In this document: piece by piece, positions 1-64,000 of the stretch | Layout of the letters: each line of letters starts with the position of its first letter | Numbering within the stretch: the stretch's first letter is position 1 | Assembly: GCA_963402885.1 (NCBI GenBank) | Contig: OY727097.1 | Location: 29,753,401 to 29,817,400 of the forward strand | Length of the DNA stretch: 64,000 bases | Source: Antedon bifida | Lineage: Eukaryota > Echinodermata > Crinoidea > Comatulida > Antedonidae | Direction of reading: 5' to 3' | The notes under the pieces: generated by a model | Told to the model about the DNA's origin: nothing | The model's input: only the letters and a program-made list of their open reading frames with translations | Database searches by the model: none | Position numbers and translations under genes: made by a program

Positions 1-1637
1 TGTTTTTCTCTTGAACGGTAAAAGTTTCAATTTATATAAGCACCCAGTGAAGCAGAACGAAGGCTGTGAAATGAGGCCAGATTACAAGTGCAGCTACGGC
101 AAAATCACACTGTGGTTACAGAATAGGAAATTCGTGAAATGGTCAATCTTCCGACGACTCGTTATCATTAACCATATCAATTACTTTTGTAAAATTATAC
201 TTATCTGATGTAATTTTAGTCGGTCTTCCCATTTATAAAGTCAATTTTTTATGAAAATCCATCAAAACAGTGAAAAATTAGATATGTTTGCACTTTACGT
301 TTGCCGATTTTCGCACTGACTTAGGGAAAGCTTTCAAAATCAATGAAGCGTAACGTATACATTCCTGAGCGAGGAGAGCGAGACGACAATACACGTGCTC
401 ACTCTCTGCCCATGCCTGGCATCGTCACGTGATAAGCAGATACAATATACAATACCAAACTGGTCGGGTCGAGTATACCCCGTCTATAATCACAACATGA
501 ACGATGTACAGTATTTGATTGAAGGTCGACTCGACCTACCGGAATGGTATAGATAATATAGCTCGAATGAGAGAGTTGGAATATTTGTAAACAAAAGTAT
601 TGCTAATTTTAAAAAGTGTAGCCTATAGTAAAAGGCCTGGTAGTATCAATTCGCATAGGGTCTACTACACTAGCTAGCTCAATTTTTAACTGGGCCGGAT
701 CGGCTAGGTCTCCTTCCTACTACCTGGTCTACTTGCTTGATGCAGTATCCGCTTTTTTGGAGAGTAAACTAGGCCTATTTTAGGCCTACTTATTAGACGA
801 TCGGGACACCATACGTGCGGAAGGCGATCGGACCTCGTTTTGCCTCAATATTTACAGCCGATTTTGTAGAACGTTTTAGGCTTAGATTGTTTAGGAGTTT
901 GGTTGATAGGATGGGTTTGGAATCCACTGAGTTTTGTTATTTATGGGCCAATCGTTTAGTAGTAGGCTAGCTAGGCCCATGATGGCCCCAATGTTTTAAT
1001 TAACGTAGCCATCGTGGCATGGAATCCCTAGTCAGAAATGGCTCTCACCCATGAATAAAATGATTTAGGCTAGGCCTAGCCTAGTACGTGAAGCCGATAT
1101 ACGATCTGTACTATTCGAGGTATAAAAATAGTATAATTTATGACTCCGTAAATCTGTACTAGTAAATTTTGTATTTCATTAAATGTCAAATAAATATATG
1201 CTACTACTGTTATTATTACACTTTAGGCCTAGCTTAGAAAATCTACAAAAAATGTATTTCACAATGATCGGGTGGTCGTCGTTTGACAGGGGAGAGAGCT
1301 AGAGATGCAAGTTGACAAACACAACGTACAAGCTTGACGTCGCGAGTTTGGAATCCACTGATGACGTGATTTTGTGAATATCTCATGAATATTAATGAGC
1401 TTCCCTAAGCTGCTGAAAAACAGACTTTCCATGAATTTACCCTAAAATGTATATAAAATTTAATTTTTTTAATTTCTCGTTATTACTTCTTCATTCTGAC
1501 ATGTCTATATTGTTATAATATTTTTTATTTAATAAATAAACGATATTTAAAAGCAATTTTAAACCCAGAACCCCCCTTTAAGTCTGCATGAGAGAGCCAA
1601 AAATCTCAAATTTGTTATGACATATGAATCTTATTTA
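1..1637. other. No gene seen; possibly AN1 intron
   Basis: Contains TAGGCCTA-type clusters (640-1090) and two CACGTG/CACGTGA motifs near 393 and 425. No exon with good borders was found. If the AN1 gene continues past the left edge this is intronic. Confidence 0.4.
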
Positions 1638-1792
1638 AAGCTGTCTACACTATCAAAGTTTATGTGACAAAAAAATGTGATGTACCCATATATGGACACG
1701 GTGATGTCATACCATATTTGGGCATATCACTGCCATTTGGGCACATCACACTTTTTTTTGTCAAACTAGTTTGATAGTGTAGACAGAGCTTA
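1638..1792. mobile_element. M1 MITE copy
   Basis: Complete copy of family M1: TIRs AGCTCTGTCTACACTATCAA / inverse, inner blocks ATGTGATGTRCCCATATATG and CAAACTAGTTTGATAG. Non-coding, about 155 bp. The 5' TIR lacks CT (AAGCTGTC). Confidence 0.85.
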
Positions 1793-2109
1793 AGCCATGT
1801 TAACTATCAATTAACTAAATTTATTCATAACAATTTCAAGTGACGAAAAGACAAACTTTATTTTCACTAGTTGCAGAGTGATAACAGACTTAGTCAAGCG
1901 TTTGATGAAATTTCAACCAACGTTTACTGCTGCTTCTAGTGGCGACATACAGTAATATTAAAATGACATGAATGAAAAACATATTTTGTGGCGAGAGTAT
2001 GAGGGAAGCTGTCATTAAATTACAGCTGATGGATAGATAGACTGTTAATGAGCTGACAGAGTGATACTAAACGAGTAACAGATACTGAAGTAAAGAGATA
2101 CTGCGGTTG

Positions 2110-2392
2110 CAAAGTGATACTACAGTAGTTGCAAAATGATAATAGACAAAGACGCTGGTTGCAAAGACCATTTTTTACTTGCTGCTGTGATTTGGCAACA
2201 TTTTTTTAAACTATCAAATTAAAAAATGCATGCACGACTGACCTTTGTACCAAAGTGATACAACAGTAGTTGCAAAATGATAATTTACAAAGACACTGGT
2301 TGCAAAGAAAAACCATTTTTTACTTGCTGCTGTGCTTGGGCAACATTTTTTTTACTATCAAATTAAAAAATACATGCACGACTGACCTTTGA
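2110..2392. repeat. ~141-bp tandem duplication
   Basis: CAAAGTGATACTACAGTAGT .. ACGACTGACCTTTG at 2110-2250 repeats at 2251-2392. Confidence 0.9.
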
Positions 2393-2554
2393 ACCGGTAG
2401 ATGCCTTAACATCGTGTCTTGTTCGAGGACTAAATACTATAACACTATCATGTTGCATTGGGCCCTTTTCATCATATTGGTCCTATCGAACAATAACAAA
2501 AAATAGAAAAGTTTATACAGTAATGAGTAACTAATAAAGGTTATGACGATTCTA

Positions 2555-2700
2555 GAGCTCTGTCCACACTATCAAACTTTATGTGACAAATAATGTGATG
2601 TGCCTATATATGGACATGATGATGTCGTATCACTACCATACATTATTTGGGCACATTACACTTTTTTTGTCAAACTAGTTTGATAGTGTAGACAGAGCTT
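2555..2700. mobile_element. M1 MITE copy
   Basis: Complete copy with both TIRs (GAGCTCTGTCCACACTATC .. GATAGTGTAGACAGAGCTT). Confidence 0.85.
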
Positions 2701-4965
2701 ATACTCTTAATTGGGTGAGAAACATTTAGGATGGTGACCCCCCTGCTACCACCACTCAACTCCCCCTCCCACCTTGAGTATATACTCGTATATACTACGA
2801 TTTGAACAACCGACACAAACCAGTATACCTTACCATTTACTCAGAAAGGAAATATACAAAAGTACATTGACTTAAGAATTGTAAAGTGTTCTTCAATATA
2901 ATTATGTTTAATGATTATGTGGCTAAGCCACAGCAGTTAGCTCTGTTCATTGACAATGACTGCCTGGTCATGTACAGCACCTGCTAGGTACAGTGTATAG
3001 CTTCACTATCCTCTCACTATCCTTTGTCCTTAGCATTTTCTCTTTATCACTATAGAAGAATTTCTTTGTCTCTGAACAAGAATGTGTAAAAATGACAGAA
3101 TACAAACTACTATTTATTGCAACTATGTAGAACTAACAACATCCAATGACTGTTTTTTATATGAATACTATAAATGAAATCAGAAATCTACAATTTGCCA
3201 TTTTCATAGCTGTATAAAACTTATAAGCACACATGGCCACCTATTGCAGTATTATTTCTTTTAATCTAGATTTAAAATATGCCAATTATGTATGTAAATA
3301 AAATGTACTGAATAAGTTAACAATTTATTACAGTATTCCTGGGCATATGTTTGACAAAGGCCTAAAAATACAATCAACACATTTCCCACAGTATTGAACA
3401 TTCATTTTTAAGAGAGAAATTAGCATAATATTATGTTTATTGTATGGACATTAATTCATTTCCCCTTTATCATATTTCTTGATCTGTCTCTGCAAAATTA
3501 TTTTTGTAACTTAAGTTCCATTACTAATAAACGAATACAAATCACGATAGTATCTAGTAAACAATGTTATCGGCCAAATGACACAGATAATTCTATTATC
3601 AAGAACTGATATTATCATTTTAGCCATGAAAATCTTTCAATAATATATTTCTATTTAGCTGTACTTATTGTTATTCTACAATATAGTACTAAAATACCTA
3701 TTGTTACTAGTGTAGAAATACCTATGGAAACACAAAAGTTCATTGACACTGTGCTTAGCACTTTGGTGTTTTTATGTTAACAAGTTTTTTCGAAAATCAC
3801 AAAATGGTCTAAAACGTCTCCAAAGTCTCAGAATTCTTGGTGTGTCGCTCAGTCACTAAATAATAAAAATGATATCAGATACTTGTGATTTTCGATAAAG
3901 ATACCTACCTCATTGGTGGGTATATAAATAAGAATGGGTAAAATAATAAAAATAAATAGTAGCTTAGTTTCTTCGCAGCCCAATACCATTCCACAAACTA
4001 AAGGTGGGTGACCATGTGAGGAGTGTGCTGATCAAAATGAGGGTAGGTCATGACCTTTCATTATAATATTCATTTTTAGTTGAAATTTAACATATTAAAC
4101 CTTGGGTATTTTAAGAGCTTATATACAGTATTACGACAACAAAGGGGGAATTTTGTGTTTTATTGAACCTAACATAACCCCTGTAGACAAAAGGTAAATA
4201 TATTCCTATCCTATACAGTAGTTGTATTCTTTAAAATTAATCGCCTGTTACCATGCTTTTATAATTAAAATATCTAGAGTACAGTTTGGCTAATCTCTCT
4301 TGTTTGGTTTTGTCTGGTGTCATCTGGGGTAAGTCCCTCCACTAAGTAAACAAAAATGACTGAATACTGTAGAAATCTGAACAATTTATATTCTTGTCAA
4401 ACTTAACCAGTATGTGTAATACAAAATAAAAATATGTTGTGTTTATTTTTTTTCATCCATTTCAAGTTATAGAGTAAAAGCAAACCCATAGTACTGTAGT
4501 ACAGTATACACTGAATAAGCACCTAAAAAGGTTATAAAATGTTTATGTTCTGTACGTCTTGGATTAAGTTACTGCTAAATTTTGATAATGAATTCAACTT
4601 TAAAAATAATATGCAACATTCATAAAAACGATGTGTCTGATATGATTACGTGAAATACATTTCCCATGCATAAAAACACAGAATACAGATTTTTCTTTCG
4701 TTTATTTGTGAAGTACAGTAATTAATAAACCAATTTTCTTGGATTTCAATACGCAAGTTCTGTAAGTATATACCTATTTACACCAAAATATTAAGAAAGA
4801 TAACTTGAAAATTGTAGGCGCTATCGTGAAACAAACAAAGTAAGTATTATATTATACTTAGCAAAACTTTTCCATGTAAAAAACCTGTTCAGTCAATTCA
4901 AGCAGTGGACTAGACCAATTTTTTTTTTCCAAATTTAGGGGGCACTTATTGGAGCAAAAGCTTAC
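2701..4965. other. No gene seen (AT-rich)
   Basis: No supported exon or repeat array; stop codons in all frames. May be AN1 intron or 3' flank. Confidence 0.4.
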
Positions 4966-7900
4966 CTGCTTCATCACTGGTGATATGCAGAGATGGTAGG
5001 GGCTGACAATGTGGTTGTGGCTGCAAGAACAAATAATAAAATAAATTAATTATAAATACACGTTTATAGAAATAATACAGGTACACTGTATGACTTTTCT
5101 TTTATTCAGGGACTATCCTTATAAAGGGGCACATTCCCATGAAACGAACAATAGGAATACATGTTCTAACAATAAAGCTCTGTCTACACTATCAAACTAT
5201 TTTGACAAAAAAGTTTGTCAATATGCCTAAATATGGTAGTGATATGATGTCCCATATATGGGAACTTCACATTTGTTTTCATTTGTCACATAAAGTTTGA
5301 TAGAGTAGACAGTACTTAATGCCAATATCTATTCATGGAACACACCTACTGTACAGTATTAGAGAGACACAGGCGGCCCTGAAGGTGTCCCCTTAATAAG
5401 GGTTCTACTATATTTCTGTGTCACATAATGTTTGATAGAGTAGACAGTACTTAAGGCCAATATCTATTCATGGAACACACTACAGTATTAGAGAGACACA
5501 GGCGGCCCTGAAGGTGTCCCCTTAATAAGGGTTCTACTATATTTCTGTGTCACATAATGTTTGATAGAGTAGACAGTACTTAAGGCCAATATCTATTCAT
5601 GGAACACACTACAGTATTAGAGAGACACAGGCGGCCCTGAAGGTGTCCCCTTAATAAGGGTTCTACTATATTTTTTGTCACATAATGTTTGATAGAGTAG
5701 ATAGTACTTAAGGCCAATATCTATTCATGGAACACACTACAGTATTACAGAGACACAGGCGGCCCTGAAGGTGTCCCCTTAATAGGGGTTCTACTATATT
5801 TTCTTCATGATCAAAGGTCTCTATTTGATAACGCACTACTACTATTATTTACTTTTATTTGTTATTACGTTGAAAATAAATCTTCAGTAGGATATGAGAG
5901 CTAAAGTTGTACAGAGGTGAACTTCCTGTCGTTACTAGTGTATATTGTTTAGTATCTTAATATTATCCTTAGATTTAACTCATTTATCATGTAACTGTGT
6001 AACCACACCTTTTAGTGTACAGTAGTATTTTTAGTGTTATAGGAAGAAATACCATAAATGAATTGTTATGAAACAAGTTTTACAGTAAGTAAAAGATGGG
6101 ATGGATTACAATAATTTAATTTACATGTACTGTATCAATAATCATTGGTTTAATCAAATAAACATTACCATTAAGCAACATAAAATCAACTTGTTGAACA
6201 ATAGAACAGAATTCCTAAGTACAGTATTATTCTTAGAAAAAATGTTTTAAATTTTTTAAACTAACAATTATCACCAAGCACAAATTGCACCTTGGGCCCG
6301 TTCATGCCTAGTTATTTACCCGAGTAAGTTGGCTTCATGGACGAAATTTTTTTATAAATAATAAACATAAAGAAATGTTCACATAAAACTTCAAATAGGT
6401 ATTCTTAAAATATAAAAATTATTGTTCAAAATAATACAGTAACTAAAATCAAAGAAATATTCACATAAAACTTCAAATAGGTATTCTTAAAATATAAAAA
6501 AAACCATAACATTGTTCAAAATAGTACAGTAACTAAAAACAAAGAAATATTCACATCAAACTTCAATAGGTATTCTTAAAATATAAAAAACATTGTTCAA
6601 AATAGTACAGTAACTAAAAACAAAGACATTTTCACATAAAACTTCAAGGAGGTAATGAACTACAACATTTAATTTTTTAAATCTACAGTAACATTGTTCA
6701 ACATAGAAGAACTGAAAAAAAAAACATAAAAGAAATGTTTACATAAAACTCCAAAGAGGTAAATGAACTATCAACATTTTTTTTAAATCTTAACATTGTT
6801 CAACATAAAGTAAATGAAAAAAACAAATCTTAAAACAAATTGCATACTCTGTGCTTTTTTTAAGTTTGTATTAAAATAAACAAACACATTTTTCATGTAA
6901 AACTCTTACAAGGATTTAAAAAATAATATAATAATAGCGAAAATACACACCCAAGCAGCGCCTTAATCCAAGGTTTCATCGTGGAACAGTGTTAGTATCC
7001 TAGTAAACAGCGCCTGACGGTAATTATCACGAAAATGAGCGCTAATTTTCGTTTCAAAAGACTTGTACACGCTCATTTAAAATGATACATACCACAAAGC
7101 AGAATTATGAAGCATGTCGTAGTCAAATTGAGGGGTCACCGCTTTGATGCATGTATATATTTATAGAACAGGAACCTTTTCTCCCCCTTATTTAATCCAC
7201 AAGTATACACGGTATGAATCATTCTATTATCGGTATCAAAATCAGTCCAACGTGAGCAATATGACAACGATATCCTCTAGATTTTAGACATAGATGTTCA
7301 CTTACAGTACAACAAAGTAGAATGGACAAATACACTTTCTAATCTTAGTATCTAGGCCTAGTATACTTTTGTACTTTGATTAAAATACAGTTATTAATTG
7401 AAATATGAAAATGTATACAGTAGTATTAGACTGTATTCATTTATTAATTTGTATTACTTTTAATTTTCCGTAAAAAACAACAAGAAATAAAAGTTTGTGG
7501 TCAATCAAAAAAAAAATCTGTATATTCAATTGAATTTTCAAACTTTTGTGGTTTGGTTTCATTTTGTAAGTTCAATTGTTGCTTTTGATTTTATTACAGT
7601 AATGGAATTTTTACTTCTGAAAACTGTGGTTTGGTTTCATTTTTTATTAAACAATATCTACAGAATTCATTCTTAAAAGCTATATGTCACTTTGCTTGTT
7701 ATAAAATGAAGTAATATTAATAATTAACAAATAAACAAATATTGAAAAATATGGCTATTTATATAAAATGTTGTTTAAAAAAAGAAGGAATTCCCAAAAT
7801 AATCATGTATAAAAAGTATGCATACTGTTGATACAGTGCAATGATAGCTATCAGTGGCTAAACCCAGTGGCCCCACAGCATAAGCAGCCCCATGCAACTA

Positions 7901-10900
7901 TCCAGCATTGGTGGGGCCCCTTAGGAGTGCAAAAACCAGGGGCCCTTTCCCCCAGCGTTATGCCACTCATAGAATAAGGGAAGACCACAATAAAGGATAT
8001 ACCTATAAATCATAAAAATAAACAGCTATTCGTAATGTAAACAATGAGGTATTCTACAGTATGCTACTGTAAATAGCTTTTTGAGTGTGCAGTGGTGGGT
8101 AATTCTGAAAAACAACATGTCTTTGTCTTCCTACTGTATGTTGTTAACAAAATGCTGCAATGGGGGGTTTTTTTTAATGGCAGTCTCCTGTTTATAATTC
8201 TTAAATATTGAAATATGTATGAAGTGGTTGGTACAAATCAAAAAACCAATAAAAAAAACTTCTTTTTAGATTCTTTGTTTTTAAATGTCAACACTAATAT
8301 AAACAAAATGGTTCTCCTCTTTTAAAAATTCCTAAATTTTCTTATAAAGAAACAAAGACAACTCCTATTAAGGGGACACTTTGTTTGGTCCCGTAAAGGT
8401 TCTAACTGTATTCAGTATACCTTTAAATGATTGAACATTGATAGCCAGGCATCTTAACTCAACACTACTATACCATAATTTGAAACCCGTGGAATCAGAA
8501 AACAAGCTTCATACCTAAGAACACAGCTTTAAAGCAAATAAGATTATTCATTCATTTCCTTTATTTTGGATAGTGCATCCATATACAAAACATACAAAAC
8601 AAAAAGAGACAACATGTCACCAGGAAAGTAACAATAGCATCTTCCACAAAAACAACCTATGATATCCTAAAATATGTTTTATCATTCTTTTTCTCTTAAT
8701 TTTCCTTCATCCTACTCCATATGTTTCCTCTTCCTTTTCTTTCTCCATTCTCTTCTAAATCCCATCATTCTTCTCTTTCAACATCTCTATTTTCAATCAA
8801 ATATCAATTATTCAATTGATTGATCCGATAATAACATTATTAATGTTATTATAAGTAAACAAGCATTCCAAGATCAAATGTATTAAAGACACACTGAATC
8901 ATTGTTTATCAGGTCTTTCCTGAAAGCATCAGAGATTCAAATAGTTTCGGTAAATGACTCACAAATGAATTAATTCATTTGTTGTTTGCTCATTCAAAAG
9001 AATTAATCAACGATTTGACATGTGTCAAACTTTTCACTTTAATTAGCAATCACATCAAGAAAATGGAAAGTATAGATACTTCAGACAAAGAAGACGTTTA
9101 TCTGGTTGATGCCGTGACTAAAACGGTTTTAATCGAGAAGATTTAAATCAGAAAAAAATAGGGGTTTTTTTCTACTTGTCGAATAAAATAGTGTTCATAA
9201 ATTTGATAAATATAAATTATTTTTGTCAAATGAAAATAATTTAATTGAAAATAATTAATACAATATATTATTTTTTCATCTTTTCTAACAAGTCTAAAGA
9301 AGATAGGAAGGAAAATAGAAATATTGAAATGATGGGATTTAGAATAGAATGAAGAAAGAAAATGAAGAGAAAACAGATGGTAGGATGAAGGAAAATAAAA
9401 AGAAGAATGAAGAAACTGAGGAAGAGAATTATGAATTGAATGGAGTGAAGAATAAAGAAAATGAAGAGCAAGAAAAACAAATAGAAATGAATGAAGAGAA
9501 AAAGAAAAACAGACAGACAACTTAAAAGCAAGACAATTGGAAGATGAGGAAAAGGGAGAAATAGAGTTTAAAGGAAAAAAATCATTAGGAAAAAGAAGTA
9601 AAACTAAGATAATAAACCTCAAAATACTTAGAAATAGAGAGAAAGGAAAAAACAGTAGGAAAAGGAAGTAAAACTGAAGAAATAAACAACAAAATAATAA
9701 TGTCATTGAACCTATCCGAATAATAACACAATAAGATCCTGGTCCTTTCCATCTCCTTTCTTTCCCACTATTACTTCCCAAGATATTTTTATTACATCAT
9801 AATTTTAACACCAATACCTTAATGTATGGTAGTGTCATATTTTTTTTTTCATCAGTAAAGTCAGTGTCAAAGGTTATATCAGTCTGGACATATGAATAAT
9901 TAATACACACTACATCACTTCTTATTTATTTTTATAGGTTTAGAATATTACGAAGAATTAATATGGTCATTTTGGAAAGGTGTCAAATTGGGATATAACA
10001 GATCTTTCACCAGTCTTGACAGCCTACTGTCTCAACCAAATATTGAATTGGACATAACCCCCTATCCCCATGTGGGACAGAGCTGTAGAACACGCTGTAT
10101 TCATCAATCAACGTGCTCCAACGAAAACATCCCCCCACTGTCAAAGTCCATTTTTTTCTATCAAAAAATATACGGTGGATTATGACACACGTCAGTGAGG
10201 CAACTTGGAAAAGGCAATGAATGATTGTCAATTAACCTTTTTTACAAGGTAACAAAGTTTAAATTGAATTTGACAACGTGTTCATAAGATTCTCTTCCTT
10301 TATGAAACACTTTGAAACAATTTTAAGTCCGATACAACAGATATTAAGACAACTTCAGACATAGAATTAAATCTAGATGAAACCCATCTGCTAAGAAATC
10401 ATCGATGTATTTCAAGATTAAGATCAAAGATTACACACAAACTGTATTAGTTTCCAAAGCACGAAACCAACAAGTTTAGAAAACTTCCAGTTGTATGAAC
10501 AGTATTGGCTAATTTTTTCCCTCAAAATTCATTGCAACAAGCAAAGAACAAACATTCTAAATTGGCAAATGAAATTTTACGGTAATTTGAACACTTAAAA
10601 CTTGAAATTAAACAGTAAACAAAAATGTATTTTTAAGAAAAGGTCTTCACAATCAGTCAATTTGGCAGTCGTACATTTTGTTCTAGATATATAAGATAAA
10701 TTATGAAAAGAGGAGAACTGGATAACTTATCAATTATTCAGACCTTATATTTTGTTCCTTTTTTTCTTTTTTTGTGTTCACTCGCTCAGAAACACTCATT
10801 TTTAATGGTCTAACAAACAAATTCATTGTATTTTCAAACAATAGTTATAATAGAAACTGTACAATATTTTGTGACAATTTTCTCGGTTACTCATTCAAAA

Positions 10901-13900
10901 AACATTTCTTTTGTTTTGTGAAAATAATTTTCACGGATTAATAGTTTTACAGGAAGAAAAATATTTAGCATGATTATTATTCTCTTACTCTTAATAGCAA
11001 CAAAATAATTTCTTTTGGGAACAAAGGAAAGTTAGTACTGAAAAGGTGATTGATCTTGGAAACAATCAACATACTTTTTATTTGAATACAATCATTTTTT
11101 GATGAACAAATTCACATATACACAAGTAATATTTACCTAGGTTAGCCATTAACTATACACAACCTTGAATTTCTTTATTTAAAATCAGGAGTAGTAACTG
11201 TAAAATGTATCTATAAAACAAATAGTACTAATTGTACTGACTCTAGTCTAATCCTCTCTCCTCCCTTTTTTTCCTCTTTCCTCCCTTGATTTCTTTCTCT
11301 CCTCCCTTCATTAAACTCTCTTCCTCCTTTCATATTCCTCTCTTATTACTTCATTTCCCTCTTTCCTCCCTTCATTTCCCTCTCTTCCTCCCTTCATTTC
11401 TCTCTCTTCCTTCCCTTCATTTTTCTCTCTTCATCCCTTTATTTCCCTCTCTCTCCTCCCTTTATTTCCCTCTCTCCTCCCTTTATTTCCCTCTCTCCTC
11501 CCTTCATTTCTCTCTTTCCTCCCTTCTTTTTCCTCTTTCCTCCCTTCATTTCTTTCTCTTCCTCCCTTCATTACACTCTCTTTCTCCCTTCATTTTTCTC
11601 TCATCACTTCAATTCCCTTTCCGCTCCCTCCATTAAGGGTGGACTGTTAACTTTGCTGTAGCCTCATTTCACTTACTTTACCCACGGCTCTTCCATTAAG
11701 TCCCCATCACTCATCATTGTGGGTTCTATACTCTTACAGAAACTCCATTTTTTGTCTGTCCCTCACTCACTAATGTGGACTCTATACCCCCAAAACACAT
11801 TTCATTAGACCTTATCATGTCTGTATGAGTCTTAAAGCTGACAGGTCAGAATAAGAATCTTTTATCACCTTCTAAACTGTGCCGACTATAATTAATGAGA
11901 GAAACTTTCGGGTACATTCATTCAATGGCTAGGCCAGTCATGGGAAGCAATGTTTCGCTTCTGTGACTTTTCGGTCACAGTAGTAACCACACTGTACCAC
12001 CAGAAATTATCATTAACAATCAAAACCGATGGGCTATATTCAGTATATAACTTTAGTGTACACTTTAATTTTATGTCAAATATCAATTGTTTAGATGTTG
12101 CACTCAATAACATTCAATAGAACTCCAAAATTCAAATTAACAAAAAACTTTTAAATACAAATAAAACCAATAATCAAGGTTTTAGGAACTTACCGGTAAA
12201 AGAAAAATGGATTTTCATACGTTGGTGTTGGCTTGTGTATATGTACGTCCATTCTATTGATTCACTTGGTTCCAAGAACAGGTGAATTAAGCTCGCACAT
12301 CAGACTTAATATTATTCGCAGAATGACTAGTCCGACTAACGGTCCAACACATGAGTGTAATATCCCTTCTAACTGATTAACTAGCTCGTCTACAAGGCAG
12401 GCACTTAGTTCGTCAACATTGTTCCGTCAAGTAATAAACAGTTGTTATTGCAGGGTTGGGCATAGGGGTGGAGACTTTTTGTTTGTGGTATTTCAGCTGT
12501 GACTTGAACATAAAGAAAAGGTTGTCTCAGTTCTCTTTTGTGAACTTAAGGCTTGGCTGTGTTCCAGTCATAGACAATGGAGGTATATCAATCCTATTTA
12601 ACTATATTATGTGTTGTATAGACTCCACTCTATACAATGGCTATTATATTGTATTGTATATAATGGAATTTCATACGGAAATGCAAAAAAAAAATGTATT
12701 TTATCAACCATCAGAACCAATCATCTAATAAATTCTTTATTAATATAATTAATTAGCAACCGAAGTCTCACTATATCGCTATGCCATTTTGGTAGTCCAA
12801 ACTATATTACAAACCTATGTTTCAAAATGCTTCGTCTAGGCATAGTTCTCGATGTAAATTGAGTCTATTGGCAGGAATTGGTTGCAAGATTCACTTTCCC
12901 ACCAGGCTCAGAGCATAGAGATATTATTATTACTATAATATCTCTATGCTCAGAGGAAGAAAGCTGGCTGGCCAGGACTGGTTTAAAACCTTAAATACTA
13001 GACACTATATGGCAGGCTATACATTGCTACAGTACAGTATTTATAAACCAAGCTCTAAATAATATCGTTTATGTACAGTAGGAGATGTAAGAGAGGCTGT
13101 GATATTTTGGTGTCAGGCTTAATACCTAATCAGCAAACTGAGTCAACTGTATGATTGCACAAAGACAGGGCTGGTAAAACATACCACATTCAATTCATAA
13201 AACAATACTTTTATAATACACCCTTAGGATATCGTTGTTTCTTTCAACTCATGTACAATGTCCATCCATCCAAAACAGTGAGAAACTTGCCAATTACAGG
13301 ATGGATATCTACAATTCATGAGGCTAGGGAAGTGGAGTAGAAAGAGTTATGCATTACATTTACAACCCTGGCACTAGGTCTAGTATAGAATTCTTGCACT
13401 GGGTCCAGTATTGAACCCTGGCACTGGGTCCAATATTGAACCCTGGCACTGGGTCCAGTATTGAACCCTGGCACTGGGTCCAGTATTTAACCCTGGCACT
13501 GGGTCCAATATTGAACCCTGGCACTGGGTCCAGTATTGAACCCTGGCACTGGGTCCAGTATAGAACCCTGGCACTGGGTCCAGTATTAAACCCTGGCACT
13601 AGATCCAGTATTGAACCCTGGCACTGGGTCCAATATTGAACCCTGGCACTGGGTCCAATATTTACCCTAACAATAAAGCTAGCTCAAATTAGTATAAACC
13701 CCTATTTGTAGAACTTAATGAAAGACAAATTAACCGATCAGATAGTAAAAGTGACAATCCAGATACAGAAATATTTATTCAATTTTGAACATGAAACAAG
13801 GTAAACTTTTTTAGTTATTTTGAGGTTAAAATGAACTTATATATATATTTTTAATAAATTCCTGTTAAAATCTAATATCTTTTGTAGTACTGTACTATAC

Positions 13901-16900
13901 ACGAAGAGAATTACTTTTATTACTAAAAATATCACAGACAAGATTGTCCACAAATTACAATGGTGAATCGTAAAATGAATGAAATTATTTAAATAATCTT
14001 TTTTACATTTTTGTATATATTTATATTGGATCACATTTTATAGTTTAGTTATTTTATTTTCAACCTGTTATTGGTGTTTTACACTGTTGGCTTGAAATAA
14101 AGAATAAAGAATAAAGAAAATCTCATCCAAGCCCATATTTGTTAAATCTCTATAAAAGAGAATCACTTTTAACTTGCTGTTATTAGTATTATCGGTATTA
14201 TTAGGACTTGCCAACACTGAATAATATACAAAAGTTACTGACGACACTAGTCTGGTAGAAAAGAAAACAATTGTTTGTAGAAAAGTGATGAAATCACTAT
14301 ACTGTACTATCCTTCTGGTGCAGAACAAAAAAACAAATGAAATAAATAGGGCAGGGAAAATTAGTGATTAGTTTTCCAATTTAATTTACAGTATGACAAA
14401 AATAACAACTTCAATGTTAAGGCAGGGAAAAACTTACGATAATAGTTTTCAATTTTTAATTTACAGTGTAACAAAAATAAACACAAAAACTTCCATGTTA
14501 ACAGAATACAGTACTGTATGAAAGAAACACACAACCTATATTGTAAAGTAAAATCTGAAAAGTATTGTAAGGCTTTTAAAAATAAATAATGATTCTAAAA
14601 GCCTTTCTTTTGGGGGTAGATTATGTATGAATAGGAGATCAGTGAGGTACGAAAAGGTGTGTCTTAAGGTGTGTACATTACTTTACCTGAAAACCGGTCA
14701 CGGTTCATTGCTTGAGAAGAACCATAAAAGGATTTTTAAAATGTGGGCAATAGTTCAGAGCTCAAACAATGAGAAACATGGTTATCTATTGTTTAGTTAA
14801 GCTTTGTCTACACTATCAAACTAGTTTGAAAAAAAAGTGTGATGTGCCCACATAATGGTAGAGACATGCCCAAATATGATAGTGATATGACATCATCATG
14901 TCCATATGGACACATCAATTTTTTTTGTCACATATTATAAACTTTGATAGTGTAGACAGAGCTTTACCGAGGTTCACATTAAAATATGTTAAGTTCACTT
15001 TAGTACTTAACATACTGTAATTGTTTAATGTTTGAACAAATTGACCATGAGAATTTTTTAATCAAAATAAACACCAAATTGTAGTAAAAAGTGTAGTTTA
15101 TTGAAATAGAAATAACAGAATATTTGTGAATAGGCAAAAAATTAATTAATTTTGTGAATTTCTTGAATGCAAACTTACCAAAATGTTTTTCTACATGTAT
15201 CACAGGCGCTGTAATCTTGGTCTGTAAAAAAAACAAATAGTTATGTCATACTTTATATGAAAGAATCCTTGGGGGAGAGTAAGGAGGCACATTCAGGACC
15301 CAACAAATTACCAGCCACCATTGGATAGGGCCTTGTGTTAAAACATATATAGCCCTTCATTCATTTCACAGGAAAAAGCACTGTCTACACTATCAAACTT
15401 TATGTGACAACAAAATGTGATGCATATTTGGGCATATCACTACCCTATTGGGAACATCACACATTTTTGTCAAACTAGTTTGATAGTGTAGACAGAGCTT
15501 AATATAAGTTTCCCAAAGGAGAGGTTAGTACTAACTTATCAAAATAATAACATGTTACAGTTACATCTAAATGAAACGGTAGGTACTAAAAATATTTATA
15601 GTGAAAACCGGATGGATAAGAATGTGTACATACATCATTTAAAAGCCTTTAAGGCATCATTTTTTTAGATTTAGAACACAGACTACACAGTGCATTATAG
15701 TGCATACAAACAAAAACCTAGTACTAAAACAATAAAGTGTACAGAAGAAGTATGCCCAAATAAGGCAATGTATTCTCACTTGTCCTTTTACTGTAATTTT
15801 CCTAAGTTCTGTACAGTGAGTTAGTGACTGTACAAAAAGTGCTAAAGTTATTTTCAGTAAAAATTACAATTTGATCATTAATTGAATGCAACAATACAGA
15901 ACATTAATTATACAATTAATAATTTGTTTTACAGTACTGTGTTGTAGATTATCAATTTCAATACCAAAAAGTAAAATTAATTCAATAATCAGAATATTAC
16001 AGTGTACAGTACAGGAAGTGACCTCAATAATATATTGTTATATAACAAAATATTTAAATACTAAATAAATTTATCTATAGACAGATTACAACGTCATTCA
16101 GGAAAACCGCTGAAGCAATTCAGTGAAATCACCACACCCAAAAATTCACTGAAATCGACGGCACCAAGTATAAACACTCGATTACTGGAAAACCAACTTT
16201 TACATTTGATAATGATCAATTGGTTGTTTTAATGTTATAAAAAAATAAAGAAAAAACAGCGGATAATCTCATCCAATAAGAACAAAGAAACTGAAAAAAA
16301 CAATGGCCACCAAATTTAGGAGCAACTGTGCTCATCTTGAAAAAGGAAACCTGATATTAATGCATGGAGATTATAGGTATTAAATTAGTAATGGGGCCCC
16401 GTTTAGGTGTTACTGATGATGGATGTGCTGTACTTTAAATGTGGAACATTTGTTGTCCAAAAACCTTGGTTCCAAACATGTTTTTGTACAATAATTTTAT
16501 TAATCAAGGGTCAACAATAATGAAGAATATAATTAATGCAGAAAAAGCTACAAAGGTGTGTTACTTGATAGTTCACTCTAGATAAAGATAACTCTTTTAA
16601 TTTACTTATTTGCAAAACAAACAAAAAATCAGGACGAGATCTTGAAAACTATGGACATTTTATTGACAAAGGAAAAATGTACAGTACTTTCAAGACAAAT
16701 GCTTTGCATGTATTTTTCAAATAGTAATTGGTCTTCCGTAAAATGTATCATATCACCACAACCAAAGTGATATCAGTAATATTATTACTAATCATTTTCC
16801 TTTCAACTTCTATAATGAGTAACTATTGTTATTTGTTTTTCTTTATCCCAGAGTTGGAAAAAAATGTTTAAGACCTACCTACTAGTGAAGAAATGTCCGA

Positions 16901-18167
16901 TAACATTGGTACAAATCATTGATCAAAATGGTACCATTGTCTATGGGTTTGATAATGATATTGATAGCATTTTATTTATTTTGGCTTTATTGAGGTGAAA
17001 CTTTTTCTAAAATTTAAGAATTTATCCTTCCTGCTATTGCTATATTATTTTAACTCTATTATTTATTTTATACTATTATATTATATTATTATATAGACGG
17101 ACAGACGGAACTGTCGCTTCACAAAAGTATGAAAGCATATAATGATCATTTAGATAAAAAAAATGCCCTGTAGGCTCTATGGGATCTAATTTACAAAAAA
17201 CATTAATTTTTGCTATAGGATCCTATGCTACTGTCATTCACAGAACGCAATAAATTAATCCCACATGATTTGTTATATTTTGTTTTTGCTTTAATTAAAT
17301 GAATAAATTAAATGAAGGACTAGGCCTATCAATAAAATGTGAAAATATTTTACAATAGAAATACAATACAATAGGTCTATCAACTCGACTCCACTCTATT
17401 TGTCTGCCACACCAACATGCATTTTTTAATACCTAACTGAACTGTACCTACCTATACTTGGCCTAGAAAATGAAATATTGTACTTTCTGTATAGTTATTG
17501 AAACACTGGTCTTCAAAATTGGCATTTTAAAAGTGGAAAACCAAAATAAAATATTTAAGCTAAGCTGCTCAACACGGATTCCACCCTAGGCTAGCCTTCG
17601 CCATACAAATTGTCTGCGTATACCACCACCATGCCATTTCGCTTGTTGTGCCAAAATAAAAACAAGCCAAAGTCGCTTTGAAATAAATACGCAAAAACGA
17701 ATGTGTCCGCGTGAGAAAGCGGCTTAATTTTGAAATGGAGATTTTAGTTTTTAATTTCGTATATTAGAAATTATAATTGTCCACTTAAAAAGAATATATT
17801 TCAATTAAACGCTAGCAAGGGTTGTCAGACGACGATTCTAGCCTAGGCTAGGCCGGAAACTTGGAACGTATCACGAACGAGGGCGGTGGTCAGGGCGCGG
17901 CTTGTGTGGCGGGTGCGGCCATTCTTCTCGGCGTTGTCTAGCCTAACCCATTTTGACAACTACCGAATGTAAACAAACATAGACACAGATTTCATGGCGA
18001 TAAAATCATGTAATAACTTAATAAAAACTACAAAATGGAAAATAAAACTTACCGTCTTCGGTACATTTTGAATAATCACAATACTTGTTGTGAATAACCC
18101 GTTGGCCAGCCACGGATTTGTCGGTTTTGATCGGCAGATCCTCAACATCTTCCATTGACTGCGCCAT
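4966..18167 (-). CDS. AN1-type zinc-finger protein, N-terminal part (3 exons, continues past left edge)
   Basis: Three exons join in phase: 18053-18167 (115 bp, ATG in AAAATGG context, donor GTAAGT), 15179-15221 (43 bp) and 4966-5020 (55 bp, acceptor TTCTTGCAG, donor GTAAGC). The joined 71 residues contain C30-x4-C35-x9-C45-x2-C48-x4-C53-x2-H56-x5-H62-x-C64, the full ligand set of an AN1 zinc finger (ZFAND family). C53 is created exactly at the exon 2/exon 3 junction, which supports the splicing. An acidic stretch (residues 5-10) precedes the finger. AN1 proteins of the ZFAND1/2 type bind p97/proteasome or ubiquitin pathway components; whether this one does is unknown, because the rest lies beyond the window or in exons I could not find in 1-4965. 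No paralogue is assigned. The last exon ends in phase 0. Confidence 0.78.
5175..5317. mobile_element. M1 MITE copy, right end tandemly amplified
   Basis: Left TIR is intact after AATA. The right TIR is mutated (GATAGAGTAGACAGTACTT), and this variant end is repeated three more times in the array that follows. Confidence 0.85.
5285..5803. repeat. Tandem repeat, ~128-135 bp unit, 4 copies, containing an M1 end
   Basis: Units begin near 5295, 5430, 5559 and 5687. Each contains GTTTGATAGAGTAGACAGTAC (mutated M1 end), AGGCCAATATCTATTCATGG, and GGTGTCCCCTTAATAAGGGT. Copies 2-4 are nearly identical. Confidence 0.9.
6369..6840. repeat. Degenerate ~82-107-bp tandem repeat, about 5 copies
   Basis: AAAGAAATATTCACATAAAA, CTTCAAATAGGTATTCTTAA and ACATTGTTCAAAATAGTACA recur at about 6369, 6451, 6541, 6622 and 6728 with growing divergence. 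Confidence 0.85.
6841..9289. other. Intron 2 of AN1 gene, left part
   Basis: AT-rich intron sequence. The only features seen are the hAT-like element at 7852 and a CCTATTAAGGGGACAC segment near 8365 related to the GGTGTCCCCTTAATA motif of the 5.3-kb array. Confidence 0.5.
7852..7968. mobile_element. hAT-like MITE (CAGTGGC ends)
   Basis: Left end CAGTGGCTAAACCCAGTGGC and right end CAGCGTTATGCCACTC are imperfect inverted repeats of the CAGTGGCRTAAC type common for hAT elements. The core is GGCCCC-rich. Confidence 0.5.
9290..9690. repeat. Purine-rich (A/G) tract
   Basis: About 400 bp of nearly pure A/G on the plus strand (GAAGAAAATGAAGAG-like). The minus-strand ORF covering it is Phe/Leu/Ser-only low complexity. 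Confidence 0.8.
9700..11240. other. Intron 2 of AN1 gene, middle part
   Basis: No exon or repeat recognised. Short ORFs at 9988-10231 on both strands have no recognisable domain. Confidence 0.5.
11246..11640. repeat. Pyrimidine-rich degenerate tandem tract
   Basis: About 390 bp almost entirely C/T on the plus strand, built from CTCCCTTYATTTCYCTCT-like units of 19-20 bp. The 116-residue ORF here is a composition artefact. Confidence 0.85.
12911..12951. repeat. Perfect 17-bp inverted repeat, 7-bp loop
   Basis: GAGCATAGAGATATTAT at 12911-12927 and its exact complement at 12935-12951 around TATTACT. Lies in AN1 intron 2. No miRNA-like extension is visible. Confidence 0.85.
13363..13667. repeat. 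25-bp minisatellite, about 12 copies
   Basis: Unit TTGAACCCTGGCACTGGGTC then CAGTA (25 bp). The first unit reads ACAACCCTGGCACTAGGTC, identical to the SINE segment at 50124-50142. Long ORFs on both strands here are repeat artefacts. Confidence 0.9.
13668..14798. other. Intron 2 of AN1 gene, right part
   Basis: Nothing coding. A GAATAAAGAATAAAGAATAAAG run at 14099-14118 may be a retroelement tail. A ~70-bp GGCAGGGAAAA..TTTAATTTACAGT segment is repeated near 14351 and 14420. Confidence 0.5.
14799..14964. mobile_element. M1 MITE copy
   Basis: Complete copy, TIR AAGCTTTGTCTACACTATCA, ending GACAGAGCTT then TA. The ~100 bp to its right is shared with 26129-26226. Confidence 0.85.
15376..15500. 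mobile_element. M1 MITE copy
   Basis: Complete, slightly short copy in intron 1-2 territory of the AN1 gene; TIR AAGCACTGTCTACACTATC. Confidence 0.85.
15501..18052. other. Intron 1 of AN1 gene
   Basis: AT-rich with no recognised element until the CpG-richer zone 17820-17940 near exon 1. Confidence 0.5.
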
Positions 18168-18270
18168 TTTTGCCCAGTATACCACACCCTCTCTGGCGTA
18201 TTCTTTTCATCCGGGCGTTTGGCCCAATGGCCCCACCCCGGTGGTCACAGCATACCTATTGTTTACCTTT
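18168..18270 (-). promoter_or_regulatory. 5' UTR / proximal promoter of the AN1 gene
   Basis: The ~100 bp upstream of the ATG are GC-rich compared with the surroundings. On the minus strand they contain an ATTGG (inverted CCAAT) motif at about 18224-18228. No TATA box is evident. Intron 1 just downstream (17820-17940) is also locally GC- and CpG-rich, so a CpG-type promoter is likely. The transcription start is not resolved. Confidence 0.4.
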
Positions 18271-19862
18271 TTTATAATAATATGTTCTATACGTTCTTTT
18301 GCCTACCGAAATATTAACTTAAAACAATGGGCTAAAAATAGGTAGGCCTATTGCAAAAATCAGATATCAATCTCAAATAGATTTTAGGCTCTTTTACTAT
18401 TCTAGGCTTCAAACAATTAAAAAAAATAAAACAAATGAAATAATTTATTTTAAGCACAGCTTACGCATTTTCAAAAAAAGTAAAATCAATTGCTATTTTT
18501 AATTAATAAAATCACAAATAATTCCGCAAAAATATATGAGGCCTATTGAAATGTGTGTGGCAATGGCTCGATATCTATATTTTTATCTTTATTAGTCTAT
18601 TAAACTACATAATAAACATTTTAGGCGCGCTATGAATAGATTTTAACTCTAAGTGCTATTATTATAATCATGTTGAATTGAAACACTAGCTAAATTGTGT
18701 ACGATAGTAATAAGAGATAATCAACACTACTACTAGTTTATTGACGCACCTTTATTTATTTGTAAAATTAAAAAATCAACCCGTACGAAAACAAGTTGCT
18801 TAGATAATAAAAAATAGCATAATGATATGAATTAATTTAATATTCGACTTAAAGCAGTATAATAGGCCTACTGTTTAATTACTCATTCGCCAATGAAAAT
18901 TAAGGAATCAAAATAAATTATGACATCACTGCATTATAATTAACTTTATCCAATCAGCATCATAAACGAACTCCTACTTTTCATTTAAGAGTTGCGCGGT
19001 ATTTTTTTTTCAGGCTAAATAATTGTTGTGTATACTTTACTAGGCCTAATAATCAAATAAATCAGAGTTGAACAGAAATAAGTAAAAGAAAATATATTCA
19101 TAAAGATAATATTACCCCTAAAATATTTAAAATGTTACTGTATTTTGAATAGGCAATTTTGTAGTTAGTTTTTCACTTTGAACACAAATTTGACGAAGAC
19201 AAAACAGATTACAGGGTATAATTACTTGATTTACAAAATTGTAAGAAAAAAAATAATTTAGTCAATTGGAAACGCGACATTGTCTAAGATTGTTAAATTT
19301 AACCGTTTTATTTTGTCACAATATTTAAGCGAAATCACTTTTGTAAAAGTCGTAACTTAAATTTGTTTTAAATGGCATAGTCAAACTTCTTTGATTTTAT
19401 TCATCTTCATTTTTAATATTTTGGGAGACAATGCATCTTAAATAAGTAGCTTTATTATAGGGTATTGCTTTAAATGTACTAGGAGACGAATTCTAGTTTG
19501 TATCGATCGATAATTCGGCGTGTGTAGGTGTAGACCAACCGCATGATCAAAGGTGTTGATGTGTTCATCACAATCATCATCACGTCTCCGTCGGTGGATA
19601 TCCTGCGTTGTAAACCATCTTCGTAGGCCTACTTTTAAAAATCATCAACGTCGTTAATTGTTTTGGTAGTCCGTTTACTTGTTTATTTATTCTCTATAAA
19701 CGTCAACAAGAAAACAAACAAAAACCGACGCAGCGGTGATATAGAAGACAATTTACAAAAAAATCATAAAGACCGTCGTTTTATCTTGTATCGATCATCG
19801 TCTGGAACAGAAAGCGGCATCATTGCGATCCCGTCACATTCAATGGTTAGACCGTGCATAAA
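18271..19862. other. Intergenic, nothing recognised
   Basis: AT-rich DNA between the AN1 promoter and the first M2 copy; no coding signal. Confidence 0.5.
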
Positions 19863-19994
19863 GTTCCCACTCTAGGACGTAACGCAATGACGTAAACGCA
19901 ACGCAAGCGTGTTAATCAATGACAAGCGACAGTTTGAATAATCCATTGCGTTTAGTTGCGTTACGTCCTTTGTGTTGCGTCTCTAGTGGGAACC
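19863..19994. mobile_element. M2 MITE copy
   Basis: Inverted-repeat element with ends GTTCCCACTCTAGGACGTAA / GTCTCTAGTGGGAAC and an inner ACGCAACGCAAGCG...GACAAGCGACAGTTTG block; family M2. Confidence 0.8.
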
Positions 19995-20574
19995 ACGCAT
20001 TAGACAAATCGGAAAATGCATCCACAACATAAACATTGGGCCAAGTTCAGTTTATTGTTTAGGCCCAGAGCTCCCATCTAAACTCCTTGCATACCGTTAT
20101 TATGGACTTTACAAAATAAACATTTACCAATTGTATTTTAAAGTTTCAGAAATTTATTTAAAAATCACATAGGGGCCTATATCGTAAATGTTTCCTTATA
20201 TATTGATAAAATATTATAAAACTATCTTTCCAAATATAAACTCTAATCATATATTTATTTCTTGATCTTTTATACATAAAATATAGTTTATTTCATTAAA
20301 ACGTTTATAAAGACACACTATGTAATGGCATCATTCATCTCATATCTTATATTTTATCATTGTATTGCATTTTTTATGACATTATAAAACACCTATTTCA
20401 GTACCTATTTTATTTATATTGTGTAGACATACAAGTACTGTAAATAGATTTTAATTTTCTGAATACATACAAGAGTGCAGAAACATAAACTATAGAGGAC
20501 TCACTTCTATTTTTTTGCAAATATTTAAAATGTTAAAAGACTACATTAAAACTATCTAACATAACGTTGTAAAT

Positions 20575-20603
20575 TTTATTTACTTGCATTTCTAGGCTTT
20601 ATT
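20575..20603 (-). terminator. Candidate poly(A) signals of the RING-FG gene
   Basis: Minus-strand AATAAA occurs at 20598-20603 and 20575-20580, about 265-290 bp past the stop codon. If used, the 3' UTR contains the complete M1 inverted-repeat element at 20677-20789. No closer AATAAA was seen. Confidence 0.4.
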
Positions 20604-20676
20604 AATATGTGCTAAATGGTTATTAAACATTTAATTACAGAAACTATTCTTGGTGGTTATAGCCTTCACCTCTTTT

Positions 20677-20789
20677 AAGCTCTGTCTACACTATCAAGTG
20701 CGTTAGTGATATGACGTCATCGTGTCCATATATGGGCACATCATATTAATATATTAGTCAGAAAAAGTTTGATAGTGTAGACAGAGCTT
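20677..20789. mobile_element. M1 MITE copy in probable 3' UTR of RING-FG gene
   Basis: Both TIRs present, internal deletion near the left arm. Flanked by TTAAGC.. / ..GCTTAA. Confidence 0.85.
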
Positions 20790-20865
20790 AACATGTTGTT
20801 ACTGGTTGTTAGTCTTGCATTTACTTCTGTTCGAATCTTTGTTAAAGTCTCAGTGCTTAACTTCA

Positions 20866-23800
20866 TCAAATATTTTCCTCTTCAACTTCGAACGTTTGTT
20901 CGTTTTTTCCTTCATCTTCCTCAACTTCTTTCTTAATAGATGGTACTTCAGTAGGATTCAATTTTATTATCCGTTTAGCGACTTCTACTCCTTGTGTAGA
21001 GGTGCTTTCAGAAGCTTGTTGATTTCCAGTTACAGAGGATGCTTCACATGACGCCTTACCAGCAGTAATTGATTTCTGACCACCAAATACAGAGGTGGTA
21101 CCAATTGATGTGTTGTTTCCAGAAGTAGCAGTACTAGATACTTCTTGCTTTATCAAACAACCAGAGGTTCCAGGTTTATTTTCAAAAGGAGAGTTATCTG
21201 AAGAACCTGCAGATGGACTAGAATCTGAATGACTGCCGATTAAACCAAATCCTTGGTTGGAAGTTACAGATGTTGATTTTATTCCAAATTGAGAACCGCC
21301 AGTACTGGTTTTTGAAGAACTTTCAAATACAGATGTACCAGACATTGATAGATTTTCAAATGACAAAGCTGTATCTTGTTCAGTAGGACCAAGTACATTT
21401 TCTACCGGAGAGACATTAGAAGAATGTTTGCTACCTGTTGTTACTAAATCCGTGTTGGTGGAATATTGGTTTCCAACCTTTTGAGCATCACTGATAGTTT
21501 TTGAAACACTTCCAAATTTAGAGGGAACAAATGTTGGTTGACCTCCAAATGAGAAGCGTGAAGCTGGTTCATTGCCAATGGTAGAGGTTACTGATATTTG
21601 TTGATTTCCAAATGGAGAGGGGTTGGTTGAATATTGGTTTTCAACCTTTTGAGCATCACTGCTAGTTTTTGAAACTCTTCCAAATTTGGAGGGACATATT
21701 GTTGATTGACCTCCAAATGAGAAGCCTGAAGCTGGTTTATTGCCAATGGTAGAGGTTACTGATATTTGTTGATTTCCAAATGAAGAGGTGTTGGTGGAAT
21801 ATTGGTTTTCAACCTTTTGAGCATCACTGCTAGTTTTTGAAACTCTTCCAAATTTGGAGGGACCTATTGTTGATTGACCTCCAAATGAGAAGCTTGAAGC
21901 TGGTTTATTGCCAATGGTAGAGGTTACTGATATTTGTTGATTTCCAAGTAACATAGATTGTTGGTTCCCACTACTGGTTTTAAATGCATTTCCAAATGCA
22001 GAAGGACCTATTATAGCAGATTGACTTCCAAGTCCAACCCCAGAAGATGTACTTTTACTGCCAATTGTAGAAGTTACTTTTGGTGCAGTTTGTTGGTTTT
22101 CATCGTTTAGAGTGTCACTGCTGGTGTTTGATGTATTTCCAAATCCCCTAATACGTTGTGGTTGTCCTCCAAATAAACCAGTACTTTGTGATGCTTGACT
22201 TCCAAATGGGCTAGTATTTTGTGATCGTTGATTTCCAGATAATGAAGTACTTTGTGATGGTTGATTTTGAACCATACAAGTACTTGTTGATGACAGAGTT
22301 CCAAAGACCGAAGTACCTTGTGAGGGCGGTTGACTTCCAAAAAAGGAATTGCTATGCGAGGGCCGATCACCCAATAGACTGGTACCGTGTGTTTGGCCTC
22401 CAAATGCATGCGATGCCTGACCTCCAAATGTACTAGTTCCTATTGAGGTCTGACCTCCAAATACACCAGTTCCTTGTGTTGGTGGAGCTCCAAATGCACT
22501 AGTTCCTTGTGATGCCTGGCCTCCAAAGGCACCAGTTCTTTGGGATGCATGACCTCCAAATGTATTAGTACCTAGTGAGGTCTGACCTCCAAATGCACCA
22601 GTTGCTTGTGATGTCTGACCTCCAAATGCACTAGTTCTTTGTGATGCCTGATCTCCAAATACACCAGTTCCTTGTGCTGCCTGACCTCCAAATGTAGAAG
22701 TTCCTTGTGATGTCTGACCTCCAAATGTGAAAGTTCTTTGTGATGTCTGACCTCCTAATACACCAGTTCCTTGTGATGGTTGAAATCCAAATACACCAGT
22801 TCCTTGTGATGCCTGACCTCCGAGGGTACCCATACCTTGTGATGGTTGACGTTGAACTCCAAATAAACCATTTGACTGTTGACTTCCAACCACACCAGTA
22901 CTTGCTGATGACAGACTCCCAAAGGCTGAAGTACTTTGTGAGGGTGGCTGACTTCCAAACAAGGAATTGCTATGCGAGGGCCGATCTCCCAATAGACTGG
23001 TAACGTGTGTTTGGCCTCCAAATGCATGCGATGCCTGACCTCCAAATGTACTAGTTCCTATTGAGGTCTGACCTCCAAATACACCAGTTTCTTGTGTTGT
23101 CTGAGCTCCAAATGCACTAGTTCCTTGTGATGCCTGGCTTCCAAATGCACCAGTTCTTTGGGATGCATGACCTCCAAATGTACTAGTTCCTATTGAGGTC
23201 TGACCTCCAAATACACCAGTTCCTTGTGTTGTCGGAGCTCCAAATGCACTAGTTCCTTGTGATGCCTGGCCTCCAAAGGCACCAGTTCTTTGGGATGCAT
23301 GACCTCCAAATGTATTAGTACCTAGTGAGGTCTGACCTCCAAATGCACCAGTTGCTTGTGATGCCTGACCTCCAAATTCACCAGTTCTTTGTGATGCCTG
23401 ATCCCCAAATACACCAGTGCCTTGTGCTGCCTGACCTCCAAATGTAGAAGTTCCTTGTGATGTCTGACCTCCAAATGTACTAGTTCCTATTGAGGTCTGA
23501 CCTCCAAATACACCAGTTTCTTGTGTTGTCCGAGCTCCAAATGCACTAGTTCCTTGTGATGCCTGGCTTCCAAATGCACCAGTTCTTTGGGATGCATGAC
23601 CTCCAAATGTACTAGTTCCTATTGAGGTCTGACCTCCAAATACACCAGTTCCTTGTGTTGTCGGAGCTCCAAATGCACTAGTTCCTTGTGATGCCTGGCC
23701 TCCAAAGGCACCAGTTCTTTGGGATGCATGACCTCCAAATGTATTAGTACCTAGTGAGGTCTGACCTCCAAATGCACCAGTTGCTTGTGATGCCTGACCT

Positions 23801-26800
23801 CCAAATTCACCAGTTCTTTGTGATGCCTGATCCCCAAATACACCAGTGCCTTGTGCTGCCTGACCTCCAAATGTAGAAGTTCCTTGTGATGTCTGACCTC
23901 CAAATGTGAAAGTTCTTTGTGATGTCTGACCTCTGAGGGCACCCATACCTTGTGATGGTTGACGTTGAACTCCAAATAAACTATTTGACTGCTGACTTCC
24001 AACCACACCAGTACTTGCTGATGACAGATTCCCAAAAGTCGAAGTACCTTGTGAGGGTGGTTGACTTCCGAAAAAGGAATTTGTATGTGATGGTCGAAAT
24101 AGACTAGTACTTTGTGATGTTTGACCTCTAAATCCACTGGTAACTTGTGATTGACCTCCGAATAAGCCAGTATGTTGTGATGTTTGACTTCCAGTATGTT
24201 GTGATGGCTGAATTGCAAAGGAACCTCTCCCTTGTGATGGTAAACTTCCAACTTGATCTTCAATTTCTGTTTGCTGGTTTCCAACTCCTCTAAATGATAC
24301 TTGTTGCAGATTTCCAGTAGATTGTTGGTTTCCAAAAGAAAAGCCTTGACGTTCAAACACTGCAGGTCGACCAAATTCAGATGGATTTTCTTGACTTCTA
24401 AAGACTGGTTTGTCATCTTTTAGCCGATTTCCAAAACTAAAACCATAATTGGCTTGTTGTTCAGATGCTGGAGGTGAATCATTATTTTCAACCAGAGAAG
24501 TGGGTTGATTTTTATCAGGTTTATTGTTCATATTTGTTTGTATTTCATAATTTGTAAACATGTTTTTACTGCTTTTTGATGAAATGTTTGGTTGACCGAG
24601 TGACTTTCCTTTATTTGCCATATAACAATGATAACGACACTCCTAAATGAATACAGAAAAAAGTAGTATAAATATAGAATTAATTTTTTAATTTCTAATG
24701 TAGATTGTTTTGCCACAGACATCAGTAAGGCAATTACATGGACAAGAAGAAATAAACTTACTTGTGTAAAATTACTGTAGTGGTGGTAGTGGCGATTATC
24801 ATAAATTCCTTTTTTTTAAGTAAAGGAATCTAATGTACAATACATTAAAATCACAGCAACTATTATTGTGATTCTTCTAAATTCCTTATTGAATCAATAG
24901 TAAACTTACCTCCAAACTAATGTTGCAAGTCTGAAAAAAAAATTCTTGATATTAAAGAGAAGCTTGTTGATGACGCTTTGCCAAATCCTGTCTAAAAGCA
25001 GGAAGCAACAACAAGAAAACCACCTTGCCAACACATTTTACACAAATGTCATCAAATTTTGTGACACAGACACAATATATTCACTCATGCATTACCGCAT
25101 TGAGTAACTTCAGTGAACTGCAAACGTTTTAGTGTGTTTTGTTACTAGGCAAAACAACATAACTTAACAACATATTATATAATAGATTGAAAATAAACCT
25201 TGTATAAATAAAAAAGTGCAATGAAGTTGATAATTGAAAATACTAGTTTGCTGGTATTAATACATATTTATTAAGAAAATTATTTTAAAAGTCCCTAAAA
25301 TATATTTCACAAAACACAATAGCTTTTCTGGGACAAACAAGGATAGAATGTAATGATTATTGTAGCCTTACCTCTACTTGCAAGCTGTTACAGTTACAAG
25401 CATATTGTGATGCAACACTTTCGCCTATAAAAAAACAAGACAAAATCGGACTAAAAGAAAGAACTTTGACATGTAGTATGAAATAAACTTCCAGGAATTA
25501 CATTAGGTAAAAATGAAATTTGAAAATTGAATAATTCAGCAAAGGGTAGGTTAAAAAGTCATAGGCACCTCTCCAAAAAAATAATGTAAAAAGGTATAGT
25601 AGTTATTTTATTATTATAGTTACTTCTCAGTGGTCTCAACACATTAGACAGGGACAATATCCACCAAAATAAGAATAGGCTTGGTCTTCTCTGTTGGTAA
25701 AATATTGCTAGTGAAAATATAGCATTACATTACAACTCCACTCTCAAGACTTGCAATAAGACTTTGTTTATGTAGAGCATCTTGTGTATATGTTTGTCTT
25801 GTGAACAGGATTGGCACCTTTAAGAAGGATAGTGAATGAATTCGCTTATGGTTATCCTATACAACAGCAGAAACAACAACATTTACCTGAGGGGAGTCCT
25901 GTCAACTTGAATTGCAATTCTCCCTCACTTACAAGTTCTATGTTGACTTCTTCTACAGTGTGATTGTTAATTGTGTTGTTTAGTTCTGCATATTCACTGA
26001 CAAGGTTTTGCAGTCTGCAAAATTTAAGAAAATACAGTACAGTAATACAATATGCTAAAATGTTCCTTGAACATTGAACATTGAACAGACCCAAACATTC
26101 TTGAACTTAAGCCTTGTCTACACTATCAAACTTTATGATTAAAAAATTCTCATGATCAATTTGTTCAAACATTAAACAATTACAGTATGTAAAAGTGAAC
26201 TTAACATATTTTAATGTGAACCTCAGTAAAGCTCTGTCTACACTATCAAAGTTTATAATATGTGACAAAAAAAATGTGATGTGCCCATTATATGGACATG
26301 ATGATGTCATATCACTACTATATTTAGGCACATCACAAAAGCAGCAACCATCACAATCTAGGCAATGCTTAGGTATACTATAATAGGTACTGTTGTTAAT
26401 AATTGAATAATTGTTTTAGCATTTATTGTTATTTTTTGGTATTTTATAAGGTTATCTGTGACAATTATGTGTTTGATCAAATAAAATTGGTTTAAGAGAG
26501 AGAACACATAACTAGGTACTACTATATACTTCACAAAAGTAAATTACCTTTTTTTTTTGTTTTGTATTGTTTAGATGGAAAGAAAAATGTTAATCATAAT
26601 TACAAATTAAACAGATACATAAATATAGAACCACGATCTTACTTGTTTTGCAAATCCATTGATTCAGAGATGTTCTGAAAAAAGAGTTTTTATAAGGTAT
26701 TTTCATAAATATATTTTGATAATAACCAGAAGCATAAGGTAGATAAATTTCACAATTTACAAAAAAATTGAAGTATTATGCTCAGAATTAGTTTGGACTT

Positions 26801-29178
26801 TTTACTAATAAAATACCCTGTTTACATTTCCTAGTAAAACTATGAAGTTTACATACCACGCCTCAATGGATGTAAACTCTGGAGTTACACACACATGCAA
26901 CTGGGCACACACCATACAAAACACAGGTTTTGACGTCCCAATGGATGTAAACTCTGGAGTTCTGCTAGGTGATGTGGAAAGTGTACAGATCTTACCTGTT
27001 GATTATTGGAATTGCCAGACACTATCCCATCATGCAACAACATTCTTTCCTCCAGCTCTTCCAATTTCCTGTTTAAAACATCAATAGATTGTTTGTGTGC
27101 ATCAAATTCATTACTCCTTGTTGCTATGGTTTCTTCTAACATCTTTTGTAAGCTTTCTTCTAGTGTGTCTAACCGATCCAACAGTAGACTCTTCTGACTC
27201 ACAAAATACTCCATTACATTGTGGGCCTTCATCTGTAAAAACTTCATAAACAGACAAGCAAGATTGTAAATAATATAATATAGTTTAATATATATTTATA
27301 TATTGTTATCAGGTTCAAGTTGCTATTTGTTTATTGTTTAATTTTGTATGTATCATATGTACTGTTGGGGCCCTTGTGAGACAAGCTTATGCAACTAGTG
27401 AGGACAGCCATTATCATTTGTAACTGAAGGTTGTGATGATGAATATGTACAGTAGAAAGTTATGATCATCTGATCATAGCTACACAATTGCACTTTGTAA
27501 ATGTTCTGTGCCACGATGGCATGCAGCATAGAAATCTTTATAGACAATATGCAATAAACAATTTTGTTTCAGTGACAGAGAAAGTGTTAATAAAGGAAAG
27601 GAATTAACATAAATGCTATGTATATTTTATATGCAAATGACAATAAATGGAAGTAATCTTCCACTGATTGAATGTATAAATTTTAAACATTTTATAAGTA
27701 CTGTATTACTTTTATTTTAAATTCATATTTACCTCCATTTGTTTTGATTTTCTTGTTTTCAGAACGAGTTTTGAAAAATCCTTACTTGAATTTAAAACAT
27801 CAACCATAGAGGAACTACTGCTCTTAAAAATGTAAGAAAAAAAAATTCAATGTTATAGTTGGTGGACAGTTTATACAATTTCCTGATGGTAAGAAAATGA
27901 AAACGGCCAACGCCTACTAAACACACCCAATTTTTTCTTCATACTTGACTTCTGCAAGTCAGCTTGTCAAACCATAAAACATCTCTATGGTCAGTAAAAG
28001 ACAATGGTGAATATAGCTGGCCTAACCCTTGTACTCAAGATGATGTTTAGTTAGACTGGATAAGTGACACCATTAACAATGAACCACTTTACAAAGATAC
28101 TAACCTTTGTTGTCATCTTTCCAGATATATTTTGATGACGTTTAACAGGCATCTCTGCATTTTCAATTTTAACATTTTCATTTACGCTTGAACGACCTTG
28201 GACATCAGTAGTAGAATCCTAGAACAAATGTTCAATAAAAAAAAGATCAATCAGTCAATAATTTATTTATTGTCAGAAAAACATGAAAGGCAAGAGGAGT
28301 TAAAAAATACTTGATTGCTCTAGTCTAGTTTACATAATAGAGAAAATACAGAATGAATTCTTAAATGTTACTTTATTGTACTAAATAAGTCTCATACAGA
28401 ACCATAATCTCTGTCTACACTATCAAACTACTGTAGTTTAAAAAAAAGCATGATGTGCCCTAATATGGTAGTGATATGACATCAGCGTTTCCATATATGG
28501 GCACATCACATTTTTTGTCTCATAAAGTTTGATAGTGTAGACAGAGCTATTGTTTAGTTATTTTTAGAACTATGATTACCTGTGATGCTTGTTGATGAGT
28601 TAAGATGGAAGGGGAATCTTTAGTTGGAAAACTCTCTAGTTTATCCCTTAGTGGCACCTTAGATTCTAGTAAAAACAACGCAAATATTAAAGTAAAATTA
28701 TATTGGGACAATATACAATGTCCTTATGTACACTTTTTTCAGTTCCTCTTGCCCACACACTTGATCCACCCCTGTCTTGTCCACTGCCAAGGTCGTAAAA
28801 CTATTAATATGTACTGAATAGTAATAGAGCCCTATTCACCAGGCAGGACAATAAAGTCTCCCATGATTAGGGGTTGCCCATATGAGTTCTGATCTGTAGT
28901 ATGATCATTATTATTTTCAAATACATCATCTTACTTGTTGTTGGTGCCTCGAAGATGTCTGTTATAACTTTAAATGTCAAGTCAAACCCATCCTGTGTTT
29001 TTGTCGATTTGTTGCATTTTGGACATGCAAATGAACTATCTTTAGCTGTAGACTTCCTTAACAGTTGTTTGCTGCAAACCTTGTCCAATGCACATTTTCG
29101 GCAGATGCTGTGACAGCAACTAAGGATGATGGAGGCACTGTTGGATCCGAAACATACACTGCATGTGATAACTTTCAT
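20866..29178 (-). CDS. RING finger - coiled coil - FG-repeat protein (10 coding exons, 1593 aa)
   Basis: Coding exons, 5' to 3': 28935-29178, 28580-28665, 28105-28218, 27733-27822, 26996-27232, 26643-26674, 25887-26014, 25372-25424, 24910-24930, 20866-24642. All have AG/GT borders, every phase matches, and they sum to 4,782 nt including TGA. Residues 6-55 form a C3HC4 RING: C6,C9,C21,H23,C26,C29,C52,C55. Next come a Ser-rich/charged linker (about 82-178), a coiled coil (about 180-290, with many L/E/K heptads), and a Cys-rich linker (about 319-342: ACNC, TC, EC, HC). The last exon then gives a G/S/T/Q-rich FG domain (about 400-1450) and an acidic tail with two psi-K-x-E SUMO-type motifs (IKQE, IKKE). 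No B-box or SPRY domain is seen, so it is not a standard TRIM. RING domains recruit ubiquitin E2s; FG repeats bind transport receptors and form nuclear-pore phases. A nuclear-pore or condensate-linked E3 is an inference. The 21- and 32-bp microexons make automatic gene models likely to miss the RING-FG connection. Confidence 0.85.
21455..21960 (-). repeat. 168-bp (56-residue) coding repeat, 3 copies, C-terminal to the FG array
   Basis: Three tandem copies of a 168-bp unit (anchor CCAATGGTAG at 21575, 21743 and 21911) encode a second FG repeat type: SxFGNQQISVTSTIGN, then SFGGQ, then SKFGRVSKTSSDAQKV. It carries more charge than the 11-residue array, so the FG domain has two compositionally distinct zones. 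Confidence 0.85.
22130..24190 (-). repeat. FG-repeat coding array, 11-residue unit (33 bp), with 429-bp higher-order duplication
   Basis: Inside the last exon of the RING-FG gene the reading frame consists of 11-residue units of the form FGGQTSQGTSA, with the FG dipeptide invariant and charged residues rare. A block of 13 units is duplicated almost exactly: the segment beginning near 23042 recurs near 23471 (429 bp = 13 x 33). A larger cassette with a Q-x-S/P-rich spacer (SLFGxQPPSQ, QSNSLFGVQRQPSQ) recurs near 22340, 22960 and 24050. Low divergence between copies indicates recent unequal exchange. Confidence 0.85.
25731..25828 (+). mobile_element. 5'-truncated SINE body in intron of RING-FG gene
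   Basis: Matches the reverse complement of 54090-54170 almost base for base, without the tRNA head. Confidence 0.75.
26107..26340. mobile_element. Composite M1-derived element in intron of RING-FG gene
   Basis: A lone M1 left end (26107-26128) is followed by ~100 bp (26129-26226) that is the reverse complement of 14965-15065. A 3'-truncated M1 copy (26229-26340) follows. It lies between coding exons 26014 and 26643. Confidence 0.75.
28408..28548. mobile_element. M1 MITE copy in intron of RING-FG gene
   Basis: Both TIRs present (TCTCTGTCTACACTATCAA .. GATAGTGTAGACAGAGCT), between exons 28218 and 28580. The right end is only ~30 bp from the donor of exon 28580-28665. Confidence 0.85.
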
Positions 29179-29191
29179 ATTCAACCGGAGT

Positions 29192-29700
29192 CTGGAATAA
29201 CAAACAGCTATCAAAATAATACATTAATTAAAGAAAAGTTGAATAAAATCAAAATATTATAATTATAAAATACCACGGCACCACAATAACAAGTACAAGG
29301 AAGGTCTAGGGCTAGGGGACAGCACTCGCCCTTCTTTCTACTAGGCTAGGCCTAGTACTTATAGTAGTAGAGAGGGCCAGGCTAGCTAGTAAGTAGAGCC
29401 TAGAATTAGATAACAGGCCTAATAGAATTTTAATAGGTTAGGGCCTAGGCTAGGCCTTTAGGCCTAGAGTAGGCCTAGATTATTAAGATAGTGGGTAGGA
29501 GGGCTGGTGGAGCTCACCCCTCTCTAAAGTGAAATGCATAACTGATGATTTAGCTGGACCAAACAACAGCATTGTATTATACTTACTATATGCTAGGTCG
29601 GTCAAAAGCGTAAAATATAAACACCACTCTCATAGGAAACAATAAAAAACAACAAGGCCTAGGCTAAGCACATCTCCTTGGCCTTCTAAGATAGTAAAAC
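29192..29700 (-). promoter_or_regulatory. Probable 5' UTR exon and intron of the RING-FG gene
   Basis: The coding exon begins at an acceptor (TTATTCCAG, exon base 29191), so a noncoding first exon is needed. A strong minus-strand donor (ATATA|GTAAGTATAA) lies at 29585-29586, which would put the leader exon at 29587 to roughly 29700 and the first intron at 29192-29586. The intron carries a dense cluster of TAGGCCTAG motifs (29330-29480). The transcription start is not visible. Confidence 0.45.
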
Positions 29701-30474
29701 ACGTCTTCTTTTCTTCTTAACTTCCTCTCCTTTCTTCCCTGCCTCCCTCTCGCGGGTGGTGGTGGTATTTTTGTTCAACAATTATTATAGAGGGCATTAT
29801 CAACAACTTGTTAAACACGTCCAATCCGACGAAATCGAATACCGCCCCCATTTTAGAATCTTCTTGTTATCGGACTGAAAAAAAAACACGATATTATGTA
29901 AGTCATTCTCATTCTCCCTCAATTTTTTATTTAATTGTAATGATAAATAAGCGAAATCCTACGTGTATACATTTTGAAACGATGTTTAGTTAGGATCGAC
30001 TAACCAGGGAAGGGACTACACAAACCCTTTTTTAGGAAACACCAGGGGGACAACCTTAAGTGGACATTTTTTCGAGCGCGTTAATCAAAGCGTCTGCATA
30101 GAGGAAACCCACCACCTCCTATTATTGGTGCTTAATGATAATGAGGATAAACAATAACATCCTAATAATGATAAACAAAACCAATTATTTGTTTCAATTG
30201 GAGAGTCATTGACCAAAGACCAAGGTTATACGGGTGATGAAAAAAACAATAAACTTACATAAGTATCGAACGTACGCACATACCGTACTTAATTAAATAT
30301 TGTATTGTTCTAAATAAACAATTATTATTTGTCACTATACGTGATGATTAATTTCATTTATGTAAACAATAAAGGATACCACTACTGTGGGGCGTTTGAA
30401 CTAATGACAGATAAGCTTGTGAAGATCTTCACGTGTGTAGTAAAACACGATGATGATTTCATCATAATTATATG

Positions 30475-30637
30475 AAGCTCTGTTTACACTATCGAACTTT
30501 ATGTGACAACAAATGTGATGTGCCCATTATATGGACATGATGATGTCATACCACTACAATATTTGGGTAGTATCCCTACCATATTTGGGATACACTTTCT
30601 TTTTCAAACTAGTTTGACAGTGTAGTAGACAGAGCTT
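30475..30637. mobile_element. M1 MITE copy
   Basis: Complete copy (AAGCTCTGTTTACACTATCG .. GTAGTAGACAGAGCTT), with a GTA duplication in the right TIR. Confidence 0.85.
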
Positions 30638-30867
30638 TATATTCGTCGCATGCAAACGCTTTTAACGACCGGTAGCACATTTCTTCATACTAAAATGAAT
30701 GCGCGTGTGAACGCACTATTGGACAAGTCAGTTTTGGACATCATTCATTTTAAGGTCCAATGGTACTGCTGCACAATAGTAGGCCAAACAAATATGAATA
30801 GTTATCCACTATTCCACGACATGGAACGTTTTATAATTATTTTTATATAAATTATCGACATCGTGGA

Positions 30868-31007
30868 TATAACGCAAATACTATACGCATGCAAGAAGTG
30901 AGTTGACCAATTACAAGCGACAATTCGATGGTCCATCGCGTTTTCATGGACAAATTACTTGCGTTGTGCTTACAACGTCCCTCTTACGTTGCGTCCAAGT
31001 GGGAACT
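30868..31007. mobile_element. M2 MITE copy, left end decayed
   Basis: Inner GTTGACCAATTACAAGCGACA and right end ACGTTGCGTCCAAGTGGGAAC are recognisable; the left TIR is degenerate. Confidence 0.6.
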
Positions 31008-31046
31008 AAAGTAATTAGGCATGAATTTAATTGCATTATCATCCTA

Positions 31047-31177
31047 AAGCTCTGTCTACACTATCAAACCTGGAAAAAAAAGTGCGTCGTGCCCAAATAT
31101 GGTAGTGATATGACATCATTGTGTCCATATATGGGAACATCGCATTTTTTGTAGCATAAAGTTTGATAGTGTAGCTT
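31047..31177. mobile_element. M1 MITE copy upstream of PH gene
   Basis: Intact left TIR; the right TIR is shortened by loss of GACAGA (GTGTAGCTT). Lies about 0.6 kb upstream of the PH-gene TATA box. Confidence 0.8.
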
Positions 31178-31586
31178 AAAGACGCGCCAAACAAACATTG
31201 TTGTATTATTAATTCAGTTAGTATGGAAAAATGATGTACAGTATTATTGCATTATGATTTAAAGCATCACAGAGATGACATAATTCGCCCTGGTAATAGT
31301 ACGTCGGTTTATAGTGAACTTGGTATATGGATTATGCCTAGTGGGCGTACACGGCACGCCCAGTGACGTAACTTTAATTTAGCCTATTTACTGCTCGCTG
31401 ACATGGAAAAGACTAATTAATAATTTGATTGTATATGAACTCATCAATTGCTATACACCGTCAATGTCATGATGCTGGTTAATGCACTCTCACATCTTTA
31501 TTACGAGTGCCCTATTAATGAGAGTCAATGACATTACCTGCTAGAAAGTGAAAAAACGACGGCCGTTCCACTATCTGTCAAACGTT

Positions 31587-31777
31587 AACCAATCAAAAGA
31601 CGTTGTATGATTGATTACCCAATCACAGAACGTTGTATTCATCGAAGCGTGAGTCATATGACGATTAGTGTAATATTGACTCACAGTAAACGAACGTGAT
31701 CTGGTTACCGTATTTGTGATATTTGTTATTGACTTTGCTGGCTATATAAACGATCGTCTGACGAAATAACATCAGTT
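31587..31777 (+). promoter_or_regulatory. Promoter of the PH-domain gene (CCAAT, AP-1 x2, TATA, Inr)
   Basis: TATATAAA lies at 31743-31750 and an Inr-like TCAGTT at 31772-31777, a normal TATA-to-start spacing of about 30 bp. TGAGTCA at 31650-31656 and TGACTCA at 31677-31683 are two perfect AP-1 (TRE) sites. CCAAT motifs lie near 31590 and 31617, within two similar copies of a CCAATCA..ACGTTGTAT block. The combination suggests a stress- or growth-factor-inducible gene. Confidence 0.7.
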
Positions 31778-31855
31778 AGCGATAGCCAAGCTTACAGGAA
31801 AGGTGTCTGAAAAAAAAAATAACAAAAGTATATCTTCGATATTTTCGTAATTAAA

Positions 31856-32494
31856 ATGGTTGGTTTTAACAAGAATAAGGAAAATCTTCTTTCTATCTTC
31901 GACATGGCAAATTCTTTACCTTCATCTGTTATGTTACAACCAGGAGCTGAGCTGAAAAGTGGAACTTTGTATCTCCACGTTGGACACAGACGTCAACGGA
32001 TGCTGGCGAAAGTGTACGCCAACACGTTAGATCCTCTTGTTGTTTTCTACCCAGACAAAGTACATTGTAAACATTGTGGATTGATGCGGTTAAGAAGTTG
32101 TACAATTACTGCTCTTCCAGGGGAGAGGGACTTCCTTGTCTCCCCAAAGAAAACAGACGATGGCAAAGCTATGGTGTTTTCGGCTGATTCTGCCGCGGAA
32201 AGAAACTCTTGGGTAAAAGCATTGTCATCTTACGAGGACAATTTGGGGAAAAAGATTGCATCTCTTCGCACCAGAAGGATGCCATCTTTAAATGAATCGT
32301 TAGAAGAGGATGAGGAAGCAGATGATAGTTCAAGGCAGGATGACAGGTTTAACATTCCCTCCAGAAGAACATCAAGACGTCCATCAACCGAGTTTGTTCG
32401 GCGGCGGAGATTCGTCGATCAGGAAAGGAAAATATTTGGTATTCAAAAGCAAAATTGTTGGAACACGGACAGACGTTCACAAGTCTGTAATTAA
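31856..32494 (+). CDS. PH-domain protein, intronless, 212 aa
   Basis: A single open exon preceded by a good promoter and followed by a 3' UTR with a poly(A) signal. Residues about 33-125 look like a pleckstrin-homology domain: an opening strand KSGTLYL, beta strands through LVVFYPDK, a typical closing segment VFSADSAAERNSWVKAL, and the conserved Trp at residue 119 in the C-terminal helix. Residues 144-160 are acidic. The tail is Arg-rich with repeated basophilic-kinase sites (RRMPS, RRTS, RRPS) that could also bind 14-3-3. PH domains usually bind phosphoinositides or protein partners. The small intronless layout recalls PHLDA-type genes, but orthology is not claimed. An alternative frame (32310-32549) is a shadow. 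An earlier start is excluded by stop codons upstream. Confidence 0.8.
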   Translation: MVGFNKNKENLLSIFDMANSLPSSVMLQPGAELKSGTLYLHVGHRRQRMLAKVYANTLDPLVVFYPDKVHCKHCGLMRLRSCTITALPGERDFLVSPKKTDDGKAMVFSADSAAERNSWVKALSSYEDNLGKKIASLRTRRMPSLNESLEEDEEADDSSRQDDRFNIPSRRTSRRPSTEFVRRRRFVDQERKIFGIQKQNCWNTDRRSQVCN

Positions 32495-33635
32495 ACTCTC
32501 ACCTGGAAATCTATGCAGAAGAATGGTTAGAATTTATTTTACTGGATGACATTGGAAAGTAGGGAACCTGGACACTTTATAAAATGAACTAAGATTGTGC
32601 CGGTTGCGGAATGATACAGTCATTATTTGAACTATATAATACTGTTGAATATTTCTACTGACATTTCAAGCAATGCGAGTTTGTGGCAATGAAACCGTTT
32701 CTGTTGAATATCTTGCCATTTGTACCTATATTATGTTAATATGTCTTTTAATCTATGATATTAAGGGTTAATTGTACGTTCCATAGTGTAATTTAACTGA
32801 AGGAATCAGTCATGCATAAAGACTCGAAGAGACATCAGGTTGACGCGCGCGTACAAAAGCCGTGCCGTTTTATCGGATTATGGACGCGCGCGTCGTACTA
32901 ACAATCTCTTCGTTGCATCGCTGACATTGCAGACAATAACACTTATTACTTTACTTTTGTTTAATTTAAAGTATGCATTGTTCAGAGAGGCGTGTAGCAT
33001 AAGTTGTTCTTAAATCTCATGACAATTCTGCAATAATAGATATTTTGTTCGCAATACATTGATGGGATAATGACCTATCATTTCCTTTGTTGAGAAAGCA
33101 TTTGTGTACGTATTATAAAATAATGCTTTATTAATTGATTTAAACGTGTGTGGGGGAGTTTTTGGCAACGGTGTAGGATAGGAACAAGTTATAACAATGA
33201 TTCAAATAATTATTGGCAAAGGCGTGTACTTAAATCTATTGTATTCTATCTATTGTTATTTTTTGCCATGACGTAGGCAATGTAAGTTACATTACTTTGC
33301 AATACAATGCTATGCGAATTATTTTCTAATTGTTTAACTTAAGTTTCATTGTTTATCAAAGCATGGGTGGAGGTATTCAACCTCGAGTAATATCCCATCG
33401 TCATTTAACCTAAAAACCATGGAAACACCATGGCCGTATGTTAGCAATTTGTGTTTTTATATGTTCAGAAAAATAACTTAAAATGTTGTTTATTTGGTTG
33501 TTATAATGGCAATAATAATTTTGGGCAAGCGTACGTCAACTCGTCAAAAGATGTATATTTTTTGTAAAATTTGTAAAGAGATTCTATTTAAAAAGTGCTA
33601 TTCATTGTGAAATAAAACAAAAAAGAAAAAATTAA
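32495..33635 (+). terminator. 3' UTR and poly(A) signal of the PH-domain gene
   Basis: No ORF follows the TAA stop. AATAAA at 33611-33616, followed by an A-rich stretch, is the best poly(A) signal and gives a 3' UTR of about 1.1 kb. The UTR includes an inverted repeat at 32826-32915. Confidence 0.6.
32826..32915 (+). repeat. Inverted repeat (potential RNA hairpin) in the PH-gene 3' UTR
   Basis: CGAAGAGA near the left end pairs with TCTCTTCG near the right end, and further in GACGCGCGCGT pairs with ACGCGCGCGTC, so two nested complementary arms surround a loop. It stands out as GC-rich in an AT-rich UTR. It could be a structural RNA element or an old small inverted-repeat element. Confidence 0.6.
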
Positions 33636-33639
33636 TTTG

Positions 33640-36583
33640 GTATTGTCACCGTGTTTCATTTTTTCTGTCGTTAAGGACTGTTTTCCACTTTAACGCGCGC
33701 ACAACGACGTAGGTGTGCGCACCCTAATTTGACCAATCACGTGTGATTACGAGTCCCAAGCTTCTAAGTGTTTGTTCTGTAGACGTGAGTTTACTGTCAA
33801 ATTACCTAAGCCTACTAGTATCCTAGGCCTACTACTAGTACACCTGATGAACAGACTCAGAACCATATACACGTCATTCAAACCCGGCGTTAACTACCCT
33901 GGATGGAAATAAGCAAACGTTGAAAAAAAACTAAAGCAGTATTTTGCTAGAAATCAAACGGAACTTGAATTTGTCTAAGTTATTATAAGCGCGTGTACAG
34001 CCAAGATAAAGGGGGAATACACAGAACGATCTACTTAAATAATTATTTAGTTTAATCCGTTTAGCGGAGAATAACTAAGGAAAACAATACGATATTTAAG
34101 ATATGGCTCAATAGGCCAATGTCTATCAGATCTGCCATCATGATGGCAGGGCCGTAGCCAGCATGAGACAATTTTCACCACCCACCCTAATTCCCCAGCA
34201 CATATCGTCATATTTTATATTAATAATTCTACGGCCTAGATGATAGTAACATCAATGGCACAACTGATCCGTCACCAGTGGCGTGTTAATATGATTTGGT
34301 TAAATTGTAGAACCTTTAATTAAGCTATATGATAAGAATTATGATGGAGTCGTCGAAACGTCGTTTATTTTTTAGCGTAATTTTATTATTATTAATCTTA
34401 TTATTGTTATAACTAAAATGTTTTTCAGATTTAAAAATAAAAAATAGATATTCAACATTAAACCTTTTAGAGTTATTTATAGAAAAGATTGTACACTGTT
34501 AATAATTGTCCTAACAAGGAAAAGTGTAAATGATAAGTAGATCCATATCTCTGTGGTATATCAAAGTATTGACCAGAGAAAAATCCCATATTTGGTGCGA
34601 CGTCGTCAGTATATGTGATCGTGTAGTGCATGCTGGGTATATGAATACACAGCAAGGTGAATAATCAGATGTTTATCGCACAAACTGAGTATCGATACTT
34701 ATAATTAGGCATGCATTAGACACCGTGTCTATTAATACTTGTGATATCCTCGCGGTCATGACCACGCCAAGCTTCATATTATGTATGTATAATAATTGTT
34801 TCTATAAATATGCGTGGGCTTAAATAATTATGTTAGTAATAATATATATATATAATACATTAATAATTCATTTTTGGCTCTTTTCACATATATTGTACTA
34901 TTTATGTATGATGTGAATAAAGTTGGTATTAATTTGGTATTAATAAATAAACATTTTTTTATTTCGCACATTCAACTTAAATTATTTCTATTGACTTGTT
35001 TCTATAAATATGCGTGGGCTTAAATAATTATTTTAGTAATAAATAATACATAAATATAATACATTAAAAATTAATAAATACACATTTTTTTCTTTCGGAC
35101 ATTCACTTAACTCAACATTCAAATTAATATAATAGCAATCAAATCAATTTATATCTATATTATATATATTTACAGCAAAATTTTTTTTAAAGATTCCAAA
35201 TTATCTTCACCATGGGTCCAGATCATGAAGATGTCGTCAATGTATCTAAACCAAACAAGTGGTTTATTTGGTTGGAGGGACAGAAAATTGGCCTCAAATT
35301 GTCCCATATATTATATATATTTATATATTTATGTTAAATTTGCAATTTTAAATTTATTAATCAAATGTATAAATAGGCCTAATGCTGAAAACAGAAATAA
35401 TGAAAATGGGGCGAACGGTGGAATTTATACAAGAAGATAGGCCTATATCATTGTGCCTCGTTGCATAATATTTCTGTGCACATAATAATAATAATTATCA
35501 TAGAATGCCAGTAATGCCTATTATACGGTTCGTCACATCGTTGCTATCCTATACCGAGTATACAATAATTCATGTTATATCTTATCATAATATATACGTG
35601 TACATAATAATATAATATTTTATTCAGTTGCGTATCGTTACTTTATACGTCAACGTCATGTACAGTTTGCCTCAATAAATGAGTTGAAAATATGTGCATA
35701 TTGTTGGTTGTTCTCCTCCTGTCGATAAGCGGAGCAGACGACTAGAACATAACAGGGAGTAAATTCATTAAACGATTTTAATTAGTAATAACTGATGATC
35801 AATCTCGGTGAATTCGAGATATGACATCCGTTTAGTTTTGTAGTGTGTTTTTATTTGATAATGCGTCAATGGTATTGTGTGTAGTATGGTTATGTTACAC
35901 TGGTGACAATTCCTTCTAAAATAGGTCGTGACATATTACATTAATTTTAAAAATTGTAGAGCGAAATGAGCCGTTTATGATTATTATTATGATTGATGGG
36001 TGTGGTGGTTATAGTAGTTATTTATTTTTTTTATCTAATCGGTATAAAAAGACTCAAAATACAACTCATAGTTGAAATGAAGAGCTTACATAGGAAAATG
36101 TTCTTCTGGGGCCCCAGACATTTCATGTTATGGTGACTCTGTTGCTTTTGAGGTCCCAGGACATGATGTCGAATAAATAAATGCAATGAAATGATTATAA
36201 TAGCTGTTGTATATACTCAATGTAATTATTACGATTTAATATAGGCTAGTAAAGATTAGGAGCTGTTTTGGGTTCCGAAGGTGTCCCCCTAAATATGAGA
36301 GGGATTTTACCGTAACTCAACAAGTGATGGTCGTAAAACAGTTCGATAATTACATTACAGAATTGATTAAAAACAAAACTATCAATTAATGTGCCGCTTT
36401 TAAATTGTCGGTCATCTGTCGTTGTTGGTTGGATACAAACAGCGAGAGAGTGACACATAGCGGTTGACTTGAGGCGGTGGTCTTTTGCAATTCCGTTACG
36501 CCCAAACTTCCAATCCATATACATACATAGTATACTGTGTGAACTCTTATAACAGTTGGTAGCCACGTCACATCCTAAAAGCT
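33640..36583. other. Intergenic, nothing coding recognised
   Basis: Contains a hAT-like end CAGGGCCGTAGCCAGCATG (34149), the 34.8-35.0-kb duplication, and AT microsatellites. Confidence 0.5.
34797..35060. repeat. Duplicated segment, two copies ~200 bp apart
   Basis: TTGTTTCTATAAATATGCGT .. GGGCTTAAATAATTAT at 34797 and 34998, each followed by AT-rich sequence with AATACATTAA. Confidence 0.8.
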
Positions 36584-36715
36584 GGTTCCCACAGGACGCA
36601 ATTTAAGCACGACCCAATTGGACCGACGACGTATCCAGCAGCAGCCGCCGTGATTGGTCAAAATGCTTGCGTTGGGCTTTCGTCACCGTGCGCGCGTTGC
36701 GTATAAGTGGGAATC
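36584..36715. mobile_element. M2 MITE copy
   Basis: GGTTCCCACAGGACGCAATT .. CGCGCGTTGCGTATAAGTGGGAATC. Core contains GATTGGTCAAAATGCTTGCG. Confidence 0.75.
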
Positions 36716-37441
36716 AAGATTTTAAGGCGCACCTTCTGTACACCTTATTTATTTATTAACATTTATTTAATAATAAATTGTGATAAACGGTTGAGAGAAA
36801 AGTAGAAATATTATACGACCGAAATTAATTGGGAAAATTCTACAAGTGATAGTACGTCGGTACTATCCTATCAAGATTAGGTGTAATGTTCTGTGAGGTT
36901 ACTGAATGAAATTCTCGTGTATATGTTAACCTACCTGGACTTTGGGAACAATTAGTTTGTATTATAACTCACTGTATGCCTACACGAAACAATGAACGTA
37001 TGCCTAATAACATCGGAAGATAGGTATATACCGGATATATTCGAAAAAAAACAACTCTTCCGGTATTATAACTGTACACGATTTTCTGCTCATCGAGTCA
37101 AGGCATATCGATAGAATTGTATTATCCGTGTGACAGTCTCCCACCCCCCCCCCCAGTTACCGACCTTTGCGCACTGAATTTTAGGAGAAAACTCACAGGA
37201 CTACCATGGAGCTGAACGTTATTTAAACAACTTGTATACAGGCCCAGCTAGATCATTTGCTCTAATAATTCCAAAACAGATGGAAAGCAACAAATAATAA
37301 AAAATAACGGATTTATCAAATTAATACTATCCTGTTGTTCATTTTGAGTCTCATCCTTCTTTGCTCGGCGGCGCGCCATACGATTGGCATCTGCTGCTGC
37401 TGCCATGAAATAAACGACGCGATATTCCCATGTACAAACGC

Positions 37442-37588
37442 GTTCCCACTAGAACGCAACGCAAGGACGTAAACGGAACGTAAGCGAGTTGACCAATCAC
37501 AAGTTTTGGATTATTCCAACTTTCGCTTGTCATTGGTCAACTCGCTTGCGTTGCGTCTACGTCCTTGCGTTGCGTCCTAGTGGGAACC
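37442..37588. mobile_element. M2 MITE copy, best preserved
   Basis: Long near-perfect inverted repeat: GTTCCCACTAGAACGCAACG and GCGAGTTGACCAATCACAAG pair with the right arm, ending GTCCTAGTGGGAACC. Confidence 0.85.
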
Positions 37589-37671
37589 AAGCTTTACGTA
37601 AAGGCGAGCTTATGTTCTCGACACGGAACTCAACTGGAAGGAACTAGTTGCGCACAAGAGGGCTTAAACGC

Positions 37672-37850
37672 GGTTCCCACTAGAACGCAACGCAGCGACG
37701 TATTGACGCAAAGTGTTCTATTGCGTAATCACAAGTGAACCGACGACGCAATAGTGCTGCAAACATCGCAGGTTTGATTTCACGCAGGCGGGGGCAAACA
37801 CAATTATTAGAAAGTACGTTGCGTAGATTGCGTTACGTTGCGTCGTTATG
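37672..37850. mobile_element. M2 MITE copy, right end decayed
   Basis: Intact left TIR GGTTCCCACTAGAACGCAAC. The right arm is recognisable as TTGCGTTACGTTGCGTCG without the terminal GTGGGAACC. Only ~85 bp from the previous copy. Confidence 0.65.
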
Positions 37851-40827
37851 TGTCGACTTTCGAGAAACGGAGCAAATGTGCGAGCGCTTATTATGTATGG
37901 GCAACTGAATTCAATGAATGAACTTATGTCGACATTTTTTTGCGAGTGGAAGCCTATTATTAAACATGATTAGTCTTAAGCCACTCATGTGTATAACATA
38001 TTGCAGTCTGCTTATTATATCTAAATATATATGATATATGATAAATATAGTTTTCCTATTAAGGTGATTATTCCTACGACGTCTTGCTATATTCGGGTCT
38101 ACCTTAATTCCCTCAATCTATGTTATTAATAAAAGGATTTATATTCATGTCAACAAAGTTTTTCTTAAGAATGGATTAATTGGACAATGTGGTTATGGTG
38201 CGATTCTGATTGACGAGAAGGTAAATCATGTGTAGGCCTGATTTTGTTGATTAAGCATGGAAGAGTGAAGTTAATCTTATATTATATATAAAGTATATTT
38301 TTATAGATAGATAGGCCAAGTGATCTGGTTATTAAAACAAGTAATCATGTAGGCCTACGCACTATTAGACAATGACGCCACGAAGACACTAACTAACCGC
38401 GTAGTGGTTTGATAAAAACATGCGTTTCGCAAATAAAGCGGACAGCTTCACCAGCCGAGCTTGAAAAAATATTTAAAAAAACATTAGGCCTTCAAACAAT
38501 AACTTTAACTTGAGTAATTGGGCCTAAGTATGATGTTACTAAAAATCTCACAAATTAATCACATTTTATAATTGATAATGTAACATAAAAGGATTTATAT
38601 ATACTATATATCAAAGTTATTAGTGTACCCTCTGGTTCTGTACTAGAATTCGTAAGCGCCTCATGGGCAATGCTCGTTGAATGGCGATACAATTGATTGA
38701 TTGATTAAATAGAGATAATACATTTTCAAAACAAACATTTAAAAAATCAACATTGATTAACGTGTATTTTCTATCATAGAATCCGACTTATAAATATTAT
38801 GATTTCATCATTAATTATTATATCATATTTATCTCTCTATGATTACTAAGAGTTTACGTATCACAGGGGGCTATACCAATAAAAATAGGCCTATAATATT
38901 GTAATTAAAACGCCTATGGGCCTATCAAAACATTGTGTGTATCATACCATGGTGTCCTTGAGTTTTCATGTTATCATTATGTCAATGTTTTGTCTTTTTT
39001 TGCGGTCGATGCTCCCAGCATTATGTTTACCCAATGAATACAACAACATGTTTTGATTTGAATAGGATAGGCCTACAAATAAACAGCAAAACCACGGTGA
39101 ATACGAGGCGCCGCGTGGTACACACACGAAAACATTCTTTTCTACAAGAATTGAATACAAAGAAAATCTAAAGAAGCATTATGTACAATACATTATATGT
39201 AAACATAACTTATTTTTTCAAAGAACAGAAACCACTGGTAGAACCTCAGTTTGCCATGAGTTTGTTGCGTTAGGTAAATTCAGTATTGTGCCGGGACGCG
39301 CCCCGTAGTTCCGATCAAGTCGATTTAATCTGGATTTATTTTGTATTATCGCTTGAGCTATTTTTTCTCATACAACCTTGACTGTCCTGTTTTGTTTTCG
39401 TCTTTTCTTCACACACTTCATTGTGAACAATGTGCTGAGAGTGATTCATACTATAATTGCAGGAGAATTACAATAATAGACCATGTTGTTTAACTAATAG
39501 GCCAAAAGGATCAATGCGTGTTTATTATAAATATTATATATCAAATTAAACAAGAAATATTTCTTACAACAAAAAACGCCGCTCGACTTTTTGACGTAAC
39601 CTTTTAATTATTGTTCTTTCGTCATTAAATTATGGTTTTTTAGACTTTCTTCTCTCAGACGTGCTTTGGGGTTTGAGCCTCCCCGGTCCGAGTTTCCAAA
39701 TACCCATTTTACAGCAGCCGCAGTAAACAATAGGCTAAAGACCGTACCGCGTGGTAACTGTTTCCTAATTCCGTTCTCTCGAATTTTAACTGCCTAAAGG
39801 AGCGGCACGAAAAGGAAATTTATTTGTTCCAAACAAGCACATTTTTTTCTCGACAGAACAGCAAATAGTTTTAGGTCTAAACAAAATTACTTAAAGGGGG
39901 ACTCCGGTTACGTAGCACAACAAATTCTGCTACGGCTGTCGAACAATAAGTGTATTTAGGCTATCAATATAAAATAAATACAATACATTATCATTATTAA
40001 TAATAATATAATATAATATAATATAGTTTGTTCCATATTTCTGTTTCGATTATTTTATAATAGAACGTGTACTGATAAATGTACGTAATATCAAAACTAT
40101 CAATGTATATCAATAAAGCTATTATTTTCAAATTTCCGAAATGCAGTATATATGTTTTGAAGGTATAGATTGTTATGCGATATTTAAAAAAAAAAATTCT
40201 CTTACAGAGTTTACAGAATTGTAACACTGAATTACGGGATCAATAACGTTACTGACGTCATAAGTTCCATGACAAAAAATCCTGTTATATATTAGTATAG
40301 TGTTGATAATACCCGGCGTCATATAAACAGCAAACGGGCTCATGTATCGAAATATATCAGATTTTGTTTAAATGTTTGTTGTCATGGTAATTAGACGTAA
40401 ACAAGATACGAAAAACAACGATGGTATCATTGGTAATCGATACAAGTAAATTCAATAAATAATTGTTTCAATTACTAAAAATATAAGTATATAAATAATA
40501 TAAATAAATATAACTTCAAATGTCAATTTCTTTTGCGATGTTCTTACGTCATAGTACCCAATATCATGTCTTTAAATAGTAAGACACCAAATTATCTCTT
40601 TAATTTTCGTTACTATTTATAGGCATCCTTTATAGATAATCCTCTAATGACGTAGGGCACGCTAGAACGACCGCCGGTGCTACTATTTCTATGGTCGTTA
40701 AATTTTAATTTAACAAATTAAAGAATCATCAACTTTGTCCATCGCCAAGCGTTCCGAGGTGATAAGCTCATCGACGGACTTTTAAGTTGTAGAATGATAC
40801 AGTAACTATGTTATATAGATAGGCCTC
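37851..40827. other. Intergenic, nothing coding recognised
   Basis: AT-rich; short ORFs lack domains or splice support. Confidence 0.5.
38630..38712 (+). mobile_element. Possible retrotransposon 3' tail
   Basis: GGCGATACAATTGATTGATT-GATTAA tail after GTAAGCGCCTCATGGGCAAT, a pattern seen at 3' ends of non-LTR elements. Weak. Confidence 0.25.
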
Positions 40828-40844
40828 TAGTAGTATTAGTAGTA

Positions 40845-40908
<64 letters not shown>

Positions 40909-40912
40909 CGGA
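40828..40912. repeat. (TAG)n microsatellite
   Basis: About 25 TAG/GTA repeats, passing directly into the GC-richer minisatellite that follows. Confidence 0.9.
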
Positions 40913-40961
40913 GTAGCGGAGTAGCGGCAGCGGCATCAGAACTAGCAGTGGCAGCATCCAT

Positions 40962-41276
40962 CAGTGGCAGCGGCAACAGTGGCAGCGGCAACAGTGGCAG
41001 CGGCAACAGTGGCAGCGGCAGCAGCAGTGGCAGCGGCAGCAGCAGTGTCAGCGGGAACAGTGGCAGCGGCAACAGTGGCAGCGGCAACAGTGGCAGTGGC
41101 AGCAGTGGCAGTGGCAGCAGTGGCAGCGGCAACAGTGGCAGCGGCAACAGTGGCAGCGGCAACAGTGGCAGCGGCAACAGTGGCAGCGGCAGCAGTGGCA
41201 GCGGCAGCAGTGGCAGCGGCAGCAGTGGCAGTGGCAGCAGTGGCAGTGGCAGCAGTGGCAGCGGCAGCAGCAGTAG
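40962..41276. repeat. 15-bp (GGCAGCGGCAACAGT)n minisatellite
   Basis: About 20 units of GGCAGYGGCARCAGT. Because 15 is divisible by 3, all frames stay open and encode Ser-Gly, Ala-rich or Pro-Leu repeats; no gene context supports translation. Confidence 0.9.
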
Positions 41277-41334
41277 TAGATAGTATAAGCCCTTACAAAC
41301 AATAAAATCCCGTACGTGAACTTGGTGTGTTTTT

Positions 41335-41450
41335 AGTCGTGTGGACGCGACTCTATAGTTCACTATGTCGGTCGGTCGGTATGTCGGTCTGTCTGTCGGT
41401 CCGGTATCACTATGCGTTTTAGCACGCGACTTATGGCTGTTGGCCTTGTT
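41335..41450 (-). repeat. Dispersed repeat R4
   Basis: Contains CGACTCTATAGTTCACTATG, CGGTCGGTCGGT and GCACGCGACTTATGGCTGTT then GGCCTTGTT. Reverse-complement match of the copy at 57612. Confidence 0.7.
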
Positions 41451-41807
41451 AAATATAAACTTGCACATGCTACGTTTAGTTAGAACTCTATAAATCAATG
41501 TTAATATTCTATAATGTGGTTCAGGGCGGATTCAAGATTTCTGAAAGTGAGGAGCGCCATAGGGGGTGAAACGTGGGCCGAAAATAGAAATCGCATGTGG
41601 AGAATTCCCTATAAGCCAGATGTGTCTGTGTTTTACTGTACAATAGATCTTTACATTCTATTTATGGACAATGGCAACGATTTTACCCATTGCGTGGAAG
41701 GCACACCAAAACAATCTCTAATTAAACAGAATCTCAAAACACGTGTCACTTTAATCAAATTCCATTTGAAAGACTTTTAAGCATTATACTGTATTATGTA
41801 TGTATGT

Positions 41808-42146
41808 AGCTCTGTTTCACTATCAAACTTGATGTGACAAAAAAATGTGATGTGACATATGCTACTATATTTGTAAACATCCTTGTTTTGAACATTTACA
41901 TTTTATGAGTATCCCTTTAATGTGTTACTCCTTTTTTTTAAAACATTGTAAATATTGTTTGTCATTGTGATTGAAGTTTTTTTAATGTCTTTTTATGTTT
42001 TTTTATTTAGGCCTATTGCTCTAAAAAACAGGACAATTATGTAAGACAGGTACAATATCTATACTATACTAATATCAATAAATACGGAAATGATGATGAC
42101 ATATTACTAATTTGGCCACATCACACTTTTTTTGTCAAACTAGTTA
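41808..42146. mobile_element. M1 MITE copy split by ~230 bp insertion
   Basis: M1 left arm at 41808-41860 and right arm at 42091-42146 (CACATCACACTTTTTTTGTC). The 41861-42090 segment does not belong to M1. The right TIR end is lost. Confidence 0.65.
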
Positions 42147-44023
42147 TGACCAAAATAATATATAGTAATGTGATACATGTTTTTGTAATAACATACTGTC
42201 TATCAGGTATACTAATTAAAGACATTACTATTTTTGTACAATCTTGATGTTGTATCAAATCAAAAATGCCGCAATGCAATCGAGTTAAATTATTTTTAGA
42301 CGACGTGCGTCCTGTGTTTTCTCTTTTAAAGGTCTCTTCGCCATGTTCAGCAGATTTACAACGAAAAGCGTCAACATTCACACTCCACCTCCCCATCCCA
42401 TAATAGGCACTTCTCGTACGTGCTTTCATGGTCTAGATACATATATAATAATATATACATGCACTGATGAAGTGCTAGTGTTGCCCGAAAGCTCCGCTAC
42501 GTTTTCTGGCTGTTTTACTTTATCGTATTGATTTAGCATTTTTCTTATTTTATTTTGTATCTCCATTGAGATCCAGTCACTGATGCCCCACAGCATTGTC
42601 ATTATTTTCAGTAATTTGCCTTTGGATTAATAACAATAATATACATATATAGATAGCTGTACATGGACTGTTTTATGCCAAGCGTTGGTACTCTTTCATT
42701 TTAGGCCTACATAAAATAAAAATATCGATGAGGTTCGAACCCAATTCGGAAGCAAAGAACTATAATCTTTCCGCAAACTAACTTTTGATCGAGTGGCCCT
42801 GCCCATCTTTGCTGACCACAAAAAACAAAACTGTGAACACTCATCATAATATGCCAATACCGGATTTTATATATTTTACAAGGTAATATGTCAAGAACAG
42901 GAACAAAAGATTTTGTTTAGCTCACTCAAATCCAGGGACGTATACCAGCTAGGTCAGTGGCGTGTTTTGTGAGTGTATCTGGGCAGGTACGCCATATACT
43001 ATTTCTAAAATGTAATAATTGCAAATTGTGGTATACGAAATAAGTTTCTAACCATAATCTAGATGCTTAATACATAGCAATTTTATTCATGCTCAGACGG
43101 TCATAAAACACTGTGATAATTATTAATAATAAATATAAAGGCCTGTCCCTTGACTAATTACCAATCTATGTAAAGAACGTATGATGAATTCTTAATCATC
43201 CTAATGTAATGTATATATAATATGCTTCTGACGTATAAGTCATTTATAGGCTACAGGTGCCGAAGAAATAATTAGAATATTGAGGTGAGTCAATATAGTA
43301 CCACTGGTATAGTTTGTATGTTTTGGGATAGTGCGCTCTCGGTACTGTTGGCATATCTATTATTTTATTCCAGTATCATGATAGTGTCACATGTATCACA
43401 TGTGACGTTTTTATCATAGTCGACCTAACACTAAAACATAACCTTCCACAATGCAGGCACCAGTTACACAAGCTGTATTACTAAATTGACCATAAGAAAC
43501 ATTGTCATCACGCATTATAGTCACATGTATCACAGTGATATATATCATACCTAACCCTTCCATGATACAGGTACAACATGTGATGTATATGATATATGGC
43601 ATTACGAAATGTACCTATGATACGGAACAAATACTGTAAATCACGTAGTTTACTCATCAACATGAATAATTAATGTTTCGATAGCTAATGACATCGTTGT
43701 GTAAGAACGTATTGTGAAATCTTGAAAAACATCATGATTGATTTTCATACATGCATTTTCGCGAGATAATTCCAACTGGTCCCAGACGAGTCATAAATCT
43801 AAATATTGTTTTTAAAACATAATAGACATAGGCATTAATACAGGCATTAATACTTATTTATAGATGACGAATCGTACTGCATTGATGGACGTGTCTATTT
43901 AATTATAGATGCGCCATATCATATTTTTCCAGATTATTATTTGATTATCAAAATAGTAATACAATATAGTCTAAAGAACAGTAACAATAGTACAGACTAA
44001 TTATAGTGGCGTAATGTGTAATA
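42147..44023. other. Intergenic, nothing coding recognised
   Basis: Apart from the weak SINE head at 42720, nothing is recognised. ATGTATCACATGTGA-type short repeats occur around 43385-43580. Confidence 0.5.
42720..42802 (-). mobile_element. Possible diverged tRNA-derived SINE head
   Basis: The minus strand has GGGTTCGAACC (B box) preceded at roughly tRNA distance by a weak A-box-like GATCAAAAGTTAGTTTGCGG. The cloverleaf is poor. Confidence 0.4.
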
Positions 44024-44493
44024 GGTAGAACATGTACAAAGCTCAGATGAGCTAGCCCCACACCCTGTCAAATTATTAGTGCTTCTCGATCGTTTCCTGG
44101 ATCCCATGGGTAGGTAGAGGTAGAACTTGTACAAAGCTCAGAAGAGCTAGCCCCACACCCTGTCAAATTATTAGTGCTTCTCGATCGTTTCCTGGATCCC
44201 ATGGGTAGGTAGAGGTAGAACATGTACAAAGCTCAGAAGAGCTAGCCCCACACCCTGTCAAATTATTAGTGCTTCTCGATCGTTTCCTGGATCCCATGGG
44301 TAGGTAGAGGTAGAACATGTACAAAGCTCAGAAGAGCTAGCCCCACACCCTGTCAAATTATTAGTGCTTCTCGATCGTTTCCTGGATCCCATAGGTAGGT
44401 AGAGGTAGAACATGTACAAAGCTCAGAAGAGCTAGCCCCACACCCTGTCAAATTATTACAGTGCTTCTAGATCGTTTCCTGGATCCCATGGGT
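44024..44493. repeat. 95-bp tandem repeat, 5 copies
   Basis: Starts at 44024, 44119, 44214, 44309 and 44404, an exact 95-bp period. Unit contains GTAGAACATGTACAAAGCTC, ACACCCTGTCAAATTATTAG and GATCGTTTCCTGGATCCCAT. Copies are nearly identical. Confidence 0.95.
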
Positions 44494-44999
44494 ATAGGTC
44501 TATCATTTTTTACTTTCTGCTTGGGATCACCATCAATGTTTAAGGAATGTTTGTACATGTTCAAATTAATTGCAGTATTATAAAAACAGGGAACTTTGAA
44601 ATTACAATTTGTAATTTAACTTCTTCCCTGATTAAAATAATCAACCGTACCGACTCATCTTCTATAAATAAGTATTAATGCTTTATTATGCCTTAAAATA
44701 TCCATATTTCCAGTTTCCATATTTATTTTAAACGCAAATTGATCCATTTTTTCTCCCGTTGTTTTTCTCAACCAGCCCAAACGTTTCCTTTGCGAAAACC
44801 AGACAAGAAATGCTATTGACAAATAACAGGAAATATTTACGTTATTAAACAATTCGACCTTATACCTGTATGAGGTCAATTTATTCTGAATCCATATAAC
44901 CAGCCTTCACTTGTGTAAACTCGATTCATTCCGGGACGTGGACTTATTTTTTTTAAATCACAAAATGTAAATATATTAATTGTATGTTTTATTTAAAAA

Positions 45000-45230
45000 T
45001 ACACATATGAAACATATAATGTATTCATTGATTCAATCATTTATTCATTCATTCTATCATAACAAAAAACAAATATTGTAGGCCTACTTAAATAATGGTT
45101 AATGGCTAAAATGGTTTTAAATGTATATAGCGCAAAATACAAATAGTCTCAATGCGCTGTTTAGCACAAGTGTAAAAATGAAAAAAGTTGATGAAAATAA
45201 ACCATGAAAAGGCCTAATAAACCGAATAAA
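45000..45230. mobile_element. Possible 3' end of a non-LTR retrotransposon relic
   Basis: TGTATATAGCGCAAAATAC .. TCTCAATGCGCTGTTTAGCA next to ATTCATTCATTC runs resembles common 3'-UTR tails of non-LTR elements in marine invertebrates. No ORF remains. Confidence 0.3.
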
Positions 45231-45592
45231 TTTACCAAGACAACACAAATACTATAGTTATATACTACGTTATCAGAATAAATATAAAATAATTTTACCC
45301 TATTTATGATACAGTTTTGGCTCCTTAACAATGCTCCTTAAAATCTAATAGAGTAGATTGTTTCAAAATATGTTCGCGGGGGGAGGGGGTGGGGAGATTT
45401 TATCCCTTCGCATACGCCACTCTCAACTTAACATCACCCTTTGAAGATTCTATAGCATCTCATAATAATTTTTAGGCTTGTAGGCCTATGTATATCTCTT
45501 TGAGAGCATCCATTTTAAACAATTTATATTCTGTATTATTCATTATTACTATCCTGCGTGGCACTGAAATAAAGCAAGTATAATTATCATAT

Positions 45593-45741
45593 ACCAATAT
45601 TTGGTATATAAAAAATAACATTGTAAAATATGCAATATGGCAGAAATTCGCATTCCTGGAAAAAAAAATGTATACCAATATTTATATTTAAAAAAAAATA
45701 TTTTAAAATATGCAATATGGCAGAAATTCGCATTCCTGGAA
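45593..45741. repeat. ~75-bp tandem duplication
   Basis: TATACCAATATT .. AAATATGCAATATGGCAGAA .. TTCGCATTCCTGGAA occurs twice in a row. Confidence 0.85.
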
Positions 45742-46400
45742 ATTGTAACTATTATATTATATTGTGGGTGGACTATTCAAAATGACAACGACTTTTTATA
45801 GCATAAAAATGTCAGCTGATATTGTCATAAAACATATGATTATCTGTCATTTCTTTCTCATTTTGTTTCACGGTGGATGGATAGATTCCCGTCCAACCCA
45901 TTGCGTAGGCGAAAGTAGCTCGTTTTAAATTAAAATAGCTTTGATAATTAGCCTACAGTATAAGCCATGCTATCCTAGATATAATATGGAAGATTTAGTG
46001 GGTGTCGTGTTGGCGTTTTTGAATCTATGATCAGGGTTAACATTAAACAATCAAATCAAATCAACAATTATTAAAAAATTTAAATGAATTATTAAAATGA
46101 TAATGTATGTAAAAACAAAAGAATATTAGTAGAAAATATGTATAAGAACTAATAAGTTTTGGAAATATATTAAAAGAAGATATGTATAAAAATCATACAA
46201 ATTATGGTAAATAGGCCTAAAATGATACTGGAAGAGAAATGATTACAACAACAAAATTATGTAACATTATGATAAAAAAATATGTTAGAAAAACTATGTA
46301 TAAATGACGATATTTATATGAAAAGTTACTTGATGGAAATAAAAGTGGGATGAACCCACCTAAGACAAAAAAAATTATTAAAATGTATTGTTTGAAAAAT

Positions 46401-46588
46401 GGACACACGGAGCGCCGTCCGACACACGGAGCGCCGTCCAACACACGGGGCGCCGTCCAACACACGGGGCGCCGTCCAACACACGGAGCGCCGTCCAACA
46501 CACGGAGCGCCGTCCGACACACGGAGCGCCGTCCAACACAGTACACACGGAGCGCCGTCCGACACACGGAGCGCCGTCCGACACACTA
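46401..46588. repeat. 19-bp GC-rich minisatellite, about 10 copies
   Basis: Unit ACACGGAGCGCCGTCCGAC (variants GGGGCGCCGTCCAA). Each unit contains the imperfect palindrome GGAGCGCCGTCC. The surrounding DNA is AT-rich. Confidence 0.95.
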
Positions 46589-49018
46589 TACCTTGTAATT
46601 ACAAAACCCTGTACAAAAACTATGTTTTGTAAGCAGAATGGCCCGTAAAAACATGCATGCTTTTGAGTCAAATGTTCGTTTTTTAAAGCTTAAGCACGAA
46701 TTACACACATCTTTTTTACTAACAAAGGTACCTACCCGACCTAGCGGGTACTCTCCCTGCAGCTCCACCCACTCACACCTAATAGCCTATATTAGGCCAG
46801 TATTACATTTCTCCACCCATTCCGCATTGCGCCGGATTAAGAAACATTTTTAATTCACGTTACCTTTTTACCCATGAATACATAATAATAATAATCTTTT
46901 ACGCAAGATTAGCCTATTATTCAGAAAAATGTTTTCGAAAAATTTGAATTGTGTTTTGATAATTCTAGCGAAAACATATTTTATTGCAATTATTGTTATA
47001 TGTCATCATTTAGTGAGGTTTAAAAAAATGTATGGACATGATGACGTCACTGAATTGTTCAGGTAGCTCAAGCGATATGTTACTGCTGACGTAAATAGTA
47101 ATGGTACTGTTTGTATAAACAATATCGTTATGAGGTGAAGGAGGCAATGGGACACAAGTTCTTTCCCTAGACAAATAGAGAGAATTATAAAACTACACAG
47201 GAGAGAGGTAGGCTATAAACAGCATGTAAATTATTTTAATTTAAAAGTAATCTTACATAATAATAGAACATTAAGTTTAACATACAGACAATGAACCATT
47301 ACACATTAGTTCATTTGAGCTTACCGTTTCAACATATAGAACAGAATTTAAGCACAACTTATGACATACACGGAGCCGGCCACATGTTCAACATTGAGCT
47401 GGGAAGGTATCCAAACATAGCGGCTCTACTTGGACTGTTTGGGGTTGATGCTGGTGTTAGAGGGAAATGGGGTCATGACCGTGATTCATTGTAGGCCTAT
47501 AGGCTGCAATGCAATGGTTTAAAACTAAATTTGAAAAGCGGTATTTGCTTGTCTAAATGAAGAGAGAATATTGTAGTTCGTTAGTTCGTTATATGTAGAC
47601 CTAATATAAGGGGAGGGGGGTGAAGTAGGGGTAGGCCCATGCTTGTGATATTGTGAAGGTTTTTATCCGGCCTGGAGTGAATATTTTTGCTAGTCTACAA
47701 TGCAAGAACAGAGGGTGGGGTGTGTGTTGCAACACAACTCCACCGAGGCCCAATGTAAATTGTATTGCTGTCAATTATATTATAACTACCTATATCATTG
47801 GTGGATTGACCAACTGAAAAATATAACAATGTGTACCAAAGTTGATGAAACTGCGTCACATAACAGAGGCGGACATTTATGAACTTGTTCGCATGTCCTC
47901 AGTTCCACCCCAGAAAAAGCTATGAATCCGCCACTGAAATAATGGTAGGCCTGTTGTTACTACTTCCACAGGGGAAATGAAGCATCCGGCAAGATGAAAT
48001 TGTCAAATCATTGATATAAAACAGTATAGGCTTTAAGGCCTATCCCGCGCGGTTAAATACTTGTAAATAGTGCTTTATTTTGGCATGCGTATTACTGTTC
48101 ATAATTATTATGTTTTGAATTTTTCTAAATTAATAACTGTGATTACGACTCGTGGCATGTGTTTCTTTTCCGCGAAAAAAAGATTGAACATATGTTTAGA
48201 TTTAATTGGTTCCGGAATATTGGATTTTCAGTAAACATATTATTATATTATTATTAATTTGTAAAATTACGAAGTTCCAAAAGGTACATAAGGTACATTT
48301 ACTACAGAAGCAATAGCTGTGCTAAAAAACGTTCACCCTCCCTCCTCGTTGGATCCGCCTACTCTAAGTTGTAAGAGTTTAAATGTAACATTCTATCATT
48401 ATTAAATTTTAAAAATAAATAACATTATCTTGTTTTAGATTTTTTTTTACCAGAACCTGGTACGGATGGATAAGCCTGGTTGGTTCTTTGCTGAAATGTA
48501 CCGGTACGGTAAAACAGCGAAGAGTGAAATTACTTAATTTCACTATTCCCCGGGTAAAATTCTATTTTTAAATTCACGAGATTTTATCAGCCTTGTAATA
48601 TGTCAATGCTAATAATTCATAATAACAATAATGATTCATTTTCAACATAACATAATTGATTATTTCCGACTTCGCCAGTGACAACCGGCCGAAAGAATCC
48701 GAGTCAAGTTCAAGGTTCCGATGTTTGTCATTTTGACCCGAACAAGAACGAACATTATAAATTAGAATTAATCCGGGCGGTCAACGAATAATGATAAAGC
48801 GAAAAATAAATATGTATATAATTCATGACTGTCATGATTTTATTTTTGGACACGACCGTCAAAATATCTATGGTGTACCGTTTTTCATAATTTATGCCAA
48901 CATTTATTTATAGTGGTTGATGTGTGGCGTGTGAGTTGAGAGGGGCGTGGCCCTATAATACATTAATCGAAGCAAAAACGTCAGTATTTCCTAAACCTGC
49001 GCTTTATGACACTGATAG
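46589..49018. other. Intergenic, nothing coding recognised
   Basis: The end of a hAT-like element (GAATCCGCCACTG, 47922-47934) is seen. The 67-residue ORF at 47291 has no recognisable domain. Confidence 0.5.
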
Positions 49019-49122
49019 ACGCGGTAACGCGCGCTTGCAGGTTTTGTATCACAAGCGATGGATTATTCAAACTGTCGCTGGTCAATTCGCTTGCGTTGCG
49101 TCTACGTCTTTAGTGGGAACCA
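49019..49122. mobile_element. M2 MITE copy, left half decayed
   Basis: Right half (CTGGTCAATTCGCTTGCGTT then TAGTGGGAACC) matches the 37442 copy; the left end is GC-rich and diverged. Confidence 0.65.
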
Positions 49123-49933
49123 AGCTTAACTGGGAGTTTCGAACTAAACGTACCAATAGGCGATTACTACGGTACTTAAACGAAGAACACGTAAAACACT
49201 CTCTTTAATAATTTTTTGTTTAAATTCCATCAATATTAATTTAAATCAATACAATGCACAAAATGCTAATCGAGTCAGTATGTAAGTGTGAATGTACTGC
49301 ATTCGACCGTTGTGTGGCTTATTCCGATAAACCATTTCAACATTATGAAACCATGGAATTAGCTATCAAATCAAACGATAAATTATACATAAGCTTAGAG
49401 TTAAACCAAAGTTATAATATGCCGTGAAATGAAATTGATATTACATATCAAGCGCGCGGCAAGTAAAGGTTAGAATGTGGGCTTGAGGATGAAGTTCGTG
49501 TTAAGGACAAAAGCAGGCGACAGTAATGTTACCCTAACGTACGGCCAGGAGGAGGGATGGGGGACGAGTAGGAGTGGGTAACGGCCGGGAGCGCCGGGAT
49601 CTCCTCCTGTAACTGTGGCATCATCTGTACAAGCATAGGCAAATTATGTACTATACCGTATCAAATGTGCAGCTTGTTAAGGTTAGGCACATTATGTATA
49701 CAGTGAGAGTGGCATAATACCGTATCAATTGTGCAGCTTGTTGTTAAGATTAGGCAAATTACGTAATACAGTGTGGCATAGTATACTAGTATTAAATGTG
49801 CAGCTATTGTTAAGGTTAGGAGTCTATGACAAACGCACATGTGATACTATATTTACATAATTTATATTTACAGTAGGCCATACCGCCCTACCGAGAATCG
49901 GTTAAGGATCAGACAAAACATTGACGACCAGGA

Positions 49934-49992
49934 AGAGGGTGGGGCGCGCACGAGAGGGTGGGGCGCGCACGAGAGGGTGGGGTGCGCACGAG
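49934..49992. repeat. 17-bp GC-rich tandem repeat, 3 copies
   Basis: GAGGGTGGGGCGCGCAC repeated three times, the last with a T. Confidence 0.9.
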
Positions 49993-50089
49993 GTGAATTG
50001 TACAACTTTTAAAGGCCTAATAATATTTACTACTTTTACATTACAGTACCGTATCTATTAAAACTTTTGTTTAATTGTAATTTTTGGAG

Positions 50090-50210
50090 TTGGAATTGTT
50101 GTGGAGTTGAAAGAGTCGTGAGTTACAACCCTGGCACTAGGTCAGGATTGAACCCCGAACCTTAGGATTGGAAGGCAAGCACGTTAACCACCAAGCCACA
50201 GCTCCACTAC
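50090..50210 (-). mobile_element. tRNA-derived SINE
   Basis: The minus strand has a pol III A box (TGGCTTGGTGGTTAACGTGC) and a B box (GGTTCGGGGTTCAATCC) at tRNA spacing. CTAGTGCCAGGGTTGTAACT follows. The flanking arms do not form a clean acceptor stem, so it is a SINE head rather than a functional tRNA. Confidence 0.7.
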
Positions 50211-53131
50211 AAATTATTACTAGGATCATCTTCAATTAAATTTCATTATTCAATAACAAATATATTAGCCAACAATATTATTTTTATTGTCATTTCGGAA
50301 GTGATCAATAATTGTGTTTGTTATAGCATTCCTAATAAGGAGTGCAAATAACAATAATAAGTCAAGAAAGTCTCGGATGTGGTTGCTTACGATTTAAAAA
50401 TACACTCAAACTGTTTACTACGATACTAGTCTTACCCCAAAACAGAACATACGTTTTATTCATGTTATGTTATTTATTAATCTGTTTTTATTATTAGTCA
50501 AATCAACACAAGTCATTCGCAGCGTATCTGTCATGCGTTATTTAAGATGATCATAAAGAACAAACGTGAAGAGAGATGAAGATAAACCGGATTCGAAACT
50601 TCAACAACATTACTTACGTCTTTACGTAAATCGTACAATAACAACTTAAGAAACACGAAAATATAAAATGTCAGGATATTTGTAAAAGTGTATACAGTGT
50701 AACAGACACGTGCTTGTGATATAGCCATATGACATCAGCATATACTTGGAAAATAGTATTCCATAACAATTAAATATTTGATGGTGATTAGTAAGGGACG
50801 GATCTAATTGAATTAATTGCTTTATTTTTTATAAACAGAAATATATAGAAATATAAATTTTGAAATTCTTTTTATTTTATGATTCTCTAATGAAAGTAAT
50901 GATTTGTACGTTATTTTACATTTTTTGTCAATTGTTCTTTTTTTCCTCTTTAAAACTTATTTTTACGTTTCATTGTTAAAGATTATATTTCTATCTTTGC
51001 TGCAACTGAAGGAAATAAATGTTTATTTTGATTTGATTGTTTTTTGTTAAAGACATATTGTCCGCCGGAAACAAAATATTGTTTTTGTTGAATAGGCCTA
51101 TATGCCATTTTAATTTCACGTAATAGTTATTCACTTTTACCAAAAAATGGATCGAAAAAAAATTTACCTGAAAACCTGTAATTAAAAGCAAAAAAGTCAA
51201 ATTGTCTGAAAGTCAATGGGTTTTTGGTTGAAATTAATCATTTAGTATGTCTTTGAAAACATTATTATTTTTTCTACAGAAGTGATTACCTTTATTAAAA
51301 CTGCGAAATAGCCTATTCATAGTCTTTCTTTTTTTTTTTATTAATCTTCATTTTTCATGTTTTTGGGGAACAATACATATCTTTAATATTATGTACAGAC
51401 ATAATACAATTAGACTGTATTTATTAATTAGTTATCAATATAATAATAGGTACGCCTCCTCTATCAAAAGAAATAGGTACTACGGTTTTTATTGTTGCAC
51501 TTCTAGGAATCGGTAGCCCCGGTCTCTTGTTAAGTACCAAACGGACATTGGGCCATGACCAGTGGAGAATGGTCAGAAGGCTCTTGACCCATCATTGACC
51601 ATTCATGTTGAGGTCGTCAAACAGCATTATTGATTTTGGTCATTTGATAATGTGGTCACATTATAGGTCGCAGTATTGTCAATCACGTGACAATAGGGAT
51701 TAATACTGAATGGAAGATGCCATTCAATATCTATTCACATTGACCTTTTAATTACAATATACAGTACCTTTTCCTAGTAATTAATTACTGTGTTAATCTG
51801 ATTTATATGAATCTATATAAGTTATAGAGCATCGGAAAAAACACAATGGACTTAATAACAGGAATGACGTCACATTTAATACCTACATAAAGAAGAAGCG
51901 CCCTGGTCAGTTCGATGACGTCACCCGGACATCGTTATGTTTTGAATAGGCCTACTGCTTATTTTGAACAGTTAAATGTTTCCTGCCTCTAATTAATACC
52001 CTTACCTACAAAAACAAGCTGAGCTTTAACTCATGCCTATAATATATAGAGGGAGTTTGTTTAAACGATGGATGAATCAATGAAGTATCTTTCGGTCAAT
52101 GACCTTAACAAGTTGATACACTAATTATTAAGCCAACCCCACACCCCTCCCCCACCCAATTTCATATCAACACCCAACACAGATTTTGTGCGCGCGTGCA
52201 TTCCACGATGGGCGCGCGCGCGTGCATACCTTGATTCGCTTTAACTGTATTTTGTCTTTCATGTAAACTGACTTTAGGGTTGGGTTAACTGGCTCAGCTA
52301 TAGTAATTAAGTTCACTTAGGTTGACCCTGGTCTCCCAATTTCAGTTTTTATTTTAATTATGTATATACTGAAATAAACCGAATAAATAATGAAATGAAT
52401 TAATAGCCTTCTATGAATATTTATATACATTTATATGTCTCAAAAAATTCTAAATGGGTTGGATATACTTATTGATTATAACATGGATCTATAATAGGTC
52501 CATGACCATAATATATAGTATACTGTATATCCTATCCAGGAAGGTCGATTTGGAGAACGTCCGAGATTTTTGTAAATATTATCCGAATTACCGGATAGGC
52601 TTAACCGTTTCCAAGAACGGGATACAGTTACGCTGAACATTTTGCCAATTGAAAATCAAAATAATTTAACCGATATCAGATTAAAGACAATTAAGTCTGA
52701 CAAGAGCAGTTCAGCAACTAGATTCCGTGAATTGAGACTATACTACTGTATACAGGACCGGTAGGCATTACATTCCTACGCTGGCTTTCAATATAAATTG
52801 GATTGCAATGCGCATTGAGATGCATGATACCTTTATACACAATATCCCCAACTTGAACTAGGTTAGGGGTTGAGGTTTTAGTTGGTATTCTCTTTGAAGT
52901 AGACTGTATACACACAGTTCATTCTTATACCTGGAATCTTAAAGGCGGATTTATATTTCAATTTCCTGTTACAAATTGAAAATTACACTAAACAATAATT
53001 ATGAAACGCGTGTATGTTTTGTTGGTTGTATTAAGAAAATCTGAAAAATAGATTGCATGAGAACACGCGTCTACTTTCAAATTCTGATATATAAAACATA
53101 TTTATATGGCTCTTATAAGTTGAATATCCTA
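50211..53131. other. Intergenic; one possible orphan exon
   Basis: AT-rich. The only coding-like signal is a minus-strand ATG exon at 50618-50728 (see findings). (GCGCGCGCG) runs near 52190-52225. Confidence 0.45.
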
Positions 53132-53278
53132 AAGCACTATCAAACTAGTTTGACAAAAAAAGTGTGATGTGCCCAAATATGGTAGTGATATTCCCAAATA
53201 TGGTAGAGATATAACATTATCATGTCCATTATTATGAGCACGTTTTTCCTCACGTTAAGTTTGATAGTGTGGATAGAA
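53132..53278. mobile_element. M1 MITE copy, decayed ends
   Basis: Internal M1 blocks are clear; left TIR is AAGCACTATCAAACTAG (TCTGTCTAC lost) and the right end is GTGTGGATAGA. Confidence 0.75.
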
Positions 53279-53377
53279 CACATACAAGCGGACGTTATTT
53301 TGATTCTGTATTGTTTACAACACAGACAGAAAAAGACAGACAATTATTGATTTGATTTCCGTTCTGATACATAACTA

Positions 53378-53527
53378 AAGCCCTGTCAAACTTTATGTGA
53401 CAACGAAATGTGATGTGCCCATATATGGACATGATGATGTCATATCACTACTATATTTGGGCATCCACTACCAAATTTGGGCATATCAACCTTTTTTTTG
53501 TCAAACTATTTAGAGGTGACAGAGCTT
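53378..53527. mobile_element. M1 MITE copy, second of a close pair
   Basis: About 100 bp from the preceding copy and in opposite internal orientation. The TIRs lost CTACACTA (AAGCCCTGTCAAAC .. GTGACAGAGCTT). Confidence 0.75.
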
Positions 53528-54029
53528 TAGCGGCATGCACAGCAATTGAACCAAAAAGGCAATAAATTCGCACGCACGTAAAAACAAATCTGATGCCGTG
53601 ACTACACAATATCAACTTTGGCGTAGTTACAGAAGCTGTCACAACATCGCTAAGCATGCACATTGTCCGTTCTCTGTCATTAGTGCAGCGTATCATATAA
53701 AGTTAACATTACGGTCAATTACCGTAACAGTTACCCCTGATCTATGATAAGTAAGCTAAACTATCAATCACATTTTTAAATTGAAATTTAATTGAATGAT
53801 CTTTGATTTAAGATTTCATGCGATTTAAAATAATTGAAATGAAATACGCTAGAATCACAGCATATTCCGCCTAATAGATGATTAATCTGGCATACGTATG
53901 TAGGAGGTGGGCTCGCGGGCACAAACACCATTTCACCGGGTACACACGGTGGCTATGAGAGTGGGCGTCTTGCTAGGCCAAGTGGACTGTGTCAAAAGGA
54001 ATTGCCATATTTTTTTTGTTTATCATATT

Positions 54030-54256
54030 TAATAAGGGTGATCCATCCAGCAATTGCTGATCATTAGGGACCCCCATAGGTTCACAAGACAAACATATAC
54101 ACAAGATGCTCTACATAAACAAAGTCTTATTACAAGTCTTTGGAAGTGGAGTTGTAATTTTGTCCTTAGAAAAAATCCTGACATGTGATGGGACTTGAAC
54201 CTGACCCTTGGAGTGGTTGCCCAGCATCATAACCACCAAGCCACTCCACTCCATTT
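54030..54256 (-). mobile_element. tRNA-derived SINE with shared body
   Basis: A box TGGCTTGGTGGTTATGATGC and B box AGGTTCAAGTCC are followed by a body (TTACAACTCCACT, then AGACTTTGTTTATGTAGAGC, ATCTTGTGTATATGTTTGTC) that recurs at 25731-25828. Ends in an AT-rich TTATTAAA tail. Confidence 0.7.
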
Positions 54257-55149
54257 CGTATGGGCTGCAATTTTAAACTTCTCAGTGGCGGATCTGGACT
54301 TTGAATTAGTATGGGGATGGGGGCGCTAACGATTGTGAATATGAGCTGATGAACAATTGCGTTGTAATCGATTTAGTGGGATCGGGCCGGCTGAACCCCT
54401 CAACTACATTGCATCGAACATTGACCTATGCTTACGACCTATCTATATATAAAAATAATGTATGCCTATTTATTATAAATGATCAAAACATACTAATAAT
54501 AACACTAATAGAAGGCCAATCATAACTAAATCAACGTATCCGAATGAGTAAGGTTCCAAATTAAAGATGTTTTTAGAAATTTACCCCACATTTCTATCTG
54601 CACGCTTCCTAAACGAATTTGAAGGAAAAACAAGATACGGTCATGGACAATGTATGAATCAATGCATTATAATATCCGTAACACCCGCATATTTTGTCAA
54701 TTTTGTGTAAGTGTCAACGGCAATTTAACTTTAATTTGAAGCTGCCTACAGAAGTACATTAAAAAGCATTTAATGTCAATCGTCAGATGTAGGGCAAACG
54801 GATAAAATATCCGCCAAAACACTTTTTTTACAAGCAGACCATATTTAGCCTAAACCAGCATAGGCCTACAGCTATAACATAACAAGATATTTATATGTAC
54901 TGGCGGCAGTACCGAGAGTGTATGAGTTATTAACCATGGACACATGAATGTTGTTATTTTATTGATTCTTCTTCATCTAATTCTAAGGTGTGGTATTCAG
55001 GATAAAGTTGGTTAACAAATTTAGAGTTAAAATACAAGGCAGGTGCGAAAGAGAACTATTGGTAATCTTAGGTCTTGGGTTTCGTGATCTTAGGTCTTAG
55101 GGGTCTTAGCTTTCGTGATCTCAGGTTTCGTAACACCCGAATGTGGTGT

Positions 55150-55478
55150 ATGGGTTAACGTAGATCAAATCAGGTGGGAAAATATGCGGGGTGTGGGCAT
55201 GGAGAGGGGATACAGAATAGAGCATTATATGAAATAGTACAACATAATCCCAGCTTCCTGAGTTTCACAATATACCGGAGCTGGGTAACGAACGACACAC
55301 ATGTAGACTTGAATTTGTACATAGGTTAATGTAGATCAGATCTGGTGGGAAACCTGCGGGGTGCGGGCATGGAGAGGGATACAGAATAGAGCAATTAATA
55401 TATGAAATAGTAAAACATAATCCCAGCTTTCTGAGTTTCACAATACCGGAGCTGGGTAACGAACGACATACACATGTA
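55150..55478. repeat. ~165-bp direct duplication
   Basis: GGTTAACGTAGATCAAATCA .. GGGCATGGAGAGGG .. CACAATATACCGGAGCTGGG .. GAACGACACACATGTA recurs from about 55325. Confidence 0.85.
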
Positions 55479-55677
55479 TGAAATACAATATTATTCGACT
55501 CGTCGCACGTCCACCAATGTGACAATCACAATGCCCATTGTAAAACGACCTTGTCGATTGAAAGGTACAAGTGAAACACGAGAAAAACTATTTCAATTAG
55601 TCATTCTACTGTCCAGTAGGAAGACACGCGTGGTTGTGTAAACACGGGCTATTGACTCGCACGCTTATCGGTAATCA

Positions 55678-55757
55678 ACAAGGCCATATACATGGCTGCA
55701 GTCGCGTGCTTAAGTGTTTACCGACCAACCGACTGACCGACATAGTGATCTGTAGAG
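55678..55757 (+). repeat. Dispersed repeat R4, truncated by M1
   Basis: AACAAGGCCATATACATGGC .. GACCGACATAGTGATCTGTA; stops where the M1 copy begins. Confidence 0.7.
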
Positions 55758-55894
55758 TATCTAACTAGTTTGACAAAAAAAGTGTGTGCCCAAATATAGT
55801 AGTGATATGCTCAAATATGGTAGTGATATGACATCGTCATGTCCATGGGCACATTACATTTTTTTGTCACATAAAGTTTGATAGTGTAGACATA
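55758..55894. mobile_element. M1 MITE copy inserted in or next to repeat R4
   Basis: M1 body from CTAACTAGTTTGAC to GATAGTGTAGACATAGG. It abuts the R4 copy at 55678-55757 exactly where R4 should continue with CGCG, so it interrupts R4. Confidence 0.75.
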
Positions 55895-57143
55895 GGTAAG
55901 CATGCTTCTATATTCACGCCGACCGACATTTCGACAATTGAACGTTACATTGTTTAGCCATCCATGCATGTAACCACATCATTCAATTTTTATATTTGAC
56001 TGTAAAAAAAAAACTGTGCATCGTATATGACATACGTGCCTTTATCGTCGCGCAAGACTTACAACAGAATATCATGGCCCGTGTGGGGCGCCATAAGCAG
56101 CAAATGGTATTGCGTTTGAGTCCCATAAACACGGACATACAACTGCGCTCAAAGCAAACATTAAAAGAAGCGTTGGACATTGCCCTCTGAGTGTCGTATA
56201 GGCATAATAGGAAAACCTGCCTTGTTGTTATTACTGAGTATCTGTCGCACACATGATGTGAAGTGTTTGTTGTTGTATACACATCAGGCAGACGACCTTA
56301 GGTACAACGACACCGTTTCATTTTGCCACTGTTCTTGCACACGTTTTTATCGTTTCATTTACAGTTCCCAAACTCTAAATGACCATGGCAAACGATGCGT
56401 CCTTTTACTCATTAATATCAGCAAAATATTACGGTATACTTATGCTATACCAAACAATTATTTTAATCTTTAAATTTTGGAATTAAATTAGTGTTACTGT
56501 ATTAATAAATATCCTTTCTCACGGGAGTGTCCTCTGAAAGGTGTGTCCCCTGCTAAATAGAGGCGTCCTTATAACGGGAAAGTGTCTTATTATCGTGGGG
56601 GTGTTACTGCAAATATAGGTCGAAAATCTATTTATTGCGATTTGATTTCAACATTGTAAATAATATTCACGCCGCGCCATTTGAAGAAATCTAGGCCTAC
56701 TGTACAGTATATGGAACTTTAAGTTGGGAATGAACTTGCGAACAATCTATCAAACGTTTGTTAGCCTAGATATTGTAATTAATAAACGCACTTTCAATCG
56801 TACACAAACGCGTCGCGAGGTTCTTGACCGTAGAGGTGGTCAACATTGTTTTTGAGCTCTCTCGTGTTTTTATTTACGTTTCAAGTTTAAACAGAGAAGC
56901 TAAACGAGATAGGTGACAATTAATTGTCATGTTATGTTACACTAAAGATAAGATAATAATTGTTAATTAAGCATGATCTTCAGTTTCTGTGACGCAAGCG
57001 GTTCATCAATATCACGTGATAATACATGTCTGCTTACGTTGATTTCAAGAGAGAATTTAATTACAATCATCTCTCATGAAATATTATGGAAAATAAGATA
57101 TTGTCGACTCCAATTAGTAAGTGACTGAAGAATGTGGACCCTA

Positions 57144-57285
57144 AAGCTCTGTCTACATTATCAAACTTTATGTTACAAAAAAATGTGATGTGCCCATATA
57201 TAGACATGATGATGTCATATCACTACCATATTTGGGAAAATCACACTTTTTTTGTCAAACGAGTTTGATAGTGTAGACAGAGCTT
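57144..57285. mobile_element. M1 MITE copy
   Basis: Complete copy, TA|AAGCTCTGTCTACATTATC .. GATAGTGTAGACAGAGCTT|AT. Confidence 0.85.
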
Positions 57286-57611
57286 ATGTGATTTAGTGGC
57301 CCATTATTCGGGGAACGCCTCTTATTCAGGGGCCGCCCTATTAAATGGAAACTTTCCCAAAACGAATGAGAAAGACTGTATGTTTTAATGCTATGGTAAA
57401 TTTCTATTGGAATGGAACTGCAAATGTTAGTCAACGAAAAACGTAAAAAGATATGAAAAACCTTAAAAATCAACGAAATTCGTAAACTATTTTTTTAACG
57501 AAGCTTAAAAACATGTAGAGCCGTTTGAGGATCATAAAGTCAACTAAAAACGTAATAATCCACAAGCAAGCATAAAAAGGGGTTGTTTTTACGACAATGT
57601 TTTTTATAAAA

Positions 57612-57715
57612 AAACAAGGCCATATACATGGCTGGAGTCGCGTGCTTAAATTTGAGTTAGTGTTTACCGACCGACCGACATAGTGAACTGTAGAGTCGCG
57701 TTTGCACGCGGCTAA
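57612..57715 (+). repeat. Dispersed repeat R4
   Basis: Most complete copy: AACAAGGCCATATACATGGC, GTCGCGTGCTT, GACCGACCGACATAGTGAAC, ending GTTTGCACGCGGC. GTCGCGTGC and GCACGCGGC at opposite ends suggest a small inverted-repeat element. Confidence 0.7.
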
Positions 57716-58169
57716 GACATGCTTAGCTGAGATTTTTAATGCAAATTATCGACCCTGTTTTTTTCTTTCATCAACGTTTTTTTTCCATCAATTTGGTTTC
57801 GATAAATTTATATTTATAGTCTATAAACCCGGATGTATTGATATAATAAATATGTAATTTAGATTATTGCTAAAAAAATCGTTTTATAAATTTTTGAATT
57901 ACACTTACTAAAAGATAAACGATACTGAGAATTGCCGAGTTTTATCCATCTCAACAAATCTTGTTTGAATTTAATCCTATTACGGGAAAAACGGAGTAGT
58001 TAGCTGAGCCTGTCAAACTCCAAAAGCTCAAGAAGAACGTAAATCAATAAACAGACAACAAATTATACTGTTTATCCAATATAAATAATCACGTGATGAT
58101 TTAATTAATGTTTATATACAATAGGATAACAATTTTATTATTTATAATACGATTTCAGGTATAAATGCA

Positions 58170-58342
58170 AAGTTGTCATTCTACTGCAGTAACTACATAT
58201 ACTGCAGTAATGTTTGATTTTATTAAGTTTCAATGAAGAAGTCACTGCAACAAACAACAAGCTTGTTATATAAACGCAGAAACCGGTTTAAAGAGTAAAC
58301 TAATGTAGTTACTGTAGTAGAATAAATTTGACACGATCCTTT
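58170..58342. mobile_element. Decayed relative of M3
   Basis: TTCTACTGCAGTAACTACAT (58179) pairs imperfectly with ATGTAGTTACTGTAGTAGAA (58302). Outer GTTGTCA / TTTGACACGATCC corresponds to the M3 TIR. Confidence 0.55.
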
Positions 58343-58933
58343 ACGGATTAACAGTATACAAAATAATGTACAAACTTTATCATCATGGTATTTAACTTAT
58401 TAATGGAATGCTAATTTACTATAATAATAATAATATACTAACAATTTTTTACAGTACATAGTTGGCAGTAGAATGTTACTATGTACAACTGTTTCTCACT
58501 ATGTATTTAAAATTGTGCAGTACCATAGTCAACATCCATGATACAGCATCACATGTGAAGCCTGTGTCATAATCTAACCCTTAACCTTTCATGCTACACA
58601 AATAATAATGCTGTATTATGGAATTTGACATGGACAAATATTGTCATATGGGGAGATACAGTACTGAAAAATGATGGATATACTGTAGTACCCAAGACCC
58701 TAAGCTAAGAGTTATACCACAATTACTGTATTTAGGTTCGTAAGAGGACTTCCTGAACGCTATTGACACAAGCGGATGCAAGTAATTGTAAAAAAAAGTG
58801 ACTCACGAGAAGCCTTGCCCTCTCCTCGATGCAGCATCTCAACAAGGGTTGTTTATGGAAAAAAACCCCAAGAGGTGAATCGGTCAAAATTGGATCACTC
58901 CGAAAGAGGCAGTGTTATGTTGAAAACAATAAT

Positions 58934-59103
58934 ATAAGGGACCATGTCATAATTATTGTACTGCAGTTACTGCAGTAACTTTAGCATGAATTTTAATGTG
59001 GCTAAGGACTGCCTCATAAGCTTCTACTTTGAAACGAATTACAAAGTTATTGCAGTAAAAAATGGAGTTACTGCAGTAAAATTATCTTGACATGGTCCCT
59101 AAT
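58934..59103. mobile_element. MITE with TAA target duplication (M3, PIF/Harbinger-like)
   Basis: TIR GGGACCATGTCA / TGACATGGTCCC, flanked on both sides by TAA. Inner GTTACTGCAGTAA blocks occur near both ends. 3-bp TWA duplications are typical of PIF/Harbinger elements; the class is inferred. Confidence 0.7.
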
Positions 59104-61241
59104 TGGACAACATTAGCAAAATGGAATGACAAAAGAATTATTATAGGTTTTTAAACAATAATAAAACAATAACCATTTCAATTATTACTATCAATATTAA
59201 ATAATAATAAATAATAGCAATTGAGGTTTGTTACAGAAAAAATTATATTACGTAAGTATACAAAGAAACAAATGAAAAAAAATAATTTTGTTATTTCAGG
59301 AAAGCTAACTTTGGATTTTGATGTCTACGTTCCGAGGAAATCTCGCCATAACTGATGTTGAGTTAATCCACAAGAAGGGGTCGCTGCACGGAGCTAATTT
59401 TCTACCTAATTTTGACGCAAACAAGGAATTAAATTTTTTTACGATGACCTACTAAACTGGTCACGCGTATCCAAAACACAGAGTATGTTTTGCAGAGACC
59501 TGAAACAGATGCAAATTGCAAACACATCCAGATTAATTTGCAGTAATTCAATAAATGATAACAAATTGTGGTTATTTTTAGATATAAGAGTAAGTGAATG
59601 ACAAATAACATTGCAAATGTCCATCAGCAAAGTTTCCAATCATAATTTGTCAATTCTTCCCCTCTTTTTTTTTACGAACCCAAATACTACTCTCGTCAAA
59701 CATTATTTCTTTACGAACCACACATTAGACAATCATCACGGTTCTGTAGAGAGCATGCCATAGCAGCCATATTTTCCGTTTTTGATTTTTCGCTCGTTTT
59801 GGTGCCTAGTGATTCCTTGTTTAGTGTGAATTTGATTGGGTCGGCTGCTGGTCTTGTTCGTAGATAGTACATTCCTGTCTTTAAACCCTAATAAAACAAA
59901 TTATTGAAAATTGTATCAAATATAAGGAAAGCATAGCAGAGGTCAATCGAGGTCAAAGCAATTGTCCTCTGTCAGATGGATACTTCGTTCCGCCTGTTTT
60001 CTAAATTCTTGATGCACTTTCACATTTCAGAATTCAGGTCATATGTTCGAGTCCTATCACTGAACTATATTCATTGTGAGATATGTTACACATTGTCCCT
60101 GTTAAACACTGTATGTATTACTTTAAAATCTACAGTATAATGACATTTATTTTGGTTTTAGTTAATTTTATTAGGTGACCAACTTTCGAGATCTGCTCTT
60201 TTTTGGTCCACCTTTAATTCTTATTCATTAACATTTCCAAAAATATGTAAATATTGTTTGTGTATGAGAAACTAATGAAATTAAAAAAAATCATTGCTAA
60301 TTCACACAAAACTACTACTAGATAGTAATATTATTATCAATATGTTGTTTACTCCTTACAAGTTGCTTTGCGAAAACAAAGTATTGAATTTTAGTCGATG
60401 ACAGATAATATGTCATTTGTACAAGACGATTTATCAAGGAAAACACATAAAAAAAAAATGTTCCCAGCTGCCTTTCTATCTAAAATTCAAAACATGACGG
60501 CAAACAAATCTGTTTTTTTTATGCCTTCTTACCACTTATCAATTTACTAAAGTGTTGTTTGACAACGACTAAAAAATCAATCAAGATTCTGCAATTTTCA
60601 AGTTCAATTTAAAATATTTTTCCTTTCACTTTAAAAATAACACAATAATAAAATGCCGACTCAATTCTTAGAATTTCAGAGAAAATTGTACGTTAACAAA
60701 TCTTTCCGCTTTTATTGTAAACAGTTGATTTATTTTCTACAAAAACAAACCCAAACATTGACAAGATACGCATGTCGCAGAACATTGGTCGCTTATGGAA
60801 TTCATTTACTACCGAAAATAACAATTTACATAATATTTAATAGCAACCTGTTGTGATCTTAGAATGGGTATGTAACGGAGACAGCAGATTTGTTTTGCTA
60901 GTTTGAACCAAAGATGTTGTGGATGTTTTAATCAGCCGAACTTCCTGCTAGGTGACAGATCGAGAATCTTCAATAACACGAAAACATATCACGAACCAAG
61001 TACGCAGCATGGCTTATTCACATCCCTAATTATGAATACATTTAGGCAAATTGCAAGTGTTTGATGTGTAATTGTTTATTCCTGTGGGTAGTGGTGACCC
61101 GTCCCTCTGGGAGTGACAAAAGGGGAAAGGTAAAACCTTGTAATTGTATTAATTAGTAGTTATTGATTAATTAAATCTTTCCTTCTTAGTTTTGGTGTCT
61201 ACAGCAATTACTGTGAGAATCTCTACGAGCCAATCCACTTT
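59104..61241. other. Intergenic, nothing firmly coding
   Basis: A possible terminal exon at 59300-59355 (plus strand) is discussed in the findings. GTTCGAGTCC near 60049 is an isolated B-box-like motif. Confidence 0.45.
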
Positions 61242-61402
61242 AAGCTGTCTACACTATCAAACTAGTTTGACAAAAAAAAGCGTGATGCCCATATGGTAGT
61301 GATATGTCCAAATATGGTAGTGATATGACATCATCATGTCCATATATGGGCACACATCACATTTTGTGCCACATAAAGTTTGATCTAGTGTAGACAGAGC
61401 TT
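61242..61402. mobile_element. M1 MITE copy
   Basis: Complete copy, AAGCTGTCTACACTATC .. GATCTAGTGTAGACAGAGCTT|TA. Confidence 0.85.
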
Positions 61403-62766
61403 TAGTCTGTGGCATACTTTTCTTTTAATTTTACAATTCAATGGGGTTTTTAAGTGTATTTGTATAGTACAATGATTGAAGATTATGAAATAAATTTTAA
61501 ACTGAATAAATCATAATGAAAAATTATTGATAGATGAATATTCATGACTCTACTAAAATCAAATAGATTTTATGTGTAGTAACATTGATATTCTTTCAAC
61601 ACTTTATAATAGAAAAAGCCCAGCCTGGGATTATTAAGCCCATATTGAAATAGGTACAGTATAACATTATACTAATATTAAAGGGAAAAAGCTGTATACA
61701 TTTTGCAATAGTTGATCTCAGATCTTAATGTTTTATTTTTATTAAAAATCTTAAATATATTAGTTTAATATTTAATTTTTCTTAAATTATTATTGAAGAA
61801 TTTTTGTTTGTTGTAACCTCTCGGTGTGGTGTAGATGTTGCATATGAAGAGAAATTATCAATTTTAAAATTTAAAATGAATAATGAAACGGAAAATTTAA
61901 TGTTAGAGTATTACATCCAGTACCGTAACAAATTCTATTAAAAAGTTTAGTATTTTTTAACAAAAATGGGTCAGCATGCAGATATTTGTCATCAAGATAA
62001 AACAGGAAATAAGAAAGAGACAAACACTAATTTATTTGACTTAGTTTTTTCATGGAATAAGATTTTAAAACTCAGAAAAAAATCTGGCTTTAATAAGCTC
62101 CATAAACTGGCTAAGGATAAATGGTGGCTATCATTCATAATGTCATCCTAATTCAGATGGAGTCACATTTTATGATCGATTGGTTGAAAGCAAAATAACA
62201 AGATTTAGATAAAATTTCCAATGGATCTTTGTAGATTACAGTATACTGTAACTTTATATTTTGATCTAGAATGGGTCAATTCTATTCTAGATCACAATAT
62301 CATTGTCTAGTTAATATAATTACTAATAACATAGGCCTAAATGTGAAGTTCATAGAGTTTATATACTGGTGTGACCCAATTTCATGTTTAGGTCAAAGTG
62401 TAAAGTTCACTACTAACAGTACAAATAAATGGTGTGTCTGAACATTTAAAAATCGGTACTTGTTGCCAAGTTAAAGCAAAAACAACAAGTTGAATACAAC
62501 ACTTGCCAAATTTTATACTACTGATTCAACCACATTTCTAACTCCTCAATACTCTTGTTAAACTTAAAACATTTGTTGTTAACCGCATTCGCAACCTGTA
62601 CTAATGTGTACGAGTTCGATTAACTGGCAACAAGTAACTGAATTTAAACAAGGGATGTTTATCAATATGAAATGAAAGTTATAAAGATTTCCTTTGTGTT
62701 TTAAATGACACATTACACAACTTAGGACCAGAAAGCGGGATGTGCGAAACACTGAAGTTGGCATAT
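61403..62766. other. Intergenic, nothing recognised
   Basis: The 61-residue ORF at 61966 is Lys/Asn-rich without domain, promoter or poly(A) support. Confidence 0.45.
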
Positions 62767-62937
62767 AAAGCTCTGTCTACACTCTCATTATCAATCTTTA
62801 TGTGACAAAAAAACTGTGATATGCCCATATATGGACATGATGATGTCATATCACTACCATATTTAAACATACCACTACCATATTTGGGCACATCACACTT
62901 TTTTTGTCAAACTAGCTTGATAGTGTAGACAGAGCTT
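62767..62937. mobile_element. M1 MITE copy
   Basis: Complete copy flanked by TA, with small insertions in the left TIR (ACACTCTCATTATCAA). Confidence 0.85.
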
Positions 62938-63043
62938 AAGAAAAGCTACTATAATTTTTAAACGTGTACTGCAAACTTTATATCAAACTGACTACAGCAA
63001 TTTGTATTTAACATAAATGAGAACAAAATAGAGAGTTACAGTA

Positions 63044-63136
63044 AAGCTCTGTCTACACTATCAAACTAGTTTGGCAAAAAAAGCGTAATGTACCTAAATA
63101 TGGTAGTGATATGACATCATAGTGTAGACAGAGCTT
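63044..63136. mobile_element. M1 MITE copy, internally deleted
   Basis: TA|AAGCTCTGTCTACACTATC to GTGTAGACAGAGCTT|TA, only ~93 bp. The right arm jumps from GACATCA straight to TAGTGTAGACAGAG. Confidence 0.85.
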
Positions 63137-63397
63137 TATGGAGTCAACTTGATGATTTTTATGAAAATTACAGACAACTTTAGTGAACTAACAAGGTTCA
63201 GACAAAATGCCTAATGTCTATTATTGAAAATTTAGAAATAAACAACTTATGTTGTTATAAGTGAATATGGGTAAAACAAAATAAGAAATTACATTAGGAG
63301 TTAATATGCTTCAAAACAGGATAAAAAACACTTGAACATTATTAAATAATTAAGAGTTGAAAAATACATATTTCTAAATAGGGAGGATTTGCATTTT

Positions 63398-63965
63398 GTT
63401 TACAATTTTAAATGAAGTGCAAATACGATGTATTTTATCTGTATTTTAAACAATGTGTTTTATCGGTTTTTTTAAACAAATTTAAACCTTTTTAACTAAT
63501 TTTATATTTTATTGTGAATTTTTAACTTTGAACAAAAATAATTTCAAATCATGTACTATATTTTACTGTGTTTGACCATGAATAAAGGAATACAGAATAG
63601 TATATGTATAAATAATAAATAATGTTTTTTTTTGTTTTGAGTTTGTGTTGTGTACGTTGGATATTGTGCTCCGCCAACAGAATTTCTATGTTTTTTTCTT
63701 AAAACAAATGACAATAAATGATACTTGACTTGACTATATATTCTACTATTTTAAAAATAGACCTTCTTTCACAATATTGACAAAATATTGACAAGTTGGC
63801 TAATTGCAGTTCACACACAAACACAAACACCAATAGAAAACAATCAAAACAGATCATTAGTAATTGCCACATACAGTTGCAATTGTGTTTACAATTTCAA
63901 ATGAAGTGTGCATAGGTACTAAAAATAGACCTTCATTCACACTATCATTGACAAAAATATTATTG
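63398..63965. repeat. Dispersed/tandem duplicated segments near right edge
   Basis: TTTACAATTTCAAATGAAGT at 63888 resembles 63400, and AAAAATAGACCTTC is followed by CACA...TTGACAAAAT at 63754 and 63922. Confidence 0.7.
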
Positions 63966-64000
63966 TACAACATAAATATTTGGCTATTTTCGAAATAGAC

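Follow-up and report, generated by a model that had tools for sequence, protein, structure and literature searches.

Introduction

Several described proteins already combine FG repeats with an enzymatic function in a single chain. The Vasa-class helicases GLH-1/2/4 of C. elegans, together with RDE-12 and DDX-19, are enzymes with FG tails that are not nucleoporins (PMC8311347, excerpt), and the co-clustering of nuclear pores and P granules depends on the FG repeats of GLH-1 (PMC12050070, excerpt). RanBP2 is an FG nucleoporin with SUMO E3 activity (PMC4866044, excerpt).

Here, we describe a gene on contig C10 of the crinoid Antedon bifida (assembly of 315.6 Mb in 27 contigs) that lies within a 64,000-nucleotide stretch of DNA, hereafter the window, and is predicted to encode an N-terminal RING, a coiled coil, and a long FG-rich tail. 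The pairing of a RING and an FG array in one protein looks unusual, and among the matches listed in a search restricted to open-licence papers, none describes a RING-FG protein in its title or the start of its abstract. The earlier note on this DNA had argued for novelty on the grounds that FG nucleoporins lack RINGs and TRIM proteins lack FG arrays, which overstated the case by leaving out the FG-tailed helicases and the SUMO E3 RanBP2. Since FG tails on enzymes have been described before, as has an FG nucleoporin with E3 activity, we regard the pairing as a variation on a known theme.

Our preferred reading, held tentatively, is that one intact crinoid gene specifies a dimeric RING E3 concentrated by its FG tail in FG-rich condensates at the pore or nuage. 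The RING would recruit an E2 for ubiquitin (or SUMO), dimerisation of the ligase would fall to the coiled coil, and the ~1,250-residue low-charge tail would serve as a cohesive or karyopherin-binding tether. Such a tether would concentrate the ligase in the nuclear-pore barrier or in perinuclear germ granules (nuage), inside which it would modify local proteins.

Predicted exon structure of the RING-FG gene

The gene model consists of ten minus-strand coding exons running from 29178 to 20866, which join in frame to give 1,593 codons and a TGA stop, with GT-AG borders at nine of nine introns. This reproduces the chain of ten exons with consensus borders and consistent phases proposed in the earlier note. 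Its features are as follows.

29192..29193, minus strand: AG ahead of the ATG that may be the acceptor of an intron in the 5′ UTR, a consensus match only
28935..29178, minus strand: exon 1, with the start ATG (29178-29176) and the entire C3HC4 RING (aa 6-55 = 29163-29014)
28580..28665, minus strand: exon 2, linker
28105..28218, minus strand: exon 3, linker, with VKIE (aa 126-129), a psi-K-x-E SUMO-site-like motif
27733..27822, minus strand: exon 4, linker; among the acceptors examined, the frame is kept with 27822 as the first exon base, after AG
26996..27232, minus strand: exon 5, putative coiled coil (aa 183-250 = 27220-27017)
26643..26674, minus strand: exon 6, 32 nt
25887..26014, minus strand: exon 7, into which the coil possibly continues
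25372..25424, minus strand: exon 8, 53 nt, with C320 and C322; the FG frame depends on it whenever exon 7 is included
24910..24930, minus strand: exon 9, a 21-nt symmetric microexon with C330
20866..24642, minus strand: exon 10, 1,258 codons, with C337, H340, and C341 before an internal ATG at 24621, 67 FG dipeptides, and the stop TGA (20868-20866)
20598..20603, minus strand: AATAAA, a possible poly(A) signal, 263 nt past the stop

The AATAAA is a weak sign, since this hexamer occurs 22 times on the minus strand between 20000 and 30000. In the same interval, a generic splice-site matrix ranks the nine donors between 1 and 27 of 593 GT dinucleotides and the nine acceptors between 1 and 44 of 630 AG dinucleotides. 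We scored codon usage with a model built on 2,568 codons of four ORFs elsewhere in this genome, of which three look TRIM-like and one kinase-like by eye. The larger exons 1, 3, 5, 7, and 10 score as coding, with +14.2, +12.9, +12.3, +8.3, and +246.5 bits, respectively. Open intron windows score at most −11.0 (80 codons), −11.4 (78 codons), +2.2 (42 codons), and +1.2 bits (38 codons), and short ones reach +8.3 (29 codons) and +8.5 bits (18 codons). The small exons 2, 4, 6, 8, and 9 score between −1.5 and +1.7 bits and are indistinguishable from intron by codon usage; because intron windows of like length score as high, it is splice sites and phase that define these five exons.

Composition and repeat structure of the FG tail

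In the gene model, the FG domain lies on the same chain as the RING, as the earlier note proposed. Exon 10 encodes 67 of the 68 FG dipeptides of the protein, the remaining one lying in the RING, and the density peaks at 19 per 200 aa. Only three dipeptides occur as GLFG, and FG is mostly 11-aa periodic. Between aa 380 and 1410, the tail contains 7.5% charged residues and 29% S/T. Its density lies above the threshold of at least 5 FG in 200 aa used in PMC8311347 (excerpt), and none of the human FG nucleoporins listed there has a higher FG content, with 44 FG in NUP214 and 41 in NUP98, each with up to 19 per 200 aa. Scanned as a whole, exon 10 gives no match to Pfam's model of nucleoporin FG repeats; of three exon 10 pieces, one matches it at E 0.91, with 10.9 bits versus a cut-off of 32.2. 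A genome search with the same model lists none of the Nup98 FG exons of this genome, so the model appears insensitive here. Pfam matches no nucleoporin anchoring domain in the N-terminal 352 aa, the whole of exon 10, or its three pieces.

Two tandem repeats lie in the exon.

22412..23933, minus strand: FG minisatellite with a 33-bp (11-aa) unit, in higher-order copies of 143 aa that share 97.1% identity
21454..21947, minus strand: 168-bp repeat, 2.9 copies, within the FG exon, 95% matches

A large part of the FG density comes from the recent 33-bp minisatellite, a point missing from the earlier note. Across 39 in-register units, 21 of them distinct, T8 is kept in 39/39, G in 38/39, and F in 36/39, with the next-best positions at 31/39; FG was not required in each unit, and the blocks themselves were placed by FG register. 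Distinct variants account for 10 of 27 possible synonymous and 28 of 72 possible non-synonymous changes, so the array as a whole appears to be without purifying selection. For its FG codons alone, the corresponding values are 2/4 and 3/14, and the 143-aa copies differ by two synonymous and nine non-synonymous codon changes.

FG is also enriched outside the array. Residues 336-557 contain six FG versus 1.7 expected (61/20,000 shuffles), and residues 1116-1593 contain 15 versus 2.7 expected (0/20,000). Eight of these 15 fall in the threefold 168-bp repeat, where 1.3 are expected and the copies are not independent, while residues 1116-1240 hold four versus 0.64 expected (17/20,000) and residues 1411-1593 hold three versus 0.73 (504/20,000). 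GF, with the two residues in reverse order, shows no such excess: its count in aa 336-557 is reached by 1,218/5,000 shuffles, and that in aa 1116-1593 by 2,512/5,000.

The recent higher-order duplications of the array and the lack of overall purifying selection on its units would fit a different account of the same single protein, in which a fast-evolving minisatellite tail lets the ligase self-associate in bodies of its own, with no special tie to pore or nuage. That account could also appeal to another expanded minisatellite ORF in the genome (L037) and to FG-rich proteins known outside the pore, such as trophinin and filaggrin-2 (PMC8311347, excerpt). It accounts less readily for the excess of FG in aa 336-557 and 1116-1240, beyond the arrays, for the stronger preservation of T, G, and F than of any other residue in the array unit, and for a nucleoporin-like composition low in charge and rich in S/T/Q/G. 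We regard it as the strongest competitor of an FG-tethered ligase at pore or nuage, though on the unlikely side.

The RING head and the coiled coil

All eight zinc ligands of the C3HC4 RING assigned to residues 6-55 are present (C6-C9-C21-H23-C26-C29-C52-C55), the CPxC context is intact, and the ligand spacing is 11 residues for C2-C3 and 22 for C6-C7. The best Pfam match of the head is the RING family PF24921 (E 4.3e-6, 27.1 bits, under a 50-bit cut-off), and zf-RING_5 reaches 10.6 bits versus a cut-off of 27.9. The three best PDB matches in phmmer are TRIM RINGs (TRIM34, TRIM72) and are weak, at E 0.07-0.11. A TRIM-like label fits the RING, but no B-box accompanies it: Pfam matches none, and cysteine is missing throughout residues 56-319.

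Searching the genome with the RING-coil part gave 17 candidates, all of which were scored, and no second copy was found in the 315.6 Mb. Six matches besides the gene's own exons have E values from 0.065 to 3.5, and the four that were inspected all lie in ORFs judged TRIM-like by eye. The nearest of these, L033, matches at 42% over aa 2-64 and has the same 11-residue C2-C3 spacing; its core reads IILTCLHSFC versus IILSCCHSIC in the RING-FG protein, the TRIM-like label again being assigned by eye.

The coiled coil, previously drawn at about residues 180-290, is supported by heptad periodicity over aa 183-250 (reached by 77/5,000 shuffles) and over aa 183-300 (17/5,000), but aa 255-300 alone are not significant (1,025/5,000). 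A predicted coil would therefore span about aa 183-250, perhaps continuing to 300.

The linchpin position, next to the final cysteine of the RING, is usually Arg but here is Asn56. This non-canonical residue and the weak family matches would suit a structural, non-catalytic RING, making the protein an FG scaffold and in effect a lineage-specific nucleoporin. Since none of the eight ligands is missing, the CPxC context is intact, and RINGs without Arg at this position can be active, we consider such a scaffold improbable.

Three psi-K-x-E SUMO-consensus-like sites occur in the protein, at aa 126-129, 1499-1502, and 1571-1574. Two of them are near the end of the tail, and the motif is short enough to arise by chance.

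Continuity between the RING and FG parts

The junction between the two halves of the protein encodes a cluster of Cys and His residues.

25372-25424, 24910-24930, and 24642-24625, minus strand: Cys/His cluster, aa 320-341, in three small coding pieces

The cluster consists of C320, C322, C330, C337, H340, and C341, arranged as C-x-C-x7-C-x6-C-x2-H-C. It spans exons 8 and 9 and the seven exon 10 codons that precede the ATG at 24621, and it is therefore divided if the locus holds two adjacent genes or transcripts, one for a RING/coiled-coil protein and one for a separate FG protein starting at that ATG. Such a division is suggested by the position of the ATG, in frame at base 22 of exon 10, and by the small size of exons 6, 8, and 9, which have no coding signal of their own. 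Against it, a strong acceptor (rank 5 of 630) marks the very start of the exon 10 open frame, and the TAG of this acceptor itself supplies the stop that precedes the FG frame. The acceptor of exon 8 ranks 1 of 630 and its donor 3 of 593, and the donor of exon 9 ranks 1 of 593. The FG frame is kept when exon 5, 8, or 9 joins exon 10. It would be lost only if exon 7 were used and exon 8 skipped, since both other frames of exon 10 stop early. Even if exons 6-9 were skipped, the product would retain the RING, coil, and FG tail, since exon 5 ends in phase 0 and could join exon 10 in frame. Splice ranks, phase, and the Cys/His cluster all favour one gene, as first proposed, over a separate FG gene, which we judge improbable.

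The ends of exons 8 and 9 encode similar peptides (CNSLQVE and CNISLE), possibly reflecting an exon duplication.

Comparison with known protein families

The RING-FG protein resembles TRIM (RBCC) proteins, such as the TRIM-like ORFs of this genome, in having a RING followed by a coiled coil, with the 11-residue C2-C3 spacing also seen in L033. It differs in lacking a B-box and in carrying an FG tail at the place of the C-terminal domains, which in TRIM proteins are NHL, SPRY, or others. Of the TRIM hallmarks, the RING and coiled coil are thus present and the B-box is absent. As a candidate RING E3, it has the eight zinc ligands and no profile match above a curated cut-off. The extreme N-terminal position of the RING also brought the Zip3/RNF212 family into consideration. 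Zip3/RNF212/HEI10 meiotic RINGs are N-terminal, with about 14 residues between C2 and C3 and a short C6-C7 loop; the spacings found here are 11 and 22 residues, and on these spacings and the TRIM RING similarity we tentatively put this assignment aside.

The tail is comparable with those of the FG nucleoporins Nup98, Nup214, and Nup153 in FG number and density, low charge, and S/T/Q/G-rich spacers. The protein differs from them in its N-terminal RING and coil, its mostly 11-aa periodic FG, and the lack of a matched pore-anchoring domain, and its Pfam FG match stays below the cut-off. RanBP2/Nup358 is the closest parallel for E3 activity and FG repeats in one chain, the E3 activity being predicted in the crinoid protein; to our knowledge, the catalytic region of RanBP2 is not a RING. 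GLH-1/2/4 likewise unite FG repeats and an enzyme domain in one protein, that domain being a DEAD-box helicase and not a RING, and the FG repeats of GLH-1 provide the closest working analogue of the role proposed for the tail.

A single-gene architecture of RING, coiled coil, and FG tail is well supported at the sequence level, where the gene model, RING ligands, heptad periodicity, and FG enrichment are seen directly and no second copy was found. In weighing the FG-tethered ligase as a whole, we count in its favour the good splice sites, the coding bias of the larger exons, the complete RING ligands and RING-family matches, the high FG content and low charge of the tail, the FG enrichment outside the array, and the well-kept F and G inside it; we count against it the FG model match below the cut-off, the apparent lack of overall purifying selection on the array, the minisatellite ORF L037, and Asn56. 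We infer that the gene would be transcribed as one mRNA and that its product would act as an E3, dimerise, partition into an FG phase, and have substrates there, and a pore function can only be conjectured. A lineage-specific soluble or pore-resident E3 that enters the pore barrier or nuage via its own FG repeats and modifies cargo, nucleoporins, or incoming foreign particles is conceivable, though less likely than not.

If the preferred reading is true, nature would have fitted a ubiquitin ligase with its own permeability-barrier tag, and FG domains would have been joined to unrelated enzymes more than once, in nematode helicases and in the RING protein described here. The protein would also make it possible to ask directly whether cohesion between FG repeats is sufficient to target an enzyme to pores or nuage.

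Genomic context

The mitochondrial contig of the assembly (15,844 bp) has a T-rich major coding strand (47% T) and, with genes identified by eye, carries nad4L between nad4 and nad5, the crinoid arrangement. This agrees with a crinoid source: PMC7687491 reports 15,878 bp and 47.8% T, and cites the placement of nad4L as peculiar to crinoids.

The Nup98 and Nup153 domains are encoded elsewhere in the genome. A Nup98 domain lies at C10:25.17 Mb (two matches, both above the curated cut-off), with FG and GLFG exons ~12-16 kb ahead of it on the same strand that we take as Nup98's own, and a Nup153 domain lies at C15:3.72 Mb (two of three matches above the cut-off). With those domains at their own loci, the RING-FG gene represents an additional FG protein, and we rejected the possibility that it is a diverged Nup98 or Nup153. 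Nup214 gives four matches, all below the cut-off, at two places on C8. These Nup214/Nup159 beta-propeller matches, at C8:1903935-1905771 and C8:1979347-1981915, are ~75 kb apart with similar scores and may represent a duplicated gene or an assembly duplication.

A genome search with the FG exon gave 20 matches at E ≤ 1, including the exon itself and its own opposite strand; no paralogue was found among them. The strongest other match, on C9 (E 2.6e-14, 32% identity), has 21 internal stops and was rejected, and two loci that were inspected, L032 and L037, the latter among these matches, proved to be other tandem repeats. In L037 (C16:12821000-12828000), an open frame of 714 codons at 2441-4582 is mainly a tandem array of the 11-aa unit GHYGNTAPTGI, and further frames are open as well. 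As read from its sequence, at least one other long minisatellite of coding length exists in this genome, which is a caution for the FG array. Among viral contigs, none of six pattern matches was confirmed as a relative.

The end of a MITE-like inverted-repeat element, CTGTCTACACTATCAAA, has 28 matches in the window with at most two mismatches, versus 0.02 expected. Eight facing pairs have starts 86-139 bases apart, and the element is found within two introns of the RING-FG gene and in its 3′ flank as well as at many other places in the window, for example at 20682-20784, 26114-26250, and 28411-28544. On the plus strand, a divergent neighbouring ORF at 31823-32491, ~2.6 kb from the RING-FG start codon, encodes a PH domain (PF00169, E 6.3e-6, above the cut-off).
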